Assembly (NCBI RefSeq): GCF_026391055.1
Contig: NZ_JAPLET010000026.1
Coordinates: 310,001-374,000, forward strand
Source of the DNA: Spirosoma sp.
GTDB taxonomy: Bacteria > Bacteroidota > Bacteroidia > Cytophagales > Spirosomataceae
Length of the DNA: 64,000 bases
Direction: 5' to 3'
Positions 1 to 64,000 of the stretch are shown here, in pieces. The notes under the pieces are model-generated. The model saw only the letters and a list, made by a program, of their open reading frames with translations, had not been told where the DNA came from and did no database searches. Positions within the stretch are counted from its first letter, which is position 1; every line of letters starts with the position of its first letter. The position numbers were made by a program, and so were the translations under genes.

Positions 1-272
1 GCCGTAAGTGACTGTATTTTGCTGTTCCCGTAATCGAGTTGTGCCGCTAGGTAGGCTGTTGTGTTGGCATCAAGCTTGGCGGTGTCCTCGGCCTGTAGCG
101 TAAGCAAAATCCCCCCTGTCGTCGGTGAAAGGCCACCGTTTTCGAGGGTATAGGTTGATACCAGCCGTTTGTACTGGTCGAGCAGGGCTAACGTCAACTC
201 ACCCGTCATTGTATCAGTCGGGATAAGATGATAGCGGGCTGTCACGCCCTGAATTGCTTTAAGTTGCGTCAT
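1..272 (-). CDS. phage protein, C-terminal part beyond window
   Basis: An open frame starts at ATG 272 (MTQLKAIQGV...) and runs off the left edge, so about 90 residues are visible. The visible part predicts beta-rich sequence (segments such as LTLALLDQYKRLVSTYTLENG and ILLTLQAEDTAKL, broken by a Gly/Thr-rich turn). It follows the 172-residue gene by 17 nt in the same leftward unit, after connector-like genes, so a tail or baseplate role is plausible. No family was recognised. Confidence 0.7.
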   Translation of the reverse strand, partial: MTQLKAIQGVTARYHLIPTDTMTGELTLALLDQYKRLVSTYTLENGGLSPTTGGILLTLQAEDTAKLDANTTAYLAAQLDYGNSKIQSLT

Positions 273-289
273 CGGCTTTGCTGTTATGG

Positions 290-808
290 TTAGTCTTCGG
301 CTGGCAGTAAGTCAGCGGTGATGCCCTGTACGTCGGGCAACGTGTAGCGGATCGCCACGGCCGACAGCCGGGGGTCGTAGCTCTTGCTCTGGTCCATCGG
401 CTGAAGCCATACCCGGCGCAGTACGTCGATTGTGTCGGGATTCACTTCGTTGATCTGGATATTATGGACCTGCGTAAAGGCATCGAGTACCGTATCCAGC
501 AGATTGTCCATTAAAGCGGCCACAACGAACGTGACGCTTAAATCGTACCTGTTCTCGGTTACCGTCCCGAACGTGCTTGTCAGCCCGCGATTCGTGATTA
601 ATCGCCCCAGTATGTGCGTTGACTGCCATGCGTAGCTATCATCCAGCGTCAGGCGAGTCATGGGCGGGCCTTCCACAAAGAGCCTTACCCCCTTTTCCTG
701 CTGGTCGTACACCATTCGGGCCGTGGCCAGCAGTTGCACCGGGGAGACGACGGTAAGTTTTTGGGCCAGCGATGCGTTAATCGCGGCAATAGTGGTTTGA
801 ATGGTCAT
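290..808 (-). CDS. phage protein, possible tail terminator/completion
   Basis: The protein has 172 residues with mixed alpha/beta character and no membrane segment or signal. Its start overlaps the end of the upstream connector-like gene by 4 nt, so the two are probably translationally coupled. Position directly after a gpG/gp10-like protein is where tail terminator or tail-completion genes usually sit in long-tailed phages. The functional call rests on position only; the gene itself is well supported by size and packing. Confidence 0.75.
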   Translation of the reverse strand: MTIQTTIAAINASLAQKLTVVSPVQLLATARMVYDQQEKGVRLFVEGPPMTRLTLDDSYAWQSTHILGRLITNRGLTSTFGTVTENRYDLSVTFVVAALMDNLLDTVLDAFTQVHNIQINEVNPDTIDVLRRVWLQPMDQSKSYDPRLSAVAIRYTLPDVQGITADLLPAED

Positions 809-1281
809 TGTCGTAGTCTGTCTTCTATACTGTCCATAATACCCAGGGCTACCTTGTCCTGCTCCTGATCGGAAAGTCCGAAAATCACGCCCCCTTGATA
901 CTCCTCCAACCCGTCTGCGATCACCGACTGCTTAGGGTCCGAGAAGCCAATGCCTACTTCCGTAGGGCCGGTAGTTAATACCTGCCAGTCTTTCATCAGG
1001 GTGCCGTCCATCGTCAAGTCTTTGTACGCGATCTGGCGGCCCCGTTCGGCCCGTCGTTTGGCGTGCGCGGCCGAGTAGGCACCCATGCGGAGACTGGCTT
1101 TGGTCTGGAGCCGGTTGCCACTGGCGGCCAGTCCCGACTGCTGTACCCGGTGGGCAACGATCACCACGGCATCTGAGCCCGCATCAAACAGTATCTCTTC
1201 CATACTGTCGTCGGTTAGCTGAATGGCCTTCGCCAGGTTGACTAAAATACCCTCCATGTTCGACTCGATGGTGAACGACAT
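805..1281 (-). CDS. gpG/HK97 gp10-like head-tail connector candidate
   Basis: This 158-residue protein resembles phage virion-morphogenesis (Mu gpG) or HK97 gp10-type proteins: a helical N-terminus, a basic middle (AHAKRRAERGRQ), then a beta segment with GFSDPKQSVIADG and EYQGGVIFGLSDQEQDKV before a C-terminal helix. The IFGLS-type motif followed by a helix is typical of gpG-like proteins. Such proteins help close the head or join it to the tail. The family call is by eye and moderate. Confidence 0.65.
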   Translation of the reverse strand: MSFTIESNMEGILVNLAKAIQLTDDSMEEILFDAGSDAVVIVAHRVQQSGLAASGNRLQTKASLRMGAYSAAHAKRRAERGRQIAYKDLTMDGTLMKDWQVLTTGPTEVGIGFSDPKQSVIADGLEEYQGGVIFGLSDQEQDKVALGIMDSIEDRLRQ

Positions 1282-1292
1282 ACGTGTGCGGG

Positions 1293-1631
1293 TTAGGCGT
1301 TGGGGTCTAGTTTCCGGGGCTTCGTACCGGGGCCGAATATTACGGCTTCATGGGTGCCGTGGCCTGACTTGGGGTGTAGCAGCGTGACGGGACGGCTCGC
1401 CTTTTCGATTTCATCGACCATCCGGTTGTACAGTCCCATCGTGTCGCTCTTGGCTCCGCCGTAGACGGCAATCCGCATCAGCTTGACCTTGTGCTTTGGG
1501 GAGAGGCCGCGCGGTTTTACTTTCACGGGCTTAACGGCCCGGTTGAAGTAGCGTAGGCTGAGGGCCTGCGCTGCTGCGGCTCCAATCAGCACCGACGTGC
1601 CGACCGTGATTAGAAATAGTGTAAAGTCCAT
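1293..1631 (-). CDS. small membrane-anchored phage protein
   Basis: The protein has 112 residues with one N-terminal hydrophobic segment (about residues 3-25) followed by a basic tail rich in Lys, Arg and Pro. No family was recognised. It opens a subunit downstream of the hairpin at 1663-1689 and ends 11 nt before the connector-like gene. Confidence 0.65.
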   Translation of the reverse strand: MDFTLFLITVGTSVLIGAAAAQALSLRYFNRAVKPVKVKPRGLSPKHKVKLMRIAVYGGAKSDTMGLYNRMVDEIEKASRPVTLLHPKSGHGTHEAVIFGPGTKPRKLDPNA

Positions 1632-1662
1632 TACTTAATTAGTCGTTAGTGTTCACCCAAAA

Positions 1663-1689
1663 ACCCCGCACCATTTACGGTAACGGGGT
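1663..1689 (-). terminator. intrinsic terminator
   Basis: Arms ACCCCG (1663-1668) and CGGGGT (1684-1689) form a short GC stem with a 15-nt loop. On the minus strand it is followed by TTTTTGG. It lies between the DUF551-like gene and the 112-residue membrane protein gene. Confidence 0.55.
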
Positions 1690-1713
1690 CTTGTATACGT
1701 TGACAGTCAAGGG

Positions 1714-2223
1714 TTATTCTGTTCGTCCTGCGGGGTCCGCTACCGGCGTGTCCCAGGTAAAGAACTCGTACCACTCGGCGATTTCCTCGTTGTCGGTCGA
1801 TACCCAGGAATTCCAGCCCAGTTCGTAGAGCGTATAGGCACCGACTGTTCCGCCTGGGCTACGGGTGTAGACCAATTTGCCATACGGCGGCTTGCGGTCG
1901 GTTAGTTTGATCCAGCGCCCATCACCGCGATTTGTTACCATATCCGCACTGGGTTTAACGCTCGTTCGTCCGGCCAGTACCGGCGTTTGCACGTTGGCTG
2001 TTTGCGGCTCCGGACGCGCAAGCTCTTGCAGTTGCTTGTAGATCGTAATAGCCCGGTCCATGCAGCGTTGCAGCGACCGGGTACGTTCTTCACTGCGGCT
2101 TTTGTTGCTACCGGCCAGGTAGTTCTTGTCGTGGTACTCCAGCGTTTCTACCGCCATCAGTACATTAAGTTCATCCATCAGTCCGTCGATGGGTCGGCGC
2201 ATTTTAGGGGGTTGTGTGTCCAT
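1714..2223 (-). CDS. DUF551-like phage protein
   Basis: A 169-residue protein. The N-terminal half is helical with many Arg/Glu pairs. The C-terminal half (about residues 100-155) reads WIKLTDRKPPYGKLVYTR...IAEWYEF, which fits the DUF551 pattern (W-I-x-x-x-D-R-x-P ... W-x-x-F) common in phage and prophage proteins of unknown function. It ends just before a terminator. Confidence 0.7.
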   Translation of the reverse strand: MDTQPPKMRRPIDGLMDELNVLMAVETLEYHDKNYLAGSNKSRSEERTRSLQRCMDRAITIYKQLQELARPEPQTANVQTPVLAGRTSVKPSADMVTNRGDGRWIKLTDRKPPYGKLVYTRSPGGTVGAYTLYELGWNSWVSTDNEEIAEWYEFFTWDTPVADPAGRTE

Positions 2224-2229
2224 GTTTAT

Positions 2230-2418
2230 TTATTTGGGTGAGTTTTTGTTTCTGTACTTTTTGCGGCAATCCTTGTAGTGGTGCGGGTTGTCGGGTTTGT
2301 TTTTCGAGCTAGCAACGGCGTAGACGATTTCCAGGCATAGCAGCATTGCCAGCAGAATCCCTATCGTTACTGTACCTGCCGTACCCATTAGTTTACTATG
2401 TTCGACCAGGTTGTGCAT
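2230..2418 (-). CDS. small single-pass membrane protein
   Basis: A 62-residue protein with one clear transmembrane segment (about residues 12-36, GTAGTVTIGILLAMLLCLEI) and a strongly basic C-terminal tail. The first ATG overlaps the upstream gene by 23 nt; an internal ATG at 2388 (MGTAGTV) would remove the overlap and is equally plausible. Holin-like size and topology, but nothing specific supports a lysis role. Confidence 0.55.
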   Translation of the reverse strand: MHNLVEHSKLMGTAGTVTIGILLAMLLCLEIVYAVASSKNKPDNPHHYKDCRKKYRNKNSPK

Positions 2419-2659
2419 GGGCTTTGGGTTTTAGGTTCTTGCACCGTTCAAGTTTCAGCAGGTAACGCCGGGCATGGCGGGCGTTCTGTTCTGCTGATTC
2501 GTTGTACTTATCAATACGTAAGGCGATGTAGTTACACTGGTACGGTAGCCTTTCCTTCCACCATTCATTAGATTTTGCCTGATGCGAGTATTCTTCGGCC
2601 AGGCGGATGTGATGGTTTGCCCGCGTCCTTAGTGCCTGTACCGCTTCGTCGTGGCTCAT
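2396..2659 (-). CDS. small helical phage protein
   Basis: An 87-residue, charged, almost entirely helical protein rich in His, Arg and Lys. Its start overlaps the end of the 330-residue gene by 4 nt, indicating coupling. No family recognised. Confidence 0.6.
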   Translation of the reverse strand: MSHDEAVQALRTRANHHIRLAEEYSHQAKSNEWWKERLPYQCNYIALRIDKYNESAEQNARHARRYLLKLERCKNLKPKAHAQPGRT

Positions 2660-3648
2660 ACGAATCCGCCGACAAAGTACCCGCCCTGAAACTCCGGATC
2701 TGTTTGCGTGACGGGGGTGGCCCGTAGCTCTTTAATGATGGTGCGGCATACGGGCTTAGCCAGCATTACGGCCTCATCCATGAACTTAGCTTCCCGGTCC
2801 TCGGTAAAGTCGCGGTTCGTATTGGTGAACAGGTTGATGTTCGACGAACCCAGCTTTTCGGCCATCAGCAGGGAGCCGCAGACATTGGCGTAGGCCCATT
2901 GCAGTTGGTCGGCGTACTTGGCCATGACCTTATCCAGTGAGCAGCGTATGCTGGCCCCGGCCCACCCATAGCAGTAGCTATAGACGAAGTTGGCCGCAGT
3001 CTTGCTACTGGCAAGCGGGATCGTGCCACAGTCTACGCTGTACTGTGACTGGCTGATGCTCCAGCCCGTTTCGCTGGTGCCGAGTTCCTGCAGAATCAGA
3101 TTCGACGCATCGATGCCGACAAACCACTTAAGCCCCCCCATGGTGAGGTTGGCCGCTTTGGTTACCGTCGTCAGTTCGTTGTAGCCCGGCTGGACGACTA
3201 CCGAGCCCGTAGTAAGCTGAACCCCCGATACCGCATCGTAGACGTAGAGCGTCGTCGTCACAGCTGTCAGTGAGAGTGAGTAGCAGGCGAACGAGAGGAC
3301 GGCCAGTTCGGAGTAAGGCGAAAAGGGCACCCGCAGTAGTACGCCCACCAGGTTGGGGGCGGCTTGCAGGGCTACGGGACTGGCCGATAGTGATTCGGGT
3401 TCGACCGTCCGCGCGGCTTCGTACATAAAGTCCGCCGACTTCGACAGCTCGTTTTTGATAATTGACGCCAGCTTGTTGAGGGCGGGGGGTTGTACCCGGT
3501 CCCAGACATCGCCGGCTGTTGATTTGTCAGCGTTGGAAAGCCCGGACACCAGTTCGGTACTGATGCCGGGCAAATCGTTAATCAGTAGGGCGGGTTCGGG
3601 GCTGGTAACGCCCTTTAGTCCGACAGTCAATGAGAATGGGTTTGCCAC
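2656..3648 (-). CDS. phage protein of unknown function, possibly structural
   Basis: A 330-residue protein without signal peptide. The N-terminal 90 residues are helical, about 100-200 are beta-rich and hydrophobic (VLSFACYSLSLTAV, TTLYVYDAVSGVQLTTGSV), and the C-terminal 130 residues are helical with scattered Cys. Its size and position among post-terminase genes suggest a virion component, but it does not look like a portal or HK97-type capsid protein. Start and end overlap the neighbours by 4-22 nt. Confidence 0.65.
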   Translation of the reverse strand: MANPFSLTVGLKGVTSPEPALLINDLPGISTELVSGLSNADKSTAGDVWDRVQPPALNKLASIIKNELSKSADFMYEAARTVEPESLSASPVALQAAPNLVGVLLRVPFSPYSELAVLSFACYSLSLTAVTTTLYVYDAVSGVQLTTGSVVVQPGYNELTTVTKAANLTMGGLKWFVGIDASNLILQELGTSETGWSISQSQYSVDCGTIPLASSKTAANFVYSYCYGWAGASIRCSLDKVMAKYADQLQWAYANVCGSLLMAEKLGSSNINLFTNTNRDFTEDREAKFMDEAVMLAKPVCRTIIKELRATPVTQTDPEFQGGYFVGGFV

Positions 3649-3929
3649 TTGATCCAGATATTTAGCACTGTCTTGTAATCCACGTTAATCAGCAGGTAAT
3701 CCCCCGACTTAAGCAGTACACTTGCGCGGGTACCGATTTGCTCCTCTCCTTCTTCTGCTGATGCCTTGACCACCGAAATGTCGGAGATGTCAATGACGCC
3801 GTCGATCCAGACAGAGGAATCAATGTTCAGTTCTGCCAGGGCTGCATCGTAGCAGTTAATCCGGCAGGACAGTAGCTGCGGGTGGGCGCTGATGTTCCCA
3901 CCCAGCAGCTTGTAGTCGTGACCTTCCAT
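3627..3929 (-). CDS. small phage protein
   Basis: A 100-residue protein predicted to be largely beta (SVWIDGVIDISDISVV, SVLLKSGDYLLINVDY), perhaps a small barrel. It overlaps the start of the 330-residue gene by 22 nt and its start lies against the stop of the gene at 3930. No family recognised. Confidence 0.6.
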   Translation of the reverse strand: MEGHDYKLLGGNISAHPQLLSCRINCYDAALAELNIDSSVWIDGVIDISDISVVKASAEEGEEQIGTRASVLLKSGDYLLINVDYKTVLNIWIKWQTHSH

Positions 3930-4262
3930 CTACCGTACGGTCGTCATTTCAATGAAGCGGCTAAGGTTGTTGGCGCGGTCGGAGTTGATTTTGACCACCT
4001 CGCTCGACGTGCGCAACTGGTCGTCCCAGTGCTTGCTGATCCCGTCCCGAATCCGGCCAATGGCGATAAACTGCTCCTCGTCGCTGTGCAACGAGTTGAC
4101 GATTTCCCTGACACACTGTGCCGCGACTTCGTTGATGTGCTCCTCGTTGATAGCCGGACGCAGGGGCATCATGCTGCAACCGTTAACAGCTACCGGGCTT
4201 TCTCCCTGGAGGGTTTGAGCCACGCGCTGGCTGATTTCTTCGATTTCTTTGTTAGTAAGCAT
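3930..4262 (-). CDS. helical phage protein
   Basis: A 110-residue, mostly alpha-helical acidic protein (IEEISQRVAQTLQ, HINEVAAQCVREIVNSL). It sits in the run of small genes after the terminase. Several other frames are open on the same stretch; this one has the best spacing to both neighbours. Function unknown. Confidence 0.6.
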   Translation of the reverse strand: MLTNKEIEEISQRVAQTLQGESPVAVNGCSMMPLRPAINEEHINEVAAQCVREIVNSLHSDEEQFIAIGRIRDGISKHWDDQLRTSSEVVKINSDRANNLSRFIEMTTVR

Positions 4263-4298
4263 TGGTTTATTGGTTAGTGGTGAATGAATGTGTACTGT

Positions 4299-4559
4299 TT
4301 ACGCGGGTAGTTTGGTGTCCGAAATACGTAGTCTTACCTCGGCAATGGCATCATTACCCTCACTGATGATTAGCCATTTGACGCTGACGACGGCAAAGAC
4401 AATCAGGCTCCACCGGGCTTGTTGTTTACTGTTGTTGTCGGGCGGCATAAAGGTTGCACTCTCCACACTAAGCAAATCACCGGGCCGGGGCAGACTCGGC
4501 ATCATGACGTTAACCTGTTCCCCGTTGGGAGCGATCAGAATTACTTTCGTTTGGCTCAT
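4299..4559 (-). CDS. small beta-rich phage protein
   Basis: An 86-residue protein with beta-strand-like segments (KVILIAPNGEQVNVMM, WSLIVFAVVSVKWLII). The start overlaps the previous stop by 4 nt (ATGA type). No family recognised. Confidence 0.6.
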   Translation of the reverse strand: MSQTKVILIAPNGEQVNVMMPSLPRPGDLLSVESATFMPPDNNSKQQARWSLIVFAVVSVKWLIISEGNDAIAEVRLRISDTKLPA

Positions 4560-4855
4560 TTTCCTGCTTTTACTAGGTTTCCGTAGATGATTGCCAAATC
4601 CTGGAGGATGGGCAGGATAGCCGCCGAGTGATCGAACTTAACGACGACGATTTCCCCGCTTGTTATCTCGCCAGCGGAAAAGGACTTACCCGCCATTTCG
4701 TTTTCGGCCAGTGGCTGGCTGGGCTCGAAGAACCAAAGCTGGTCGGCATCGGTATGCTCGTCGTTCTGTACCCGCGAACACTGTATGTTATCGGTGGCGT
4801 TGATATCCACGATGACGCCCCTAAAATCGGCCTGATCAATCCGGTAGATGCTCAT
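4556..4855 (-). CDS. small phage protein
   Basis: A 99-residue protein from the preferred start ATG 4855 (MSIYRIDQAD), which lies one nucleotide after the upstream stop at 4857. An upstream ATG at 4882 would add nine residues and overlap the neighbour. The sequence is acidic and beta-rich in the first half. Function unknown. Confidence 0.6.
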   Translation of the reverse strand: MSIYRIDQADFRGVIVDINATDNIQCSRVQNDEHTDADQLWFFEPSQPLAENEMAGKSFSAGEITSGEIVVVKFDHSAAILPILQDLAIIYGNLVKAGK

Positions 4856-4856
4856 G

Positions 4857-5174
4857 TTAAACGAGGGTATAGAGTTGCTCAAAACCGGGGTCGCTCATGG
4901 CGGTAAACTGGCAGGTGCCGAGCACCCGCACCCAGCCACCCGGCTTGCAGTAGCAATGGCGGGTTTCCCCCCGGTACGTCGTGAAGATGTTAGCCGATCC
5001 ATCCTTTTCCAGAAAGGCATCCTGACCCCCGAAATAGCGCAGGAAGGTGTTGAGGGCTTCCAGGTTTTCGCCCGTATACTGGATACATGGCTGCGGCTGA
5101 CGCGGCATGCAGAATGAAAACTGGGTTGCTGGTACTGGTGACGTAGTCGTGGGGGTTGTTTCTGCTGGTTGCAT
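4857..5174 (-). CDS. phage protein of unknown function
   Basis: 105 residues from the preferred ATG 5174 (MQPAETTPT). A longer in-frame start at 5237 (MVFLRSKN) exists but adds a basic stretch unlike the rest. There is a Thr/Pro-rich N-terminus and then a compact domain with Cys residues (SFCMPRQPQPC, HCYCKPGGW) that could be metal-linked. Function unknown. Confidence 0.55.
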   Translation of the reverse strand: MQPAETTPTTTSPVPATQFSFCMPRQPQPCIQYTGENLEALNTFLRYFGGQDAFLEKDGSANIFTTYRGETRHCYCKPGGWVRVLGTCQFTAMSDPGFEQLYTLV

Positions 5175-5260
5175 GGTACTGAAGAGTTGTATTATTCTAA
5201 TAGGAGGTCTTAGGTTTTTACTACGGAGAAAGACCACTTTGCCGTAGTACTTTTCTTAGA

Positions 5261-5818
5261 TTAGGCCCGGCGATGCTTGCGCTTGGTTCGACGGCTGTGT
5301 GTGATCTTGTTGAAGCCTCCGCCGTGGCCGTTGCTGACGTTGCGGTAGAACCGGCGCGACTGCTGGGGGTTGTGGCTGGGTAGTGCGTAGCTTAGTTGGT
5401 CGGCAAAGTCTTTGAGCTCGTTGGCGTCGGGCTGCTGACGGGCGGTTTTAGTCGCTTCCTGCTGCTGGTCGCTGGACTGGCTGCCGCGCTGCTGCTCCTG
5501 CTGGATCTGGTTCTTGGTTAGTTGCTCGGCCTGCGGGGGTATCGGGCTAACAGCACCTATCATACCTCCGGCGATTAGGGCTACTGTGCTGGCGAGTAGA
5601 GTTCTCTTTTTCATGGCAACGTGAATTGGGGGTTGGTTAAATTGATTGAAATGCGCGTGTAGTTTTAGTTCCCCGTAGGTGGGGCGCGTTGCGGCTCCGA
5701 CAATGATCTGTCCATCACCATGCATCAAGGTTCGCGTAATCAGTAATTCCGCTACTGCGTCTGCGATTCGATTAGACAGTCCAATGTGGGCGACGGTGGC
5801 CCGTTGTTCCGGCGTCAT
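5261..5818 (-). CDS. phage protein with internal signal-like segment
   Basis: The open frame is 185 residues from ATG 5818, five nucleotides after the previous stop. An internal ATG at 5614 gives a 117-residue product beginning MKKRTLLASTVALIAGG, a textbook signal-peptide start, followed by a Gln-rich, soluble, Arg-rich chain. The internal start is preceded by AACCCCCAAT, the same leader motif found before two other phage genes (see findings). Both starts may be used; the short form would be exported. No family recognised. Confidence 0.55.
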   Translation of the reverse strand: MTPEQRATVAHIGLSNRIADAVAELLITRTLMHGDGQIIVGAATRPTYGELKLHAHFNQFNQPPIHVAMKKRTLLASTVALIAGGMIGAVSPIPPQAEQLTKNQIQQEQQRGSQSSDQQQEATKTARQQPDANELKDFADQLSYALPSHNPQQSRRFYRNVSNGHGGGFNKITHSRRTKRKHRRA

Positions 5819-5822
5819 ACAG

Positions 5823-7001
5823 CTAGGCTTTCGGCGTTATCTCGAATACGGTAATGGCTTCTACCTCCGCGACACACTTAAAGATTTTGGTCTTGACACC
5901 CGTTGCTCCGGCTACGTCTTTGGCAATGGTTAGAATGGCCTCGTAGCTGTCGGCGTGGAAGTTGTTACCCTCCTTATCCGATACGACATACTCACCGTTG
6001 GCGTGTACGGGTTGCGGGTTGGCATAGACCGGCTCGTCGTCTAACTCACAGCCAGCAACGGTGCAAACCGTAGGGTCTACGCAGTTGGTACAAACCGCAT
6101 GAACGGGCGTAGTGGCCGGGGTGGGCAATCCGGCTGCTTCACAGAAACAGTTGTCGCAGTCGCCCGAACAAGCGTCTTTAGGCTTAGGGGCTAGCGGTTG
6201 TACTACCGTAAGCTGTTTCTGGTCTACACAGCCGTGTTCGTCGCAGTAGTTCATACCACAGTTGCCCGTACAGGGTGGCTTTTGGCCGGTGGTTTTCTGC
6301 GTATCGCGGATTATCTGAGCGGGGCCAAGAATCAGGGGCCATTTGCTTTTAAACTCGTGACAGACTTCGCACAGCCGTTCCTTGCAGTTTTTATGCTCAC
6401 AAAGCATGGTGACTACTTTCTCTTCGTTCATGCGCTCCTTCTCAGTCTGATCGATAACCGGCGCGGAGGCTACGGGTTGCGCTTCCACGACCACCGGCAG
6501 GGGCTTAACGGGTTCGGCTTCAGCAACCGGGGCGGGCTTGGCGGCTACGGGTTGCGCGGCTGCCGTTTGCCTTGCTTTTTGGCTGGCGGCTTTTTCCAGC
6601 TCCAGCCTTTCGGCTTTGCCAAGTTCTTCCAGTGGGCTGTGCCAGATGATTTGTTTCTTAGCCATATTGGTAGTAGTTAGTTGTGCGGTGGTGGTACTGG
6701 TTTGCTGCGCGGCCTCCTTCGCTTCTTTCTCCGCCCGCTTGGTCCAGTTAATGGCCTGTTCGGGGGTTACGTTGTACAGGCTCCGGGCGGCTTTGTAGAG
6801 CAGTCCTTTGGCGTCCTCGATGCGCTCGATAAAGCCCATGTCCATCAGGGCATGAATCAGCATTTGGGGTACGGCGTGCTGGGTACAGATGCCGAATACG
6901 TCACAGGATTTGAACTCGGTAACCGCCAGGCTACCGACCAGCGCATTGAGGGCCATCAGGTAGTTGTCGCGGGTGGGACGGGCTGCGGTGGATTGCTTCA
7001 T
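5823..7001 (-). CDS. Cys-rich multi-cluster phage protein
   Basis: A 392-residue protein. Residues 1-110 are a helical domain with a helix-turn-helix feel (MGFIERIEDAKGLLYKAARSLYNV). Residues 110-190 are Ala/Pro/Glu low complexity. Residues 200-330 hold four Cys clusters (CEHKNCKERLCEVC, CTGNCGMNYCDEHGC, CSGDCDNCFC, CTNCVDPTVC), which look like metal-binding knuckles. The last 60 residues are a small alpha/beta domain. The start lies 1 nt from the stranded terminase 3' end, so this was originally the gene following terL. Function unknown. Confidence 0.65.
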   Translation of the reverse strand: MKQSTAARPTRDNYLMALNALVGSLAVTEFKSCDVFGICTQHAVPQMLIHALMDMGFIERIEDAKGLLYKAARSLYNVTPEQAINWTKRAEKEAKEAAQQTSTTTAQLTTTNMAKKQIIWHSPLEELGKAERLELEKAASQKARQTAAAQPVAAKPAPVAEAEPVKPLPVVVEAQPVASAPVIDQTEKERMNEEKVVTMLCEHKNCKERLCEVCHEFKSKWPLILGPAQIIRDTQKTTGQKPPCTGNCGMNYCDEHGCVDQKQLTVVQPLAPKPKDACSGDCDNCFCEAAGLPTPATTPVHAVCTNCVDPTVCTVAGCELDDEPVYANPQPVHANGEYVVSDKEGNNFHADSYEAILTIAKDVAGATGVKTKIFKCVAEVEAITVFEITPKA

Positions 7002-7002
7002 G

Positions 7003-7087
7003 TTAGGCGTTGCCGTAGTTACCGGCGATTTGTTTATAAGTGGAGTATTCGAAGTTTACTAGTGCGTACCTAAAACAATCTCCCAAA
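7003..7087 (-). pseudogene. stranded original 3' end of terL
   Basis: The minus strand encodes LGDCFRYALVNFEYSTYKQIAGNYGNA and then a stop, aligning residue for residue with the current TerL C-terminus (LGDCFRYSLCNFEYTTYKQI...). The first seven codons are identical in DNA; the rest differ mostly at synonymous positions. The segment lacks a start and is separated from terL by the HNH gene and a hairpin. Its codon style matches the phage and it abuts the next gene at 7001, so it appears to be the ancestral terL end displaced by the insertion. Confidence 0.8.
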
Positions 7088-7089
7088 CA

Positions 7090-7132
7090 AAAGAGCCGAC
7101 CCCTAGCCATAGCAGCTAAGAGTCGGCTCTTT
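7090..7132 (-). terminator. hairpin at downstream end of HNH element
   Basis: Eleven-base arms (AAAGAGCCGAC at 7090-7100, GTCGGCTCTTT at 7122-7132) pair perfectly around a 21-nt loop. On the minus strand the stem is followed by TTTTGTTT, so it can act as an intrinsic terminator for the HNH gene. It could equally be a structural part of the mobile element. Confidence 0.65.
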
Positions 7133-7147
7133 ACAAGTCGATAGAAA

Positions 7148-7780
7148 TTACTTTCTAAACCGTAACCGTTGGGCGCAGGTTTTAGAGCAGCAATCGGGCT
7201 TAGCGTATTTGCTTTCGTTGAACACCTTGCCACAAAACTTACAGGTAAAATCAATATGATCGAGCTTATTAACCCGACGATACTTTGCCTTACAGGCGTT
7301 GGAACAAAAGCGAGACTGATAAATACCCTCAAAGGGTTTTTGGCATTGTTCACAGTTAATTGATCGCCTTTCGTGATTGAGACCAAATCCGCAGTTGATC
7401 GCATTTTGTCGGTGCCATTCAATGCCTTCTGGTGAAGCATGCCATTTTTTTGCTTCTTCTTTTCCCAACTCAAGGGCAGCAATAGACATTTCAAGTTTAC
7501 CGGGTATTTCTCGCCAATGATCTGACATGTGGTCAGCCTTAAGTTTGCACTCGAAATTGCCAATCGTATTGTTGTCTGGGTTATTATCCACATGGTGAAT
7601 TTCATACCCGTCAGGAATAGGCCCGACTTCACATTCCCACATATACCGGTGTAGGTACTGTTTAGCCCAGCAACCATTGACCTTAACCTGACCACGGAAG
7701 TACTTGCGGTCACTTCTTGATTTGGCAGTTCCGTACCGAATAAACCGGGTGCCGTTATAGGTAACAATTTCTTTTTGCAT
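7148..7780 (-). CDS. HNH homing endonuclease
   Basis: 210 residues from ATG 7780 (MQKEIVTYNGTRFIRY), the usual beginning of phage HNH_3-type endonucleases; an upstream in-frame ATG at 7825 adds an unlikely leader. The core reads LHRYMWECEVGPIPDGYEIHHVDNNPDNNTIGNF, giving the His-His...Asn metal-finger residues. The C-terminus has paired Cys motifs (CEQCQKPF, CKFCGKVF, CCSKTC) that resemble zinc-binding DNA-recognition modules. The gene is clearly more AT-rich than its neighbours, a sign of separate origin. It would nick or cut terL alleles lacking the element. Confidence 0.9.
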   Translation of the reverse strand: MQKEIVTYNGTRFIRYGTAKSRSDRKYFRGQVKVNGCWAKQYLHRYMWECEVGPIPDGYEIHHVDNNPDNNTIGNFECKLKADHMSDHWREIPGKLEMSIAALELGKEEAKKWHASPEGIEWHRQNAINCGFGLNHERRSINCEQCQKPFEGIYQSRFCSNACKAKYRRVNKLDHIDFTCKFCGKVFNESKYAKPDCCSKTCAQRLRFRK

Positions 7781-7842
7781 AGTATTAGGGTATAAACTAC
7801 CATAAATATACAAAGAATAACGCAATGTGTCCGCATGATTAT

Positions 7843-9201
7843 CTATGGGTTAACATTATGATTTTGAATTATTTGTTTATAAGTTGTATACTCAAAATTA
7901 CATAATGAGTACCTAAAACAATCTCCCAAATGACCATATCCATTCTTGTCGGCGTGTTTCTTGTCGAGGGTTCCGTCCGACAACCGGCGCATCTTTTTGA
8001 TGTCGGACGTTGTGATGGGGCACTTGTCGGGGTCGATCCGCATCTTGCCCAGGTAGTGCGAGATCAGGGCGTTCGAGATAAAGCAGCTGGTGTCGGTGCC
8101 GGGGTTGAACTTGGGGACGGCATCGTAGTTGGTCATCTTGGCACCGTACTTCATCATGTAACCCCGGATCAGATTCCAGGCCGACTGGTTACCCTTCGTG
8201 TAGGCGCTGGCATTGTTGCCCGATGCGTCACCGGTAAACAGCAGGAAGTTCTTGCCGTACTTCATGCACAGTTCTTTGCACAGTGCTTCCAGATCCAGCC
8301 CGTCGATGTGGTATTCGTCGAGGAATACCGGAGCCCCGTTCTGCTTCTGCATGATCAGTACTGAGTTGACCACGTTAAAGTCGTGAATCAGGTAGACGGG
8401 CAGACCCGGCTTGTATTCGACTTTACCGAAGTATTTGCCTGGGTTGGCAAGCAGCCGGTGGAAATACGGGTTTTCGGGTTTGGGTACGCCCCATTTGCCG
8501 AGTGCGTCAATTTCGTGCTGGTCGGGGTCAACCGTCAGCAGCCAGTCGAAGAACTTAAAGGCGTGTGACGGACAGAACGGGTTATCGCCGTAGTTAGCCA
8601 GTACCGCATTACAGGGGATGGTCTTCTTATCGAAGAACAGCTCATAAATCCACGACTCAATACTGATCGGGTTGAACGTGAAGTGGAAGCGGGGCGGTAT
8701 CTCGTACTGGTTCCGGAGCGAACCGAACATACTGATAAAGGCTTGCTGGCTAATCTCACCGTACTTGGTAATCGGCTCCTCGACCCAGATATCGGTCGGG
8801 TCGGCAATACTCATGATCTTTTGCGGATTGTCGAAACTACCCGCCAGCAGCATATTCCCCGTAATGGTGTTGATGATCGTGTAATCGGAGTCACGGCAAA
8901 CGAACTGGTTACTGAGCCAGGGCCGGGCGTTGATGATGTCTTTGAAGAGCTGGTACTGGCTGTTCTTTACGTCGACCTGATTCTGGCGGGCGTAGATACC
9001 CCGGAAGTAGTCTTTTCCGGCGCAGCGCCCGAGCAGTTCACGCGCCTTGGTGGCTGACTTGGCCGAAAAGCGGCTGCCGTACCAGATTTGGACCGGGTTA
9101 TGATTAAACAGGTGCGGAATGAATACGTCGGGCACCACAAAGCAATAGTCCGGCACGGGCCGTCCTTTGAATCGTGATGCGGGTAAGTAGTCAATACGCA
9201 T
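7843..9201 (-). CDS. terL: terminase large subunit
   Basis: 452 residues from ATG 9201, two nucleotides after the small-subunit stop. The ATPase half shows a Walker A-like GSRFSAKS near residue 40 and a Walker B-like DIWVEEP. The nuclease half shows DFNVVNSVL, TGDASGNN and a final GDCFRY Asp (about residue 427). It translocates and cuts DNA during packaging. The last 25 codons are AT-rich and come from the HNH element; an alternative older C-terminus lies at 7003-7087. Confidence 0.9.
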   Translation of the reverse strand: MRIDYLPASRFKGRPVPDYCFVVPDVFIPHLFNHNPVQIWYGSRFSAKSATKARELLGRCAGKDYFRGIYARQNQVDVKNSQYQLFKDIINARPWLSNQFVCRDSDYTIINTITGNMLLAGSFDNPQKIMSIADPTDIWVEEPITKYGEISQQAFISMFGSLRNQYEIPPRFHFTFNPISIESWIYELFFDKKTIPCNAVLANYGDNPFCPSHAFKFFDWLLTVDPDQHEIDALGKWGVPKPENPYFHRLLANPGKYFGKVEYKPGLPVYLIHDFNVVNSVLIMQKQNGAPVFLDEYHIDGLDLEALCKELCMKYGKNFLLFTGDASGNNASAYTKGNQSAWNLIRGYMMKYGAKMTNYDAVPKFNPGTDTSCFISNALISHYLGKMRIDPDKCPITTSDIKKMRRLSDGTLDKKHADKNGYGHLGDCFRYSLCNFEYTTYKQIIQNHNVNP

Positions 9202-9203
9202 GG

Positions 9204-9680
9204 TTACTCCTCGGGGTTGTCGTTTACTTCTTCGTAGTCGATGGATTCCGCCTGTGCCTGAGTCTGCCGCTGCCATTCCTCGTAGCGGTCCAGTTCTTCG
9301 ACCGTCCAGCCTTTCAGATCAGCACCCCCACCACTGCGACTGCCCGCTACGACAATCGGATGCGGCACCCGGCCCTCGGTTCGGTTGAGCACTTCGCGAA
9401 TGGCTTTTATGTCGCCGTTCATGGCCATCTGAAGGAGCCGGGCCGCGACCGCCTGGTTAATGGTCTGTTGCCCGGTACTGATGGAGGCCGATGACCGCGA
9501 CTTTTCCACCGCACCGTCTTTGCCTGGCTTGGTGATGGTGATCGAAAACTCAATCTCGGTAGCGTCACCAAACTCCCGTAGAAACTGCGTAATCGGGCCT
9601 TTAGGCCTGCCAGTGGGGTTTCTGCTTTCTCCCGGCTTGATGGGCTTTAGGTTGGCGAGTGAGTTTTCTCCGCTGGGCAT
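9204..9680 (-). CDS. terS: terminase small subunit-like (DUF5681)
   Basis: A 158-residue protein beginning with KPIKPGESRNPTGRPKGP, the DUF5681 signature (KPGxSGNPxGRPKG) frequently found directly before phage TerL genes. A helical middle (INQAVAARLLQMAMNGDIKAIREVLNRTEG) follows, typical of such proteins, then an acidic tail. Position two nucleotides upstream of terL supports a DNA-recognition role in packaging. The call is based on motif and context. Confidence 0.75.
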   Translation of the reverse strand: MPSGENSLANLKPIKPGESRNPTGRPKGPITQFLREFGDATEIEFSITITKPGKDGAVEKSRSSASISTGQQTINQAVAARLLQMAMNGDIKAIREVLNRTEGRVPHPIVVAGSRSGGGADLKGWTVEELDRYEEWQRQTQAQAESIDYEEVNDNPEE

Positions 9681-9763
9681 AAGACTTCATTATTTTTTCA
9701 TTATTACGTGGCCCTTTTCCTGCCCCCCCTGGTGGATCTATGCCGGCCGGGGTTGGATTACAC

Positions 9764-10636
9764 TTACTGCGTCTTTTTGTGGCGCTGGTGCAGAATCTTG
9801 GGGGCTGTGTTCTTCCAGCGTACTTCGTGGTGAATCCGGCTGTGCGACGAGTTCATCATCGCTATCTTCACGCTGGAGGGGGAATACATCACGGTATAGA
9901 ATGACTTTACGTAGGTGCCGAACTTCTGGTAGAGTTCGGTAATGCCGCCAGGATTAGATTGCGTTTCTTTCTGGTTGATTATTACGTTGGTGAGCGTGAA
10001 GAACAGACACCCCTGCTGGGATAGCGTCGTGTAGGTGTTTACGTCCTCGTTGAAGACCCCCCGAAACAGATACGGCCGGTCAACGTCACAAATGAAGGTG
10101 TTCATGCATTTGCGTTTGAGCGTCACTTTCTTGCCGAAGGTGCCATTGCCGCCCCCCATGAAGTCGCCCCCCTGCGCAAAGGCAATACTGTGGGCGTTGA
10201 TCGAGACGTAGAACGTAAGCATGGCGTCGAGTACGGCATCCAGGTTCTTAATGTTGGAGTTACAGTATTGCTGCTTATCGTTAAAGCGGTACTGAAAATT
10301 AACGTAGTCGTCGTCCAGCATCATGAAGTACTGCAGGCCGAGGTCTTTGGCAATGGTAAAGGCCGCATTACGGGCGTAGGTGATCGATCGTCGGTCCTGA
10401 TGGTCGTGGTAGCCCTCGTCGGTATATTCGGCAACGGCCAGCTTGTCGAACATCACGACCTGATCGCCAAAGTTGCGGTAATAGTCCTCTGCCTGGGCAT
10501 CTTCGTTGTCGATGACGATAACAATCCGGCCCGTGTAGCCGCTTTTCTGCAGGGTAGCAATCGTAGCGACGTTATTAGCCCGTCCGTGGGTTAGGATCAG
10601 AACGGCAAAGTTTTCCTTAGTTGGCTGGGGTCGCAT
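9764..10636 (-). CDS. TAGT-type DNA-base glycosyltransferase
   Basis: A 290-residue protein matching the TET/JBP-associated glycosyltransferase (TAGT) pattern: N-terminal LILTHGRANN and IVIVIDNEDAQ, a metal/nucleotide-sugar motif MMLDDDYVNFQYR, then AFAQGGDFMGG, NEDVNTY, GTYVKSFYTVMYSPSSVKI and HSRIHHEVRW. Family members occur in phages and are predicted to put sugars on hydroxymethylated pyrimidines in DNA. It overlaps the ParB-like gene by 20 nt and precedes the terminase pair. No TET/JBP oxygenase gene is visible in the window, so the acceptor base is unknown. Confidence 0.8.
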   Translation of the reverse strand: MRPQPTKENFAVLILTHGRANNVATIATLQKSGYTGRIVIVIDNEDAQAEDYYRNFGDQVVMFDKLAVAEYTDEGYHDHQDRRSITYARNAAFTIAKDLGLQYFMMLDDDYVNFQYRFNDKQQYCNSNIKNLDAVLDAMLTFYVSINAHSIAFAQGGDFMGGGNGTFGKKVTLKRKCMNTFICDVDRPYLFRGVFNEDVNTYTTLSQQGCLFFTLTNVIINQKETQSNPGGITELYQKFGTYVKSFYTVMYSPSSVKIAMMNSSHSRIHHEVRWKNTAPKILHQRHKKTQ

Positions 10637-11456
10637 CGGCGGTATCTTCGTCTATGTCGGATGGATGATCGAATGCGTACTGCTCACTGAGGCTTTTGCT
10701 CATTTTGACAAAGCCGTATTCGATGGCCTGGTCCATGTCGATTACCACCAGGGCGGAGCGTTCCATCAGGTGCTGAATACTGGCCGGGGCGTGGGCATAG
10801 TAGTCGGCTATTTTCTCGTAGTTGAAGACGCGGTGCCGGTGAGCCGCGGCAATCAGGAAGGCTTTGATTTCGTCGGGAATCTCTTCGGCGTTGATTTCGT
10901 CGATGAGGTCAACGGTCTTGGTCTGGTCGGCCAGTTCGGAGAGTAACGGGGCTTTTTCGGACGGGTTGTAGATCGGGGGTTCGATTTTTCGGGAGTAGTT
11001 GTTTTCGCCCGATGATCCGGCCCCGGCTCCCCCGGCTCCTTCTCCTTCTTCTTCAATGGGTACAAAACCCCAGTCGTTGAGGTGTACCCCGAAATCGACC
11101 GCTATCTGGTCGATTACCTCGACGTCAAAGTTCAGGTTAACCTCACTGACTTTGTTATCGGCCAAAGCCAGTTCACGGCCTTCCTTCGAGTCGATATCCA
11201 AATCGGTCCGCTTCACGACAATCAGCTTGGTGCCGTCCGACTCTACGATGATCGTATCGGTAATGCCCGCATCCTCGGCGGTACCTGCGGTTTTGTTGCC
11301 GGCAATAATGTTGTTGTTCTTGTCGACCAGGATGCTGCGGCCCGCCCCCAGTTCGGAGAGTGATTTGCGAAGCAGCTTGCCGCCTTCCTCGGTACCTGTA
11401 TTGGCGTTTCTACTATCCAAACGCAGGTCTTTTATCTTACCGGACTTAACGGCCAT
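10617..11456 (-). CDS. ParB/sulfiredoxin-fold phage protein
   Basis: A 279-residue protein with an N-terminal ParB-like nuclease domain: RSILVDKNNNIIAGNKTAGTAEDAGI has the usual I-I-x-G-x-x-x motif and is followed by KRTDLDIDSKEGRELALADNKVSE. The middle is Gly/Glu rich; the C-terminal 120 residues are helical. Phage genes of this type commonly sit beside terminases or modification enzymes. It is the first gene after a well-matched promoter and terminator, so it probably opens the late unit. Confidence 0.8.
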   Translation of the reverse strand: MAVKSGKIKDLRLDSRNANTGTEEGGKLLRKSLSELGAGRSILVDKNNNIIAGNKTAGTAEDAGITDTIIVESDGTKLIVVKRTDLDIDSKEGRELALADNKVSEVNLNFDVEVIDQIAVDFGVHLNDWGFVPIEEEGEGAGGAGAGSSGENNYSRKIEPPIYNPSEKAPLLSELADQTKTVDLIDEINAEEIPDEIKAFLIAAAHRHRVFNYEKIADYYAHAPASIQHLMERSALVVIDMDQAIEYGFVKMSKSLSEQYAFDHPSDIDEDTADATPAN

Positions 11457-11485
11457 AAAGGGAGAGGATTTATAATAATGATTAA

Positions 11486-11515
11486 CAAATATATAACAAA
11501 CATTAAATCATTCAA
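11486..11515 (-). promoter_or_regulatory. Bacteroidota-type promoter for the late unit
   Basis: On the minus strand, TTG (11513-11515) is followed by exactly 19 nt and then TATATTTG (11486-11493), matching the TTTG-N19-TAnnTTTG consensus. It lies 30 nt upstream of the ParB-like start and directly downstream of a terminator. Confidence 0.65.
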
Positions 11516-11520
11516 CAGCA

Positions 11521-11552
11521 AAAAGCCCGACTATTGATTTATAGTCGGGCTT
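11521..11552 (-). terminator. intrinsic terminator
   Basis: Twelve-base arms AAGCCCGACTAT and ATAGTCGGGCTT pair perfectly with a 6-nt loop. On the minus strand the stem runs into TTTTTGC. It ends the unit that carries the PRTRC genes and separates it from the ParB/terminase unit. Confidence 0.8.
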
Positions 11553-11580
11553 GGGCATTTGTTAGCCTTTACTGTGGGCG

Positions 11581-11913
11581 TTAAAACACCGGGATTCCGT
11601 GCGGGTAGATTTGGTGGGTGAACGTTCGCCAGTCAATTTGTGTCTGCTGCTGCTTACCGGCCCATTCAGCCATATTGTCAACGTGCTGTGCGCACTGGCC
11701 GACTACTCCGTTGCCAATCGTGAGAATAAAAATCATTACCTTTTTGTCGACCGTTAGGCCGTGGGCCTCAAATCGCTTTTCTATGGCCTTCAGTACCCAG
11801 CCCCCGGCGGTAGCGGCAATCTCCTTAAATAGCCCGTCTACGCTGGCCGCTTGCTCCAGACAGATAAATATCGAGACCTCCCCTCGTGTCATTTCCCTTG
11901 TTGTGGCATCCAT
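11581..11913 (-). CDS. unknown phage protein
   Basis: A 110-residue alpha/beta protein (VSIFICLEQAASVDGLFKEIAATAGGWVLKAIEKRF, KVMIFILTIGNGVVGQ). It is the last gene before the terminator at 11.5 kb. No family recognised. Confidence 0.6.
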   Translation of the reverse strand: MDATTREMTRGEVSIFICLEQAASVDGLFKEIAATAGGWVLKAIEKRFEAHGLTVDKKVMIFILTIGNGVVGQCAQHVDNMAEWAGKQQQTQIDWRTFTHQIYPHGIPVF

Positions 11914-11929
11914 GCTGTTTTTGGTGTTT

Positions 11930-12193
11930 TTACGGTTGTAGTATGCCTAGTTTAATTAAATCGTCCCGGCTTACTTTCTGCCGGGCCTGTTGCATTAGTG
12001 CCCGGTCTTTTAGCTCCTGGAAGCGGTCGGTTGAAAAGTGCTGTGCGAAAAACTCCCTACCTGTTTTCACCAGTTTAACGTGATAGATTTCGTCGCAGGT
12101 TGGGCAGTAGTAGCAGTCCTCGAATAACAGGCTTTCCGGCAGAAAAATGTGTTGGTGGCCTTGCGGGCAGTGTTTAAGTGGTTTTATCGTCAT
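11930..12193 (-). CDS. small zinc-ribbon-like protein
   Basis: An 87-residue protein with CPQGHQ and CYYCPTCDEIYHV, four or five Cys plus His spaced like a zinc ribbon, followed by a helical C-terminus. It overlaps the next upstream gene by 20 nt. Function unknown; nucleic-acid binding is possible. Confidence 0.6.
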   Translation of the reverse strand: MTIKPLKHCPQGHQHIFLPESLLFEDCYYCPTCDEIYHVKLVKTGREFFAQHFSTDRFQELKDRALMQQARQKVSRDDLIKLGILQP

Positions 12194-12368
12194 TGGCTTT
12201 TTCTTCGATTAATTGAGCCTTGTCAAAGTCTACCCTCCGGCTGCCGTGGCTACTGTGCGTGGTGGGTATCCAGTAGCCGTACTTACCTACTGTTTCTATC
12301 CTGCCTCTGACCCGGCGACCATCGAGGTCGGCTTCGATCAAGTCACCTACCTCAAATTGATTCATCAT
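12174..12368 (-). CDS. small beta-barrel-like protein
   Basis: A 64-residue protein; FEVGDLIEADLDGRRVRGRIETVGKYGYWI reads as an SH3- or KOW-like small barrel. It overlaps both neighbours by about 17-20 nt. No specific family. Confidence 0.55.
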   Translation of the reverse strand: MMNQFEVGDLIEADLDGRRVRGRIETVGKYGYWIPTTHSSHGSRRVDFDKAQLIEEKANDDKTT

Positions 12369-13065
12369 CTGCTGCTGCTTTGTCGATTGCCTTCTGTAGC
12401 TCCTTCATTTCGGGACTCTCGGCAAACTCTTTGCTACAGGTCATGTGGTACGGCGTTCCGTTCTCAGTGATGCCCGTATGTGAGCCAGCCCACTCTTTGG
12501 CGTAGGGGTGTTCGACTTCCTCTTTCACATGGTACCCCAACTCTTCAACTTCCTCAAAGAAGCTATACACCGTTTCTGCGTCGGGGCTATGTGCTAAAAA
12601 GAAGCTCCACAATAGCTCAAACGTCGGCAACGTGCCCACTTCGTGGCGGTCACCAATGAATGTGCCCATTAACGTATCCAAATCCTCTTGACTCATTTTC
12701 TCAACCGGTAACGCTGGCTGATCAGTTGGCAAGGGCATTGGGGTTGGTCTAGCAACCTCCTGCTGAGGAACAAGTATTGATTCGGTAAACAACTCCTCAA
12801 TTTTCCGGCAATCATTGTGATCGTCCGAACTGCCGTAAAGTACCTCTCCAATCAGTCTGGAGTACTTGGCCGATGAGGTTGTACAGAATACATTCTCCGG
12901 CTTTTCGTAATCCCACATTTCGAAGATCACAAAATCGCGCTGGCCGTCGGGTCGGGCAATCCAGCCATAGACAACGTAGAAACCGTCGTCGGTTACGGTG
13001 TAGCGGTCCCAGACAACCGGGATAGCATTACTAAGTTTGGTAGTTATTTCGATGATTACGCTCAT
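12352..13065 (-). CDS. unknown phage protein
   Basis: A 237-residue acidic protein. Residues 1-90 are beta-rich (RYTVTDDGFYVVYGWIARPDG), then a Pro-rich linker, then a helical C-terminal half with many Glu. No family recognised. The start lies 2 nt after the J-domain gene's stop. Confidence 0.6.
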   Translation of the reverse strand: MSVIIEITTKLSNAIPVVWDRYTVTDDGFYVVYGWIARPDGQRDFVIFEMWDYEKPENVFCTTSSAKYSRLIGEVLYGSSDDHNDCRKIEELFTESILVPQQEVARPTPMPLPTDQPALPVEKMSQEDLDTLMGTFIGDRHEVGTLPTFELLWSFFLAHSPDAETVYSFFEEVEELGYHVKEEVEHPYAKEWAGSHTGITENGTPYHMTCSKEFAESPEMKELQKAIDKAAADDESI

Positions 13066-13067
13066 AG

Positions 13068-13715
13068 CTATTTGAATCCAAAGTGTTTTTTCGCCTTCTC
13101 GTAGGCTTCCTGAAGTTCCTGAAATTTGATAGTACTGCCCCCCGGTTTGTCGGGGTGATATTGTTTTGCCAGTCGCCGATAGTTCGTCTGAACCTGCGAG
13201 TAGGTTACCACCTTACCCACAATTTGCAACACATTGCGCCAGTCACCTTCTGGCCATTTGTGGGGCGGTGGTGGCTGCTTTTCCTGTTTTGGCGGTGGTT
13301 TCTGTTCGACCGGTGGTGGCTTACAACTGAATAGTTCCCCAATCGTCGCATACATGGGGATGGCTAACCTGTTTGTAAATCCACGAATCTCCGCAACAGA
13401 CAGTCCGATCGCACGAATGTTCCCCGCAATTGAATCGTATAGGTCGCAACTAATGCACAGCCATTCGCTGGTTAGGGTCCACTTAAACCAGACAGCGACA
13501 CCCATATCCCCCAGCTTCGGTTGTCTCGCAGACGGTAGCCCATCCTTGCGAAGTGCCGCATTTGAGCTTATCACAATGATTTTAGCGCCGAGAGCGTCCA
13601 TCTGTTTGAGCAGGTGGTCGCGGGCACTGGCCAGACTTACGGCGGTCTTTGTCGACTCCGGGGTTGCGCGACGACGCCGACCGGCGGGCCAGGTGAGGGG
13701 ATACGGTGGCAACAT
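13068..13715 (-). CDS. J-domain (DnaJ-like) phage protein
   Basis: A 215-residue protein whose C-terminal 65 residues form a J domain: helix II YRRLAKQYHPDKPGG with the HPD motif, then FQELQEAYEKAKKHFG. The N-terminal 130 residues are an unrecognised alpha/beta domain, and a Pro/Lys/Gln linker separates them. J domains stimulate Hsp70 ATPase, so the protein may recruit host DnaK. It lies four genes downstream of the PRTRC cassette in the same unit. Confidence 0.8.
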   Translation of the reverse strand: MLPPYPLTWPAGRRRRATPESTKTAVSLASARDHLLKQMDALGAKIIVISSNAALRKDGLPSARQPKLGDMGVAVWFKWTLTSEWLCISCDLYDSIAGNIRAIGLSVAEIRGFTNRLAIPMYATIGELFSCKPPPVEQKPPPKQEKQPPPPHKWPEGDWRNVLQIVGKVVTYSQVQTNYRRLAKQYHPDKPGGSTIKFQELQEAYEKAKKHFGFK

Positions 13716-13717
13716 GG

Positions 13718-14035
13718 TTATTTATTGGTTTTGGCTTCCTGTTTGTCTCTTTGTAGCTGCTCTACCTGTAGCTGGTCCTCCAGCTTGTCGAACGGATCAA
13801 CCATGCCCCCGTAGCTCCGTAGCCCTTCCAGTGTTTTACCCCGGCTGAGCCATTCGCCGTGAATTTCTCGTAGCTGGCTGGCAAAGCACGTTTCTGAACC
13901 GAAGGGGTAGCCCGACAGGTTTAACACCCGCTTGATAAATGCCCGGTCGGTGGTGCCGAACATAATGGCCACAATGTAGCGCACGTCACTGATGCCGTGG
14001 ACGGCTTCGTAGATATCAAACTTTTCGATTTTCAT
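13718..14035 (-). CDS. unknown phage protein
   Basis: 105 residues from ATG 14035, which overlaps the upstream stop as ATGA; an earlier ATG at 14056 is less likely. The protein has an alpha/beta N-terminus and a Gln/Lys-rich coiled-coil-like end. No family recognised. Confidence 0.6.
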   Translation of the reverse strand: MKIEKFDIYEAVHGISDVRYIVAIMFGTTDRAFIKRVLNLSGYPFGSETCFASQLREIHGEWLSRGKTLEGLRSYGGMVDPFDKLEDQLQVEQLQRDKQEAKTNK

Positions 14036-14556
14036 GCCTTGATTCGTTTTAAACACTTTTCTTTCTTATCCGCTTTCAGGCCCAGCGCGGCCCAAACTTC
14101 CGGCGTGTTAGGTATCATTTCCCTATCCTGCCCCTCGCGCTGTACCAGCGTAAACAGCGTATCAGCCAACAGCTTTGAGATAGGCATACTGCGCTCCGAG
14201 TCGTGATAGCCGGGGGTTAATTCTTCGTACAGACCAGCGTACTGTTTGCTGAGTACATAGCCCGCGTTATCAGGGCCCCACAGCAGTATGTGGCTATCCT
14301 TGGACGTGGTGTGATACAGCGAAAGAACGTAGTACTGCGTCAGTTCCTCGACATTGGCTGATGCCAGTGCCAGGGCTTCCGTGCTGAACAGCTTGTTTTC
14401 GTAAAAGCCGGGGGAGGGTATGCCGGGCACGTAGAGCCAGTAAGACAGTCCCTTTTCGTCGTAGCTCATGCGCTTGATTGTGCCGCTGTGCGCCACTCCC
14501 CGCCAGTCCAGAAACCAGACGGTTTGGTTTAGTTCGTAGTTGGTGTTGATTGTCAT
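14032..14556 (-). CDS. unknown phage protein
   Basis: A 174-residue protein. The start is a beta-rich small-barrel-like stretch (NQTVWFLDWRGVAHSGTIKRMSYDEKGLSYWLYV), followed by mixed alpha/beta sequence. It is coupled to both neighbours by ATGA overlaps. No family recognised. Confidence 0.6.
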   Translation of the reverse strand: MTINTNYELNQTVWFLDWRGVAHSGTIKRMSYDEKGLSYWLYVPGIPSPGFYENKLFSTEALALASANVEELTQYYVLSLYHTTSKDSHILLWGPDNAGYVLSKQYAGLYEELTPGYHDSERSMPISKLLADTLFTLVQREGQDREMIPNTPEVWAALGLKADKKEKCLKRIKA

Positions 14557-14810
14557 AGCTGCTCCTCGTCGTCCCGTTTAATTCCCAGTTCGTTGGTCAG
14601 GCTGTCTACTGAATTGGTAGCTGCCTCGACCTGCAGGAATGCCTTCCGGAGTACCCAGCAGATGGTTGCGTCGCTGGTTAAGTTGCTGTGCAAATTGGCG
14701 TCAAAGCCTCCTTTGATGTTTGCTTCCTGCGTGATGAGGATAAAGTTTTTAGCGCGTAGCAGGGGCAGAATGTACTTGGCCCGGTGGTAGATACTGTACA
14801 GGATTTTCAT
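14553..14810 (-). CDS. small protein downstream of PRTRC ThiF
   Basis: An 85-residue helical protein (HRAKYILPLLRAKNFILI, TICWVLRKAFLQVEAATNSVDSL). Its start overlaps the ThiF stop by one base (TAATG), so it is likely co-translated with the cassette. No family recognised. Confidence 0.6.
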   Translation of the reverse strand: MKILYSIYHRAKYILPLLRAKNFILITQEANIKGGFDANLHSNLTSDATICWVLRKAFLQVEAATNSVDSLTNELGIKRDDEEQL

Positions 14811-15601
14811 TACACTTTGAGGGGTTGCGACCGGAAATCGGCCAGATTAAGAAAAAAGCCCCGGCTGTCGGTCATGCCGTTGCGGAACAGGTTCCACAGC
14901 AAACTCATGCCCATCGTAGCCAGCGTGCCGTTCATGTACAGATCCTGCTTGGTGAGGGCTTCGGCCAGCGAACAGGACGGCGTATCATCGCCCGTTTCCG
15001 ACTGCGCCAGTACCTCGGCGTATTCGTCCGTGACGAAGGGCAGCAGGCCCACCGGCGTAAACTTCTCGGATTTGGGCTGCGGGTGCTCACCCACGGTCGA
15101 CAGGATGCACTGGCCGGTGTAGCGGCTGTTGCCGAAATCCATCCAGTAGTACTTATGCTCGGGGCCGTCCTGTTTGTTCTGCGGCTTGTTGAGGATGGCG
15201 GCAATCTCGATGCGGGCGGCTACCGAGTCCACGCAGGTAATGGTCAGGTTGGCCAGCCCCGTCCGACGACGGGCTTTGAGTCCCTCGATGCTGTAGCGGC
15301 AGGTAAAGGCTTTCCAGCAGGTGCCGTAAAAGCGGTTGATCCGGTTGACAAGGGCCACTGACTTGCTTAGGTGCAGTTCCGATTCGGCAAACAACTGGCG
15401 GCCAAGATTAGCCTGCGTTACTACGTCATCGTCGTAGACATTGACCTGCAAGCCGGGGTGTCCCAGATTAAACAGGGCGGTGTCGAGTTGGGCAAGGGCC
15501 GTTATGACCTTACTGCCCGTCCCTCCTGCCCCGATCAGGTTTACGGTAATGGGATTGGTCGGTTGGAGCAGATAAGGTGCTGTGTAGTGTTTACGGCTCA
15601 T
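14810..15601 (-). CDS. PRTRC system ThiF/E1-like protein
   Basis: 263 residues from ATG 15601, which overlaps the B stop as ATGA; the longer upstream frame is rejected. The Rossmann motif GAGGTG is at residues 24-29, followed by VNVYDDDVV, an NLGRQ segment and TCVDS, the ATP/Mg pattern of E1/ThiF/MoeB adenylyltransferases. A Cys in TPSCSLAEAL is a candidate thiolating residue. It would adenylate the C-terminus of a ubiquitin-like partner, most likely PRTRC C. Family membership is strong; the reaction here is inferred. Confidence 0.88.
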   Translation of the reverse strand: MSRKHYTAPYLLQPTNPITVNLIGAGGTGSKVITALAQLDTALFNLGHPGLQVNVYDDDVVTQANLGRQLFAESELHLSKSVALVNRINRFYGTCWKAFTCRYSIEGLKARRRTGLANLTITCVDSVAARIEIAAILNKPQNKQDGPEHKYYWMDFGNSRYTGQCILSTVGEHPQPKSEKFTPVGLLPFVTDEYAEVLAQSETGDDTPSCSLAEALTKQDLYMNGTLATMGMSLLWNLFRNGMTDSRGFFLNLADFRSQPLKV

Positions 15602-16338
15602 TGTAGCAGTTGGGCAAGGGTGGTTTTGGTTTCGAGTAAGGCACTGACGGGAAAAGGCCGGGGCGTGGCGACCTGCTCCTTCCAAAGCTGGACGATATTC
15701 GTCTTGGTGAGAATGGCGCTGGCGTGGGTGAAGTAGCTGTTAAAAAAGTAGTGTTCCCACTGGTCCATGAACTGGGTGAGCGAAACGTCACCGGCGAAAT
15801 CCTTCTGGACGTTGCCCATGCAGACGTGCCCGTCACTGCTGGTATTGAAAAAGGGGGCGTAGTACAACTGACTTTTGGCCGTGGGTCGTTTGTTGGATTT
15901 GAGGGCAAAGAGCCGCAGTGATTTTCGGGTGGCAATCCACAGCAGGGCCGGTACCTGGCCTTTGCCGTTGTCGATTTCGAGCGATTTACTGAAGAACAGC
16001 GGCTGCTCTTTGGCGGGGGTGTACCAGACGACGGTATCGCTCTTGTCGGTGTTAAAGTACAGGACGTTTTCGGGGAACAGGCCCGCGCAGTGGAACGGTG
16101 CCTTCGGCGGCTGCTTGCCTTTTTTGGCCGTCTTTTTCGGCGGCTGGTAGAGCGTTTCCGACAGGGCTTTCGCTTCCTCGTGGCTGAGCGGGTGGGCGTT
16201 GATGGGCTTGCCGGTCTGGGGGTCAATGTCGTGCGATTCGACGTAGTAGGACTGCTTATCGGGGTCATTGAGCCGCATGAGGACCAGCGCCTGAACGGGG
16301 CTGTAGGTCTTACTGAACAGGTGCGTTATATTCTGCAT
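15598..16338 (-). CDS. PRTRC system protein B (E2-like)
   Basis: A 246-residue protein of the PRTRC-B / prokaryotic E2 family D type. The conserved core reads LYYAPFFNTSSDGHVCMGNV; the Cys there (about residue 180) occupies the place expected for an E2-like catalytic Cys. The N-terminal 70 residues include a Lys-rich linker. It starts inside the end of the F-like gene (29-nt overlap) and is coupled to ThiF. Role inferred: carrying an activated ubiquitin-like protein. Confidence 0.85.
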   Translation of the reverse strand: MQNITHLFSKTYSPVQALVLMRLNDPDKQSYYVESHDIDPQTGKPINAHPLSHEEAKALSETLYQPPKKTAKKGKQPPKAPFHCAGLFPENVLYFNTDKSDTVVWYTPAKEQPLFFSKSLEIDNGKGQVPALLWIATRKSLRLFALKSNKRPTAKSQLYYAPFFNTSSDGHVCMGNVQKDFAGDVSLTQFMDQWEHYFFNSYFTHASAILTKTNIVQLWKEQVATPRPFPVSALLETKTTLAQLLQ

Positions 16339-17446
16339 CGAGCTTGTAGAGGTAAGTCGTAAAGGTGTGTATCAGTTTCATCACGCGCCGGTGAAAGCTA
16401 AAGTCATGGGCGCTGCCGGGCTGGCCCGTTTGCGGGGTATCGAAGAACTGAAACGTCGTCGGGTAGCGGGGTTCGGCTTCACCAAAGTCGGAATCAATGG
16501 CGTGGCTGATTGCTTCGTAGGAGTCGTCCGAATCGATCCAGTAGAAGGACATCGTTTGCGACAAATCGAAGTCGGGGCCATACTGCTCCTCGGGGTTTTT
16601 CAGGCTGATGTCGCAGTGCTCCATTATCGACCGGTGGGGGAACTCACGGTAAAGCTCAAGGCCCGTTTGGGCTATCCGTTTCAGGGTTTCGTCGAGCGCG
16701 GTTTTGACCTTGAACTGTTCCAGCCGGTCGGCAAATTGCAGCAGTACGTAGGCGTGGTTGAAATGCTCCAGACAGGCCTGCCCCTTTTTCTGGATGTCAG
16801 CCATATACTGCTCCATGTGCCGGTAGTGGGCTTTTGTTTCCTCATCCTCATCCTCCCACTCTACACCTTCGGTAACCATGTGGTACTGGTAGCCGATATA
16901 GCCATTTTCGGTAAAAAACGGGATTTCGACAATGTGATTCAGGTAGCAGTACAAGCAGTCGAGCAGCGCCAGCCGGTCGCGCCGGTCGTGGTCTTTTAGC
17001 TGGTGGTAGTAGGGCCGAACGGGAATGTAGAACAGTTCGGTATCCATGCCCATCTCAGCAGCGGTGGCCAGGGTTGCCGCGTGTTGCTCATCCTGGCAGA
17101 TCAGCAGGTGTAAACTCTCGTCCTGTTTTTCCAGACGTTGCTGAGCCCACGCGAAGGCCTGGGCAATGTTGCCCGGATAGGCGTCTACCACCTTGGCGCG
17201 GTAAGCAGGCCAGCCGTAAAACTGGCACAGGTTAGAGAGGGCGTAAAAAAACTCATCCTCGATGGCTTCCCGGTTCTTGAGCTCGTTCGACTCCATCATG
17301 TAGACCGAATCGAAGGAGTGGTTCAGAAGGGCATCGGCAACTGGCTCAGGGGTACGCTCCGGCGCGGGTTGCCGGGTACGTCTGCCGCGTCGGCTAGCCG
17401 GTTCATGTGGTTGAGGAAGCTGCCTAGTTTGCTGTGCAGGTTGCAT
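16310..17446 (-). CDS. probable PRTRC system protein F
   Basis: The frame is 378 residues from ATG 17446, but the first 45 residues are Pro/Gln/Arg-rich and overlap a better-looking coding frame (17323-17532). A start at ATG 17299 (MMESNELKNREAIED) gives about 329 residues and fits the neighbour. The rest is helical and acidic with no clear catalytic motif. The assignment to PRTRC F comes from size and from its place between C and B, where F lies in known cassettes. Confidence 0.7.
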   Translation of the reverse strand: MQPAQQTRQLPQPHEPASRRGRRTRQPAPERTPEPVADALLNHSFDSVYMMESNELKNREAIEDEFFYALSNLCQFYGWPAYRAKVVDAYPGNIAQAFAWAQQRLEKQDESLHLLICQDEQHAATLATAAEMGMDTELFYIPVRPYYHQLKDHDRRDRLALLDCLYCYLNHIVEIPFFTENGYIGYQYHMVTEGVEWEDEDEETKAHYRHMEQYMADIQKKGQACLEHFNHAYVLLQFADRLEQFKVKTALDETLKRIAQTGLELYREFPHRSIMEHCDISLKNPEEQYGPDFDLSQTMSFYWIDSDDSYEAISHAIDSDFGEAEPRYPTTFQFFDTPQTGQPGSAHDFSFHRRVMKLIHTFTTYLYKLDAEYNAPVQ

Positions 17447-17532
17447 ACGGAGTAATCGGGTTTTTGAACGGATCGCATGGGGCGGGCGACTGAATCGGTG
17501 TCAGCCGCCCGTTGTAGTTTTTGCTCGTGCAT
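17323..17532 (-). CDS. small PRTRC-linked ORF, 69 residues
   Basis: The start is one nucleotide after the PRTRC C stop. Codon use is typical of the surrounding genes (many C or G third bases), and the C-terminal half is helical (NLHSKLGSFLNHMNRLADAADV). It overlaps the Pro-rich beginning of the F frame, which looks like an out-of-frame reading of this gene. It may be a separate small protein, or the true N-terminus of F joined by a frameshift. Confidence 0.55.
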   Translation of the reverse strand: MHEQKLQRAADTDSVARPMRSVQKPDYSVCNLHSKLGSFLNHMNRLADAADVPGNPRRSVPLSQLPMPF

Positions 17533-17533
17533 A

Positions 17534-17761
17534 CTAGCCTTTAGTACCCATGACGGATTCGAACTTGTACTCGATGCGGTCCCCGTCGATGATCGAGGGG
17601 CCGTTGATTTTGCTTGACACCAATTCGGGATAGGTGTTGGCGTAAAAATTCTGGATGGCCTCGGGACTCATGTTAGGGTCGATATCCACCAGGGGAATCG
17701 TCGTGCCTTTGTGGCTGAAATTGAAAACGCGGGGCATGGTAGTAACCAGTAGGGATGCCAT
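17534..17761 (-). CDS. PRTRC system protein C (ubiquitin-like)
   Basis: A 75-residue protein matching PRTRC C / Prok_Ub: RVFNFSHKGTTIPLVDIDPNMSPEAIQNFYANTYPELVSSKINGP...GDRIEYKFESVMGTKG. The order strand-turn-strand, helix, strands fits a beta-grasp fold, and the chain ends in GTKG as in relatives, leaving a free C-terminal Gly. It is the likely substrate of ThiF and B. Leader motif AACCCCCAAT lies about 10 nt upstream of the start. Confidence 0.88.
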   Translation of the reverse strand: MASLLVTTMPRVFNFSHKGTTIPLVDIDPNMSPEAIQNFYANTYPELVSSKINGPSIIDGDRIEYKFESVMGTKG

Positions 17762-17820
17762 AGGATGTATTGGGGGTTGGGATAATAAAGTGATTTAACG
17801 TAGCTGCTGTAGTGGGTAAA

Positions 17821-18522
17821 TTAGTCGTCGTTGGTGTCGTCAACGTTGCTGTCCTCGTCGTCCTGATCTTCCGTGGAATAATCATCGTCCTGGGCCTGAT
17901 CAACCTCCGAGTCTACTACATCAATGTCGGATTTTACGGCCGGAGCAATGTCTTCCGTCTTTGGTGATACGTTCGCCGGGGTAATAAAGCCGTAGGCGCG
18001 CAGGTCGTTCAACTGCTTGCGTTTGAGACTTACGGCGGGTATGTGATTGGGGAATTCGGCAGGCGTGGGCAACTTCTTGATGGCCTCGTTGTACTTCTTG
18101 TCCGCTACCAGCTTGTCGATGTCAGTCATCAGGTTATCGAATTTCTGCTGGGCAATCTGCTCTGGTGATAGTGCCGGGGCTGGTTTGGCAATTTCTTTAG
18201 CCGGAGTAGCGGATTTAGTGGCAGCAGCTTTGGCCGCGGCTGAAATTTTCTTGGCGTCCTCGACGGATTTTAGGTGGGCTTCCATGCCGATCAGCAGGCC
18301 AGAGTGTTCTTTCAGGGGCGTTGAGAGGGCCGCAAAAAAGCCTTCGTCAATCGTGGCCGGTAAGTCGGTAAAGGCAATGGGGGCAATCTGTTTGGCGGCT
18401 GGGTCACCACACTTTTCGTTACGGAGCATAACACTGACAGACAGTTTTTCGCCATTGGGGCGAATAACGATGTGGAGGTCTCCGGTGAGGTTGAGGTCGG
18501 CAATGCCTTGGAAAAATTGCAT
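17821..18522 (-). CDS. PRTRC system protein E
   Basis: A 233-residue protein. The N-terminal 95 residues fit PRTRC E (MQFFQGIADLNLTGDLHIVIRPNGEKLSVSVML, PIAFTDLPATIDEGFFAALSTPL). An Ala/Lys linker, a helical middle and a very acidic Asp-rich tail (about 40 residues) follow. It is the first gene of the cassette and carries a version of the recurrent TACTTAAATCA leader. Confidence 0.82.
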   Translation of the reverse strand: MQFFQGIADLNLTGDLHIVIRPNGEKLSVSVMLRNEKCGDPAAKQIAPIAFTDLPATIDEGFFAALSTPLKEHSGLLIGMEAHLKSVEDAKKISAAAKAAATKSATPAKEIAKPAPALSPEQIAQQKFDNLMTDIDKLVADKKYNEAIKKLPTPAEFPNHIPAVSLKRKQLNDLRAYGFITPANVSPKTEDIAPAVKSDIDVVDSEVDQAQDDDYSTEDQDDEDSNVDDTNDD

Positions 18523-18539
18523 GGTATTTGATTTAAGTA
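18523..18539 (-). promoter_or_regulatory. recurrent leader motif copy (before PRTRC E)
   Basis: The minus strand reads TACTTAAATCAAATACC immediately before the ATG at 18522. It is a close variant of the TACTTAAATCAGCTACC leader shared by other genes in the phage region. Confidence 0.5.
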
Positions 18540-18578
18540 ATTGAACAAGTAAGAAAGTAGGCGTACTAAATACGGGAA

Positions 18579-19106
18579 TCAGAATAGGGAAAGCTGAACG
18601 GGTTTAGTTGTCTTTTCGGCGGGCGTAGCTACTGGCCAGGGTAGCGGCTTGGGCGCCACCTGTGGCTTGACGATCCGCACCGGTACGGTAGCGGGTTCAA
18701 CCCGTTCCGGTTGCAGGTGCTCATACCCGGCTGCCAGTGCGTGATTATGTCGTTCCCTGGATTCCGTACCCAGCGAGTCAGCCCGAACCGCGTCCCCGTC
18801 GATGCTGACCATCCAGCGAAGCGAACGGTTATGGGCCTGATGCGGGCAGGGGCACAGATAGGCGAGTTGCAGACTGTGGTAAGCCTTGCCGTTCGAGTAG
18901 AGCGATAGCCGGGCGTTGCCGGTTTGTCCGGGGGCCTGGCAGGGGTGCGCGGTTTGTAGCCAACCCAGATCCAGTCCGAGCACCGACCCCTGCGTGATAA
19001 ACGTTTGAACAAGGGGTGTGGCGGTAATCGTGCCCAGTTCAGGGGCGGTGACGGTTAGCGTAGACTCTTCGTTGAATTCGGTGCCGTTAAGCTGAAAGTT
19101 TCGCAT
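18579..19106 (-). CDS. phage protein with C-terminal clamp-type motif
   Basis: A 175-residue protein. The N-terminal 110 residues include ARLSLYSNGKAYHSLQLAYLCPCPHQAHNRSL with a CxC and His residues, so a small metal-binding fold is possible. A Pro-rich linker follows, and the last residues are KPVQLSLF. QLSLF is the consensus bacterial sliding-clamp-binding pentapeptide. Family unknown; the motif suggests recruitment to the replication clamp. It sits directly upstream of PRTRC E. Confidence 0.7.
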   Translation of the reverse strand: MRNFQLNGTEFNEESTLTVTAPELGTITATPLVQTFITQGSVLGLDLGWLQTAHPCQAPGQTGNARLSLYSNGKAYHSLQLAYLCPCPHQAHNRSLRWMVSIDGDAVRADSLGTESRERHNHALAAGYEHLQPERVEPATVPVRIVKPQVAPKPLPWPVATPAEKTTKPVQLSLF

Positions 19107-19377
19107 CTGGAATGGGCTTTATTCGCTCTTTAATTAATTCATCAAGTCGCTTATTAGCTTCATCCAACTTTCCAGATGAGACTATAGATGATCTTACTTT
19201 TTCGGCCTGTTGCTCCGCCATAATTGTATAACACTTAATCGGTTCATCGTTTTGATCAATAAGGTTATCGGCAACAGTTTTCCATGATTTATCACAAATG
19301 CCAACCTCAATTCCATAGGCTATTTTTACGCCTATAGCCTGACCGTAGGTTACAGGCGATTTAATTTTCTGACTCAT
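19087..19377 (-). CDS. small phage protein
   Basis: A 96-residue protein; the second half is helical (AEQQAEKVRSSIVSSGKLDEANKRLDELIKERI). Its end overlaps the next start by 20 nt and its ATG overlaps the previous stop by 4 nt. It is more AT-rich than the genes around it. Function unknown. Confidence 0.6.
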   Translation of the reverse strand: MSQKIKSPVTYGQAIGVKIAYGIEVGICDKSWKTVADNLIDQNDEPIKCYTIMAEQQAEKVRSSIVSSGKLDEANKRLDELIKERIKPIPDAKLSA

Positions 19378-19706
19378 TTGCTTAGTGTGTAATAAATGCC
19401 AACGTAGTACCGCCAGCCGACACTGATTTCGCCCTGGCTTAACTTCTTGCCCATTGTGAACCCGGTGTGACGCTGTGGCATATACGCCGTGTCGGCCGAC
19501 AAGCTCATGTTGTCGAGGGCATCGTGATAGGCTTCATAGGCACTATCGCCTACACCTACGACTACCTCATCAAAGCCCGAATCAATGGCGGACAGCCCTT
19601 TAAAGTAGTCGGGCAGGTCTTTGCCGCAGTCAACGGCTTTGTAGCCCGTAATGGCCTTTAATTGAAGCAGACGGGCGGCTTGTTCTTTCTGTGCTTGGGT
19701 TGCCAT
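19374..19706 (-). CDS. small phage protein
   Basis: A 110-residue alpha/beta protein (DYFKGLSAIDSGFDEVVVGVGDSAYEAYHDALDNM). No family recognised; packed in the leftward early unit. Confidence 0.6.
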   Translation of the reverse strand: MATQAQKEQAARLLQLKAITGYKAVDCGKDLPDYFKGLSAIDSGFDEVVVGVGDSAYEAYHDALDNMSLSADTAYMPQRHTGFTMGKKLSQGEISVGWRYYVGIYYTLSK

Positions 19707-19724
19707 GGTAGTTGGTCAGGCGGT

Positions 19725-20213
19725 TTATTTTAACTGGAGTTGCTGATTTTCGCGCCAGAGCTTGTCGGCGTCCGGTATGTCAATATCAAAATCGCGCTTA
19801 GCCATTCGGCGGCACTTCTCGACGTACTCCCCGAACTGAGCCGTATTAAGCCGCGAGGTAGACATGGGCATTTTATCGTATTCGCCTGTTTCGGGATTCC
19901 AAACCAGTTTACTATTAAAGCGCAGTTTCAGTAGTTCGTGGGTTTCTTCGTCGTCGAGGTCTTCCCCGTAGGCTTCATTAATGGCATCCCGGATGATGGT
20001 TACCACGACGGCATGGTAGTAGCCGTTCTGCTTTCCGGTCCGTTTCTCCCCGATTATCTCGACGGTCAGCGAACAAATGCCGTTCTTGACGTTAAGCAGC
20101 GCATTAAGAAACTGGTCCCGCTTAATGACCGACAGCTTGCCGTTCAGCATGTTGCCGAACGTAGTGACTTTGCGGAGTCGTCGGATGGTGTCGGGCTTGG
20201 GGGCGTTGCTCAT
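19725..20213 (-). CDS. NinB-like recombination-type phage protein
   Basis: 162 residues. The pattern RTGKQNGYYHAVVVTIIRDAINEAYGEDLDDEETHELLKLRFN, then MSTSRLNTAQFGEYVEKCRRMAKRDFDIDIPDAD, resembles phage NinB-like proteins (R-x-x-KQN...; helix; T-x-x-F-x-x-Y-x-x-x-x-R-x-x-A...IP-D) linked to recombination functions. The similarity is recognised by pattern only. A GC hairpin (20232-20252) sits in its leader. Confidence 0.6.
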   Translation of the reverse strand: MSNAPKPDTIRRLRKVTTFGNMLNGKLSVIKRDQFLNALLNVKNGICSLTVEIIGEKRTGKQNGYYHAVVVTIIRDAINEAYGEDLDDEETHELLKLRFNSKLVWNPETGEYDKMPMSTSRLNTAQFGEYVEKCRRMAKRDFDIDIPDADKLWRENQQLQLK

Positions 20214-20261
20214 GAAAGTAAATTCATCCCCCCCGGTATCATCAGCCGGGGGTGTATAGAT

Positions 20262-20624
20262 TTATAGATTGCGGATTGACTTTTTCAGGTCGTGAATGGC
20301 CTGTTTAAGCTCGGCTGACTTGATGGTGTAAAAGTCCTTCGGGGTCATTAGTACCCATTCGATTGGCCCGTGGCCATTGGAAGCGCAGAAGTTGGCGGAC
20401 AGATCATTGGCCGCAGCTTCTGAAAACTGAGTAGGAAACACCTGACCGATTTCAACCTGAGCCAGGTTGTCAGAGTCAGCCATTACGGTGTAGACTGCAT
20501 CTTCACTGGCAACGATCCACGGCGTGGCGGACAAAATCGGGTAGCCTTTCGGGTCCAGCTTTTTCTTCACTTCGACCCGGCGACTTTCCAACGTTTTTAC
20601 CAGGGCTTCTAACTGCGATTTCAT
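20262..20624 (-). CDS. unknown phage protein
   Basis: A 120-residue protein with helical ends and a beta-rich middle (SATPWIVASEDAVYTVMADS, GPIEWVLMTPKDFYTI). It starts a transcription subunit: upstream are the leader motif, an AT-rich block and a terminator. Confidence 0.6.
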   Translation of the reverse strand: MKSQLEALVKTLESRRVEVKKKLDPKGYPILSATPWIVASEDAVYTVMADSDNLAQVEIGQVFPTQFSEAAANDLSANFCASNGHGPIEWVLMTPKDFYTIKSAELKQAIHDLKKSIRNL

Positions 20625-20627
20625 TGT

Positions 20628-20644
20628 GGTAGCTGATTTAAGTA
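20628..20644 (-). promoter_or_regulatory. recurrent leader motif copy
   Basis: The minus strand reads TACTTAAATCAGCTACC, three nucleotides before the ATG at 20624. One of at least five similar leaders in the early region. Confidence 0.55.
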
Positions 20645-20656
20645 GTGAATTATTGT

Positions 20657-20700
20657 GATGTAAATATAATAAATATTATTGAAATATATAATGATTATTA
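20657..20700 (-). promoter_or_regulatory. AT-rich block repeated upstream of early genes
   Basis: A roughly 43-nt AT-only-like stretch (TGTAAATATAATAAATATT then GAAATATATAAT) is almost identical to 37330-37371. Both lie between a terminator or hairpin and a leader motif. Minus-strand TATATTTC and TATATTTA resemble -7 boxes but lack a -33 TTG at 19 nt. Probably a promoter or operator. Confidence 0.5.
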
Positions 20701-20716
20701 ATAGTTTATGAAAAAT

Positions 20717-20745
20717 AAATGCCTGACAGTCAGTGTCAGGCATTT
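20717..20745 (-). terminator. intrinsic terminator
   Basis: Arms AAATGCCTGACA and TGTCAGGCATTT pair perfectly around GTCAG. On the minus strand the stem is followed by ATTTTTC. It closes the gene at 20752-21060. Confidence 0.75.
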
Positions 20746-20751
20746 ATGCAA

Positions 20752-21060
20752 TTAACTCTTTGACCACCGGGCAACGTTTTCCCCAAATGCTACCCGACGC
20801 ATAATGTCGGCCTGCCTATTAGCCCAATCCCAGTCAATATCATTATCGTTTAAGGCTAGCCATATGACTTTTCCCGGTGTACACTCGAATGAGAAGCCCC
20901 CGGCTTTGGCGCAAAAAAAATGCCCGGGCTTTTCTTTAGATAAACCGTGATAATGCCGACTGTCTGAAAATAACGTGTTTTTTGCATCATCGACTAATTC
21001 GGCCAGTTGATACGTGTGGACTGAGTTTTCTAAAGTTAGCGTAAGGTTAACTACATTCAT
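20752..21060 (-). CDS. unknown phage protein
   Basis: A 102-residue protein; beta-rich start (NVVNLTLTLENSVHTYQLAEL) and Trp-rich helical end (DIDWDWANRQADIM). No family recognised. It ends at a terminator. Confidence 0.6.
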   Translation of the reverse strand: MNVVNLTLTLENSVHTYQLAELVDDAKNTLFSDSRHYHGLSKEKPGHFFCAKAGGFSFECTPGKVIWLALNDNDIDWDWANRQADIMRRVAFGENVARWSKS

Positions 21061-21162
21061 TGCCTTATCTGTATTAGGTTATTATCAGAATAGCCTGATA
21101 CCCGAAGGTGCGATTGAGTGGCAATCTAAACAGGGACTCCCCGCAAAAGTTGAGGGAGTAAA

Positions 21163-21516
21163 TTAGCTTCCGTAGTAATGAACTCGCTCCTGTACGCTGG
21201 AATCGTTAACCGTAAAAGGCTCCCAGAAATCACCATTACGCCACTCAGTATATTGGCGTCCTAAGCTGTCTGTCTTAATAGCAATGGATCCGTCACCCCC
21301 AAAGCGGGCATCTTCGGAGTGGGAAACCCAGTCGTTCATATCCACATGTTGATTGACATACACCCCTGCAAAGTTGCTATTTTCAGACAGGTCGTTACCG
21401 TCGATCATAATGACATATTCCAGGCTAGTAACGTGTGGGAGATTATCAGGATATACCCGGATTATGGTATCGTCATTCAAATTAATCAGGGCTTCGTAGG
21501 CGGCTTGGTTTAACAT
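21163..21516 (-). CDS. unknown phage protein
   Basis: A 117-residue acidic protein with alternating strands (SLEYVIMIDGNDLSENSNFAGVYV, DGSIAIKTDSLGRQYTEW). No family recognised. The 100-nt gap after it holds a weak GC hairpin only. Confidence 0.6.
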   Translation of the reverse strand: MLNQAAYEALINLNDDTIIRVYPDNLPHVTSLEYVIMIDGNDLSENSNFAGVYVNQHVDMNDWVSHSEDARFGGDGSIAIKTDSLGRQYTEWRNGDFWEPFTVNDSSVQERVHYYGS

Positions 21517-21552
21517 GGTTGTTCTGGTTTAGTGGTTTTTAGTGATGAGTAA

Positions 21553-21798
21553 TCAGACCAAATCTTGCTGACTCAGCCACGGCTTAAGTTGCAGCACGTT
21601 TTCCTCCCGGCGATTACCGGGCGTGATCTTACCCCCATCGGGCAGATCGTAGTCCCTGGCCACTTCCAGTTCGGCAATGGCTTTTACGGCTGTGTACTCT
21701 ACATACACCTGAATGTCGCGGATAATGTAGACGACCTCTACGGGGTTGGGATTTACAGCCAGCACGACGGACTGGCCGATAAAGTAGTTTGTTTTCAT
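21553..21798 (-). CDS. small beta-rich phage protein
   Basis: An 81-residue protein (FIGQSVVLAVNPNPVEVVYIIRDIQVYVEYTAVKAIAELEVARDYDLPDGG), likely a small beta barrel. No family recognised. Confidence 0.6.
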   Translation of the reverse strand: MKTNYFIGQSVVLAVNPNPVEVVYIIRDIQVYVEYTAVKAIAELEVARDYDLPDGGKITPGNRREENVLQLKPWLSQQDLV

Positions 21799-21804
21799 GG
21801 CTGC

Positions 21805-22041
21805 TTAGTCTTTAAAGGGTTGGTTGGCATTGGCCATGTGCCAGTTATCGGTCCAGGCGGTCATCAGCGCACAGCGTTGGGCATGGTCAAAACCGTTGGT
21901 GTACACCAGCTTTTCGAGTTCCTTATCCACGCAGGGCGCGCAAACCAGTCCGGCGTGAAACGCTTTCGTACCCATAACGGCCGCAGTAAAGAAAGCGGTC
22001 GTGTAGTCGATTACAGGGATGGTCGTACTGATTTTTTCCAT
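21805..22041 (-). CDS. small phage protein with CxxC
   Basis: A 78-residue helical protein containing CAPC and a further Cys. The CxxC could be redox- or metal-related, but nothing else supports this. It overlaps the upstream gene end by 31 nt. Confidence 0.55.
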   Translation of the reverse strand: MEKISTTIPVIDYTTAFFTAAVMGTKAFHAGLVCAPCVDKELEKLVYTNGFDHAQRCALMTAWTDNWHMANANQPFKD

Positions 22042-22367
22042 ATATCGCGGACGGGCTTTTTTGGGTTGGTGAGTGAGTACTGGCGCTGAATGCGCTTGTC
22101 AGTACGGGGTAGACGGTTGGTAGGGCTTAAGTCCTGTACGGACACAAACTGGCTGGGGCGGCCTGGGTTGAGCAGAAACAGGCCCACGTAGTCAGCAATG
22201 AAATCGGTCTGGTTAATATGGAACCGGCCTGCCGCCGTGGGTGCCGTAGCGCCGTTATAAAGGGGCAGTTTCTCACAGTAGATAATTCTACCGTCCAGCA
22301 GGATTGTCAGCAGACGGCCTACCTTATACGCTTTCAGGGGTAGCTTATTCATCGGATTGGTTGCCAA
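22011..22367 (-). CDS. small basic phage protein
   Basis: A 118-residue protein; N-terminal strands (YKVGRLLTILLDGRIIYCEKLPLY) and a very basic C-terminus. A later ATG (MNKLPLKAY) is an alternative start. Overlaps both neighbours by 23-31 nt. Function unknown. Confidence 0.55.
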   Translation of the reverse strand: MATNPMNKLPLKAYKVGRLLTILLDGRIIYCEKLPLYNGATAPTAAGRFHINQTDFIADYVGLFLLNPGRPSQFVSVQDLSPTNRLPRTDKRIQRQYSLTNPKKPVRDIWKKSVRPSL

Positions 22368-22686
22368 AGTCTGATTTTTGGTCGAGGAGAAACGTAACAG
22401 AATCCGCTTGGATCAACCTTGACTCTATCCGCAAAAAATTGCAATCTGAGTCGGCTATTTCGTCGCCAATACCGGGAAAAAAGCCAAACGCGGTATGGTA
22501 TGCCTTAATGGTTTGGTAGTACTCCTCGTACGAATTCATCCAGAGTTGCAGAAACTCGTCTGTGTCGTCCTCGGCATTAACGCGGGTTAAGATTGTTTCT
22601 GCGTAGGGTATCGTCAATCCGAAAACGACCCTGAACCCGTTTAACGTCCATTCTTCGGCACCGTAGTAATCGGTCAGGTGATTCAT
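22345..22686 (-). CDS. small acidic phage protein
   Basis: A 113-residue acidic, mostly helical protein (YAETILTRVNAEDDTDEFLQLWMNSYEEYYQTI). No family recognised. Four nucleotides separate its start from the previous stop. Confidence 0.58.
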   Translation of the reverse strand: MNHLTDYYGAEEWTLNGFRVVFGLTIPYAETILTRVNAEDDTDEFLQLWMNSYEEYYQTIKAYHTAFGFFPGIGDEIADSDCNFLRIESRLIQADSVTFLLDQKSDFGNQSDE

Positions 22687-22690
22687 AAAC

Positions 22691-22885
22691 TTAGCAGCGA
22701 TTGGAGTAGCATTTAACGTACTGTAGATTGGCGGGCAGGTCCAGCTTGAGTGCCCGCTTGGCGGTGGTGTCCAGCCAGTAGGGATAGGTCAAATTGGCGT
22801 AAAAGGGCGTATTGGTGCGGAGCAGGTAATCCTTGGCGGCTGTCTGCTGGGCTTCGCTGGCAAAGACAAAGACGGTTCGTTTCAT
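22691..22885 (-). CDS. small basic phage protein
   Basis: A 64-residue alpha/beta protein (TVFVFASEAQQTAAKDYLLRTN) ending in CYSNRC. Its ATG overlaps the upstream stop by 4 nt. Function unknown. Confidence 0.55.
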   Translation of the reverse strand: MKRTVFVFASEAQQTAAKDYLLRTNTPFYANLTYPYWLDTTAKRALKLDLPANLQYVKCYSNRC

Positions 22886-23220
22886 GCTTCCTGATTGACT
22901 AGCTGATTGATTTGGCGAAGGATAGATAAGGGCTGGCTGGCTATTGATCGGCTTAACGTCATACGAAGCTCTTTGGCCTCCTGCTCGTTAGCATAAGCCT
23001 GTTCGTTGAGATAAGCTCGGTACTGAGGAGAATAGTTACCTCCGTCATGTTCGCCACTTTCCCGTTCAAATCGATCTATCTTATTACCGTAAATATTGAC
23101 CGATACCCATTTTGGCCCCGCCTGTACAACCAGGCATGCTTTGCTTTCTGGTTTTCGGTTTCCATGATTAATTGATACAATAAAAACAGTGTCGCCTTTT
23201 TTGGTGTGTTGTAATTTCAT
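22882..23220 (-). CDS. unknown phage protein
   Basis: A 112-residue protein. The first half is a small beta domain (KKGDTVFIVSINHGN, ACLVVQAGPKWVSVNIYGNKIDRF) and the second half a long helix. It is preceded by the recurrent leader motif. No family recognised. Confidence 0.62.
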   Translation of the reverse strand: MKLQHTKKGDTVFIVSINHGNRKPESKACLVVQAGPKWVSVNIYGNKIDRFERESGEHDGGNYSPQYRAYLNEQAYANEQEAKELRMTLSRSIASQPLSILRQINQLVNQEA

Positions 23221-23223
23221 GCT

Positions 23224-23236
23224 GGTAGCTGATTTA
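23224..23236 (-). promoter_or_regulatory. recurrent leader motif copy
   Basis: The minus strand reads TAAATCAGCTACC, three nucleotides before the ATG at 23220; same core as the copies at 20628, 23985 and 24438. Confidence 0.5.
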
Positions 23237-23249
23237 ATGAGTTGATTAA

Positions 23250-23498
23250 TTATACTTGATTTTGATTGTCTAGCATCACTTCACTAACCGACCACTTCCG
23301 CAACTTGTCGATCGTACAGCCCTGCACTGTGACGGGCCAACCGGTTTCCCGGCGAATCTGACTGATGCGCTGCTCCGTTAAATTAATTGGGTTCTGCTTG
23401 TGGGCGAGCAAAGCCCGCATAGAGCCGTAGAGCCACTTCTTGCCTGTTTCCGCTTCGGTAACTAAGTAATCATTGATTTCGCCTTTACTGTTAGCCAT
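23250..23498 (-). CDS. small putative HTH-like phage protein
   Basis: An 82-residue protein with LTEQRISQIRRETGWPVTVQGCTIDKLRKWSV, which could be a winged or simple helix-turn-helix. Leader motif AACCCCCAATT lies upstream of the start. The call of DNA binding is tentative. Confidence 0.55.
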   Translation of the reverse strand: MANSKGEINDYLVTEAETGKKWLYGSMRALLAHKQNPINLTEQRISQIRRETGWPVTVQGCTIDKLRKWSVSEVMLDNQNQV

Positions 23499-23513
23499 TG
23501 GGGTAATTGGGGG

Positions 23514-23981
23514 TTATAATGCGCCGTTGTCGGCGAATGAATAGTAGCTGCCTACGGTAATAATCACGTGGTCCAGCAGGGAAATACCAAGCGTCTTACC
23601 CGCATCCTTTAGGCGACGGGTAATATCGCGGTCCGCTTCGGACGGGGTGAGGTTGCCGCTGGGGTGGTTGTGGGCTACGATGATCGAACTGGCGCAGCAG
23701 TTCAGGGCTACCGTGAACACAACCTTAGGATCACAGGGCGTACCCGAAATGCCGCCTGAACTGACTTTATAGTAGCCACACACCTCGTTTTGGCTGTTCA
23801 GGCAGATCATTACCATTTCTTCCCGCCACTCGATTTCGTCGGCGTTGAAGCACATACGGGCAAAGGTTGCCACGTCGCTTGATGTGCGGACGGTGTACAG
23901 CTTGAGGTCAGCCTTAGACTTTTTGTACTTGACCGAGATGCTGATTTCGGGTATTTCGTAGGCTGAATTAGGCATTTTCAT
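23514..23981 (-). CDS. RadC-family JAB/MPN-domain protein
   Basis: A 155-residue protein with the RadC-type JAB core: E in IEWREEMVMICLNSQNEV, then HNHPSGNLTPSEADRDITRRLKDAGKTLGISLLDHVII. The H-x-H-P-x-G...S-x-x-D residues are the JAMM zinc-binding set. Such proteins are common in phages and integrative elements; RadC itself has no settled activity. It is the only JAB domain seen in the window, which matters because the PRTRC cassette lacks its usual JAB protein A. It carries the recurrent leader motif. Confidence 0.85.
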   Translation of the reverse strand: MKMPNSAYEIPEISISVKYKKSKADLKLYTVRTSSDVATFARMCFNADEIEWREEMVMICLNSQNEVCGYYKVSSGGISGTPCDPKVVFTVALNCCASSIIVAHNHPSGNLTPSEADRDITRRLKDAGKTLGISLLDHVIITVGSYYSFADNGAL

Positions 23982-23984
23982 GGG

Positions 23985-23999
23985 GGTAGCTGATTTAAG
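23985..23999 (-). promoter_or_regulatory. recurrent leader motif copy (before RadC-like gene)
   Basis: The minus strand reads CTTAAATCAGCTACC, followed by CCC and the ATG at 23981. It matches the other leader copies over 15 nt. Confidence 0.55.
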
Positions 24000-24011
24000 C
24001 AGGGTGAATGA

Positions 24012-24434
24012 TTAGGCTTTGCGGACGGACTGAATGACTTTGTTGACTTCGAACAGTTCGCCCTCACTGATGAACTTATTGGCGATTTTGATTTCGGTCA
24101 GGCCGAACTTGCGGACCAGAAACTTGATGTCGTACTCGGCATCGTCGGCCTTGGTGAAATGCCCGTTCTGGCAGTGCTGAACGAAGGAGAAGGCTTTCAG
24201 TTCCAGCAGGGCCTGCGGGCTGGCCAGAGGGCCGATGTTGTTTTTTTCCATCTTCCAGATAGCCGCGAAGAACTTCAGCCCATTGGCGTTGCAGTAGTCT
24301 ACGTTCTTGGCCTTGTCATGGGAGAACGCCAGCTTGCTGGTCTTGTCGTTAATCAGGTAGTCGGTATCGATTGTCGTCCGGCTCGATCCTAATGCAACTA
24401 AAGCCTGTCCGCCGATCATTAACTGTTTTTCCAT
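24012..24434 (-). CDS. nucleotidyltransferase-like (AbiEii/DUF6036-type) protein
   Basis: A 140-residue protein beginning IGGQALVALGSSRTTIDTDYLI, the G-G-x-A-L...R-x-T-x-D-x-D pattern of minimal nucleotidyltransferases related to AbiEii. The rest is helical (LLELKAFSFVQHCQNGHFTKADDAEYDIKFLVRKFG), again as in such proteins (K...D-x-x-D-I). No partner antitoxin is evident. Could be a toxin-like moron or a phage regulatory enzyme. Confidence 0.65.
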   Translation of the reverse strand: MEKQLMIGGQALVALGSSRTTIDTDYLINDKTSKLAFSHDKAKNVDYCNANGLKFFAAIWKMEKNNIGPLASPQALLELKAFSFVQHCQNGHFTKADDAEYDIKFLVRKFGLTEIKIANKFISEGELFEVNKVIQSVRKA

Positions 24435-24437
24435 TGT

Positions 24438-24454
24438 GGTAGCTGATTTAAGTA
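24438..24454 (-). promoter_or_regulatory. recurrent leader motif copy
   Basis: The minus strand reads TACTTAAATCAGCTACC, three nucleotides before the ATG at 24434, identical over 17 nt to the copy at 20628. Upstream, GATGTAAATATA also matches the start of the AT-rich block at 20657. Confidence 0.55.
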
Positions 24455-24524
24455 CTGAACTATGATGTAAATATAGTACTTTATTTTAAGTTTACTATTC
24501 ATAGTGAAAATAAATGTAAAAAAT

Positions 24525-24553
24525 AAATGCCCAACGGAAGCCATTGGGCATTT
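24525..24553 (-). terminator. intrinsic terminator
   Basis: Arms AAATGCCCAA and TTGGGCATTT pair with a 9-nt loop; on the minus strand the stem is followed by ATTTTTTAC. It closes the gene at 24583. Confidence 0.75.
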
Positions 24554-24582
24554 GATACAATCGATTTCCCCTGTAATCCAAC

Positions 24583-25005
24583 TTAGGTCAGTAGCTCTTT
24601 TTCCTGTTCTGTTTTTAAGTCGTCCATTGAAAAGATGATGCCCACACAGTACGGCTCCTTGTCCTCAAAAATCACAAAATAGGCATGCGGTATGTTGGCT
24701 CCGAGCACCCATGATGATTGTGCGCCAGGCGGGCACCAGTGGCTTTGTATCTCTTTGTAGGGGTAATTCATCCCGGTATAAATCTGCATGTCTTCATCGT
24801 CCAGAAACTCCCCTTTTCGGTTCAGGTAGATTGAGCCTGGGCCTGATCGTTCGTCATGAATGGCGCCCCTGAATTCAATCAGATCGTCGGACGCCCCAAA
24901 GACCACAACCAGCCCCGCGTCTTTGGCGGCTTCTTCTTCCTGCTTCGTTATCTCATTTCCGTACTCCCGGCCCGTCAGGCGAAGGGCTAAATCAAATAGT
25001 GTCAT
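24583..25005 (-). CDS. conserved phage/bacterial protein of unknown function
   Basis: A 140-residue protein with the widely seen pattern LTGREYGNEITKQEEEAAKDAGLVVVFGASDDLIEFRGAIHDE, followed by Trp/Pro-rich alpha/beta sequence. I recognise the pattern from many hypothetical proteins in mobile elements, without known function. A terminator follows and a perfect hairpin precedes. Confidence 0.7.
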   Translation of the reverse strand: MTLFDLALRLTGREYGNEITKQEEEAAKDAGLVVVFGASDDLIEFRGAIHDERSGPGSIYLNRKGEFLDDEDMQIYTGMNYPYKEIQSHWCPPGAQSSWVLGANIPHAYFVIFEDKEPYCVGIIFSMDDLKTEQEKELLT

Positions 25006-25046
25006 TTGGGTAGTGATTAGTGGTTAAGGTCATTAAAGGTGTCGTA

Positions 25047-25073
25047 ATGCCCCTGTCAGCGCGACAGGGGCAT
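25047..25073 (-). repeat. perfect intergenic hairpin
   Basis: Arms ATGCCCCTGTC and GACAGGGGCAT (11 bp) around AGCGC, between the genes at 25082 and 25005. No U-run follows on the minus strand, so it may be an RNA-stability or weak terminator element. Confidence 0.6.
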
Positions 25074-25081
25074 GGAATGGC

Positions 25082-25543
25082 CTAGTCAATTGGGTTAATG
25101 CCGAATACTTCCATTTCCGGCATACAGCCTACAGTCGACACGAATACGATGCCGTGGTTGTTGGCTACCTCTTTGAGCCCGTACTCCCGCAGCTTCCAGG
25201 CCGATGTGAGCGTAAACGTGGGCTGACCGTTGAAGGTGGCCGCTTGCCGGTAGACAGGTAAATCAAAGCAGTCGGGGTGCTTCATTTCCTGACTCTGCCC
25301 TTCGAACTGACAGGCATCAGCCCAGTAAACGTGCATAGGCGGCTGGCCTGCTACCATGCGGACGAACACCATGCCCGTTTCGGCGACACGCTGGTATTCC
25401 TGCTCACTGAGTTGCCAGGCACTGACGTACTCCTGTGTCTTGTGCTTACCCAGCGTGGTTTCCTTTGCCCAGACGGGGTAGCGTTCCCCGGCCGCATTTT
25501 CAGCCGTGGCATTCTGTTCGATAAATTCGGCGTGGGTTGCCAT
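25082..25543 (-). CDS. phage protein with internal duplication
   Basis: A 153-residue protein built of two similar halves: SAWQLSEQEYQRVAETGMVFVRMVAG...MHVYWADAC and SAWKLREYGLKEVANNHGIVFVSTVGCMPEMEVFGINPID. Each half looks like helix-strand-turn-strand. No family recognised. The stop overlaps the next start. Confidence 0.65.
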   Translation of the reverse strand: MATHAEFIEQNATAENAAGERYPVWAKETTLGKHKTQEYVSAWQLSEQEYQRVAETGMVFVRMVAGQPPMHVYWADACQFEGQSQEMKHPDCFDLPVYRQAATFNGQPTFTLTSAWKLREYGLKEVANNHGIVFVSTVGCMPEMEVFGINPID

Positions 25544-26355
25544 TAGCTGATCGGGTTGGCAAGGGTGATCAATACGTCCCGGTGGCAGGGGCCGTCGAGA
25601 CTACAGTAACAGGCCAGATTTTTGTCTTTGAGGTCGAAAATACGGTCCCTCATGTATTTGAAGCGGTCCCGGACTTCGGGCATGACCTCGTGGGAATTCA
25701 GGTTGTTCATCATATCGCGGAACTTCTGTACCACGTTGATACGGGCCTGTTTTTCGATTTCAGCGACCGAGTAGAACCCGGCCTTTTTCCCGGCCTGGGT
25801 GAGGTTTTCTATTTCCTCCTCGACGGTGAACGGATTCGACCACTTGCCGGGGCGGGTCACGCAGACGGTATTTTCGGGCAGCCTGAAGCCCCTGGTTCGT
25901 TTGCGCTGTATTCGCAGGGGTAAGGTTTCCGCAGCGGGTGCGGGGAGTAGGCTCTTTTGGGTCAGCACAGCATCTATGGCCGTATCGTCGGCGGGTAGTT
26001 CGACCGATCCCGTCCGAATCAGTGTAATCAGTTTGTTGAACGTCTCGACCTGGGACGGTTCCATGCGGCAGACCAGCATCATAGATTCCTCGACGATCCG
26101 GACCAGCTTGTAGTGCGTCAGTTCAACGTCTAGGTTTCCCTTGTAGAACCGTTCTATGTGAACGTCCAGCCGTTTGGTAAGCTGGTTGGTGAGCATCTTG
26201 ATTTCCTGGCTGTAGGCTTCGGTTTCCTTAACGTCGTCGCAGACGCCAAGCATAATGGTGTTACAGGCGTGAGCCATCAGAACGGCAATGTGTAGCTTTT
26301 CGGTAGGTAGCTGACGGGGGCCAAGGGCTTTGACCGGGTCAATGGTTTGCATCAT
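25543..26355 (-). CDS. DUF4326-containing protein
   Basis: A 270-residue protein. Residues about 1-145 are helical and unrecognised. Residues 146-265 form a DUF4326 domain: IQRKRTRGFRLPENTVCVTRPGKWSNPF, then DKNLACYCSLDGPCHRDVLI with the conserved CxC...PCHxDVL. The Cys/His set suggests a catalytic or metal site; the reaction is unknown. Next to ASCH and MazG-like genes it suggests nucleotide-related work. Confidence 0.8.
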   Translation of the reverse strand: MMQTIDPVKALGPRQLPTEKLHIAVLMAHACNTIMLGVCDDVKETEAYSQEIKMLTNQLTKRLDVHIERFYKGNLDVELTHYKLVRIVEESMMLVCRMEPSQVETFNKLITLIRTGSVELPADDTAIDAVLTQKSLLPAPAAETLPLRIQRKRTRGFRLPENTVCVTRPGKWSNPFTVEEEIENLTQAGKKAGFYSVAEIEKQARINVVQKFRDMMNNLNSHEVMPEVRDRFKYMRDRIFDLKDKNLACYCSLDGPCHRDVLITLANPIS

Positions 26356-26813
26356 TGGTTGGTGGGCTGGTTAAGTGGGGGTATCTCGTAATTCCAAAAG
26401 CCCTGTTTGCCTTTGGCCGGGATGGGCGTTTCAAAAAGGACGGGGTTTTTCGTCTGCCAGGCAAAGCGGTTTTCTGAATAGTCGCCGTAACAAATTTCCT
26501 GTAGCGTCTTTTTCCAGTTCGGGTCTCTCTGGAATCCTATTTTCTTACAGGCCTCAAATGCCCACGTTTTGGCGTCCACGGTGCCAATAACTTCTACTGT
26601 GCCGACAATGCACCCTTTTGGTAATTCGATCCCTGCAAGCTCGGTTTTAAACGGCTCCTCTTGCAGTAGATCACAGCACCATTTGGGCATGCCGGCAGTG
26701 GCATGAATGGCCAGCGGCCCCCGGTAGTTGGTGTCCCACGAACGGGTTTCGTTTGTTTTCAGGCCCAGCACCATTAAGGTAGCATAGGGTTGGTATAAGC
26801 TAATTACGCGCAT
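26352..26813 (-). CDS. ASCH-domain protein
   Basis: 153 residues from ATG 26813 (MRVISLYQPYATLMVLGLKTNETRSWDTNYRGPLAIHATAG); the longer frame from 26837 adds MRDKPTKS. The start carries the ASCH signature (SLxQPYA...G-x-K-x-x-E-x-R-x-W...YRGPLxIHA), a PUA-like fold binding RNA or modified nucleosides; some members are amidohydrolases of acetylcytidine. Start and stop overlap neighbours by 4 nt. Confidence 0.85.
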   Translation of the reverse strand: MRVISLYQPYATLMVLGLKTNETRSWDTNYRGPLAIHATAGMPKWCCDLLQEEPFKTELAGIELPKGCIVGTVEVIGTVDAKTWAFEACKKIGFQRDPNWKKTLQEICYGDYSENRFAWQTKNPVLFETPIPAKGKQGFWNYEIPPLNQPTNQ

Positions 26814-26888
26814 TGATTTGGTGGGTTTATCTCTCAACCAAAACGCGTCAAATAAACGGGCGTTGGCTGAGAGACTGGTTGAGAAAAA

Positions 26889-27062
26889 CTATTTCATTTG
26901 TTCGATTATCTGCTGCATGGCGTCGTTTAAAACGGCCAGGGCTTCGACACCTCGCACTTTATCCGTTGGTCGTCCGGACGTGATTTCAACTGACGTAATC
27001 GTACCGTAAGGCGGCTTGGTGTCGCGGATGACCTTGACCGTTATTTTTGTTATAGTACTCAT
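26889..27062 (-). CDS. small phage protein, 57 residues
   Basis: ATG 27062 to TAG 26889 encodes MSTITKITVKVIRDTKPPYG... ending DAMQQIIEQMK. It fills an otherwise empty gap between the ASCH and MazG-like genes, has a strand-strand-helix layout and codon use like the neighbours. Function unknown. Confidence 0.6.
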   Translation of the reverse strand: MSTITKITVKVIRDTKPPYGTITSVEITSGRPTDKVRGVEALAVLNDAMQQIIEQMK

Positions 27063-27089
27063 GGGCTTATACGTGGTTGGGCGAGAAGA

Positions 27090-27812
27090 CTATTTGGCGG
27101 GGTCGCCTTCGACTACCTGGCCCCGGCGCTCGATGACTTTCTGGTAGCTCATACGGGCCAAATCTTCGATGGTCAGCCCCCGGCCAGCGGCAACCGCTTT
27201 GAGGTAGTAGAACGTATCGGCCAGTTCCTTATCGAAGGCTTCGTCGTCATCAATGGCAACTAAAATGATGTCTTTATGAATATCTCGAATGTCCTTCTTT
27301 ATCGAATCAAGCATACCAGCGTTAAGCTCAAAGTTGCCGCTTCGTCTATTGAGCTTATTAGCAATCCTTTGTCCATCCGGAACAAACTTTGCCCACTCTT
27401 CGAACCTGGCTTCCTGGCTCACCTCCCCAACTTCACCCATTAACCCCAGCATCGCTACCGGATGCACTGAGCCGGGTTTGTAGCCAATTTTTGTTTGTAG
27501 GTCAGTAAGTTTTTCGAGGTAACTTTCGGGCTTCAGCGAGTAGGGCGCACCGTTCAGCGGGGCCGCTGGGTCTTCGGCTCCTTCGCACAGTATATTCAGA
27601 AACCGAATCGCACCAGCGTTGGCAATTTCATGCATTAACTCTTTATCGATTTCGGAGTCTTTCGTGTACTTGTCTCGCTCATCCTTAATCGCCATGGCAA
27701 TATTCGCCTGGTAGGCATGGTACAGGTCTTTGTCGGCTTTCAGGGCGGCAATCAGCGTGAGGACGGCTTGCTGGGTCTGGTCGGGGGTTGGGATCGTCGG
27801 GGACGTTTGCAT
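27090..27812 (-). CDS. MazG-like nucleotide pyrophosphohydrolase
   Basis: A 240-residue protein. The C-terminal half holds the all-alpha NTP-PPase pattern GLMGEVGEVSQEARFEEW...FDKELADTFYYLKAVAAGRGLTIEDLARMSYQKVIERRG, with the E-x-x-E and ExxD metal ligands. The N-terminal 100 residues are helical and unrecognised. It would hydrolyse NTPs or dNTPs to monophosphates, as phage MazG proteins do when adjusting nucleotide or alarmone pools. Confidence 0.8.
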   Translation of the reverse strand: MQTSPTIPTPDQTQQAVLTLIAALKADKDLYHAYQANIAMAIKDERDKYTKDSEIDKELMHEIANAGAIRFLNILCEGAEDPAAPLNGAPYSLKPESYLEKLTDLQTKIGYKPGSVHPVAMLGLMGEVGEVSQEARFEEWAKFVPDGQRIANKLNRRSGNFELNAGMLDSIKKDIRDIHKDIILVAIDDDEAFDKELADTFYYLKAVAAGRGLTIEDLARMSYQKVIERRGQVVEGDPAK

Positions 27813-27828
27813 AGGTTGTGATTAGTTA

Positions 27829-28239
27829 TTAATTTGTTTGGGTGGGTGAGAACTGCAAGCCGATGCCGACAAAGGGCTGTCCGGTTTGCGCATCGAACAA
27901 CCCATCGCCCGGCGTGTTCAGCAGCAGCCTGTCTCCGTACATGCACAGGCCAGGCTGTAAGGCCGATTCGGGCACCTGGTAGGGTTGTTTGTAGATTTCG
28001 ACCGTTGGTTTACTGGCCATCTTTCCCGAGATAATCCAGAGGTTTTTTGCGTAGCGGACCAGAATGACCATACCCAAAGCCTGCCAGAAATCAATATCCA
28101 GCAGGTGGGTAAGTCGCATCGAAAGCCAGAAGCCAAAAGCGTAAAACAGGTAGATAGGCAGGTAGATGACCCAGCCAAGCAGCATTTTTCCAAGCAGGGA
28201 GCCCCATATTTTGGGTAGGTGTTTTAATCGTTGTTTCAT
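27829..28239 (-). CDS. small inner-membrane protein
   Basis: A 136-residue protein with two transmembrane segments (about residues 18-40 and 50-70), a basic N-terminus and a soluble C-terminal 60 residues. No family recognised. Confidence 0.6.
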   Translation of the reverse strand: MKQRLKHLPKIWGSLLGKMLLGWVIYLPIYLFYAFGFWLSMRLTHLLDIDFWQALGMVILVRYAKNLWIISGKMASKPTVEIYKQPYQVPESALQPGLCMYGDRLLLNTPGDGLFDAQTGQPFVGIGLQFSPTQTN

Positions 28240-28265
28240 TGGTTTGTAGGGGTAAACTGTGGGAG

Positions 28266-29159
28266 TTAGATAAATAGGGTTAGTTGGCCTTCGTGCTTGT
28301 GCCGCTTGGCAGGCTTATGAAAGACAGGCGCTAAGACTAGTTCACGCTTTCGTTTTGCCGACAGAATAACCGTGTTTACTGTTGTTCCGGATGATCGAAA
28401 TTCGCCATTACTCAGCGGCTCAAACGTTATGTCGCACAAGTCGTCAAAAAGGTTTTCGTGCTGCGCGTTGGCGGGTAGTATGCAGACGATATCAGCGCCG
28501 GGGGATAAGTGCTGCACCATTTTCTTTAGGTGTAGCGCATACTGGTTTTTATGGAAAGGGGGGTTCGCCAGGATGATGTCGTATTTCCAGTCAGTCGGTA
28601 AGTGCATAAAATCCCGGCATACCCGATTATAGCCCATCTTTTGGGGGATTTTATTTTCAAGGCACAGGTAGTTGAATTCGTCTATTTCGCATAAATCAAC
28701 CTGGCTTTGGGGCAGCACTTGCAGCGTAGGGTCCAGCTTTTGTTCACCGACGCTATTTTTTGCCAGCTTTAAAAAACAAGTGCGCAGCAGTATTTCCATC
28801 AGGATACTACCCCGGCCGGCGCTGGGTTCTAGTATTCGTTTCCCGTGCCAGTACTCGACACCCTGGGGTAACTTTTCAACCATTTTCCGGCAAACGGGGT
28901 GCGGGGTAGGAAAGAACTGGGTCAGCTTTTTCCAGTCTATCCCCTGCTGAAAAATTTGCTCCAGTACCCGCTGCGGATCACTGGTAAACAGAAATCCTTT
29001 CCGCTTCCACACGCCCCCAACATCGGTGATCATCTTTTTGAACTTCGGATAATCCTCAATCGGATAGTCCGGTGTTGTGAGCCAGTACTCCCCTTTACCC
29101 GAATGGGTCAATGTACAGTCTTCAAATATCTGCTTCAGCTGCTCGGTGGTGGTTTTCAT
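28266..29159 (-). CDS. N6-adenine DNA methyltransferase
   Basis: A 297-residue class I methyltransferase. An N-terminal alpha/beta region is followed by FFPTPHPVCRKMVEKL, motif I LEPSAGRGSIL (about residue 112), an acidic residue in CEIDEFN, and catalytic motif IV NPPF in DIILANPPFHKNQ. The NPPF motif marks amino methylation, probably of adenine. The chain ends GQLTLFI; QLTLF resembles the sliding-clamp motif. It overlaps the polymerase-X-like gene by 4 nt. No restriction partner is nearby, so it looks like an orphan phage methylase. Confidence 0.85.
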   Translation of the reverse strand: MKTTTEQLKQIFEDCTLTHSGKGEYWLTTPDYPIEDYPKFKKMITDVGGVWKRKGFLFTSDPQRVLEQIFQQGIDWKKLTQFFPTPHPVCRKMVEKLPQGVEYWHGKRILEPSAGRGSILMEILLRTCFLKLAKNSVGEQKLDPTLQVLPQSQVDLCEIDEFNYLCLENKIPQKMGYNRVCRDFMHLPTDWKYDIILANPPFHKNQYALHLKKMVQHLSPGADIVCILPANAQHENLFDDLCDITFEPLSNGEFRSSGTTVNTVILSAKRKRELVLAPVFHKPAKRHKHEGQLTLFI

Positions 29160-29740
29160 ACGTTCCTCAATTCGGGTTTTATCCAGGGTATTTGCAGCCA
29201 GTCAAAAAACTCCTCTTCGCTGGACCAGACGGGCGGCAGTTCGGCATCCGGGTTAACGCAGATCCAGTTCATTTTGCCGCCCGACGCCCGGTTCTGGCAG
29301 TCGGCTATTTTCCGCAGGCCTTTGTCAGAGCCGCACCAGCCCAGCTTTTTCCAGCCCCCGGCAATGACTTTAGCCGAGTAGTCCGCCGAGCCAGTCCTGA
29401 TGCAGTATTGGCGAAAATAATCGACCGGATCCGGCATGAACAGATCCAGCGCGATACCTTCGTGTAGCTGTATCTGCATGTACCGCCCGTCCGGCTTTCC
29501 CTTGATCACTTCGCCTAACGATTCCAGCATAGCGACAAAATCAGGGCTGACAACAGTAGTCAGGGACGAGTCAAAAAGCCCGGTTTGTAGGGTTCTTGTT
29601 TTGGGTATGGCCACTAACTCAATATCCTTTACCTCCGCTTTTTTTCGGCGGACGCTGCCGGCAATGTTGAGCCGGACGCAGTGGGGCATCAGCAGCAGGC
29701 CGGTGTCAATGGCTATTTTGCGGGCAAAACGGTATTCCAT
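29156..29740 (-). CDS. polymerase-X-like nucleotidyltransferase
   Basis: A 194-residue protein with IAGSVRRKKAEVKDIELVAIP, the G-S-x-R-R...D-x-E palm motif of DNA polymerase beta-like enzymes, and a third Asp in GIALDLFMPDP. It lacks the N-terminal lyase and fingers of full PolX enzymes, so it may be a minimal repair or end-processing transferase. It is coupled to the methyltransferase. Confidence 0.75.
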   Translation of the reverse strand: MEYRFARKIAIDTGLLLMPHCVRLNIAGSVRRKKAEVKDIELVAIPKTRTLQTGLFDSSLTTVVSPDFVAMLESLGEVIKGKPDGRYMQIQLHEGIALDLFMPDPVDYFRQYCIRTGSADYSAKVIAGGWKKLGWCGSDKGLRKIADCQNRASGGKMNWICVNPDAELPPVWSSEEEFFDWLQIPWIKPELRNV

Positions 29741-29758
29741 ATACGATTGATTGATTAA

Positions 29759-30145
29759 TTAGCCAACTAACATTTTACGGAGTATACTGAGTCGGTTGCG
29801 GGAAAAACCAACGGCCTTTGCTGTACAAGTCCGACCATCGGCGGCAATATCAAAAGCGTGCCGGTGGGGGCGTGACTCACGATAGGCCGTCAGCATCATT
29901 TGCCAGTGTTCCCGGTTGCTCAGGTGCGCCAGCAGCAGCTTGGCCCGGCTTAAAAACCGGTACTGCCGAGGAGTAAGGCTGGGGGCTCCTTCGTAATCGG
30001 ACTGTAGAAAATCGGGTAGCGTTGATGGATCAGCATCGTCACTGAGCAGCGTCAGTAAGTACAGCCCTAATTCAACATCCAGTAATTGCCGAACCGATAG
30101 TGTGATGATTGGTCCGCGCGGGCTTTCCGGTATAGTAGCGTGCAT
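29759..30145 (-). CDS. unknown phage protein
   Basis: A 128-residue helical protein (LDVELGLYLLTLLSDD, TPRQYRFLSRAKLLLAHL) with a basic end. It follows the repeat at 30156-30195. No family recognised. Confidence 0.6.
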   Translation of the reverse strand: MHATIPESPRGPIITLSVRQLLDVELGLYLLTLLSDDADPSTLPDFLQSDYEGAPSLTPRQYRFLSRAKLLLAHLSNREHWQMMLTAYRESRPHRHAFDIAADGRTCTAKAVGFSRNRLSILRKMLVG

Positions 30146-30155
30146 AGCAAAGGGG

Positions 30156-30195
30156 GTTAGTCACCTACCGACATACATGCCGGTAGGTGCGCTGT
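30156..30195. repeat. left copy of hairpin repeat flanking TrpF-like gene
   Basis: Holds GGTTAGTCA, then arms CACCTACCG and CGGTAGGTG around a 10-nt loop, then CGCTGT. The same order occurs at 30983-31027 in direct orientation. Confidence 0.65.
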
Positions 30196-30204
30196 TTTTG
30201 ATGC

Positions 30205-30942
30205 TTATTCGTGATGCCAATAGGCCTCGATAAACTCACTGGCTATTTCCAGACAGGCCCGTACTTTGCCCAGGTCAAACTGCTTGTCGTTATTGCTTCG
30301 AACGTGGGTTTCCATGTCAATCCAGATGGGTGTATCCCCGGCCTTTTCCTCGATGCGATATATTTGTTCACGCAGATTTTCGGGCGATAAGCCCCCGGCG
30401 TACCCGCAGGATAGATTCTGAATTAAATCCGGCCACTGTGAAGGCAGTTTGCCAACACCGTGTGAGAGGTCAAACAGGGCGGAGTGGTTGACGCTGGCAT
30501 TTCGGGCCAGTTCCAATAAAATAGTGTTGACGTTGTCGTACTGGAAAATAAATTCCTTGTCACGAAGCCTATTCAGCATACCAATGCCGACCGCCGTGGC
30601 CGAATGGAATTCAGCGTGGGTGTTAATCTGAATTCGGCTGAATATGTCCCATACTTCAGGGGTTAACGCATCAACAAATTCATGTTTACCCACCAGTATA
30701 TCCTTTACCCAACGACCGCACAAGTGGCCCGAAAGAGTCAACTGCTGGCCAGTTTGCGCTAACGACTTTTGGTAACGGGCCAGCGTTAATAGCCACATAG
30801 TACTTGGAAATCGGTTGTTGCCCATACTGGAACGGGAAAGCAGGATACCCCATTCGACAAAGGGGAATTCGCGCGTCAGGGCCAATAACTCGGCGGGCTG
30901 AATGCTATCGTCAGCCCCGGTAATCGTTACTTTAGTGATCAT
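30205..30942 (-). CDS. TrpF-like TIM-barrel protein
   Basis: A 245-residue protein resembling phosphoribosylanthranilate isomerase: KVTITGADDSI at the first strand, PFVEWGILLS, LSGHLCGRWV, RIQINTH, EFIFQYDN, ALFDLSHGVGKLPSQW, and the phosphate-binding-like CGYAGGLSPENL, ending with WIDMETHVRSNN. The Cys and Asp used by TrpF are not clearly both present. There is no tryptophan operon here, so another sugar-phosphate or nucleotide substrate is likely. It sits alone between two direct hairpin repeats, like an inserted cassette. Confidence 0.7.
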   Translation of the reverse strand: MITKVTITGADDSIQPAELLALTREFPFVEWGILLSRSSMGNNRFPSTMWLLTLARYQKSLAQTGQQLTLSGHLCGRWVKDILVGKHEFVDALTPEVWDIFSRIQINTHAEFHSATAVGIGMLNRLRDKEFIFQYDNVNTILLELARNASVNHSALFDLSHGVGKLPSQWPDLIQNLSCGYAGGLSPENLREQIYRIEEKAGDTPIWIDMETHVRSNNDKQFDLGKVRACLEIASEFIEAYWHHE

Positions 30943-30982
30943 TGTATCGTCTTTTAAGTGGGTTACAACCGTATTTGTATAG

Positions 30983-31027
30983 GTTAGTCAGGCGCACCTA
31001 CCGGCACGTATGTCGGCAGGTGCGCTG
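30983..31027. repeat. right copy of hairpin repeat flanking TrpF-like gene
   Basis: Holds GGTTAGTCA, then arms GCGCACCTACCG and CGGCAGGTGCGC (one G-U pair on the minus strand), then CTGT. It matches the copy at 30156-30195 in order and sequence and follows the stop of the DUF4494 gene. Confidence 0.65.
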
Positions 31028-31037
31028 TAAGTTGCTG

Positions 31038-31841
31038 TTACTCTTTACCCAGGGCTGACTGAAACGTCAGTTTGCCCTTCGCTGATTTCTTCATGGTAGC
31101 CTTAGCCGTGACTTTTCCGTTTTTCTCAGCGGTAACCGATACCTCACTGGCTCCGAATTCGTCCAGCGTACTTTTCAGCGTATCGGCCAGCGCGGAGTCG
31201 TCACCGATCGTAAAGCCGGAGGTCGGCGTCATGGCATCCACTTCCGCGCGGGCATCGGCATAACTGCCAATCTGGGCGTGTTCTTCGTCGATCAGGTCAT
31301 CGTCACCGAAGGCTATTTTTTTGGCCGTGCCGTCCGCGTTGAAAATCGTCGTCGGGGCGGGTTCACCCGTTTCGTTACCCGCGGCTGCCAGGTCAGCCAT
31401 ACGGGCAATAAAATCGTCTTTCCAGTCCTGATTCAGCGGGTGCCACACGCCGAGGATTTTAGTTTTGTCGGCCCCGATGATCGTCCAGTCGGTTATCCAA
31501 TTTTTCATGTACTCGCTGGCCTTTTTCTCGGCGTCCGGAACGTCCTGCGCCACCACCAAATGCGACTTGACCGTAACTTTCTCTACCCCGGCTTCGGTCG
31601 TTGTTTTCTCCTCGTACTGTACTTTGAAGAACGCGCCTTTTACGTGCGGCTCGTAGACGGAATCGAAACGGATCTTGGACAGGTCGTAGGTGTAGTCGTC
31701 GACGCGGCCCTTCAGCACCTCGGCCAGTTGCGCTTCCACATCACCGTAGCTGATAGCGTCATGCACGAACTGTTCGCTGATGGCTTTGAACTTACCCAGC
31801 GAATCCTGTACGCTGTACCTAATTTTTGATAAAAACCACAT
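31038..31841 (-). CDS. DUF4494 phage protein
   Basis: 267 residues from ATG 31841 (MWFLSKIRYSVQDSLGKFKAISEQFVHDAISYGDVEAQL), the family's characteristic start; the upstream in-frame ATG at 31889 is not used. DUF4494 domain covers residues about 1-160; the tail is acidic then Lys-rich. The family is common in Bacteroidota phages and has no known function. Confidence 0.8.
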   Translation of the reverse strand: MWFLSKIRYSVQDSLGKFKAISEQFVHDAISYGDVEAQLAEVLKGRVDDYTYDLSKIRFDSVYEPHVKGAFFKVQYEEKTTTEAGVEKVTVKSHLVVAQDVPDAEKKASEYMKNWITDWTIIGADKTKILGVWHPLNQDWKDDFIARMADLAAAGNETGEPAPTTIFNADGTAKKIAFGDDDLIDEEHAQIGSYADARAEVDAMTPTSGFTIGDDSALADTLKSTLDEFGASEVSVTAEKNGKVTAKATMKKSAKGKLTFQSALGKE

Positions 31842-31873
31842 AGTTGTAACGGGGGTTATACGTGAATAAAAAA

Positions 31874-32434
31874 TTAAAATTGAAAGCAAAGTTTAGCGGC
31901 ATCGCGGCTGTCGGGGTTGGTGCGTCCCTCCCAGCCGGTGTAGCGTTTCAGGTCAGCCGCCGACCATTTGGGATTCTTCGGCATCGGGCGAACCTCCTTG
32001 ACGTTGTCGGCGCCGTGGATGGTGACGAGCAGTTGTACGATAGCCTGACCGACGCCGAAGTTGCGGCCCACCTGAACGCCCAGTTTGAAGTAGTAGGCCA
32101 GCTTCGATTCGACCGTCCACGTTTCGAAATTGTCAGGCAGTCCGGCCGCGTGGTGAAAGCCCGCATTTAGCCAGCCTGCATCGACCCGGAACAGGGCTTC
32201 ACCGGGCTTCACCAGCAGCAGGTTCTGAATCAGGGTGTAAAAGTCAACCGCATCGATGAACGTATGCTGCCGTTTGATGCGGCTCCACACGGCCAGGCCC
32301 GACCGTTCAATGTCCGGATCAATACCAACGACGTAGTTGATCCGCAGCGACTGAATCGGCAACTGCTCCCCGCCTTTATTGGCGTTCGGATTCCGGTAGT
32401 TGGGTATCGTCGTACTGTTTTTCGTAGGCTTCAT
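31874..32434 (-). CDS. RuvC-like Holliday-junction resolvase
   Basis: A 186-residue RNase H-fold protein. YVVGIDPDIERSGLAVW gives the first catalytic Asp; LFRVDAGWLNAG, VGQAIVQLLVTIHG and NPDSRDAAKLCF supply later acidic positions as in phage RuvC-like enzymes. It would cut branched DNA before packaging or during recombination. It overlaps the upstream gene by 59 nt. Confidence 0.78.
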   Translation of the reverse strand: MKPTKNSTTIPNYRNPNANKGGEQLPIQSLRINYVVGIDPDIERSGLAVWSRIKRQHTFIDAVDFYTLIQNLLLVKPGEALFRVDAGWLNAGFHHAAGLPDNFETWTVESKLAYYFKLGVQVGRNFGVGQAIVQLLVTIHGADNVKEVRPMPKNPKWSAADLKRYTGWEGRTNPDSRDAAKLCFQF

Positions 32435-33254
32435 AATCGGCTTGGTCCTGCGCGGAACGGCGGCTTAATTCGGTTTGTGTAATTTTTACGACTTCCTCGA
32501 TGCCCTGCTGTTTAGCTCGCTGGTTGAGGTTGGTCAGCACCTCGAATTCAATGTCTTCGGCGTGCTGGGCCAAATAGGTTGAGTAGTGCTTGTCGGAACT
32601 TAGGGGTGTCTGAACGTCGGGCGTGGCGCGGATGTTAGCCCGCTGGAGCATTCGTTTTAACTCTCCGGCTGTTTCTGAATCCAGCTTTTGAAAGAAGCCC
32701 GTACTGGCCTTTATCTGGTTGGACTTATAGAGCTGGTTCTGCTGCTCTCCCCACTCGGCTTTGTCCTCCAGGTAGCGGTTGAAAAAGTTGGCAATCACGG
32801 CCCCGTCGATCCGGTTAAAAATCTGGCCCTCTTTCCCGTACTTGCCCGCTTTGACGTTTTTCAAACACAGTATTAAATCCTTAACGGTATCGTGGGGGTA
32901 GGTCTCCATCCAAATCATGGCCGTTTCCAGCAGTTGCCGATTTGACATTTGGTTGCTGACGTTGAGCCCATCGTTGAACAGTTTCAGAATCGCGCATACA
33001 ACCTTAGTCGTCGTTTCCTCCCCCTGGTAGGCGATCACCTGCCGCACCGTAGCCGACGTAGCCGCTTTGTCGATGGTGAGGTTACGCTGGAGCATCAGCA
33101 GCGAGGTAAAGGCCGATTCCGACAGCTTACTTTCACAGATACTAAGAGGAGAACATTTGGCCAACGAGTCGATCAAGTTCCTCTCGGTCGTCGGGCTCCT
33201 GTTGGCGAGTCCGGTTTCTGTTCTGCTGGTTAGTTGCTGATTTCGGTTTTCCAT
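32376..33254 (-). CDS. phage protein of unknown function
   Basis: The frame is 292 residues from ATG 33254 but overlaps the upstream gene by 113 nt; a TTG start about 27 codons in would shorten it. The body is helical (AFTSLLMLQRNLTIDKAATSATVRQVIAYQGEETTTK, LETAMIWMETYPHDTVKDLILCLKNVKAGKYG), a pattern I associate with Bacteroidota phage replication regions, where a helicase-loader-like role is possible but unproven. Confidence 0.65.
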   Translation of the reverse strand: MENRNQQLTSRTETGLANRSPTTERNLIDSLAKCSPLSICESKLSESAFTSLLMLQRNLTIDKAATSATVRQVIAYQGEETTTKVVCAILKLFNDGLNVSNQMSNRQLLETAMIWMETYPHDTVKDLILCLKNVKAGKYGKEGQIFNRIDGAVIANFFNRYLEDKAEWGEQQNQLYKSNQIKASTGFFQKLDSETAGELKRMLQRANIRATPDVQTPLSSDKHYSTYLAQHAEDIEFEVLTNLNQRAKQQGIEEVVKITQTELSRRSAQDQADYEAYEKQYDDTQLPESERQ

Positions 33255-34098
33255 TTTTGATCTGCGTAATTATCTCGTTGAATCGGCTGTTGAGGGTGGG
33301 CAGGTCTTTGAACTGGTAATAGGCTTCGAGTTCATAGCTCCGTTGGACCAGTACGGAAAAGGCATTGACTACGTCCTCGTCGGTACAGGGAGTGTAGTTT
33401 TCGTTGGTGTCTTTCTGGTCGGCCTGGGCCTTTACGTTAATCAGGTTACGGAGTTTGGCGGCAATCTCATTGGCGGCCCGGCCGTTACGGGCATCCCAGT
33501 AGTATTCGGGTACGAATTCGATAACAACGCCCTGAATGAGCGTAGCGATTTTGGGGGGGACGCGCGGAATCGGGGGGGCTCCTTTTTTTCCTTTTTTTTC
33601 AGCGACTACTGAATCACTTAAAACTGTCGCTTCAGCGGCAGAAAAATCAGCGTCTGCTTTTTTAGTAATAGGTGTAGTACTACTTGTATTACTATGGTAG
33701 TCTTTTTTTAGTACCCCCCTACTATTTTTCTGGTACCCCCCTACTTCATTTGTAGTACCCCCTACTTTATTTATCGTACCCCCCTCCTTTATTTCTGGTA
33801 GGGGTTCGACCTTTTTACCGACCCCCTCAATAATAAAAATCCTTCGCTGCCAGTTGGTTGCTTCCTCGATAACAATCCTTATATGACCGGCCTTTTTTAG
33901 CTTACTGAGCCATCCAGAAACCGTGTCCTTGTCAACTTCGTACAGGTCGGCAAAGTACTTGTTGCCCGCCCAGCAGTAGCCTTCGGTTGATGTTAGTGCT
34001 GTAATTTCACCATACAATAGCTTGGCATTCGGGGGCAGGGTTTTGTCGTACCTGACCGATGCCGGGATAATTGCATAGTATGATGGTTGGTTAATCAT
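33142..34098 (-). CDS. winged-helix replication-type protein
   Basis: A 318-residue protein. The N-terminal 100 residues (YYAIIPASVRYDKTLPPNAKLLYGEITALTSTEGYCWAGNKYFADLYEV...VSGWLSKLKKAGHIRI) form a winged helix-turn-helix typical of phage replisome organisers and HTH_36 proteins. A long low-complexity linker follows, then a helical C-terminal domain. It likely binds the phage origin or recruits replication proteins. Confidence 0.75.
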   Translation of the reverse strand: MINQPSYYAIIPASVRYDKTLPPNAKLLYGEITALTSTEGYCWAGNKYFADLYEVDKDTVSGWLSKLKKAGHIRIVIEEATNWQRRIFIIEGVGKKVEPLPEIKEGGTINKVGGTTNEVGGYQKNSRGVLKKDYHSNTSSTTPITKKADADFSAAEATVLSDSVVAEKKGKKGAPPIPRVPPKIATLIQGVVIEFVPEYYWDARNGRAANEIAAKLRNLINVKAQADQKDTNENYTPCTDEDVVNAFSVLVQRSYELEAYYQFKDLPTLNSRFNEIITQIKNGKPKSATNQQNRNRTRQQEPDDREELDRLVGQMFSS

Positions 34099-34101
34099 TT
34101 G

Positions 34102-34239
34102 TCAGGAAAAAAGGGCGATCAGATACGGCCATACATAACAGGTCGTCAGGTAGGCGAGAATAAATCCAGTCAGACCCAGGCACAGGAAACCGATCGCAAA
34201 ATCGGTCCCCTGTTCCCGGGTAATGGGTAGTCGTTTCAT
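34102..34239 (-). CDS. 45-residue single-pass membrane protein
   Basis: ATG 34239 to TGA 34102 encodes MKRLPITREQGTD followed by one hydrophobic segment and a short end (YLIALFS). It fits exactly between HU and the winged-helix gene. Function unknown. Confidence 0.55.
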   Translation of the reverse strand: MKRLPITREQGTDFAIGFLCLGLTGFILAYLTTCYVWPYLIALFS

Positions 34240-34240
34240 G

Positions 34241-34540
34241 CTAGGCTTCGATGGTAGCTGCCAGTTTCACCGAGTCCCTGAACGCCTTACTGGCCTTAAA
34301 GGTGGGCACCGTCTGGGCGGGCACAATGACGGCTTCTCCGGTCTTGATGACACGGGCCACCTTTTGTTTGCGCCGGGCGGGCACAAAGCTGCCGAAGCCC
34401 CGTAGGGTGACCGTGTCGCCACAGGCTACTGCATTTTTAATGACGTCCATCGTGCGGTCGATCACTTCCTTTACCTGTTCCTCATTTGTCGTCGATGGAG
34501 TAGTCAGGAGTACTTCGGATATTAATTCTTGCTTGGTCAT
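34241..34540 (-). CDS. HU/IHF-family DNA-binding protein
   Basis: A 99-residue protein with the HU fold: TKQELISEVLLTT, VKEVIDRTMDVIKNAVACGDTVTLRGFGSFVPARRK with the GFGSF turn, the arm region, and PTFKASKAFRDSV. It bends DNA and probably supports phage replication or packaging. N-terminus and length fit the family. Confidence 0.9.
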   Translation of the reverse strand: MTKQELISEVLLTTPSTTNEEQVKEVIDRTMDVIKNAVACGDTVTLRGFGSFVPARRKQKVARVIKTGEAVIVPAQTVPTFKASKAFRDSVKLAATIEA

Positions 34541-34584
34541 GGTACTGCTTGTTAAATGGTTATCTATGAATTGTTTGGGTAATG

Positions 34585-35640
34585 CTATTTTTCAGGGGCC
34601 TTCTTTTCCAGTTCAGCACATCGCTCCATATCCCTCATGGCTACCTCATTCGACTCGAAGAAGCGCATGGGGCTCACTTTGATCTGAGGGCTTGATTTGT
34701 GGTAAATCTGCATAGCCGCGAATAGTGTAGAGGTTTTCGACTCCAACTTTTGGCCCTCTTTTCCTGCCAGTGCAACGACCCACCCGGCTCTGCAATGGGT
34801 TGTCTCGCACGTATGCCATGTTGACATATCCAGTGCATTAGGCCGAGAAACAGCTTCTAATACTTGCTGGTGTATATTTTCCAGTACAGGTACTGCAAAT
34901 CCTGACTTATCTCCCTTCACATCGGAGCAACGGGAGCAATCGGAGCAATCGGAGCAATCGAAGCAACGCGAGCAACGGCAGCAACGGGAGCAACGGGAGC
35001 AATCGGAGCAAACGCAGCAACGGGAGCAACGGGAGCAATCGGAGCAACCGGAGCAATCGGAGCAATCGGAGCAACCGGAGCAAACGGAGCAACCGGAGCA
35101 ATCGGAGCAACCGGAGCAACGCGAGCAACGGCAGCAACGGGAGCAACGGGAGCAACGGGAGCAATCGGAGCAAACGCAGCAACGGGAGCAACGGGAGCAA
35201 TCGGAGCAACCGGAGCAATCGGAGCAATCGGAGCAACCGGAGCAAACGGAGCAACCGGAGCCGGAGCAACCGGAGCAATCGGAGCAACCGGAGCAACCGG
35301 AGCAAACGGAGCAACCGGAGCAATCGGAGCAACCGGAGCAACCGGAGCAATCGGAGCAACCGGAGCAACCGGAGCAATCGGAGCAACCGGAGCAACCGGA
35401 GCAAACGGAGCAACCGGAGCAATCGGAGCAATCGGAGCAACGGGAGCAATCGGAGCAATCGGAGCAACGGGAGCAATCGGAGCAATCGGAGCAATGGGAG
35501 CAATTCCAGCACGCCGTATTGGCTTCATTCTGTTGCTGGTAATCTTGGTTACGCTCCGCAAATTCGGGCGATACGCCATTGCATCTCTTATTGTCACGTC
35601 TCAGGAAATCTGAATAGGTAGAGAAAATTTGAGTTGTCAT
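34585..35640 (-). CDS. giant CSx tripeptide-repeat protein
   Basis: A 351-residue protein in three parts. Residues 1-42 begin [31 protein letters not shown]. Residues about 43-240 are roughly 65 repeats of Cys-Ser-x (x mainly Asp, Gly or Arg), making the chain more than a quarter Cys. Residues 245-351 form a folded end with [21 protein letters not shown] and [21 protein letters not shown], a pattern I recognise from repeat-bearing phage proteins of unknown function. The correct frame is set by the non-repeat ends. Metal binding is an obvious possibility, not shown. Confidence 0.8.
34919..35515. repeat. 9-bp tandem repeat array (CSx codons)
   Basis: About 66 units of GGAGCAAYC-type sequence (plus strand), each coding one Cys-Ser-x on the minus strand. 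All minus frames stay open. A longer block (near 34967 and again near 35120) is duplicated with period about 150 bp, and one unit is altered near 35257 (GGAGCCGGAGC). Slippage and unequal recombination are expected. Confidence 0.9.
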
Positions 35641-35742
35641 TGTGATGTCATTTTAAGGAAACCCCGCGCCTTTAGGCCAAGGGTAGTTAGCTATGATGTT
35701 TCTTTTGGAGTTGTTTGAGGAATGAGTCAGACTCTCCTGCGA

Positions 35743-35961
35743 CTATTTGCCCACATGAAAGTCGTTGATCAGGGCTTGGGTGCGGGCGGTATTCTGTCCG
35801 TTGGCATCCAGTATACCGAGTCGTATACACTGCTCAATAGCCGAAAACTCCTGAGCCATCTTATACGATGACTGTAGTTTTGCCTGATGAGGGGTCATTT
35901 TCCGGATGCCAGTCAGCACATGGTTTAGGCGACTAACCAACGGTTGTTTCGACTTTTTCAT
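35743..35961 (-). CDS. small phage protein
   Basis: A 72-residue basic helical protein (KKSKQPLVSRLNHVLTGIRKMTPHQAKLQSSYKM). Start overlaps the upstream end by 29 nt. Function unknown. Confidence 0.58.
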   Translation of the reverse strand: MKKSKQPLVSRLNHVLTGIRKMTPHQAKLQSSYKMAQEFSAIEQCIRLGILDANGQNTARTQALINDFHVGK

Positions 35962-36373
35962 TGGTTTTAATTGGCTGTAGTGTGAGTCGCTGCCGCTCCA
36001 TGAACCAGATCAGCGCCTGTAGGTGGTGTACGCCGTCCAGCTTGGCAATGAAGTTGTTACTACAGCGTAAAACCCATTCCTGCTTGGGCTCCACTTCAAC
36101 CAGATAGTCGTACTCGTCAAATTCGGGGTTCCACTGCCAGCCCATCCGGTCCTCGTCGCTGGCGTCGCTGGCCTTCTCGAAACCCAGCCGCTTAAGCCAC
36201 TGCGGACTGATAGGGATGGGGCGCAGCTTGTCCGGCAGAAAAAAGGTGGATTCGTGGGGGCGACTTTCGGCCACCCCGCCAACGGTCGTTTCGCCAATCT
36301 GGGTGATACGCACCAGGCCGCGCTGCTTATGCCAGAGGTAGGCGTTTTTGATAAGATCCTGCGTGTTGATCAT
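35933..36373 (-). CDS. conserved Bacteroidota phage protein
   Basis: A 146-residue protein with the recurrent hypothetical pattern RPIPISPQWLKRLGFEK...DYLVEV...NNFIAKLDGVHHLQALIWFMERQRLTL. The LD-x-V-H-x-L-Q-x-L motif is frequent in Bacteroidota phage proteins; function unknown. Its ATG overlaps the stop of the 41-residue membrane gene (ATGA). Confidence 0.7.
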   Translation of the reverse strand: MINTQDLIKNAYLWHKQRGLVRITQIGETTVGGVAESRPHESTFFLPDKLRPIPISPQWLKRLGFEKASDASDEDRMGWQWNPEFDEYDYLVEVEPKQEWVLRCSNNFIAKLDGVHHLQALIWFMERQRLTLQPIKTNEKVETTVG

Positions 36374-36495
36374 CGGACAAGCTGGATAAGAAGTACGACA
36401 ACCCGAACCGCCAGCACCGCCAGCGCAACAGCACCTAAAAGCAGCAGGCCGGCCGTTGCCAGAACGCCTACTTCATCAGATTGTGGTTTTACCAT
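36370..36495 (-). CDS. 41-residue membrane protein
   Basis: ATG 36495 to TGA 36370 encodes MVKPQSDEVGVLATAGLLLLG and a long hydrophobic stretch. It overlaps the previous gene by 7 nt and the next by 4 nt (ATGA). A coupled small-protein role is likely. Confidence 0.58.
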   Translation of the reverse strand: MVKPQSDEVGVLATAGLLLLGAVALAVLAVRVVVLLIQLVR

Positions 36496-36593
36496 GTTTT
36501 TAAAAGGCGTAAAAGGGACAAAAAGGCGATAAGGATAAAGGCGCTGGTAAAAATCCAGTTCAGTACGCGCTCGTTATGCTGATTGGGAGTCAT
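36489..36593 (-). CDS. 34-residue membrane protein
   Basis: ATG 36593 to TAA 36489 encodes MTPNQHNERVLNWIFTSAFI then a hydrophobic, basic end. Its ATG overlaps the upstream stop as ATGA. Very short but tightly placed. Confidence 0.5.
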   Translation of the reverse strand: MTPNQHNERVLNWIFTSAFILIAFLSLLRLLKTW

Positions 36594-36829
36594 GCAAAAA
36601 TCAGGGTTGCGAAAAAATACAAAACCAGAACGCAGACGGTGAACGCCATACCGGCGATTAACTGCACCGTAGCCTTGCTAGGCATGTGGTCGGTGGTGGG
36701 TCGGCGCAGCAATCGGTCAATCCGAATCCCGTTCAGTCGGCGGTTGTTGGTAATGCGCACCTCGGACAGCTCAGGGGTATGCGTGATACGTGCGGAAGTG
36801 TGTGTGCGGTAGCGGTTTAAGTAGTGCAT
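36590..36829 (-). CDS. 79-residue membrane protein
   Basis: Basic, beta-prone first 50 residues and a C-terminal transmembrane segment (LIAGMAFTVCVLVLYFFATL). First of three consecutive overlapping small membrane genes. Confidence 0.6.
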   Translation of the reverse strand: MHYLNRYRTHTSARITHTPELSEVRITNNRRLNGIRIDRLLRRPTTDHMPSKATVQLIAGMAFTVCVLVLYFFATLIFA

Positions 36830-36864
36830 GGTACGTATATATATATAAGGTCCAGAATTAGCTG

Positions 36865-37242
36865 TTAAATGCGGGCGCTGGCGGCTTCGCTGACCAGGTG
36901 TTCGGCTTCTCCGATTAGCTGAAAGACAATCGCGTAGATCGTGCTAGTCGGCTTGACGTTGATACTGATACCCCGCTCGGTTTCCCACCTGTCGCAGTGG
37001 CCGTCCTCGTCATACTCGATGCCTACCTTGTAGGTGACGTCAAAAATCAGCTTGCGCTGACCACCGTTGTTCAGGTCGTCGATGAACTCAATCGTGCGTA
37101 CGGTGCGGTCCGGACGCCGGTTCTCGATGGCCACAAACAAGTCGTACATACTTTCCTCCTCGTCCATCTGGGCCAGCGTCTTGTTGGTATTAATCAGGGG
37201 GGACGCAGGAGTAATCACTTGGTAGTTTGCGAAAGCTGTCAT
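36865..37242 (-). CDS. unknown early phage protein
   Basis: A 125-residue acidic protein (MDEEESMYDLFVAIENRRPDRTVRTIEFIDDLNNGGQRKLIFDVTYKVGIEYDEDGHCDRWETERGISI). No family recognised. Its leader has GATTTAAGTAGT-type sequence like other early genes and the AT-rich block lies upstream. Confidence 0.65.
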   Translation of the reverse strand: MTAFANYQVITPASPLINTNKTLAQMDEEESMYDLFVAIENRRPDRTVRTIEFIDDLNNGGQRKLIFDVTYKVGIEYDEDGHCDRWETERGISINVKPTSTIYAIVFQLIGEAEHLVSEAASARI

Positions 37243-37254
37243 ATCTTTGCGTTC

Positions 37255-37266
37255 GATTTAAGTAGT
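37255..37266 (-). promoter_or_regulatory. partial leader motif copy
   Basis: The minus strand reads ACTACTTAAATC about 13 nt before the ATG at 37242, sharing the CTTAAATC core of the recurrent leader. Confidence 0.4.
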
Positions 37267-37272
37267 TTATGT

Positions 37273-37310
37273 GCCCCGTTGATGTTGGTAGCGTCAGCGG
37301 GGCTTTTTTT
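37273..37310 (+). terminator. plus-strand intrinsic terminator
   Basis: Arms GCCCCGTTGA and TCAGCGGGGC (one mismatch) close an 11-nt loop and are followed by TTTTTTT on the plus strand. It faces against the leftward early unit, so it would end a rightward transcript antisense to the start of the 125-residue gene. Confidence 0.65.
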
Positions 37311-37329
37311 GTGCTTTGCTTAAGTATGC

Positions 37330-37371
37330 TGTAAATATAATAAATATTAATGAAATATATAATAATGATTA
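37330..37371 (-). promoter_or_regulatory. AT-rich block, second copy
   Basis: Almost identical to 20657-20700 over about 43 nt (TGTAAATATAATAAATATTA, then TGAAATATATAAT). Lies upstream of the first genes of the leftward unit. Confidence 0.5.
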
Positions 37372-37397
37372 AATTTTCAGTCAAATTTTTTTAGCCG

Positions 37398-37667
37398 TTA
37401 GTCTGCCAATGCTTCGGCCACTGCCTTCGCGCTCACCCTCTGCCGTTTCTTCCGGTCGTTAATTATAAGAACGATTGCATCCCAGACCGCTTCATTGTAG
37501 TTCTTGAACTTGCCATCCTTAGTCAGGTGGACGACCTGGGCAACGTAATTATCAGTCTTTTCAATGCCCCATTTTTTTAGAATCGCCTGAACATCAGCAA
37601 TATAGCGAGTGTTCCTCACTTTGCCGCTTAATAAGACGAGGTCATTATGAGAGTATTTTTTGTCCAT
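37398..37667 (-). CDS. small early phage protein
   Basis: An 89-residue basic helical protein (VRNTRYIADVQAILKKWGIEKTDNYVAQVVHLTKDG). It reads away from the HTH regulator gene with 119 nt between them, so the gap should hold divergent promoters; TATATTTG (37732-37739, minus strand) is a fair -7 box without a well-spaced -33. Could be an antirepressor or DNA-binding partner; unproven. Confidence 0.6.
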   Translation of the reverse strand: MDKKYSHNDLVLLSGKVRNTRYIADVQAILKKWGIEKTDNYVAQVVHLTKDGKFKNYNEAVWDAIVLIINDRKKRQRVSAKAVAEALAD

Positions 37668-37786
37668 TGTCTGAAAATGGTTATTATATTTACATAATAT
37701 TTATGAAACAGGCTCTTGCGGGCCTGAAACACAAATATACTAATTATTATCAAATCTGTAATAAATATTACTTAAACAACGTGAAA

Positions 37787-38362
37787 ATGGGAAAAACAAC
37801 GACATTGACGCCTGAGAAAGAAGCTGAACGGCAGCGATTTCTCGACTTTCTGGGCCCTAAGCCGGATTTGACGGAGATTTCAGAAAAGACGGGTATCCTC
37901 CGTCAGACGCTCTATTATATAACGAAGGGTACGACGCTGCCGACCGTGGACATTCACCGCGACATGGCCAAGGCCTACAAGAACTACGATCTGACGTACC
38001 AGATACTGGGCATCCGTCAGGAGCCTAAGCCGGTCGATGCGCAGCTACGGGGAATCCAGAACGAAGTCGAGAAGCTGAAGATCGAAAACGAGTTCCTGCG
38101 CCAGCAGCGCGACCAGCTATCGTGCGACAAGGCGAATTACTGGAAGCTGCTGGAGAACCTACACGAGGGTGACCGGGATTTCTCCGCGGTAAGTAGCCAA
38201 ACCACCGACACCTTATTTCCGATGCCGAAAATTGCGATGCCTGCCTCGATCGACGAAATTAATTTCGTTTCAGCCTACACCCTTCGCGGGGAAAAGAAGC
38301 CGGTCACGGCTGGGGGCTGGAGATCGGGGATGGTCGACGTACTGGACGCGGTGGAAGTATAG
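37787..38362 (+). CDS. HTH/coiled-coil phage regulator
   Basis: 191 residues from ATG 37787 (MGKTTTLTPEKEAERQRFLDFLG); a TTG start at 37667 in the same frame is unlikely. LTEISEKTGILRQTLYYITKGTTLPTVDIHRDM is a helix-turn-helix; LRGIQNEVEKLKIENEFLRQQRDQL is a leucine-rich coiled coil for dimerisation. It is the only rightward gene in the phage part and lies at its edge, as a lysogeny repressor would. Confidence 0.75.
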   Translation: MGKTTTLTPEKEAERQRFLDFLGPKPDLTEISEKTGILRQTLYYITKGTTLPTVDIHRDMAKAYKNYDLTYQILGIRQEPKPVDAQLRGIQNEVEKLKIENEFLRQQRDQLSCDKANYWKLLENLHEGDRDFSAVSSQTTDTLFPMPKIAMPASIDEINFVSAYTLRGEKKPVTAGGWRSGMVDVLDAVEV

Positions 38363-38506
38363 TGTCGGGCTGCTTACCTGAGTGGGCAATTTTGCTCGCC
38401 GGTGGTGTTAAAAACAGTTAATTCGGTACGGTTTTCGGTACGATTGGGAAATATCCGCGATAAACCGCCGTTAGGACGCTGTAGATGTGTTTCTTATCTT
38501 TAAAAC

Positions 38507-39883
38507 ATGAAAAAAGTAATAAGCAGTGTGCTCCTTGGTTTGGTAGGCTGGTTCCTGACCATGCCTGCTTTTGGGCAAGGCCAGGGCGTTAGCCTGAACA
38601 AAATCATCGCTAAAGTCGATAATTACTATGTGCTCCGGTCTGATCTGGAAGAAGCGTACCAGTCGTACGTTGGTCAGAACCAGACGCCCCCACAAAAATG
38701 CCAGTTGCTGGAGAGCCTTGTCATCAATAAAATGATGCTGGCCAAAGCCGAGATTGACTCGGTTGTCGTTGACGACAAGATCGTTGACAGCGAACTCGAC
38801 TCCCGGATGCAATACATGGTTCAGCAGTTTGGGTCGGACAAAAACATTGTGGAAGCCTACGGTAAAAGCCTGGAGATGCTGAAAAGCGAACTTCGGTCGC
38901 AGGTAAAGGACCAGAAGGTTGTCCAGAAAATGCAGCAAAAGATCACAACGGATGTAAAGGTAACCCCCCGCGATGTACGTCGGTTCTACGACGGCATTCC
39001 TAAAGACAGTTTGCCGTACATTCCGGCTGAAGTTGAAGTAGGGCAGATTGTGCGTTTTGCCAAGCCAACAAAAGAACAGAAAGAGGTATTGCGGCAACGG
39101 CTGCTGGACATGAAGAAGCGGGTAGAAGCTGGTGAAGATTTCGCCAAGCTTGCCAAAGAAAACTCCGAAGACGTTGGTTCAGCGCAGAACGGTGGCGATT
39201 TGGGGTTTGCTAAACGTGGCATGATGGTGGCTCCCTTTGAAGGTGCCGCCCTTAAACTGAAGCCAAATCAACTGTCTGACGTAGTTGAATCGGATTTCGG
39301 TCTTCACCTGATTCAGCTGATCGAAACCCGCGGTGCTGAATACCACGCCCGCCATATTCTACTTCGGCCCGATTACAACCGTCTGGATATATCGGGACCA
39401 ACGCATTACCTGGATAGCCTGCGTACTCTGATTCAGCTTGACTCGCTCAAGTTTGATAAGGCTGCAAAAGAATATTCGGAAGATAAAAACACAGCCGATG
39501 CCGGTGGCCTCCTTCGCGATGGACAGTCGGGTAGCAGCCGTCTAGCAATGGATGGCTCAATGGAGTATGCACTGTTCCAAATGCTCGACACCATGAAAGT
39601 TGGCGCTATTTCTGCCCCCCTGCCTTACCGTACTGAAGATGGTAAGAGTGCGGTACGAATATTGTACTATAAGAGTAAGATTGCTCCACACACGGCCGAT
39701 TACACGAAAGACTTCGAGAAATTGCAGGCAATTGTATTGAGTAACAAAAAGAACCGGGCCATTGACGACTGGTTTAAGAAATCTGTTGCCGACGTGTACA
39801 TTACTGTTGACCCTGAATTTCACGGCTGTCGTATATTCGGCACCACTCAGAATAGTGCCGCTACACTGAGTGGAGGAAATTAA
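38507..39883 (+). CDS. surA: SurA-like periplasmic peptidyl-prolyl isomerase
   Basis: A 458-residue exported protein: signal peptide about 1-24 (MKKVISSVLLGLVGWFLTMPAFGQ), SurA N-terminal chaperone region (IIAKVDNYYVLRSDLEEAY...), then a parvulin domain with FAKLAKENSEDVGSAQNGGDLGFAKRG and FGLHLIQLIETRG, and a partial second parvulin-like unit after HARHILLRPD. It helps fold outer-membrane proteins. It begins the chromosomal side of the window. Confidence 0.88.
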   Translation: MKKVISSVLLGLVGWFLTMPAFGQGQGVSLNKIIAKVDNYYVLRSDLEEAYQSYVGQNQTPPQKCQLLESLVINKMMLAKAEIDSVVVDDKIVDSELDSRMQYMVQQFGSDKNIVEAYGKSLEMLKSELRSQVKDQKVVQKMQQKITTDVKVTPRDVRRFYDGIPKDSLPYIPAEVEVGQIVRFAKPTKEQKEVLRQRLLDMKKRVEAGEDFAKLAKENSEDVGSAQNGGDLGFAKRGMMVAPFEGAALKLKPNQLSDVVESDFGLHLIQLIETRGAEYHARHILLRPDYNRLDISGPTHYLDSLRTLIQLDSLKFDKAAKEYSEDKNTADAGGLLRDGQSGSSRLAMDGSMEYALFQMLDTMKVGAISAPLPYRTEDGKSAVRILYYKSKIAPHTADYTKDFEKLQAIVLSNKKNRAIDDWFKKSVADVYITVDPEFHGCRIFGTTQNSAATLSGGN

Positions 39884-40037
39884 TGCAGAATCAGGACGGG
39901 GACGCCCGGCGATGAGTTAAGAAATACAGCTTTCCTGCTTTATCTTTTATAATTCATTAGCCTTACGGTGACCCGTTTTTATTTCATCACCGCGCGGGCG
40001 GCCCCGTTTTAATTCATCATTTTTAATTGTAAAAACT

Positions 40038-41000
<963 letters not shown>

Positions 41001-41009
41001 GTATACGAT

Positions 41010-41073
41010 ACAGCCTACAAATCGAAGGGGCCGACTTTGCTAGCAAAGTCGGCCCCTTCGATTTGTAGGCTGT
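41010..41073. repeat. perfect 64-bp palindrome
   Basis: The sequence equals its own reverse complement over 64 bp, centred on GCTAGC, with GGGGCCGACTTTG on the left half. It lies between the convergent ends of the MoxR gene and the 59-residue gene, so it can act as a terminator in both directions. Confidence 0.9.
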
Positions 41074-41090
41074 GTTAGATGGCAGATCAA

Positions 41091-41270
41091 TTACTCGTCG
41101 TCATCGTCCCTCAGGTTGGTTTTACCCAGGAAGTCTTTATCACCCTCGCCCATACCCGTCGACTTGTCGTCGACGCCGGACGCATCTACATTCTCGGTTT
41201 CTTCACTAACCAGATAACCATCCTTTCCAGGAGCCTGAGGCACTCCGGGCGGTTGCTCTTTGTTTTCCAT
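41091..41270 (-). CDS. small acidic protein
   Basis: 59 residues from ATG 41270 (MENKEQPPGVPQAPGKDGYLVSEETENVDA); an upstream ATG at 41348 is less likely. It is Asp/Glu-rich, probably disordered, ending LGKTNLRDDDDE. Function unknown. Confidence 0.6.
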   Translation of the reverse strand: MENKEQPPGVPQAPGKDGYLVSEETENVDASGVDDKSTGMGEGDKDFLGKTNLRDDDDE

Positions 41271-41329
41271 AACGCGTTGTTGGTTTGTTTTCCATACAAC
41301 GCAAAACAAGCCATTAGGGTTAACACCGG

Positions 41330-42343
41330 CTAAGGCTTTAGTGTCCAAACGGACTCACTGGCAACACTAATGCCCACCTGCTGCCCAATGCGTAAATCAG
41401 TGCGGGTAGTTAACAGACGCAGCAATACATAGCGCGACAGCGCAATTTCCAATTCGTAATGGCTACCCTTAAAAAACAACGCCCGAATAGTACCAACGGC
41501 TCCGCCCTCGGTTAGCAAAATCTGCTCGGGCCGCAAACAGATCAACTCATTGGGACTGGCCGAACTGGGTAAGCCCAACGAAGGCAGGTGTCTGGCTTTC
41601 AGAATATTGACAGGGCCCGTCATTTGAGCGGCATAGGACGTTAAGGGCTGATGGTAAACGGCCTCCGGCGAGCCAACCTGTATCAGTTTCCCATCGCGCA
41701 TAATGCCTAGTGAGTCGGCAATGGAAAGCGCATCGGTGGCATCGTGGGTAACAAATAAGCAGGACGTTGCACGTGAACCAGTCAACCTGTTTGCCTCTTC
41801 ACGAACCATATCGAACAGCAAATCACGCACGATAAGTCGGTTGGGCAGGTCCAGATGGCTAAAGGGTTCATCCAACAGCAGAACAGCGGGTCTGTCGGCA
41901 ATAGCACGGGCTATAGCGGTGCGTTGCTTTTCGCCCCCCGATATCTGGCGGGGCACCCGGTCCTGCACCTCCGTAAGGCGACACAGCCGAAGTAATTCAT
42001 CGACCCGAAAGTCGCGGTAGCTCTTCTCAAAAAATCGGAGTGCATACCGGATGTTTTCCCGTACAGAAACATTAGGCATCAATTGATACTCCTGATGTAC
42101 GAGCCGGATGTCTTTATGACCCGGCACCAGTACTTCTGACGGACCTGCTACCCGTTCATCATTGAGGCTGACCGCTCCGGCATCTGCATCGGTCAGGCCT
42201 GCCAGCAGACTCAGTAGTGTGCTTTTGCCGGAACCACTGGCTCCCACAAGCGCCATAATCCGGCCGGGTGCCAGCGTCAGCGAAACATTACGAACCGCCG
42301 GAACGTCGGCGTATACTTTAGATAGTTTTGTAGCAGTGAGCAT
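41330..42343 (-). CDS. orphan ABC transporter ATPase (PotA/CysA-like)
   Basis: 337 residues from ATG 42343 (MLTATKLSKVYADVPAVRNVSL), immediately after a hairpin; the earlier ATG at 42391 lies inside the hairpin. Walker A GASGSGKST, Q-loop VHQEYQLMP, signature ISGGEKQ, Walker B VLLLDEPFSHLD and H-loop VTHDATD are present. A TOBE-like C-terminal region (LICLRPEQILL...) suggests an uptake system. No permease gene is adjacent. Confidence 0.88.
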   Translation of the reverse strand: MLTATKLSKVYADVPAVRNVSLTLAPGRIMALVGASGSGKSTLLSLLAGLTDADAGAVSLNDERVAGPSEVLVPGHKDIRLVHQEYQLMPNVSVRENIRYALRFFEKSYRDFRVDELLRLCRLTEVQDRVPRQISGGEKQRTAIARAIADRPAVLLLDEPFSHLDLPNRLIVRDLLFDMVREEANRLTGSRATSCLFVTHDATDALSIADSLGIMRDGKLIQVGSPEAVYHQPLTSYAAQMTGPVNILKARHLPSLGLPSSASPNELICLRPEQILLTEGGAVGTIRALFFKGSHYELEIALSRYVLLRLLTTRTDLRIGQQVGISVASESVWTLKP

Positions 42344-42347
42344 GTAG

Positions 42348-42417
42348 TCTGGGCCAAGCTCCCGCTTGGCCTGTTGAATTCTGCCAGGCATAAGGCCAAG
42401 CAGGAGCTTGGCCCAGA
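42348..42417. repeat. long hairpin between ALDH and ABC genes
   Basis: Twenty-five-base arms beginning TCTGGGCCAAGCTCC and ending GGAGCTTGGCCCAGA pair with a single mismatch around a 20-nt loop. It lies between the two minus genes; likely a terminator, RNA-stability element or dispersed intergenic repeat. Confidence 0.8.
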
Positions 42418-42419
42418 CG

Positions 42420-44042
42420 TTAAAAAATAAAATTCGTGCTTAAGAATGTCGATTTATGATGCTCCACAATATCATTCAAAATCGCTTTGTTGGCGGCTGT
42501 ATCTTTAGTAGCCACCGCCGACCGGATAGAGAATGACCGCAGGGCATCTTCGACAGACAGGGTTCCTTCAGCGGAATCCTTACGGCCCGTAAACGGAAAC
42601 GTGTCTGGCCCCCGCTGGCATTGAGCGTTAATGTTTACCCGGCTCACCAAGTTCACCAGTGGGTCGATTAGTCGGGAAATTTCTTCCGTATCGGTGCCGA
42701 AAATACTCGCCTGCATGCCATGATCATCTGTAATGAGGTAATCGATAAACTCCTCATTATCATCAAATACTACAACCGGAATAACAGGACCAAATTGTTC
42801 TTCACGGTACAACCGCATGCCCTCTTTAACAGGAGAAACAACCGCCGGAACAAACAGCGATGCCACGGTTTCGCCCCCGCCCTCATTGATTATGGACGCT
42901 CCACCTGCTTTGGCATCAGCAATAATGTCTGTCAGGTACTGGGTTTTGTTGGGTTCGGGAAGCGGGGTGATCTGTACACCGGCTTCCCAGGGCATTCCGG
43001 GTTTCAGCTTGCTTACTTCTGGAGCGAAGCGTTTTAAAAACGCATCGGCAATCGAACGGTGTACCCAAATAATCTTGATTGCGGTACACCGCTGACCATT
43101 GAACGAAAGCGTCCCTAAAAGACATTCTTTGACGGCGACATCCAGGTCAGCATCGGGTAAAATAACGGCAGCATTTTTAGCATCCAGACTCATGATCGAC
43201 CGCAGCCGGTTAAGTTTGGGGTGTTGCCGCTGAAGTTCATCGGCCACGCGGCTAGAGCCAATAAGCGTCAAGACATTTACTTTGCCCGACTGCATGACGG
43301 GCGGAATTACGTTGGCACCCCGCCCATACAGTGAATTAACAACGCCTTTGGGAAAGCTGGTACGGAATGCCTCCAGCAAGGGATAATGCAACAGAGAGCC
43401 GTGCTTGGGTGTTTTGAACAGAATTGTGTTACCCATCAGAATAGCCGGAATGAGCGTTGTATATGTCTCGTTGAGCGGGTAATTAAACGGACCCATAGCC
43501 AGCACAACGCCCAACGGCGACCGCCGTATCTGGCCAATAATACCTTCTTCGATGCGAAACCGCGACGAATTTCGATCCATCGTTTTTAGAGTATCGATGG
43601 TATCGTAGATGTAGGTTACGGTTCGATCAAACTCCTTGGTAGCATCAGCAAGATTTTTACCGATTTCCCACATGATTAGGTTCACAACCAGTTTTTTCTG
43701 TTCGAGCATCTTCCCGACGAAGGTTTCCATGCAGGCAATGCGTCCGGCTACCGACATTTGGGGCCATTCACCCCGTCCATTATCGTAAGCAGCTACGGCC
43801 GCATCCAGTGCTTCTACAGCTTCTCTAGGACCAGTAACGGGAAAGCTGCCTACTAGTTGGCGCTGTAATACTCCATTTTGATCGGGAGTACAGACTGGCG
43901 AATAAACGTCAGACACAGGTCCATCCCATTGGCGCATTTCACCATTGAGCAGGTATTCACGCTGGTGAATCGGTTCGATACGATAGTCGGCAGGAATCTG
44001 ATCTTCCGACGGGAAGAGTTGAAAAAGCGTTGAATTAGTCAT
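42420..44042 (-). CDS. GapN-like aldehyde dehydrogenase
   Basis: 540 residues from ATG 44042 (MTNSTLFQLFPSEDQIPADYRIEPI); the ATG at 44120 is rejected because its leader is unlike the family. It shows NAD(P)-binding FNYPLN...KTPKHG, TLIGSSRVAD and the catalytic Cys in FNGQRCTAIK. It fits non-phosphorylating glyceraldehyde-3-phosphate dehydrogenases, which oxidise GAP to 3-phosphoglycerate and make NADPH. The motif around the usual general base reads SLDAKNA, with Asp where Glu is usual in many relatives. Confidence 0.82.
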   Translation of the reverse strand: MTNSTLFQLFPSEDQIPADYRIEPIHQREYLLNGEMRQWDGPVSDVYSPVCTPDQNGVLQRQLVGSFPVTGPREAVEALDAAVAAYDNGRGEWPQMSVAGRIACMETFVGKMLEQKKLVVNLIMWEIGKNLADATKEFDRTVTYIYDTIDTLKTMDRNSSRFRIEEGIIGQIRRSPLGVVLAMGPFNYPLNETYTTLIPAILMGNTILFKTPKHGSLLHYPLLEAFRTSFPKGVVNSLYGRGANVIPPVMQSGKVNVLTLIGSSRVADELQRQHPKLNRLRSIMSLDAKNAAVILPDADLDVAVKECLLGTLSFNGQRCTAIKIIWVHRSIADAFLKRFAPEVSKLKPGMPWEAGVQITPLPEPNKTQYLTDIIADAKAGGASIINEGGGETVASLFVPAVVSPVKEGMRLYREEQFGPVIPVVVFDDNEEFIDYLITDDHGMQASIFGTDTEEISRLIDPLVNLVSRVNINAQCQRGPDTFPFTGRKDSAEGTLSVEDALRSFSIRSAVATKDTAANKAILNDIVEHHKSTFLSTNFIF

Positions 44043-44559
44043 TGTAGAGGAGAAAGATGGAAAAGAAACGGAAGCAAACGTCGCCATTCGTTCGCCGAAT
44101 TCCAACCTTGCCGAAAACAAAGTTGAGGAGTTGTTATCAGGAGTCGATCACAGTAAAGAACACTCTGAACCTGCTGATAAAACATATTTCTCGGCTCTCC
44201 CCGCTTCTCTTTGTCCGTCTAAACGGCTGTTCACACCAATAGTGCAGGCATTATCAGCAAGTATCAGGGGAAGTATAGCCCATTTATCTGGTAAACACTC
44301 CGATTATATAGCAGTCCTGACCAGTTCATAACCAGCGACTTAAGCATTACTAAACTGACTTATCCTTTTCACGCATCAAAGGCTTATTCTGCGCGGTTTA
44401 TTTTTGGCCCAGGTATTATTTTAACGTAGAGTGGGGTAAGTGTTTAAGCATTGTGTTCACTGAATTGCTCCGCATTTATTAGCCCGTTCACTCAATTTTC
44501 TAAACGTTTGTAAAAACTCCGAGTTAGAACTCCGAACATCTACTAATTAAATAAATACC
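44043..44559. other. intergenic region, no clear gene
   Basis: A 517-nt region between the ALDH start and the DUF5670-type gene. Short plus-strand frames exist (for example 44057-44242) but have no family look. It probably holds the ALDH promoter and upstream signals of the small gene, including a direct repeat of AACTCCGA; no clear -33/-7 pair was found. Confidence 0.5.
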
Positions 44560-44727
44560 ATGGGCAACTTATTATACACCATTGCAGTGATTTTGATCAT
44601 CATCTGGCTACTAGGATTTTTAGGCGTTTTAGGAACAGGTATTGCTTCAAGCGGCCTGATTCACGTCTTGCTGGTCATTGCAGTTATTGCTATAATTCTG
44701 CGTCTTATTCAAGGACGGGGGGTGTGA
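44560..44727 (+). CDS. lmo0937-type (DUF5670) small membrane protein
   Basis: 55 residues: MGNLLYTIAVILIIIWLLGF then LGVLGTG...GLIHVLLVIAVIAIILRLIQGRGV. The two hydrophobic helices and the W-L-x-G-x-x-G...H-x-L-L-V-I-A pattern fit the lmo0937/DUF5670 family, often stress-linked. Followed by a bidirectional terminator. Confidence 0.85.
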   Translation: MGNLLYTIAVILIIIWLLGFLGVLGTGIASSGLIHVLLVIAVIAIILRLIQGRGV

Positions 44728-44750
44728 GTTAACTCCTTCAGGTAATGCTA

Positions 44751-44787
44751 AAAAGCCAGAGACGACATTCAGTCATCTCTGGCTTTT
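44751..44787. terminator. bidirectional intrinsic terminator
   Basis: Arms AAAAGCCAGAGACGA and TCATCTCTGGCTTTT (one mismatch) enclose CATTCAG and are flanked by A and T runs. It serves the plus-strand DUF5670 gene and the minus-strand response regulator. Confidence 0.8.
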
Positions 44788-44813
44788 TGGTGTAATTACT
44801 GATCGATAAGTAA

Positions 44814-45242
44814 TTAAGCGGGCGACAGAGTCACTACCGTTAACCAGTAAGAAAGCAGTATATGAAAGTGTTCTTCCCAATCCAGTAAGTTAAGCGGCTT
44901 GGCAATAAACGAATTGGCTCCCATATCATAGGCTCGCTGAATATCGTCCTGATCCTGATGTTGGCTCAATACTACAACAGGTAGGCGAGGATAGATAGCT
45001 CTGATATCTTTAATTAGTTGCAGCCCTTTGTCAGGACGGGGCACAAGAAGGTCAAGCAGGACTAGCTGGGGAAACAACTGTTTATCATTGGCGTATATTT
45101 CCAGGTAATCTAATGCTTCTTCAGCGGTTGTAGCAAAGACAGGCTTTACCTGGAACTTGTTTACTTGACAACTATAGCCAATAAGTAAATGATGATCGGG
45201 ATTGGCTTCCACAACCAGCATAGATAAGGATCGATTCACCAA
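44814..45242 (-). CDS. single-domain response regulator
   Basis: A 142-residue REC-domain protein: SMLVVEANPDHH at the metal-binding turn (Glu-Ala-Asn instead of the usual Asp pair), phospho-acceptor Asp in PQLVLLDLLVP, Thr/Ser position VVLSQHQD, and Lys in FIAKPLN. It lacks an output domain, so it would pass phosphate or signal to a partner, possibly the histidine kinase 600 nt away. Confidence 0.85.
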   Translation of the reverse strand: MVNRSLSMLVVEANPDHHLLIGYSCQVNKFQVKPVFATTAEEALDYLEIYANDKQLFPQLVLLDLLVPRPDKGLQLIKDIRAIYPRLPVVVLSQHQDQDDIQRAYDMGANSFIAKPLNLLDWEEHFHILLSYWLTVVTLSPA

Positions 45243-45573
45243 TTGATTAATTTGTAGCTAAAACGGATAAAACGACAAAAAAATAACCCGTTAATGCTTA
45301 ACAGGCTTTCGAAGCAGTGAGATTGGTATAGCGACACAATGGTTTAACTGGGCTTCAAAAGTATTTTAAAATTCTGAAGGAATTCTGAAGGGAAATAGCA
45401 CTTGGTTCAGGCATCGCCTTGGAGATATATGCGCTGTTAGTAGTTAGAGCCAACCGCCATTTAGGCAATTTATTTTAACCGTATAGGTAATATGCCTACA
45501 GCCTTCAGCTGGCAAGGGTAGGAATTCGACACGTAGCCATTCACATTATAGTACAGCTGAGCGCCTTACAAGC
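45243..45573. other. intergenic region, no clear gene
   Basis: A 331-nt region between the response regulator start and the tRNA terminator. AT-rich, with no frame of convincing codon use and no clear promoter pair. Confidence 0.5.
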
Positions 45574-45620
45574 AAAAAAGGCTTTAAACACTTGTCGAGC
45601 AAGTATCTAAAGCCTTTTTG
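45574..45620 (-). terminator. terminator downstream of tRNA-Leu
   Basis: Arms around AAAAAGGCTTTA and TAAAGCCTTTTT plus inner CACTTG/CAAGT pairs form a long stem; on the minus strand it ends in TTTTTTGC, 4 nt after the tRNA. Confidence 0.75.
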
Positions 45621-45623
45621 TTG

Positions 45624-45707
45624 TACCGGGAGCCGGACTCGAACCGGCATGTCCTTGCAGACAATGGTGTTTGAGACCATCGCGTCTACCGATTCCGCCA
45701 TCCCGGC
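45624..45707 (-). tRNA. tRNA-Leu (CAA)
   Basis: The minus strand folds as a class II tRNA: acceptor GCCGGGA/TCCCGGT (G-U first pair), D arm with GGCGGAATCGGTAGACGC, anticodon stem ATGGT/ACCAT with loop CTCAAAC giving anticodon CAA, a long variable arm, and T arm GCCGGTTCGAGTCCGGC. Discriminator A; no encoded CCA. Confidence 0.95.
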
Positions 45708-45859
45708 GACAGAATCGTCACGCCAAAGCGTGATGCGTTTGTCAAACGTGGGTGCAAAAGTAGGACGCTTATGTGGCTTTTGCAAATAAAAATCAGATAT
45801 AAAATGAGGTAGTAGGTTTCTTAGAGTTTTTATAAATTTACGTTACTACAACGTTACTC

Positions 45860-48595
45860 ATGACTACCTCAACGAGCCTATCTTCCTCTCCTATCCCTGT
45901 AAACCTTTTCGCCAGCTTAGTAGACCATTCACCAAATGGGATAATCGTCTATGAACCAGTGCGCAGCGAATCAAATGTGATTACGGATTATCGGACGGTG
46001 TATTACAATCAGAAGGCAATACAAATCACGGAGCATACGCATGAGGAGATGATAAACCTGTGGCTATTTCAGCGGGCACCTTATGCACGGGCGCACGAAG
46101 AAAATTTCAGGCAGGTGGTAGAAGCGCAAACTCCATTTGATGTTGAGCATGTCATTCCCGAAAGAAACCGGTGGTTTTCCTTTGAAAATCGTCAGTTGGG
46201 TAATGGTTTTTTTACAACCATTCGCGACATCGACGACCTCAAACGAGCGGAGCAGCAACTGGAACAGCAAAACAAAGTACTCGAAGAAACGATTAGCCGT
46301 ACTCAAGAACAGGAGCTATTGCTTAAAAGTGTGCTCGACACCTCGCCAAACAGTATTATGCTGGAGAGGGCTATTCGGGATCAGCAGGACGAGATTATAG
46401 ACTTTCAGGTCGTCTTGTTCAACCAGGCAGCGCTGGGGCTGGGGTTGTATTCATCAACGGAATTAGCAACAAAACGGATTAGCGAACTGAATCCTGATTT
46501 TGTTTCATCGGGTCTGATGGCAGCCTATTGCAACGTTTTGGCAACAGGGCAGCCCTTCCAGACCGAAATTCTTGCCCCCCGGCTGCATAAACAGCTGGCA
46601 CTGACGGTTACTCCAATGGATAGTGACCAAATTATTGTTTTATTCGATGATGTTACGCAGATACGGATTGATGCAGAAGCGCTACGAAAAAAGAACGAAT
46701 TACTGGATGGTGTACTACGTACATCATTGAGTTCGATCATGGTTTACGAAGCAGTTCATGATGCGTCAGGGGAACTGGCCGACCTTCGGGTTGTATTGAC
46801 TAATGAATCGTCGTTGCGGGCTTCTCACCGTACAAATGAAAATATCATTGGCAAGCTGTTAACATCACTTAACCCTGAGACCAGGACTACCGGCCTTTGG
46901 GATCAATATGTGGCCGTTTACAAAACGGGCGAGATTTTTCGAGGTAGACATTATTTCCCCACTTTAGACAAGTGGTTTGATGCAACAATTAGCAAACTTG
47001 GCGATGGACTGGTAACAACCTTCAACGACATCACCCATATCTACTCTGTAAACCGGCAGATTGAAGAACAGGCACAGCTTTTCGACGGTGTGTTGAAAAA
47101 CATGACAAATGGTCTCTCCGTACTGGAGGCTGTACGAGATTCGGATGGTGATCCGATCGACTTCCTGTTTGTTCGGGTTAGTGAAGCTGTCTTACGAGAT
47201 ACAGGCCTTACAAGCGGGCAATTAATCGGAAAGTCTCTCCTTTCCATTTTCCCCGACGCTAAGCAAATACCCCATTGGGACGCCTTCATTGATACGCTGT
47301 CGACCGGCGTACCGAAGCATTTTGAATGGCTCTATACGGTAGCTGGAACGAACAATTATACAGAAAACTGGATCAACCGACTCGACGAAAACAGACTTGT
47401 ATCTGTATACCTAATCACGAATGAACAGAAACAGGCCGAATCGCTGGCCCAACACCGGGCATCTATCTTACAGAGTATTCTGGATGGTTGCCAAACCCCC
47501 ATTGTCCTGTTTGAGGCAATGAGGGACGAAGCCAGACAAATTGTCGACTTTCGGTATCTGGTTCAAAACGACGCAAATGCCCGTCTGGTGAACCATCCTT
47601 TAGCTGAGACTCAGTCGAAAACAATGCTGGAAGTACTACCCTATTTAGTGCCATCCGGTATTTTTGACCGATATATTACCGTTGTAGAAACCGGCCAGTC
47701 TCAGCGGTTCGAGCAGTATTATAGTGACGGTGCTGTAGAAGGCTGGTTCGACATCTCCGTTGTTAAACAGGATGACGGCATAGTTGTCGTGGTGCACGAT
47801 AATACGCTTCTGCGCCGAACGCTTAAACACGCGGAGAAACTGGTGATCAACCTACGTCAGTCGAACCATAACTTAGAGCAGTTCGCCTACATTGCCAGTC
47901 ATGATTTGCAGGAGCCCCTCCGCAAGATTCAGTCATTCGGAAATCTGCTTATCGACCAATACGGAAATTTGCTACCGGAAGATGGCCGGTTAATGCTCCG
48001 CCGGATGCAATCAGCAGCCGAACGAATGAGTCAGCTGATCCGGGATTTGCTCGCCTACTCCCGATTAAGCAGTGAACAGGACCCATTTCAGCCGGTTAGC
48101 ATTCAGCGGATCGTGGCCGAAATTCTAAGTGATCTTGAACTGGTTATTCAAGAAAAAAAGGCCCTTCTAACCATCCCGAACCAATCCGCTCACGCCTTGA
48201 TTTACATCAACGGCAACCGAAGTCAGTTGCGGCAGTTATTTCAGAATTTGCTGAGTAACGCGCTCAAATTCGTCTCGCCAGACATCACTCCGGAAGTAAT
48301 TTTCCAGGTTCGGACCGTTTCTTTCGAAGAGGTCCCTATGCAGGTTCCAAATCGGGAAAAGTCATCCTGGATTGCCATAGATACTACAGATAACGGTATT
48401 GGCTTCGATGAAAAATACCAGGAGCAGATTTTTCAGTTATTCGAACGTCTGCACGGTCGGAACGAATACTCAGGTACGGGTATTGGGCTGGCGATCTGCC
48501 GAAAAGTGGCCGAAAATCATGGCGGTACCATTATTGTGAAGAGCCGAAAGGGAACTGGGTCTACGTTTACGGTATTTTTACCAACGGTCGATTGA
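45860..48595 (+). CDS. multi-PAS sensor histidine kinase
   Basis: A 911-residue cytoplasmic kinase with no transmembrane segment. About five PAS-like units run from residue 15 to 660 (recurring patterns such as DHSPNGIIVYEPVR, DTSPNSIMLERAIRD, SLSSIMVYEAVHDASG). A HisKA dimerisation helix with the phospho-His in IASHDLQEPLRKI is at about residue 685, and the ATPase domain has NLLSNALKF, DNGIGFDEKY and GTGIGLAICRKV. It senses an internal cue and phosphorylates a separate regulator. Confidence 0.93.
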   Translation: MTTSTSLSSSPIPVNLFASLVDHSPNGIIVYEPVRSESNVITDYRTVYYNQKAIQITEHTHEEMINLWLFQRAPYARAHEENFRQVVEAQTPFDVEHVIPERNRWFSFENRQLGNGFFTTIRDIDDLKRAEQQLEQQNKVLEETISRTQEQELLLKSVLDTSPNSIMLERAIRDQQDEIIDFQVVLFNQAALGLGLYSSTELATKRISELNPDFVSSGLMAAYCNVLATGQPFQTEILAPRLHKQLALTVTPMDSDQIIVLFDDVTQIRIDAEALRKKNELLDGVLRTSLSSIMVYEAVHDASGELADLRVVLTNESSLRASHRTNENIIGKLLTSLNPETRTTGLWDQYVAVYKTGEIFRGRHYFPTLDKWFDATISKLGDGLVTTFNDITHIYSVNRQIEEQAQLFDGVLKNMTNGLSVLEAVRDSDGDPIDFLFVRVSEAVLRDTGLTSGQLIGKSLLSIFPDAKQIPHWDAFIDTLSTGVPKHFEWLYTVAGTNNYTENWINRLDENRLVSVYLITNEQKQAESLAQHRASILQSILDGCQTPIVLFEAMRDEARQIVDFRYLVQNDANARLVNHPLAETQSKTMLEVLPYLVPSGIFDRYITVVETGQSQRFEQYYSDGAVEGWFDISVVKQDDGIVVVVHDNTLLRRTLKHAEKLVINLRQSNHNLEQFAYIASHDLQEPLRKIQSFGNLLIDQYGNLLPEDGRLMLRRMQSAAERMSQLIRDLLAYSRLSSEQDPFQPVSIQRIVAEILSDLELVIQEKKALLTIPNQSAHALIYINGNRSQLRQLFQNLLSNALKFVSPDITPEVIFQVRTVSFEEVPMQVPNREKSSWIAIDTTDNGIGFDEKYQEQIFQLFERLHGRNEYSGTGIGLAICRKVAENHGGTIIVKSRKGTGSTFTVFLPTVD

Positions 48596-48643
48596 TTACT
48601 GATTTTATCAGCTACAGCTTTATCAGTATCCGAACTAATTGAT

Positions 48644-49882
48644 CTACTCGTATCGTAATGCTTCGATGGGATCAAGTTTAGACGCCCGCACGGCTGGATA
48701 AATACCAGCGAAAAGACCAACGGTAACGCAAACAACGATCCCTAGCCCCATCCATAGCCAGGGCACGACAAAACCACCTTTGCCCTGGCTGACAAGCGTG
48801 GCAATCAGGTTGCCAATACCCAGGCCAAGAATAATTCCTCCCAGACCGCCCAGAATACAGATAACGATAGCTTCGATCAGAAACTGCTCCCGAATACGTT
48901 TGGGCGTAGCACCGAGCGATTTTCTGATGCCGATTTCGCGGGTTCGTTCGGTAACCGACACCAGCATGATGTTAAGTAAGGCAATGGCGGCTCCCAGAAG
49001 GGTAATAAACCCAATGCCAAAGCCACCGATGCGCAGGTAACCAGTAATGTTTTCTGTTTCCTTGGCCAATTCGTCGGCCCGCTCAATATCGAACGAATCG
49101 GGCTGCCCCAGCGGGTCCTGCCGCACCAACCGCATTGTGCCGCGGGCTTCGCCAACGGCTTCGTCCTGGTCTGTAACGGTGGGTACCGAAGCCGTAATAT
49201 CAAACGACAGTTTACGGGTTCCTGCCAAAGCACGGGCGTTATCGAGTGGTATGAGAATCAGCCGGTCGTCGCCCCCTCCCGAAAACCCGCCTTTCTTTTC
49301 CAGTACACCTACAATTTTATATTGAGCACCCGATACCCGGATCAGCTGATTGAGTGGGTTGACCTTTTTTTCAAATAACGTACCGGCCAATTCGCTGCCG
49401 ATTATAGCTACGTTGCGCGCGAACTGTAGCTCATTTTGCGTCATGTTACGTCCACTCTGTAGCGTATAACCTTTTACCGACAGAAAAACATCATCGACAC
49501 CGATTAACTGCACATTCGGGTTTGTCTTCTTCGAACCGAATTTGGCTTGTGCAGCCCCCGTTACTACGCTCGAAACAGCAATCGTTGCTCCGTAGGGAAA
49601 CCGCCGTTTAAAGTTAATAGCGTCGAAATAGTCAATAGGAGCATCCTGCCGTTGTATACGCCCACCCCGTCGAAAGGCATCCTGCCGGGCCACAATACTG
49701 AATGTGTTGGCCCCCAGCCCGGCAAAACTACTGTTCACCGAGCTTTGAATACCATCAATAGCCGTCAGAATGCCAACCAGCGACGTGATACCAATGGCGA
49801 TGATAAGGGAGGTCAGGATAGTCCGCAAGCGATTACCCGCAATGGAGCGTAAACCTTCCCGTATGTTTTCAAGTAAATTCAT
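48644..49882 (-). CDS. MacB/FtsX-type ABC permease
   Basis: A 412-residue protein: N-terminal transmembrane helix after a basic stretch (MNLLENIREGLRSIAGNRLRTILTSLIIAIGI), a large periplasmic MacB-PCD domain, then three C-terminal helices with TERTREIGIRKSLGATPKRI, the coupling loop of the family. It works with an ATPase encoded elsewhere in exporting or signalling across the envelope. Confidence 0.92.
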   Translation of the reverse strand: MNLLENIREGLRSIAGNRLRTILTSLIIAIGITSLVGILTAIDGIQSSVNSSFAGLGANTFSIVARQDAFRRGGRIQRQDAPIDYFDAINFKRRFPYGATIAVSSVVTGAAQAKFGSKKTNPNVQLIGVDDVFLSVKGYTLQSGRNMTQNELQFARNVAIIGSELAGTLFEKKVNPLNQLIRVSGAQYKIVGVLEKKGGFSGGGDDRLILIPLDNARALAGTRKLSFDITASVPTVTDQDEAVGEARGTMRLVRQDPLGQPDSFDIERADELAKETENITGYLRIGGFGIGFITLLGAAIALLNIMLVSVTERTREIGIRKSLGATPKRIREQFLIEAIVICILGGLGGIILGLGIGNLIATLVSQGKGGFVVPWLWMGLGIVVCVTVGLFAGIYPAVRASKLDPIEALRYE

Positions 49883-49889
49883 TTAGTAA

Positions 49890-49986
49890 AGGTGAAAGAG
49901 CAAAAGAGCGAATGAGTGAATGAGCGCAATGCGTAAACGTAGGTACGTAGTTTTTACCGCTCTTTCACTCATTCGCTCTTTCACCT
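49890..49986. repeat. inverted repeat in divergent intergenic region
   Basis: Left arm AGGTGAAAGAGC...GAATGAGTGAATGAGCG and right arm CGCTCTTTCACTCATTCGC...TCACCT are near-complements around 30 nt. The left side has an extra 8-nt AAAAGAGC. It lies between the divergent permease and periplasmic-protein genes. Confidence 0.65.
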
Positions 49987-50060
49987 CTATTTTCTCGCAC
50001 AATATTTGTGTATCTTTCGTTATAACAAAACTACCATAAGCATTTTTATCCGGGAAGCCA

Positions 50061-51323
50061 ATGAAACGTCTGCTGTTACCGCTCATCCTTTTTCTCACGC
50101 TGACGGGGCATGTGTGGGCCTCTAAAATTCTGATTCCCATGGATGATGCCCAGAAGAATCATTTGAAAGCCTATGGTATTGCTTACTGGGTACTCAAAAC
50201 CCACGATACAGAAATAGACTGGCTGCTCAATTACCGGGGCGGTTCCTTCATGTTGCCGCAAAGCCAGTCATTCATCAATGAGATGGTTATCCGGGGGGTG
50301 AGTTACGAAGTTATTTCCGACGCTCAATCCGCTCAGATCTTATCGGAGGTTACGGCGGCCGATGCCAATATGGATGCGGTGAAACTCCAAAAACCTCCCA
50401 AAGTGGCGGTTTACTCCCCGAAAACAAAACAGCCCTGGGATGATGCGGTAACCATGGTCATGACCTATGCTGAAATTCCGTACGATGTCGTTTTTGACGA
50501 GGAGGTCATGAATGGGAAACTACCCGAATACGACTGGCTTCACTTGCACCACGAAGACTTTACTGGCCAGTATGGTAAGTTTTTTCATTTCAAAGACCAG
50601 CCCTGGTACATTGCCCAAAAGCAGGAAGCTGAAAACATTACCCGCAAATTTGGCTTAACCAAAGTGCCGCAGTTAAAACTGGCCGTCAGCCAGAAAATCC
50701 GTGATTTCGTGCTGGGTGGTGGTTATCTATTTGCGATGTGCAACGCGACTGATACCTACGACATTGCCCTCTCGGCTCATAACACCGACATTGTCGATTC
50801 GTTCTACGACGGGGACGGCGCAGACCCGAACGCGAACAATAAGCTGGATTATAGCCAGACTATGGCGTTCCGCAACTTTCAGGTCTATACAAACCCGTTC
50901 CTGATCGAGTTCTCCAACATCGACAATCAGCCCGATGAGCGGGGCCTGAGTGAGCATAACGATTATTTCACCTTGTTCCAGTTTTCGGCCAAGTACGACC
51001 CTATTCCAACAATGCTGACGCAGAACCATGCCAACGTAATCAAAGGATTTATGGGGCAGACTACGGCATTCAAGAAAAATTATATCAAACCAGAGGTAGT
51101 CATCCTGGCCGAAAATCGGGCGGCTGGTGAAGCCCGCTACATACATTCACCCTATGGCCGGGGCTTCTTTACGTTTTACGGTGGACACGATCCAGAAGAC
51201 TATCGACACGAAATTGGTGAAGAACCCACAGACCTCAACCTTCACCCCAACTCCGCCGGTTACCGACTGATTCTCAACAATATACTTTTCCCCGCAGCTA
51301 AGAAGAAGAAGCAGAAGACCTAG
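50061..51323 (+). CDS. conserved exported protein (often labelled AsnB)
   Basis: A 420-residue protein: signal peptide about 1-20 (MKRLLLPLILFLTLTGHVWA), then SKILIPMDDAQKNHLKAYGIAYWVL, LLNYRGGSFMLPQSQSF and HHEDFTGQYGKFFHF. This Bacteroidota family is frequently labelled asparagine synthetase B, yet no glutaminase or synthetase motifs of AsnB are visible and the protein is exported. A role in envelope or metabolism is unknown; the chain ends in a Lys tail. Confidence 0.8.
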   Translation: MKRLLLPLILFLTLTGHVWASKILIPMDDAQKNHLKAYGIAYWVLKTHDTEIDWLLNYRGGSFMLPQSQSFINEMVIRGVSYEVISDAQSAQILSEVTAADANMDAVKLQKPPKVAVYSPKTKQPWDDAVTMVMTYAEIPYDVVFDEEVMNGKLPEYDWLHLHHEDFTGQYGKFFHFKDQPWYIAQKQEAENITRKFGLTKVPQLKLAVSQKIRDFVLGGGYLFAMCNATDTYDIALSAHNTDIVDSFYDGDGADPNANNKLDYSQTMAFRNFQVYTNPFLIEFSNIDNQPDERGLSEHNDYFTLFQFSAKYDPIPTMLTQNHANVIKGFMGQTTAFKKNYIKPEVVILAENRAAGEARYIHSPYGRGFFTFYGGHDPEDYRHEIGEEPTDLNLHPNSAGYRLILNNILFPAAKKKKQKT

Positions 51324-51341
51324 ACAGTGCCTTTACTAACG

Positions 51342-52412
51342 CTAATAGGTAAACCAGTCCGCTACCATTTCATCCCGGCCTTTGCTTTCCAGCTTACGTT
51401 CAAGGTCGTCAGGAATCTTTGGAAAGAAGTCAATTCCGGTTAGCTGTTCGATCCGGTCTACTGGTACGACGAACTGTTTCAGTGACTGATTCGATGGCTC
51501 ATTATCGAGTAGAAAGCCAATCATCCGAATCTCTGGCTTGTTGCAATACAAAATCACTTTATAGAATTTATCGGGCACACTGACTTCCGTTGTTTTTCCG
51601 ATTGTGGGCAGTCCGGGTTTGAGTACGGCCCCTGTTACTACGTAAATGCCTTTGTCGCGGATAGCCCAGGTTCGAATTAGCTCCTCCAGTTCTTTCCAGA
51701 TGCCCCGGTTAAAATCGGGCGCCTGGGGCGTGATGTTACTCATATAGAATGTTTCGCGCATCATCCGCTGAGAGAATTTAAAGTCGCCCGCCGGAGCCAG
51801 GTGCCCCCGGTCGTAACCCGAGCGCGTATAGTCGGATGGGAGAGCTGTTCCGTTGGCTACTCCTGGGTCTGGCTTAAACTGCTCATTTTTACGGTCAGCG
51901 TCGCCCGTTGTTTCATAGGCCAGCAGCGGATACGCCACCCAGTCGGCATCTTTATACTGGTCCCGGTATCGGAGTGTGTACCCTTCATGACGGACAATTT
52001 CATCTCCGGCCTTCACAAGCGGCAGAAGGAAATCGACTTCCTTTTCAAAATCAAACCGAGCATTTCCCGACGAGGCCGTTGACGGTTTACCGTTATAATC
52101 ACTGGCTTCACTCTCGTCTGCCCTGTCCGACTTCCGGGATTTACCACGCCGTTTATCAGTAGCTTCATCCGTCTGATCCGGTTCTGGTGCTTTGTACGGG
52201 TTATCTTCTTTCGTAGCGTCGGAGCGGGAACGACCAATCCCTATTAGCTGTCTGAAATCGTTCCAGAAAGCCACAACAGGTTTGGTTTGCCCACCATAAT
52301 GTAGAAACAGCCCGATCAGGAAGAAGATGAACAACAGCACAAGTGTATTTCCGCGCAGCCGAAAGCCCCGGCGGGCATACTTTTTTGTCGAAAAACGAGG
52401 GTTGAAAAACAT
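51342..52412 (-). CDS. membrane-anchored DNA/RNA non-specific endonuclease
   Basis: A 356-residue protein: basic start, one transmembrane helix (about residues 22-42), a Lys/Arg/Glu linker, then a NUC1-type nuclease with YDRGHLAPAGDF (catalytic His) and NITPQAPDFNRGIWKELE. It faces the periplasm and cuts DNA and RNA, probably for nutrient use or defence against foreign DNA. Confidence 0.9.
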   Translation of the reverse strand: MFFNPRFSTKKYARRGFRLRGNTLVLLFIFFLIGLFLHYGGQTKPVVAFWNDFRQLIGIGRSRSDATKEDNPYKAPEPDQTDEATDKRRGKSRKSDRADESEASDYNGKPSTASSGNARFDFEKEVDFLLPLVKAGDEIVRHEGYTLRYRDQYKDADWVAYPLLAYETTGDADRKNEQFKPDPGVANGTALPSDYTRSGYDRGHLAPAGDFKFSQRMMRETFYMSNITPQAPDFNRGIWKELEELIRTWAIRDKGIYVVTGAVLKPGLPTIGKTTEVSVPDKFYKVILYCNKPEIRMIGFLLDNEPSNQSLKQFVVPVDRIEQLTGIDFFPKIPDDLERKLESKGRDEMVADWFTY

Positions 52413-52487
52413 AAAAGTAAAGTTACAAGGTTTTTAGCATGCACATGAAGCCGTGAACCGTAAACCATAAACCGCTGTTAAAAATGT

Positions 52488-53714
52488 ATGTCCTCGTTGA
52501 ATATTGTCGTCATTGGCGGTGGTGCCGCCGGTTTCTTCAGTGCCATTACCGCTGCCGAAACCTTTCCGGATGCAACCGTTACCATTTTAGAAAAGAATCG
52601 TACTGTACTCAATAAAGTACGCATTTCGGGCGGAGGTCGCTGTAATGTTACCCACGCCTGCTTCGATAATCGCCAGTTGGTAAAGCACTACCCCAGGGGC
52701 GAAAAACCGCTACGGCCACTGCTAAATGTATTCGACGCCACCGCCACCGTTCAATGGTTCGAAAAGCGGGGAGTGCCTTTAAAGACAGAAGCCGATGGGC
52801 GTATGTTTCCCGGTACAAACACGTCCGATACCATTGTCGATTGCCTGTTGACCACAGCGCGCCGGTTAGGCATCAGCGTTCGTACCAGTTGTGGAGTCAG
52901 CACATTGACACGCGATGAGCAGAACCGCTGGCTTCTTCACTTATACACAGATGAAGTTCTTACTGCCGACCGTGTACTCATAGCCACCGGCGGTTACCCT
53001 AGAGCAGACGGCTATAGCTGGCTACCCGAGCCAAGTGATTCGCTGGTGTCGCCGGTACCTTCTTTATTTACCTTCAACGTACCGGATAACCCTTTTCTGC
53101 CGCTGGCTGGCGTATCGGTGCCAGATGCCAAAGTCTCTATTATTGGTACTAAACAGGAACAGCGCGGGCCTCTATTAATAACCCATTGGGGCTTTAGTGG
53201 ACCCGCCATTTTACGGCTGTCAGCCTGGGCCGCCCGCGACCTGGCCGAACTCGACTATCAGTTTACCTTGCGCATAAACTGGACACCTGATTTAAATGAG
53301 AATCAACTTAGAGCGGCTTTGCAGGATTTTCGCCAGCAGAACGGGCGAAAGCAGGTAATTTCTCAAAACCCCTTTGCATTGCCCTCCCGACTTTGGCAGA
53401 TGATGGTAACGGAAGCTGGTATTTCCGAAACACAGCGCTGGGCAGATCTGCCCGCCAAACCCTTGAATCGGCTTACGGAACGGCTTACAAACAACCAGTT
53501 TCAGGTGATGGGAAAAAGTACCTTTAAAGATGAATTTGTTACCTGCGGAGGCATATCCTTCGGTAGCCTGGATCCACAAACCCTGGAAAGCAAATCGCAG
53601 CCCGGCTTATTTTTCGCCGGTGAAGTGCTGGACGTCGATGGCATTACGGGTGGCTTCAACTTTCAAAGCGCCTGGACAACCGGCTACGTAGCCGGGCTAA
53701 ATATTGGAAAATAG
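52488..53714 (+). CDS. HI0933-family FAD-dependent oxidoreductase
   Basis: A 408-residue protein: FAD-binding GGGAAGFFSA, SGGGRCNVTHACF, the nucleotide segment GTNTSDTIVDCL, and the family ending FFAGEVLDVDGITGGFNFQSAWTTGY. Members are flavoproteins of uncertain substrate (NAD(P)/FAD-dependent). Complete in length. Confidence 0.92.
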   Translation: MSSLNIVVIGGGAAGFFSAITAAETFPDATVTILEKNRTVLNKVRISGGGRCNVTHACFDNRQLVKHYPRGEKPLRPLLNVFDATATVQWFEKRGVPLKTEADGRMFPGTNTSDTIVDCLLTTARRLGISVRTSCGVSTLTRDEQNRWLLHLYTDEVLTADRVLIATGGYPRADGYSWLPEPSDSLVSPVPSLFTFNVPDNPFLPLAGVSVPDAKVSIIGTKQEQRGPLLITHWGFSGPAILRLSAWAARDLAELDYQFTLRINWTPDLNENQLRAALQDFRQQNGRKQVISQNPFALPSRLWQMMVTEAGISETQRWADLPAKPLNRLTERLTNNQFQVMGKSTFKDEFVTCGGISFGSLDPQTLESKSQPGLFFAGEVLDVDGITGGFNFQSAWTTGYVAGLNIGK

Positions 53715-53735
53715 CGACCCAGCCGCTATAACCTC

Positions 53736-54665
53736 TTAATTTCCAAGCACTTTCCGTGCGGCTTCCTCATCACGTTTGAGCTGGGCAACCAGAGCAGGCA
53801 ACCCCTCAAACTTTTGTTCAGGCCGCAGAAATTCCCGGAACCGGAGCGTCATATGCTCTCCGTAAATATCTTTGTCGAAGTCAAAAATATAGGTTTCTAT
53901 AGTCTGATGCGTGCCCGATACGGTAGGCCGGAAGCCAATATTGAGCATCCCACCCAACGTTTGACCAGCGTATTCGACATCGACGGCGTAGACACCGTTG
54001 GCCGGAATAAGCTTCGATGCATCATCGACCTGCATGTTTGCGGTTGGGAAACCAATGGTGCGGCCAAGCTGTCGCCCTTTCACAATCGTGCCAGTCAGGT
54101 TGTAGGGTCGTCCCAGAAAGAGATTTGCCGTATGTACATTTCCTTCGTTCAGAGCAGCCCGGATTTTCGACGAGCTTACACCAACCGCTTCTACATCCTG
54201 CCGGGGAATTTCCTCTACTTCAAATCCATATTCACTCTGATGAGCCTGTATGTAATCGAACCCGCCTTCACGGTCGCGGCCAAACCGATGGTCGTAGCCA
54301 ATGACCAGTTTCTTCGTCCCTATTTTATCAAGCAGGATCTGCCGAATGTACTCTTCGGAGGTTAGTTCGGAGAAGGAGCGTGTAAAGGGAATAACAACGA
54401 GGTGTTCAACACCCGCCTGATCGAGGAGTTCGATCTTTTCCTCCAGTGTTGTCAGCAGCTTCAGATTCTGACTGTCGTTTGACACAACTGTACGCGGATG
54501 CGGCCAGTACGTAATTAAAACCGACTCGCCCCCACTCGCCTGCGCCACCTCCGTCAGCCGCGACAAAATAATCTGGTGACCTCGATGTACTCCATCAAAT
54601 GTACCACTTGTTACAACGGCATTCGGTAGAGGTTGAATGTCATCGAGGCCTTGGTAAATAATCAT
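53736..54665 (-). CDS. ribF: bifunctional riboflavin kinase/FAD synthetase
   Basis: A 309-residue protein. The adenylyltransferase domain has GTFDGVHRGHQIIL and GYDHRFGRDREGGF; the flavokinase domain has GTIVKGRQLGRTIGFPTANM. It makes FMN and FAD from riboflavin. It overlaps truB by 4 nt, a widespread pairing. Confidence 0.97.
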   Translation of the reverse strand: MIIYQGLDDIQPLPNAVVTSGTFDGVHRGHQIILSRLTEVAQASGGESVLITYWPHPRTVVSNDSQNLKLLTTLEEKIELLDQAGVEHLVVIPFTRSFSELTSEEYIRQILLDKIGTKKLVIGYDHRFGRDREGGFDYIQAHQSEYGFEVEEIPRQDVEAVGVSSSKIRAALNEGNVHTANLFLGRPYNLTGTIVKGRQLGRTIGFPTANMQVDDASKLIPANGVYAVDVEYAGQTLGGMLNIGFRPTVSGTHQTIETYIFDFDKDIYGEHMTLRFREFLRPEQKFEGLPALVAQLKRDEEAARKVLGN

Positions 54666-55387
54666 TCGTTTGTTGATAACGGTTCTGATGATACCGCCCG
54701 GTGCGCTGCAATAAAGGCGTCGAGGGTTGGGGCATCATCTACTCTAAACTCGCCAATTCGTGTTCTGCGGAGGCTGCTCATGTAAGCGCCGTTGTTGAGC
54801 AACAAGCCCAAATCGCGTACCAGACTACGAATATAAGTGCCTTTTGAACACACGATACGGAAATCGACTTCCGGAAAGCGTTCTGCATCGACATCGAAAG
54901 CCGATACCGTTACCTGACGCGCTTTAATACCTCCTTCAACGCGGTCGGCCGTTTCGCCCCGACGGGCTTTTTCGTAGAGTCGCTCGCCATTTACACGAAC
55001 GGCGGAGTAGATAGGCGGCACCTGCAGGATCTCGCCCGTTAGCTGTCTGGCTGCTTCCTGTATTTGCTCAGGAGTGATCCCCGTTGTATCGAATTCGGCG
55101 TCGAAAGCTGTTTCTAAATCAACAGAGGGGGTGGTTTTACCCAGAACTAGGGTTCCGGTATATTCCTTTTCCTGAGCCTGATATTGGTCTATCTGCTTGG
55201 TCATCTTGCCGGTACAAAGAATAAGCAGCCCGGTAGCAAGGGGGTCTAGCGTACCGGCATGACCAATCTTCTTGAACTTACAGGCGTATTTAAGCTTGTT
55301 AGCTACGTCGAATGACGTCCAGGTAAGTGGCTTGTCAATCAGGATCACCTGGCCGGGGTCGGGTGTTGGTTGATTTTGTTGTGACAC
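54662..55387 (-). CDS. truB: tRNA pseudouridine-55 synthase
   Basis: A 241-residue protein: IDKPLTWTSFDVANKLK, catalytic Asp in GHAGTLDPLATGLL, and YSAVRVNGERLYEKAR. It modifies U55 of tRNAs. Lacks the C-terminal PUA part seen in some TruB, as usual for the phylum. Confidence 0.97.
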   Translation of the reverse strand: MSQQNQPTPDPGQVILIDKPLTWTSFDVANKLKYACKFKKIGHAGTLDPLATGLLILCTGKMTKQIDQYQAQEKEYTGTLVLGKTTPSVDLETAFDAEFDTTGITPEQIQEAARQLTGEILQVPPIYSAVRVNGERLYEKARRGETADRVEGGIKARQVTVSAFDVDAERFPEVDFRIVCSKGTYIRSLVRDLGLLLNNGAYMSSLRRTRIGEFRVDDAPTLDAFIAAHRAVSSEPLSTNE

Positions 55388-55485
55388 AACTATGTACGGA
55401 GAAGCACAGAAATACGTAGAACAAAAGACGAGAAATACCTCTGTATATCTTTATGTTTCTCCCCGTATCTCTGTGGCAAAATAAA

Positions 55486-56331
55486 TTACAAAACGTCCAA
55501 CTTAACGCCAACTGCCATTAAGCCAAGGAGCAGTAGGCCAAGCGCAATCCGGTAATAGCCAAACACTTTGAAGCCATACTTGTTAAGAAAACCAACAAAT
55601 CCGCGAATGGCCAGCAAGCCAACCACAAATGCAATGGCATTACCGATCAGCAGCGTCTGGTAATCTGCCGGTTGTATCAGCTTATAGGTTTTCAGCAGTT
55701 TGTAGCCCGAAGCGGCTGCCATAGTTGGCACGGCCAGAAAAAACGAAAACTCAGCCGCTTGAGTCCGGCTCAACCCCTGATACATACCTCCGATAATGGT
55801 TGCCGCCGACCGGGATACCCCGGGAATCATGGCAATACACTGAAAGAAGCCAATGCGAATGGCGTCAGGTACGGTTACTTCCCCATCTTTAGGCTGGCGA
55901 TTGATAATCCGGTCGATAAAGACCAGTACAATACCACCAACCAGGAGCGAGATCGCAACGGTGGTAATGCTTTCGAGAAGTGAGTCAATAAAATCATTCA
56001 GCAGAAAACCAATGATGGCGGCTGGCAGAAAAGCGATCAGGATTTTGCTGTAGAAATCTGCCATGGGCTGAAGCCGGACGGGCAGTGATTTCAGGTAACC
56101 GGGAACAACGAACGTACCCGTACGGGTATCGGTCATAAATCGTCGGTGGTACATAACCAGTACCGACAGTATACACCCAAACTGAACGTCGACCGTGTAT
56201 AACTTAGTGAACTCATTCCCGGCAATACCTGCCAATGACGAATAAATAATCATGTGGCCCGTAGAGGAAACCGGCAAAAACTCGGTTAATCCTTCAATTA
56301 TGGCCAGCGCAATAGCGTGAATCAGTTCCAT
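55486..56331 (-). CDS. uppP: undecaprenyl-diphosphatase
   Basis: A 281-residue polytopic protein with the BacA/UppP motifs EGLTEFLPVSSTGHM near the N-terminus and PGVSRSAATIIGGM in the middle. It recycles the lipid carrier of cell-wall synthesis and its loss or gain affects bacitracin sensitivity. Confidence 0.97.
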   Translation of the reverse strand: MELIHAIALAIIEGLTEFLPVSSTGHMIIYSSLAGIAGNEFTKLYTVDVQFGCILSVLVMYHRRFMTDTRTGTFVVPGYLKSLPVRLQPMADFYSKILIAFLPAAIIGFLLNDFIDSLLESITTVAISLLVGGIVLVFIDRIINRQPKDGEVTVPDAIRIGFFQCIAMIPGVSRSAATIIGGMYQGLSRTQAAEFSFFLAVPTMAAASGYKLLKTYKLIQPADYQTLLIGNAIAFVVGLLAIRGFVGFLNKYGFKVFGYYRIALGLLLLGLMAVGVKLDVL

Positions 56332-56339
56332 TAAAAACA

Positions 56340-56430
56340 GTTAATCGTTTGTCGTTTGCAGTTAATTGGTTGCCAAGAGCAGACAAACTTATGGCAAGCA
56401 GAATCAAACGGCAAATAACAAACGATTAAC
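56340..56430. repeat. imperfect inverted repeat upstream of uppP
   Basis: Arms GTTAATCGTTTGTCGTTTG (56340-56358) and its near-complement CAAATAACAAACGATTAAC (56412-56430), two mismatches in 19. Between the uppP start and the DUF3098 end; likely a transcript hairpin. Confidence 0.6.
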
Positions 56431-56441
56431 AATTAAACTTT

Positions 56442-56780
56442 TTACGCTTTGGGCCGGGCCAGAATCGCGAAAAACTCAAGAACAAAGCCCCCCATAACCA
56501 CCAGCGGACCGAGTGTCAGGCCTAGGAAGCCAAACCCGAACTCCTCTTTGTCGAGACTCATAATAAAGAACCCGGCCAGAATAACGCCGATACCCGCCAG
56601 CATAAGCGTGTAGTTCTGCCGCCCGAAGGGAAGCGCTGCCGCCGAGTCGCGCCGTACTGGCTCTGCAGCAAACGCCCGCGTTGGTGCCGTTTTAGGCGCT
56701 ACCTGTGTTGTGTCGGCTATTTTTTTAACTGGTTCATCACGCATCAGCGTAGGCGTGCCAGCTTGTTTATCCTTTGCCAT
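56442..56780 (-). CDS. DUF3098 membrane protein
   Basis: A 112-residue protein: disordered, charged first 50 residues, then FGRQNYTLMLAGIGVILAGFFIMS and a second helix ending FFAILARPKA. DUF3098 lies between ftsX and uppP in many Bacteroidota, as here; it may assist division or envelope work. Confidence 0.88.
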   Translation of the reverse strand: MAKDKQAGTPTLMRDEPVKKIADTTQVAPKTAPTRAFAAEPVRRDSAAALPFGRQNYTLMLAGIGVILAGFFIMSLDKEEFGFGFLGLTLGPLVVMGGFVLEFFAILARPKA

Positions 56781-56865
56781 ATTCGTTCGTCAGTTATGCT
56801 TTTTGTGTAACTGTAAAAATCAAGCTCTAGTTTACGCTCCTTTTATAGGTAGCGCTTCATCTTAA

Positions 56866-57747
56866 CTAATATAACTCATCCAATGTCAGGCCCAAATACC
56901 GATTTACAGCCTGAAATGTGCTTAAGAAGCCAATCAATACGCCCAGGCCCACAATACCAGCCATTAGGAAAATCATTTTTTCGGTGTCCTGAAAAGCGCC
57001 CAGTTCAGGGAGGTTATGAATAGCGACCTGCAAGCCGGCAATGAGTAGAATAACGGCAATGACACCCGCCAGAAAACCCTGCCACATGCCCCGTCCTAAA
57101 AACGGTCGGGTAATAAACCCGTTTGTAGCCCCTACCAACTGCATACTTCGAATAAGCAAGCGCTGCGAATGAAGTGCCAGCCGGATCGTGTTATTCATTA
57201 GCACCACAATAATCAGCAACAGAATGAGGGCGAATGCCGACATGATGGCATAAATTTTTGTAATGTTTCGATTGATGTTGTCAACAAGATTCTCCTGATA
57301 AACAACCTCAAATACACCGTCAATTTCTTCCAGGTCCTTTTTTACTTCCTGCAATTTGGCTTCCTCGAAGTAGCCCTCGTCCAGTTTGATGCGGTAGCTG
57401 TCATGAAGTGGATTTTCACCCAAAAACTTCGAAAAGTCTTCTTTCGTTTCAGCAATAAACTCTTTAGCAGCATCTTCTTTTGTAACCAGATTAACCTGGG
57501 GCACCCCGTTGGTCTTCAGGATGTAAGGCCGTTCGGAAATCGTCCGAAAGAGTGCGCTGCTCTTCTTTACATCGAGGTCTTTATCCAGAAATGCCCGCAC
57601 TTCGTAGTTTTCGCGGATATAGGTCACCAGTTTTTTCGACTGTATAGCCAGCAATCCGCAAAAACCGATCAAAAACAAGGCCAGTGTCAGACTAAATAAG
57701 ATCATGCCACTGGGATACGCACCTACTTTCTTCTTGTTACGAGCCAT
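56866..57747 (-). CDS. ftsX: cell-division permease FtsX
   Basis: A 293-residue protein with one N-terminal and three C-terminal transmembrane helices and an extracytoplasmic domain (LDKDLDVKKSSALFRTI..., VFEVVYQENLVDNINRN). The cytoplasmic loop HSQRLLIRSMQLVGATNGFI marks the FtsX family. With FtsE it controls septal amidases. Confidence 0.95.
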   Translation of the reverse strand: MARNKKKVGAYPSGMILFSLTLALFLIGFCGLLAIQSKKLVTYIRENYEVRAFLDKDLDVKKSSALFRTISERPYILKTNGVPQVNLVTKEDAAKEFIAETKEDFSKFLGENPLHDSYRIKLDEGYFEEAKLQEVKKDLEEIDGVFEVVYQENLVDNINRNITKIYAIMSAFALILLLIIVVLMNNTIRLALHSQRLLIRSMQLVGATNGFITRPFLGRGMWQGFLAGVIAVILLIAGLQVAIHNLPELGAFQDTEKMIFLMAGIVGLGVLIGFLSTFQAVNRYLGLTLDELY

Positions 57748-57862
57748 TTATGGGGTTCGTGTTATGAGACAAAAATAATGGATTCCACGGGGGAACGGTC
57801 CAAATTAACAAAATTTAAGGGGAAATGCAGTCAAGTACAGAGGGATATGGGCAGCGAGCAAA

Positions 57863-58630
57863 CTACGTCCGCTTCAGAAACACCTCAGCCGGATAGCCGA
57901 CTTCCACCAGATACAAGCCGTTTGCCGGTGCAGCCCGGCCCGCTATTTTACGGTCCCGGGCCAGAATAATTTTCTCAAACTGGTCAAGGCTCATACGGGC
58001 CTGCCCTATCTCGAGCATAGTCCCCACAATGGTCCGCACCATGCCCCATAAAAATCGATTCGCTTTAATGTGAAACGTCAGACAATCGGTATTTGTATAA
58101 CTCCAATAAGCAAACTCAAGTTGACAGTGAAAGTGAGTAACATTAGCCCTCGCTTTGCTGAAACTCTGAAAGTTAGTGTGCTGGAGCAGCAATGTACAAG
58201 CCTCATTCATCAGATCGACGTTCAGCTGCGGCCGAAAATGATAGGTTAGAGTACCCTCAAAGGCATTTTTCTGACGAGTAATATGGTATTGGTAATACCG
58301 GGAGACTGCCGAAAAACGAGCATGTGCTTTATCCGAAACCGGAAATATGGCGTGAATGGCGATATCTTCCGGCAGCATACAATTGAGCGAATAGATAAGG
58401 TTTTCGGTTAGATCCAGTGGCTCCTCACTATCAAAATGAGCAAACTGCTGTTTGGCATGCACACCGGCGTCTGTTCGACCACTGCCCATAATGTACACGG
58501 GTTTACCCAATCGTTGACTCAAGGCAGCTTCCAGCGTAATTTGAACACTTATGCCATTGGCCTGTGTCTGCCAGCCATGATAAGCCGTTCCCCGATACGA
58601 TAACTCAATAAAATAACGCATAATGGGCAA
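57863..58630 (-). CDS. truA: tRNA pseudouridine(38-40) synthase
   Basis: A 255-residue protein with YRGTAYHGWQTQ, catalytic Asp in GSGRTDAGVHAKQQ, and NRFLWGMVRTIVGTMLEIG. Full-length; ends about 110 nt before the divergent ftsX start. Confidence 0.97.
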   Translation of the reverse strand: MPIMRYFIELSYRGTAYHGWQTQANGISVQITLEAALSQRLGKPVYIMGSGRTDAGVHAKQQFAHFDSEEPLDLTENLIYSLNCMLPEDIAIHAIFPVSDKAHARFSAVSRYYQYHITRQKNAFEGTLTYHFRPQLNVDLMNEACTLLLQHTNFQSFSKARANVTHFHCQLEFAYWSYTNTDCLTFHIKANRFLWGMVRTIVGTMLEIGQARMSLDQFEKIILARDRKIAGRAAPANGLYLVEVGYPAEVFLKRT

Positions 58631-58747
58631 AAGTACCGCTTAATCAGCACTTAGCGACTGACTAAGCCGAGCCAATCGACAAAACGGCCACCAAAATGAA
58701 ACATTGTTCACTTGGTGGCCGCTCCAGGTCTTTCTGCCGATTCTGCT

Positions 58748-60118
58748 TTAACGAGGTCCCCGCTGGCGTTCGCCCGCGCCATTCACGCGTTGCGACTGCT
58801 CTTGAATACGCTGCTGGGGTTGAGCACCTCTATTTTCTGAAGACCGTTGAAAGCCCCCTCCATTCTCGCTGCGTGCTCCGGGTATTGATGGTGTATTTCC
58901 GGGGCTCTGATTCAACCGCTCCGTTCGCTGCTCATAGGTTCGGTTAGGTTGTGTTTGCTGGAGGCCGGCTGGCTGATCGTCTCTACGGGAAAACCCTCCC
59001 CCCTGCTGTTGAGGCTGGGCGTTACCCGGCGAATATGACCCGCGGCCAGATTCAACAGGTGCGGACGGAGTTGGGGTGTTATTCCCCGGCGCCGGTGTGC
59101 TATTATACCTGTTACGGTTTGGTGACGCTGGGGCGTTGTTAAAGTCGCCGTTATAGGTTCCACCCCGGTTAGGACTGCCGTTATACTCTCGGCTCGGCGT
59201 AACAGCGTTGCCCTCATAAGAACGGCCAGGCGAATTATTGCCATTATATTCTCGATTAGGGACGTTGTTGCCACCATTGTACGGATCACGACCGGGCGTG
59301 TTGTTGTTGTTATAATCGGGACGCCGGTTGTCGTAGCGATCGTTATATCGGTCACGATCATTCCGCCCATAATTCTGTCCGTAACCCGACGGTTGACCAG
59401 GACGATAAAAGCCTACGGAACCATTGCCTACAACCGACCGACCGGGACGGTCCAGCGGGTCAATCCGGTAGACAGGAACACGCTGGCGGGTTACACGCTC
59501 AATTTCATACCGGTTAGGACCGTACACATAAGCCCGGTTGTTTGACCGGTACACGTTGTTGATAATGGTTGTGTTCTGGTAAATATTTATAACGTTTGGC
59601 CGCGCCACCCGGTAGCTGTAAAGCCTTGGACTGGTGATGTAAATTTGCGGCACAAAGGTCCAGTAAGGAGCCGGAATGTTGATATTTACGTTAATGTCGA
59701 TCCCGGGGCCCAGGGGTGCCCAGCCATAATAACCGCCCCCCGTGCGCCACGATACCCAGGCTGGACCCCAGTCGTTGCCCGGCACCCACGCCCAACCGTA
59801 TTGGCTATCGAAAAACCAGCGTCCGTAGTGAAACGGTGCCCAACCCCATGCGTAATCAGATACCCAGGTATTACCGAACTCCGTTACAACCCAGTGGCCG
59901 TCCGTTGCGTAAGGCTGGAAATCCGGTCCCACATTAGGGATCCAGACAGAGCCATATACCGGATTGGGAATCCACTGTCCATAAGGAGCCAGTTCGTTAT
60001 AAAAAGTTTGTATCGGAACACTTATCCCCGGCTGAGCCGTAGCTTTCTGGGGAGCGATTGGGTCGATGGCAAGTACCGCCATCAGGCCAAGCAGCTGTAT
60101 TGTTTTCAGGATAGTCAT
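58748..60118 (-). CDS. DUF6600 exported repeat-tailed protein
   Basis: A 456-residue protein: signal peptide about 1-29, then a Trp/Tyr-rich domain with YGQWIPNPVYGSVW, GHWVVTEFGNTWVS, GRWFFDSQYGWAWV and GGYYGWAPLGPG, the DUF6600 pattern. From about residue 210 on the chain is a disordered Asn/Gly/Arg/Pro/Gln-rich tail. Likely an outer-membrane or periplasmic structural protein. Confidence 0.85.
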   Translation of the reverse strand: MTILKTIQLLGLMAVLAIDPIAPQKATAQPGISVPIQTFYNELAPYGQWIPNPVYGSVWIPNVGPDFQPYATDGHWVVTEFGNTWVSDYAWGWAPFHYGRWFFDSQYGWAWVPGNDWGPAWVSWRTGGGYYGWAPLGPGIDINVNINIPAPYWTFVPQIYITSPRLYSYRVARPNVINIYQNTTIINNVYRSNNRAYVYGPNRYEIERVTRQRVPVYRIDPLDRPGRSVVGNGSVGFYRPGQPSGYGQNYGRNDRDRYNDRYDNRRPDYNNNNTPGRDPYNGGNNVPNREYNGNNSPGRSYEGNAVTPSREYNGSPNRGGTYNGDFNNAPASPNRNRYNSTPAPGNNTPTPSAPVESGRGSYSPGNAQPQQQGGGFSRRDDQPAGLQQTQPNRTYEQRTERLNQSPGNTPSIPGARSENGGGFQRSSENRGAQPQQRIQEQSQRVNGAGERQRGPR

Positions 60119-60362
60119 GACAGTAGGTCGTTATCTACCGCGTATCGAAACGCGTCGAAGGTTAGATGCAGTTATCCTTCGAACGTTTAACCGTCCCTCA
60201 AATAAAGTGTTCACTCACCCTGATCTAATTGGGGGATGCTTTGTAGCCATTTTGATCATCCGCGCTATTCCTAAGCTAGTGCATGACCAGGATAACTACA
60301 AGGCGTACCCGACTAACCGCGTCATTGGAAGTCGAAAGAAACTACGTAAAGGTTAGCCCGTT

Positions 60363-61187
60363 TTACTCTTCGTTTGTAATAAACATTTTTGGTTTCGGTG
60401 CTTCTATACCATCAATGACAAACTGCCGGGCAATGCACTCAAGCATGTAATAGTACGTGTCCCAGTAGTGCTCGCTTTTAGTCCACACCCGCACGTCGTA
60501 CTCTCTTGAGTTAGGATTTAGTTTCGCAATCAGTACATCATGTTCCCGATCTGGCAGCGCGTAAGGGCAGCTGCCAATAGCACGCATGAACGATGCTTTG
60601 GTTGCGTCAAGATCATTTTGGCTACCCACGCCATATACTTGATCGACACGAATTATGCCCCTGGTACTAATGTTCACAATGGCCGTCGTTGACAGTGGTC
60701 CGTTGGGCAGAATAATGGTCTTGTTATCGAGGGTCACCAGGGTTGTATCAAAAATCCGGATTGCTTCTACGGTCGCCGTAAAACCTTGAGCCGTAATCAG
60801 ATCACCAACCCTGAATGGTTTGAATATCAGGATCAGCACCCCACCGGCAAAGTTGGCCAGACTTCCCTGAAGGGCCAATCCAACGGCCAGACCGGCTGCC
60901 CCTATAATAGCCACAAAGGAAGTGGTTTGGACACCGAGCGTACTGGCAATGCTTAACAGTAACAGAACACGAAGCAACCCGTTTACCAATGACAACAAAA
61001 ATGGCTGTACATCCCGGTCAACATGCCGCTTAGTCATCATGGACGACAGTAATTTTACGATCCAGCCAATGATCCAAAGGCCAACGACAAGCGTTACAAT
61101 GGCTAAAACTATTTTGCCGCCGTAAATAGTGGCGAACGCCAGAATCTGGTCGTAAATACGCTCTACTCTGTTTTGTGCCTGCTCCAT
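60363..61187 (-). CDS. mscS: small-conductance mechanosensitive channel
   Basis: 274 residues from ATG 61187 (MEQAQNRVERIYDQI); ATG 61193 adds two residues, and the frame from 61256 is rejected. Three transmembrane helices, the pore-lining Gly/Ala pattern GAAGLAVGLALQGSLANFAGGVLILIF, then FRVGDLI and beta domain TLVTLDNKTIILPNG. It opens on membrane tension to release solutes. Confidence 0.93.
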   Translation of the reverse strand: MEQAQNRVERIYDQILAFATIYGGKIVLAIVTLVVGLWIIGWIVKLLSSMMTKRHVDRDVQPFLLSLVNGLLRVLLLLSIASTLGVQTTSFVAIIGAAGLAVGLALQGSLANFAGGVLILIFKPFRVGDLITAQGFTATVEAIRIFDTTLVTLDNKTIILPNGPLSTTAIVNISTRGIIRVDQVYGVGSQNDLDATKASFMRAIGSCPYALPDREHDVLIAKLNPNSREYDVRVWTKSEHYWDTYYYMLECIARQFVIDGIEAPKPKMFITNEE

Positions 61188-61388
61188 AAACATTAAAAGA
61201 AATTGTTTGAGAATCAGACGAAAGGAAACAGAAAAGTAACTTACCTGACCCTGCAAAAGACGGCTTGCCTAGGCGCTTGCACGGCTAAAAATTGTTACTG
61301 AAAACCAGACGCTTGCCTCAGCCGCGCCACTGCTCGAAATGCACTCCCCCGAAAAAGGGCCTGTACAATACATAAATTTACTTGCGAA

Positions 61389-62339
61389 CTACAGCCAGTT
61401 CTTACGCCGGAATATCCAGACGGTAAGGGCCGATGAAAAGACCATCATAGCCAGGGCAAACACGTAGCCGTATTTCCAGTGGACTTCGGGCATTTCGTCG
61501 AAATTCATTCCCCAGATGCTGGCCAGCAACGTGGGCGGCAGGAAAACAAGCGATACCACCGTAAAGATTTTTACGACCCGGTTTTGCTCCAGGTCAATCA
61601 GACCGAGGTATGTATTTTGTAGGAACTCCAGGCGCTCAAAAATGAAGTTAGTATGTTCAATAAGGGAATTTATGTCTTTGATAAGTGTTCGAAGTCGTTG
61701 CTGCTCCGCTTCGTTGAACCAACCGTCTGACCGAATCATGGACGTAATAACGCGCTGCTTATCGACCACGTTTTCCCGAATCAGCATGGTTAATTCCTGG
61801 TAGTCATTGATATTAAGCAGCATCTCGCGGTCCAGGTTGGCGTCGAGATCGAGCAGCCGGTTGATAGCTTTGATTTCGCCGGAGACAAGCTCAATTAAAT
61901 CCGCATCGTAATCAATACGGGACTCAAAGATTGAAATCAGGATTTGCGCGCCATCACTGAATAAAGCCCGGCGCGATTTGATGCGCTTTACCGTATCGGC
62001 AAATGATTTGAGGTCGGCGTTGCGGTAGGTAAACAGCGTGTCATCTTTGAGCAGGAAACTTACGGGCACGTTGATATACCGTTGATCGGCATCGGGCACC
62101 AGAAAGTTAGAATTAGCAATCAGGTAATCGTCTTCTTCAATATAGCGTGAGCTACTTTCAATTTCCAGTTGCTCCTGCTGACTTAGAAAATCGACATCGA
62201 ACTTCTCCTCAACACTTTTGATTTCGGCGGGTGTAGGGTTTTGCAAATCCACCCAGAGCGTCCGCTCAGTATTGGAGAAGGAGTCGATATCACGAATTTT
62301 CCGGACGGCGGTGGCGTCCTGCTGAAAGATACGGATCAT
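61389..62339 (-). CDS. corA: CorA-type magnesium transporter
   Basis: A 316-residue protein: long cytoplasmic alpha/beta and helical part, then two C-terminal transmembrane helices with the selectivity motif GMN in SIWGMNFDEMPEV. It takes up Mg2+ (and possibly Co2+ or Ni2+). Confidence 0.95.
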   Translation of the reverse strand: MIRIFQQDATAVRKIRDIDSFSNTERTLWVDLQNPTPAEIKSVEEKFDVDFLSQQEQLEIESSSRYIEEDDYLIANSNFLVPDADQRYINVPVSFLLKDDTLFTYRNADLKSFADTVKRIKSRRALFSDGAQILISIFESRIDYDADLIELVSGEIKAINRLLDLDANLDREMLLNINDYQELTMLIRENVVDKQRVITSMIRSDGWFNEAEQQRLRTLIKDINSLIEHTNFIFERLEFLQNTYLGLIDLEQNRVVKIFTVVSLVFLPPTLLASIWGMNFDEMPEVHWKYGYVFALAMMVFSSALTVWIFRRKNWL

Positions 62340-62442
62340 AAAGTCGAGAGGAGATTTTCCGGCTGCGAAGTTCGCAGAAAAGAAACCATTTATCCCGCTC
62401 CTTTTCGAATTTATGTCACCTGGCCGAACAGTATCCCGACAT

Positions 62443-63132
62443 CTACTCGGCCTGCAACGGACTTCCTTTCAGCTTCAAGTCTTTAACCTGCCTGCGTACA
62501 TTCTTCATAAATTCTTTTCCGGGGTCGGTTTTACTGGTCAGGTAAGTTGAGTCGGTTTCTTTCCAGAGCGGAGTACCGATAAAATCTTTGTATTCGTAAT
62601 GACCAATCAGGTACTCAATGGCGTAGCGTTGCTTCAAGTAACGCACTAACTGCACATTGGCGTCAAGCTGCGCGTCGGTCAGGTTGTTATTTCCCACATT
62701 TTCGATACCGATAGCGCAATAATTCAGCCCAATGCAATGCCGGGTAAAAACCGTATCGGGCAGAAGTCGGTAAATCGTACCATCGCGATCAACGAGAAAC
62801 GGAACGGATATATTTAATCGACTAGCTGCCTGAATGTCAGGACGATCCGTCAATACACTCGGATTAAACAGGTCGAAGGCAGCCTGAAGGGTTGGTACGG
62901 CCGTCCAGTGCAGCACAATCATTTTCGGTTTTATGTAAGGCGCCGATTGCTGAATACCATGCCGTCTGATCAGATAGTCGAGCGATAACAGCTTTCGTTC
63001 TTCATCAAAAACGATTGGTTTCTCAATTATCCTGAAGACAGGCGACTGAGCGGAGCAGACAGTCAGAGACACCAAAGCCGCTATACATGCTAGCTGGCAG
63101 CGTAGTTTTGGCAGAGCGAAACGAGTTTTCAT
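62443..63132 (-). CDS. N-acetylmuramoyl-L-alanine amidase
   Basis: A 229-residue protein with signal peptide about 1-28 (MKTRFALPKLRCQLACIAALVSLTVCSAQ). Amidase_2 domain: zinc ligands in MIVLHWTAVPT and IGHYEYKDF, plus FTRHCIGLNYCAIGIENVG. It cleaves peptide stems from peptidoglycan in the periplasm. Confidence 0.92.
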   Translation of the reverse strand: MKTRFALPKLRCQLACIAALVSLTVCSAQSPVFRIIEKPIVFDEERKLLSLDYLIRRHGIQQSAPYIKPKMIVLHWTAVPTLQAAFDLFNPSVLTDRPDIQAASRLNISVPFLVDRDGTIYRLLPDTVFTRHCIGLNYCAIGIENVGNNNLTDAQLDANVQLVRYLKQRYAIEYLIGHYEYKDFIGTPLWKETDSTYLTSKTDPGKEFMKNVRRQVKDLKLKGSPLQAE

Positions 63133-63378
63133 GATTGAACGACTTGGGAGCGCAAAAAAAGAAACTCTGCATCACCTAAGCGGCTTTTCTTTTTTACCGT
63201 TGCAAAATTGGGTGATTTTCCCGGCTACCCAACCACACCTGCATCAGAAACAGGTAACTTCGCTACCTGACTATCTGTACGTTAAGCATGCCTGAGAACT
63301 GTTTTACATTCTTACGCACAAATTTCATGTACAAACTGTTATCTCTGCAACGGGGCCTAACCCGCCCGGTTATCGGCT

Positions 63379-64000
63379 ATGCAATCTGATTATTTTAGTA
63401 CAGCTTCATCAACCACTGAATCATACACGCGAACCGGCAAACCCAGCGCCAGTCAGCTCTGGGAAACGGCTCATCTGCTCGGTTTTCCGGCGGCCCTCTG
63501 GCGATTGCCCAACAAGCGCGACAAGCACCTGATCGTCTCCTTCGATGAGGTACTGCCGCGCGTATCGGCGGATCTTGACGAACTACCGGCTGGCTTCCTG
63601 ATTAGCCCTTTCGATAATCTGGCCAGCACCGCCCCCACCAACATGTCATCTGGGGCGCTATCGGGTGCCAGTATCAGCACACAATCGCTTTTTTTGCGGG
63701 CCGACCTCCAGGTATCTTTTTCAGAACGGTCTGGTAAAACCGATGTCCGTATTGCAGAAAACACCCCAGCTGACAAGTTTCGGCAGGCTTTGCGTGAGCA
63801 AATGACAAACAAGACGCCGGGAAAAACTCCGCAGACGGTCACTCCGCTCTCCGATCCGGAGGCACAGGCAGCTTATGTACGAAATGTAAGCCTGGCCATA
63901 GAAGCCATGCAGCGGGGTGAGTTTCGAAAAGTGGTGTTGTCAAGAACCAAACAGGTACAGTTTGCCGATGCGCCCGACGCCGTGGCTTTATTCGACAAGC
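63379..64000 (+). CDS. isochorismate synthase, C-terminal part beyond window
   Basis: ATG 63379 opens a frame of at least 207 codons that runs off the window. The N-terminal 140 residues are an unrecognised alpha/beta part (ETAHLLGFPAALWRLPN, FDEVLPRVSADLDELPAGFLISPF). From about 165, YVRNVSLAIEAMQRGEFRKVVLSRTKQV matches the start of the chorismate-binding domain of MenF/EntC-type enzymes. It would make isochorismate for menaquinone. Confidence 0.85.
   Translation, partial: MQSDYFSTASSTTESYTRTGKPSASQLWETAHLLGFPAALWRLPNKRDKHLIVSFDEVLPRVSADLDELPAGFLISPFDNLASTAPTNMSSGALSGASISTQSLFLRADLQVSFSERSGKTDVRIAENTPADKFRQALREQMTNKTPGKTPQTVTPLSDPEAQAAYVRNVSLAIEAMQRGEFRKVVLSRTKQVQFADAPDAVALFDK

Follow-up and report, generated by a model that had tools for sequence, protein, structure and literature searches.

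How does a terminase gene come to possess its 3′ end twice, with an endonuclease gene lying between the two versions? The question is raised by the window, the 64,000-nt stretch of Spirosoma DNA analysed here, where the order along the minus strand is terL with a putative substitute 3′ end, an HNH gene, a hairpin and what looks like the old terL end (Table 1). Very probably, judging from the sequence comparisons set out below, a prophage endonuclease element invaded the 3′ end of terL, bringing a substitute end and leaving the native one behind, as the first-pass annotation of this DNA had proposed.

Table 1. Features of the terL locus, in the order in which they occur on the minus strand
Feature	Position	Strand	Basis or reading
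terL, complete, 452 aa, putative substitute C-terminus included	7843..9201	-	Terminase_3, E 2.8e-20; uninterrupted homologues
22-bp identical block in the active terL end, encodes LGDCFRY	7909..7930	-	exact repeat
Whole insert, 843 nt = 281 terL-frame codons, sole in-frame stop TAG 7845-7843	7087..7929	-	
Putative substitute terL 3′ end, 28 codons + TAG	7843..7929	-	third-codon-position GC 0.095 past the 22-bp block
Third, diverged target copy over a sigma70-like promoter, CGGACA-N17-TATATT	7805..7833	-	presumed HNH promoter/operator
Gene for a 210-aa HNH homing endonuclease with an HNH_3 domain and, near the C-terminus, two zinc-finger-like segments rich in Cys	7148..7780	-	Pfam
Strong hairpin with a T-rich run behind it, past the HNH stop codon; taken as a terminator at the insert's right edge	7090..7132	-	folding
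22-bp identical block, copy in the presumed relic	7066..7087	-	exact repeat
Presumed relic of the native terL 3′ end, LGDCFRYALVNFEYSTYKQIAGNYGNA + stop	7003..7086	-	alignment, position
Gene downstream of terL	5823..7001	-	homologues after terL in L003, L010

The 22-bp identity noticed at first reading is exact, and it is part of a longer direct repeat, 60 nt at 82% identity, whose copies are 843 nt apart; in a local blastn of the two HNH flanks against each other these 60 nt give E = 2e-12. With a 9-bp tandem array excluded, the window holds two exact direct repeats of at least 22 bp, this one included. The array lies at about 34.9-35.5 kb. The active terL end, LGDCFRYSLCNFEYTTYKQIIQNHNVNP, and the downstream copy, LGDCFRYALVNFEYSTYKQIAGNYGNA, align locally with a score of 103, as against at most 35 in 100 shuffles, which bears out the claim that they are two versions of one TerL C-terminal peptide. 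The gene between them had likewise been recognised correctly (Pfam HNH_3, E 3.2e-13), and its product retains the conserved His and Asn residues of the HNH domain in the family alignment. The stretch 7060-7150, which holds the hairpin, folds with a z of -5.0; a consensus terminator scan did not have the hairpin at 7090-7132 among its predictions.

Two details of the first-pass annotation had to be modified. The substitute tail, described as AT-rich like the HNH gene, is in fact still more AT-rich than that gene: past the 22-bp block, third-codon-position GC falls to 0.095 in this tail (0.524 in the old one), compared to 0.443 in the HNH gene and 0.755 in terL codons 1-420. The coordinates given for the repeat are right, but the foreign-looking tract probably extends slightly past both of its proposed ends, since both copies of the 22-bp block are AT-rich and terL codons 420-424, just ahead of the block, likewise end in A or T. 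The insert itself starts directly after a His codon, two codons ahead of the presumed third catalytic Asp, terL codon 427. We take the Asp of the D-x-x-R-Y motif to be the third catalytic residue of the TerL nuclease; in L123, which has an SPP1-like terL, this motif aligns with its counterpart in 2wbn, a solved nuclease domain that is presumably from phage SPP1.

Which of the two ends is the native one? The nearest named terL relatives of the window are from Fibrivirga and Arsenicibacter, which we assume to be Bacteroidota, and uninterrupted homologues are available (L003/L139, 74%; L004/L140, 66%). The alignment with insertion-free Bacteroidota terL genes that had been suggested as a check revealed a single uninterrupted end in the fetched locus of all five compared relatives of the same bacterial family. 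The stop codon of the downstream copy lies 1 nt ahead of the ATG of the adjoining gene and, because a homologue of that gene comes after terL in relatives (2 of the 10 examined, L003 and L010), the copy appears to occupy the position of the native end. Over the 39 nt compared with each of five relatives, the downstream copy is nearer to the relative than the active tail in four cases, in one of them by no more than one base. Both ends without the HNH gene, the finding named beforehand as evidence against the invasion, were seen together in none of the relatives fetched. No close empty allele of the window's prophage was found, the best relative having 74% protein identity, and the insertion event itself is therefore not seen.

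The same observations bear on the possibility that the HNH gene sits in a self-splicing group I intron, whose removal from the RNA would connect terL with the downstream copy. Introns are a common location of phage HNH genes, the sole PDB match of the window's HNH (E 0.006) is 1u3e, which we take to be I-HmuI, an endonuclease of intron origin, and two sampled loci, L040 and L077, have interruptions of terL in which no intein is recognised and which might be introns. But the terL frame of the window runs uninterrupted into its own complete end, so that splicing is unnecessary, the right flank of the insert is a hairpin beside the relic, and no Rfam intron match occurs in 6500-8500 at E up to 5. 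At relaxed thresholds, the Rfam search for group I introns returned nothing in L040 and only chance snoRNA-like matches in L077. We give this explanation next to no chance.

If an endonuclease element invaded terL here, its relatives should tell where it inserts. As a single-sequence query, the window's HNH had no confirmed close relatives in viral contigs or genome contigs, and a search of 222 genomes of the bacterial family recovered the window itself and one 43-residue fragment only. With tblastn, the same protein led to phages having the family inside or beside terL, some of these records being fetched via neighbouring DNA. An alignment of nine HNH proteins and two more then served as queries to scan viral contigs three times for similar HNH proteins, and the best 80 loci of each scan were kept; the resulting 230 loci are thus a sample of query-like loci and no census. 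Together with 15 phage records and the window they make 246, or 179 after removal of near-copies at 80% HNH identity (an earlier, smaller set went from 95 to 84 by the same rule).

Among the matches listed, the fetched locus contains a terL ORF in 177 of the 179 non-redundant HNH loci; in the other two the contig ends upstream of the HNH gene, and one of these still has an intein-terL junction. The terL frame runs across the HNH in 103 of these 177 listed loci and 29 are split inteins, giving 132 intein-type carriers. In the remainder, terL ends before the HNH (38), is antisense (4) or lies elsewhere (3). Five of the 38 "free-standing" loci (L223, L226, L263, L267 and L270) are split inteins by a profile of the C-terminal block, and the free-standing counts of 38 and, below, 37 still include them as well as L040 and L077. 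Splice junction patterns matched in 116 of the 132 intein-type loci and left 16 unmatched. The insertion falls 1-3 codons ahead of the Asp of D-x-x-R-Y in 109/132 and after the Asp in 7; the commonest position, exactly 2 codons ahead (77/132), is also that of the window. Furthermore, CL2 differs from CL1, to which it is 99.9% identical outside, by 1021 bp replacing 6 bp right after the same His codon. In the phage collection, L123 had one short match only as a relative. By these comparisons, the HNH family is site-specifically associated with terL as one target, and the earlier proposal that the target is the codons of the third catalytic Asp gains from the intein-type relatives, which insert beside the same codon.

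Such a distribution is hard to reconcile with an HNH protein that takes part in packaging, in the manner of HK97 gp74 or Skunavirus HrdP, and with the repeat as an unrelated duplication. For some phages, a packaging function has been reported or proposed for HNH genes that neighbour the terminase genes (PMC10448857, PMC12724721). Among the matches listed, most members of the present family are instead found in intein-type carriers inside terL. Their presence is moreover sporadic among Yuavirus, Cornellvirus and Lactobacillus phages: the HNH was covered in 4 of the best 40 of 68 records in the Yuavirus search, 3/35 records cover most of the query in the Cornellvirus search, and CL1 lacks the element of CL2. 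We regard a packaging role as very improbable.

Does the exchange of the terL tail occur elsewhere? Three Yuavirus phages with an HNH after terL (PAE1, SN1 and FBPa53) were compared with four HNH-less ones. Their terL genes differ by 0.8-1.7% upstream and by 17-25% over the last 72 nt, a tract which starts at the site, and the contrast is found in 12/12 pairs (Fisher p 3e-8 to 7e-17), the tail boundaries being chosen, here as in Cornellvirus, after the pattern was seen. In SN1 and FBPa53 every codon change in the tail is synonymous, whereas PAE1 has two amino acids changed. Among themselves, the HNH-less Yuavirus differ by 0-1 nt in the tail (four pairs compared), and PAC5, with another insertion after terL, retains the ordinary tail. 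A relic behind the HNH was looked for in Yuavirus and none was seen. In Cornellvirus, two HNH carriers are identical over the last block of 106 nt (106/106), all eleven other blocks differing. VSiA, without HNH, matches PhiSTP1 at 80/106 positions in the last block and at 93-104 of 106 elsewhere; for the more distant HNH-less St162 the values are 78/106 and 84-102, a weak contrast, and these two are the only HNH-less relatives in the comparison. A recoded terL tail next to a free-standing HNH thus seems to recur in Yuavirus and, less clearly, in Cornellvirus.

Shorter traces are found in loci with an SPP1-like terL. In 8 of the 12 loci whose terL ends in R[RK]G[NHQ], the HNH ORF and terL share their final 4-5 residues and stop, mostly in different codons, and an HNH ending of this type is present in 0/166 other loci. 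Over 36 loci, the last five residues of HNH and terL agree at 49/180 positions; 2000 permutations gave 22 on average and never more than 44. L074, which has a different (PAE1-like) terL, has four final residues common to both proteins. (Loci with the HNH cut by a contig end were left out of the counts of endings, of open frames and of replicate motifs.) We read the short shared endings of the SPP1-like loci as native ends that may have been worn down to the HNH stop.

A passive, one-off illegitimate recombination between related prophages, with no site-specific homing, would agree with the mosaic nature of phage genomes and with the full-length relic after the HNH, which among the sampled loci occurs in the window only. 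It would not account for an insertion point that is the commonest one of intein-type relatives carrying the same HNH family, nor for the recurrence, in other terL lineages, of HNH genes accompanied by an altered terL tail or by a short relic, and we hold it to be unlikely.

Where could such an element come from? Several observations point to an intein. The 103 loci with an unbroken terL frame all have the HNH at one and the same offset to it; the insert of the window measures 3 x 281 nt, which places the relic in the terL frame, and its HNH has the family offset. Moreover, of 37 free-standing loci, which have on average 8 stops in the terL-phase frame over the length of the HNH, the window is the only one without a stop there; this open frame was noticed after the fact, and it is preserved in 0.15% of 2000 synonymous-codon permutations of the HNH gene (0.0015). 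In a tree of 177 of the 179 rows (two rows shorter than 150 aa were dropped), the HNH of the window falls into a set of 7 rows (SH-aLRT 97) which contains 5 inteins. On the same tree, with split inteins relabelled, the free-standing label takes 21 changes, of which at least 7 are forced by starred branches, the method being a quick one with no bootstrap and 96/174 branches weakly supported. A profile from 80 relatives reported no score for a C-terminal splicing block (His-Asn then Cys, Ser or Thr) in the insert of the window, and unlike an intein the insert is closed in the terL frame by one TAG, the first 28 of its 281 codons being terL tail. Because of the phase, the open frame and the tree, descent of the element from an intein is likely.

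The open frame can also be viewed differently. If the TAG were read through at times, an additional long terL with a 281-codon insert and the old tail would be made: the insert is a multiple of three, the terL frame continues as a 277-aa ORF from 7836 to the stop of the relic, and hidden out-of-frame HNH genes lacking splicing support have been reported in phage methylases (PMC11855218). Nevertheless, the short form of terL already has a full, homologous C-terminus, the insert of a readthrough product would break the nuclease at its presumed catalytic Asp, the hairpin lies in the path of readthrough, and an open frame is equally expected from recent descent from an intein. Readthrough is therefore, in our opinion, improbable.

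The element of the window carries a third, diverged copy of the target ahead of the HNH gene, whose codons from 7831 read D-T-L-R-Y-S-L-Y and which overlies a promoter-like match that is by itself at chance level (3 found, 1.9 expected). We searched the coding strand up to 140 nt ahead of the HNH start for the motif GAY-N6-(CGN/AGR)-TAY, with the real terL site excluded and loci with less than 150 nt upstream left out (n = 83 and n = 92). It was found in 37/83 loci, compared to a mean of 1.07 and a maximum of 4 in dinucleotide shuffles, and in 5/83 on the other strand and 2/80 in windows further upstream; the coordinates were hand-set in this count, and profile-based starts on the same set gave 39/83. 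In a replicate with the other non-redundant loci the values were 28/92 (first-order Markov mean 1.45, maximum 4), 1/92 on the other strand and 3/91 further upstream. Copies outside the intein frame alone amount to 23/83 and 20/92. Those in the intein's own frame (14 loci in the first set, 8 in the second) may be mere intein protein sequence. A target-like copy is absent from more than half of the loci.

The copies also resemble the real site at a position that the motif leaves free, where Ala or Thr is encoded in 15/24 and 13/20 copies and in 41/57 real terL sites, compared to 5/43 hits elsewhere. CGA or AGA Arg codons had been considered as another signature of the copies (22/24 against 10/57 real sites); they were rejected, as motif hits elsewhere have them in 26/43. 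As promoters, the target copies outscore the real terL sites (p 6e-6), and those of L051, L064, L068, L075, L113 and L123 agree with a sigma70 promoter in at least 11 of its 12 positions. This statistical pattern suggests that the HNH may repress itself through a target copy placed over its own promoter, which is the natural reading since I-TevI possesses such an operator.

Altogether, a mechanism may be outlined. The HNH protein would recognise the terL sequence near the codon of the packaging nuclease's third catalytic Asp and cut terL alleles without the element, and repair would copy the element in. The supplied substitute end would keep terL functional without RNA or protein splicing. Because both copies have the same 22 bp across the Asp codons, recoding of this core alone cannot protect the occupied allele. 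The ancestral element would have been an intein that housed the HNH gene in another frame; its splicing halves would later have given way to a copy of the terL tail, with the open frame in intein phase as a fossil of the intein stage. From a promoter overlapping a copy of its own target, the HNH would repress itself. The broader view, that one terL-specific family switches its vehicle, from intein to repeatedly arisen splicing-free rebuilders of the 3′ end, with the window's element as a recent convert and, in several vehicles, an HNH gene driven and repressed from an own-target promoter, is to our mind about as likely to be right as wrong.

It is customary to keep inteins, introns, free-standing endonucleases and replacers of 3′ ends apart as classes of their own. 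The present endonuclease family, at one site of terL defined to the codon, has both intein-type and free-standing members, and a switch of class could thus be studied by comparing alleles. For assays of cutting and transfer, near-isogenic pairs exist in CL1 and CL2 and in Yuavirus with and without the HNH. The proposed exchange could also explain why some phages have a terL tail altered almost only at the DNA level. As terL serves as a phage marker gene, swapped tails and hidden insertions affect annotation and phylogeny.

Full-text searches, from which subscription journals are mostly missing, listed no phage terminase example of 3′-end replacement by an endonuclease. The arrangement as such is known from fungal mitochondria; its terL version with a phage HNH, the likely intein descent and the promoter-like copy are new here. 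The likeness to these fungal elements drawn at first reading holds: according to PMC3630166, the atp6 gene of Allomyces and the atp6, atp9, cox2 and nad3 genes of Glomus have mobile ORFs with a foreign C-terminus, where the endonuclease ORF supplies a diverged in-frame 3′ end, more diverged in DNA than in protein, and the native end is left downstream. Three marks of a mitochondrial mobile ORF are present in the window, namely an endonuclease near the 3′ end of the gene, an in-frame apparent substitute and a presumed native end downstream. However, the Glomus enzymes described there are mitochondrial and of the LAGLIDADG or GIY-YIG type (PMC3630166), whereas that of the window is a phage HNH_3 protein; its site is the presumed catalytic centre of a packaging nuclease, and its family is mostly carried in an intein-type fashion.

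Among phage systems, the T4 SegF-type genes are also free-standing beside their target, with co-conversion of flanks described, but neither a reconstructed gene end nor a remaining native one is mentioned in the excerpt consulted (PMC2988022). Mycobacteriophage TerL inteins are mobile in terL, and relatives of the window's HNH do occupy terL inteins; according to PMC5050341, the former are in the ATPase domain, whereas the site of the window is in the nuclease domain. The HNH of the window further differs from them in being nested out of frame, in an insert without a detectable C-terminal splicing block. The ShiLan methylase insertions also have an HNH in another frame and a host frame that is open across the insert, but the host protein is thought to retain the insert there (PMC11855218), whereas in the window the putative substitute end and its stop precede the HNH. 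Finally, a copy of the target site overlaps the endonuclease promoter in I-TevI, as is presumed for the window. For that GIY-YIG enzyme autorepression has been shown by experiment, as the same excerpt relates (PMC2988022), whereas for the present HNH family it is suggested by a statistical pattern only.

The largest set of loci carries the HNH gene inside the terL-intein open reading frame itself, but read in another frame. This was observed at 103 loci (for example L049, L051, L069 and L080), where the terL-intein frame stays open across the approximately 600 nt of the nested HNH gene, and where the offset between the two frames is identical in every case (103/103). These loci constitute a large set of overlapping genes.

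The split type, seen in L039, L075, L097, L124, L129 and others, has this order: terL with the N-terminal intein part, which ends there, then the HNH gene, then the C-terminal intein part with the terL end. Stops occur in the terL-phase frame across the HNH gene in all 29 such loci, and a profile of the C-terminal intein block recognised five further ones. Locus L090 is possibly an intermediate: an intein apparently occupies the insertion site in terL, and the HNH gene is not part of the interrupted gene but sits downstream of it.

An HNH-bearing insert also breaks terL in L040 and L077. Neither intein blocks nor, by Rfam, a group I intron were recognised in these two inserts, which are perhaps group I introns beyond the reach of Rfam. 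In two Cornellvirus loci (L130 and L136) the terL tail is altered too, despite the HNH gene and terL being on opposite strands. In Yuavirus PAC5 a different small ORF sits between terL and portal, and the terL tail is ordinary.

Coordinates of features in the window, its genome (G000) and the compared loci
Feature	Location	Detail
9-bp unit array	window 34923-35503	about 65 copies
Exact direct repeat, at least 22 bp	window 20622-20644 and 24432-24454	
Second, distant terL match (L032)	G000:C24:82416-83237	29% identity
Cornellvirus locus	L130:2965-4795	
Yuavirus PAC5 ORF	L047:2270-2659	
Interrupted terL	L040:3758-4650	
Interrupted terL	L077:2776-3760	
terL with external HNH gene	L090:1162-3636	

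Outside the 9-bp array, the window holds a single exact direct repeat of at least 22 bp besides the 22-bp block of the terL end. The same genome has a second, distant terL match and therefore likely contains a further prophage.
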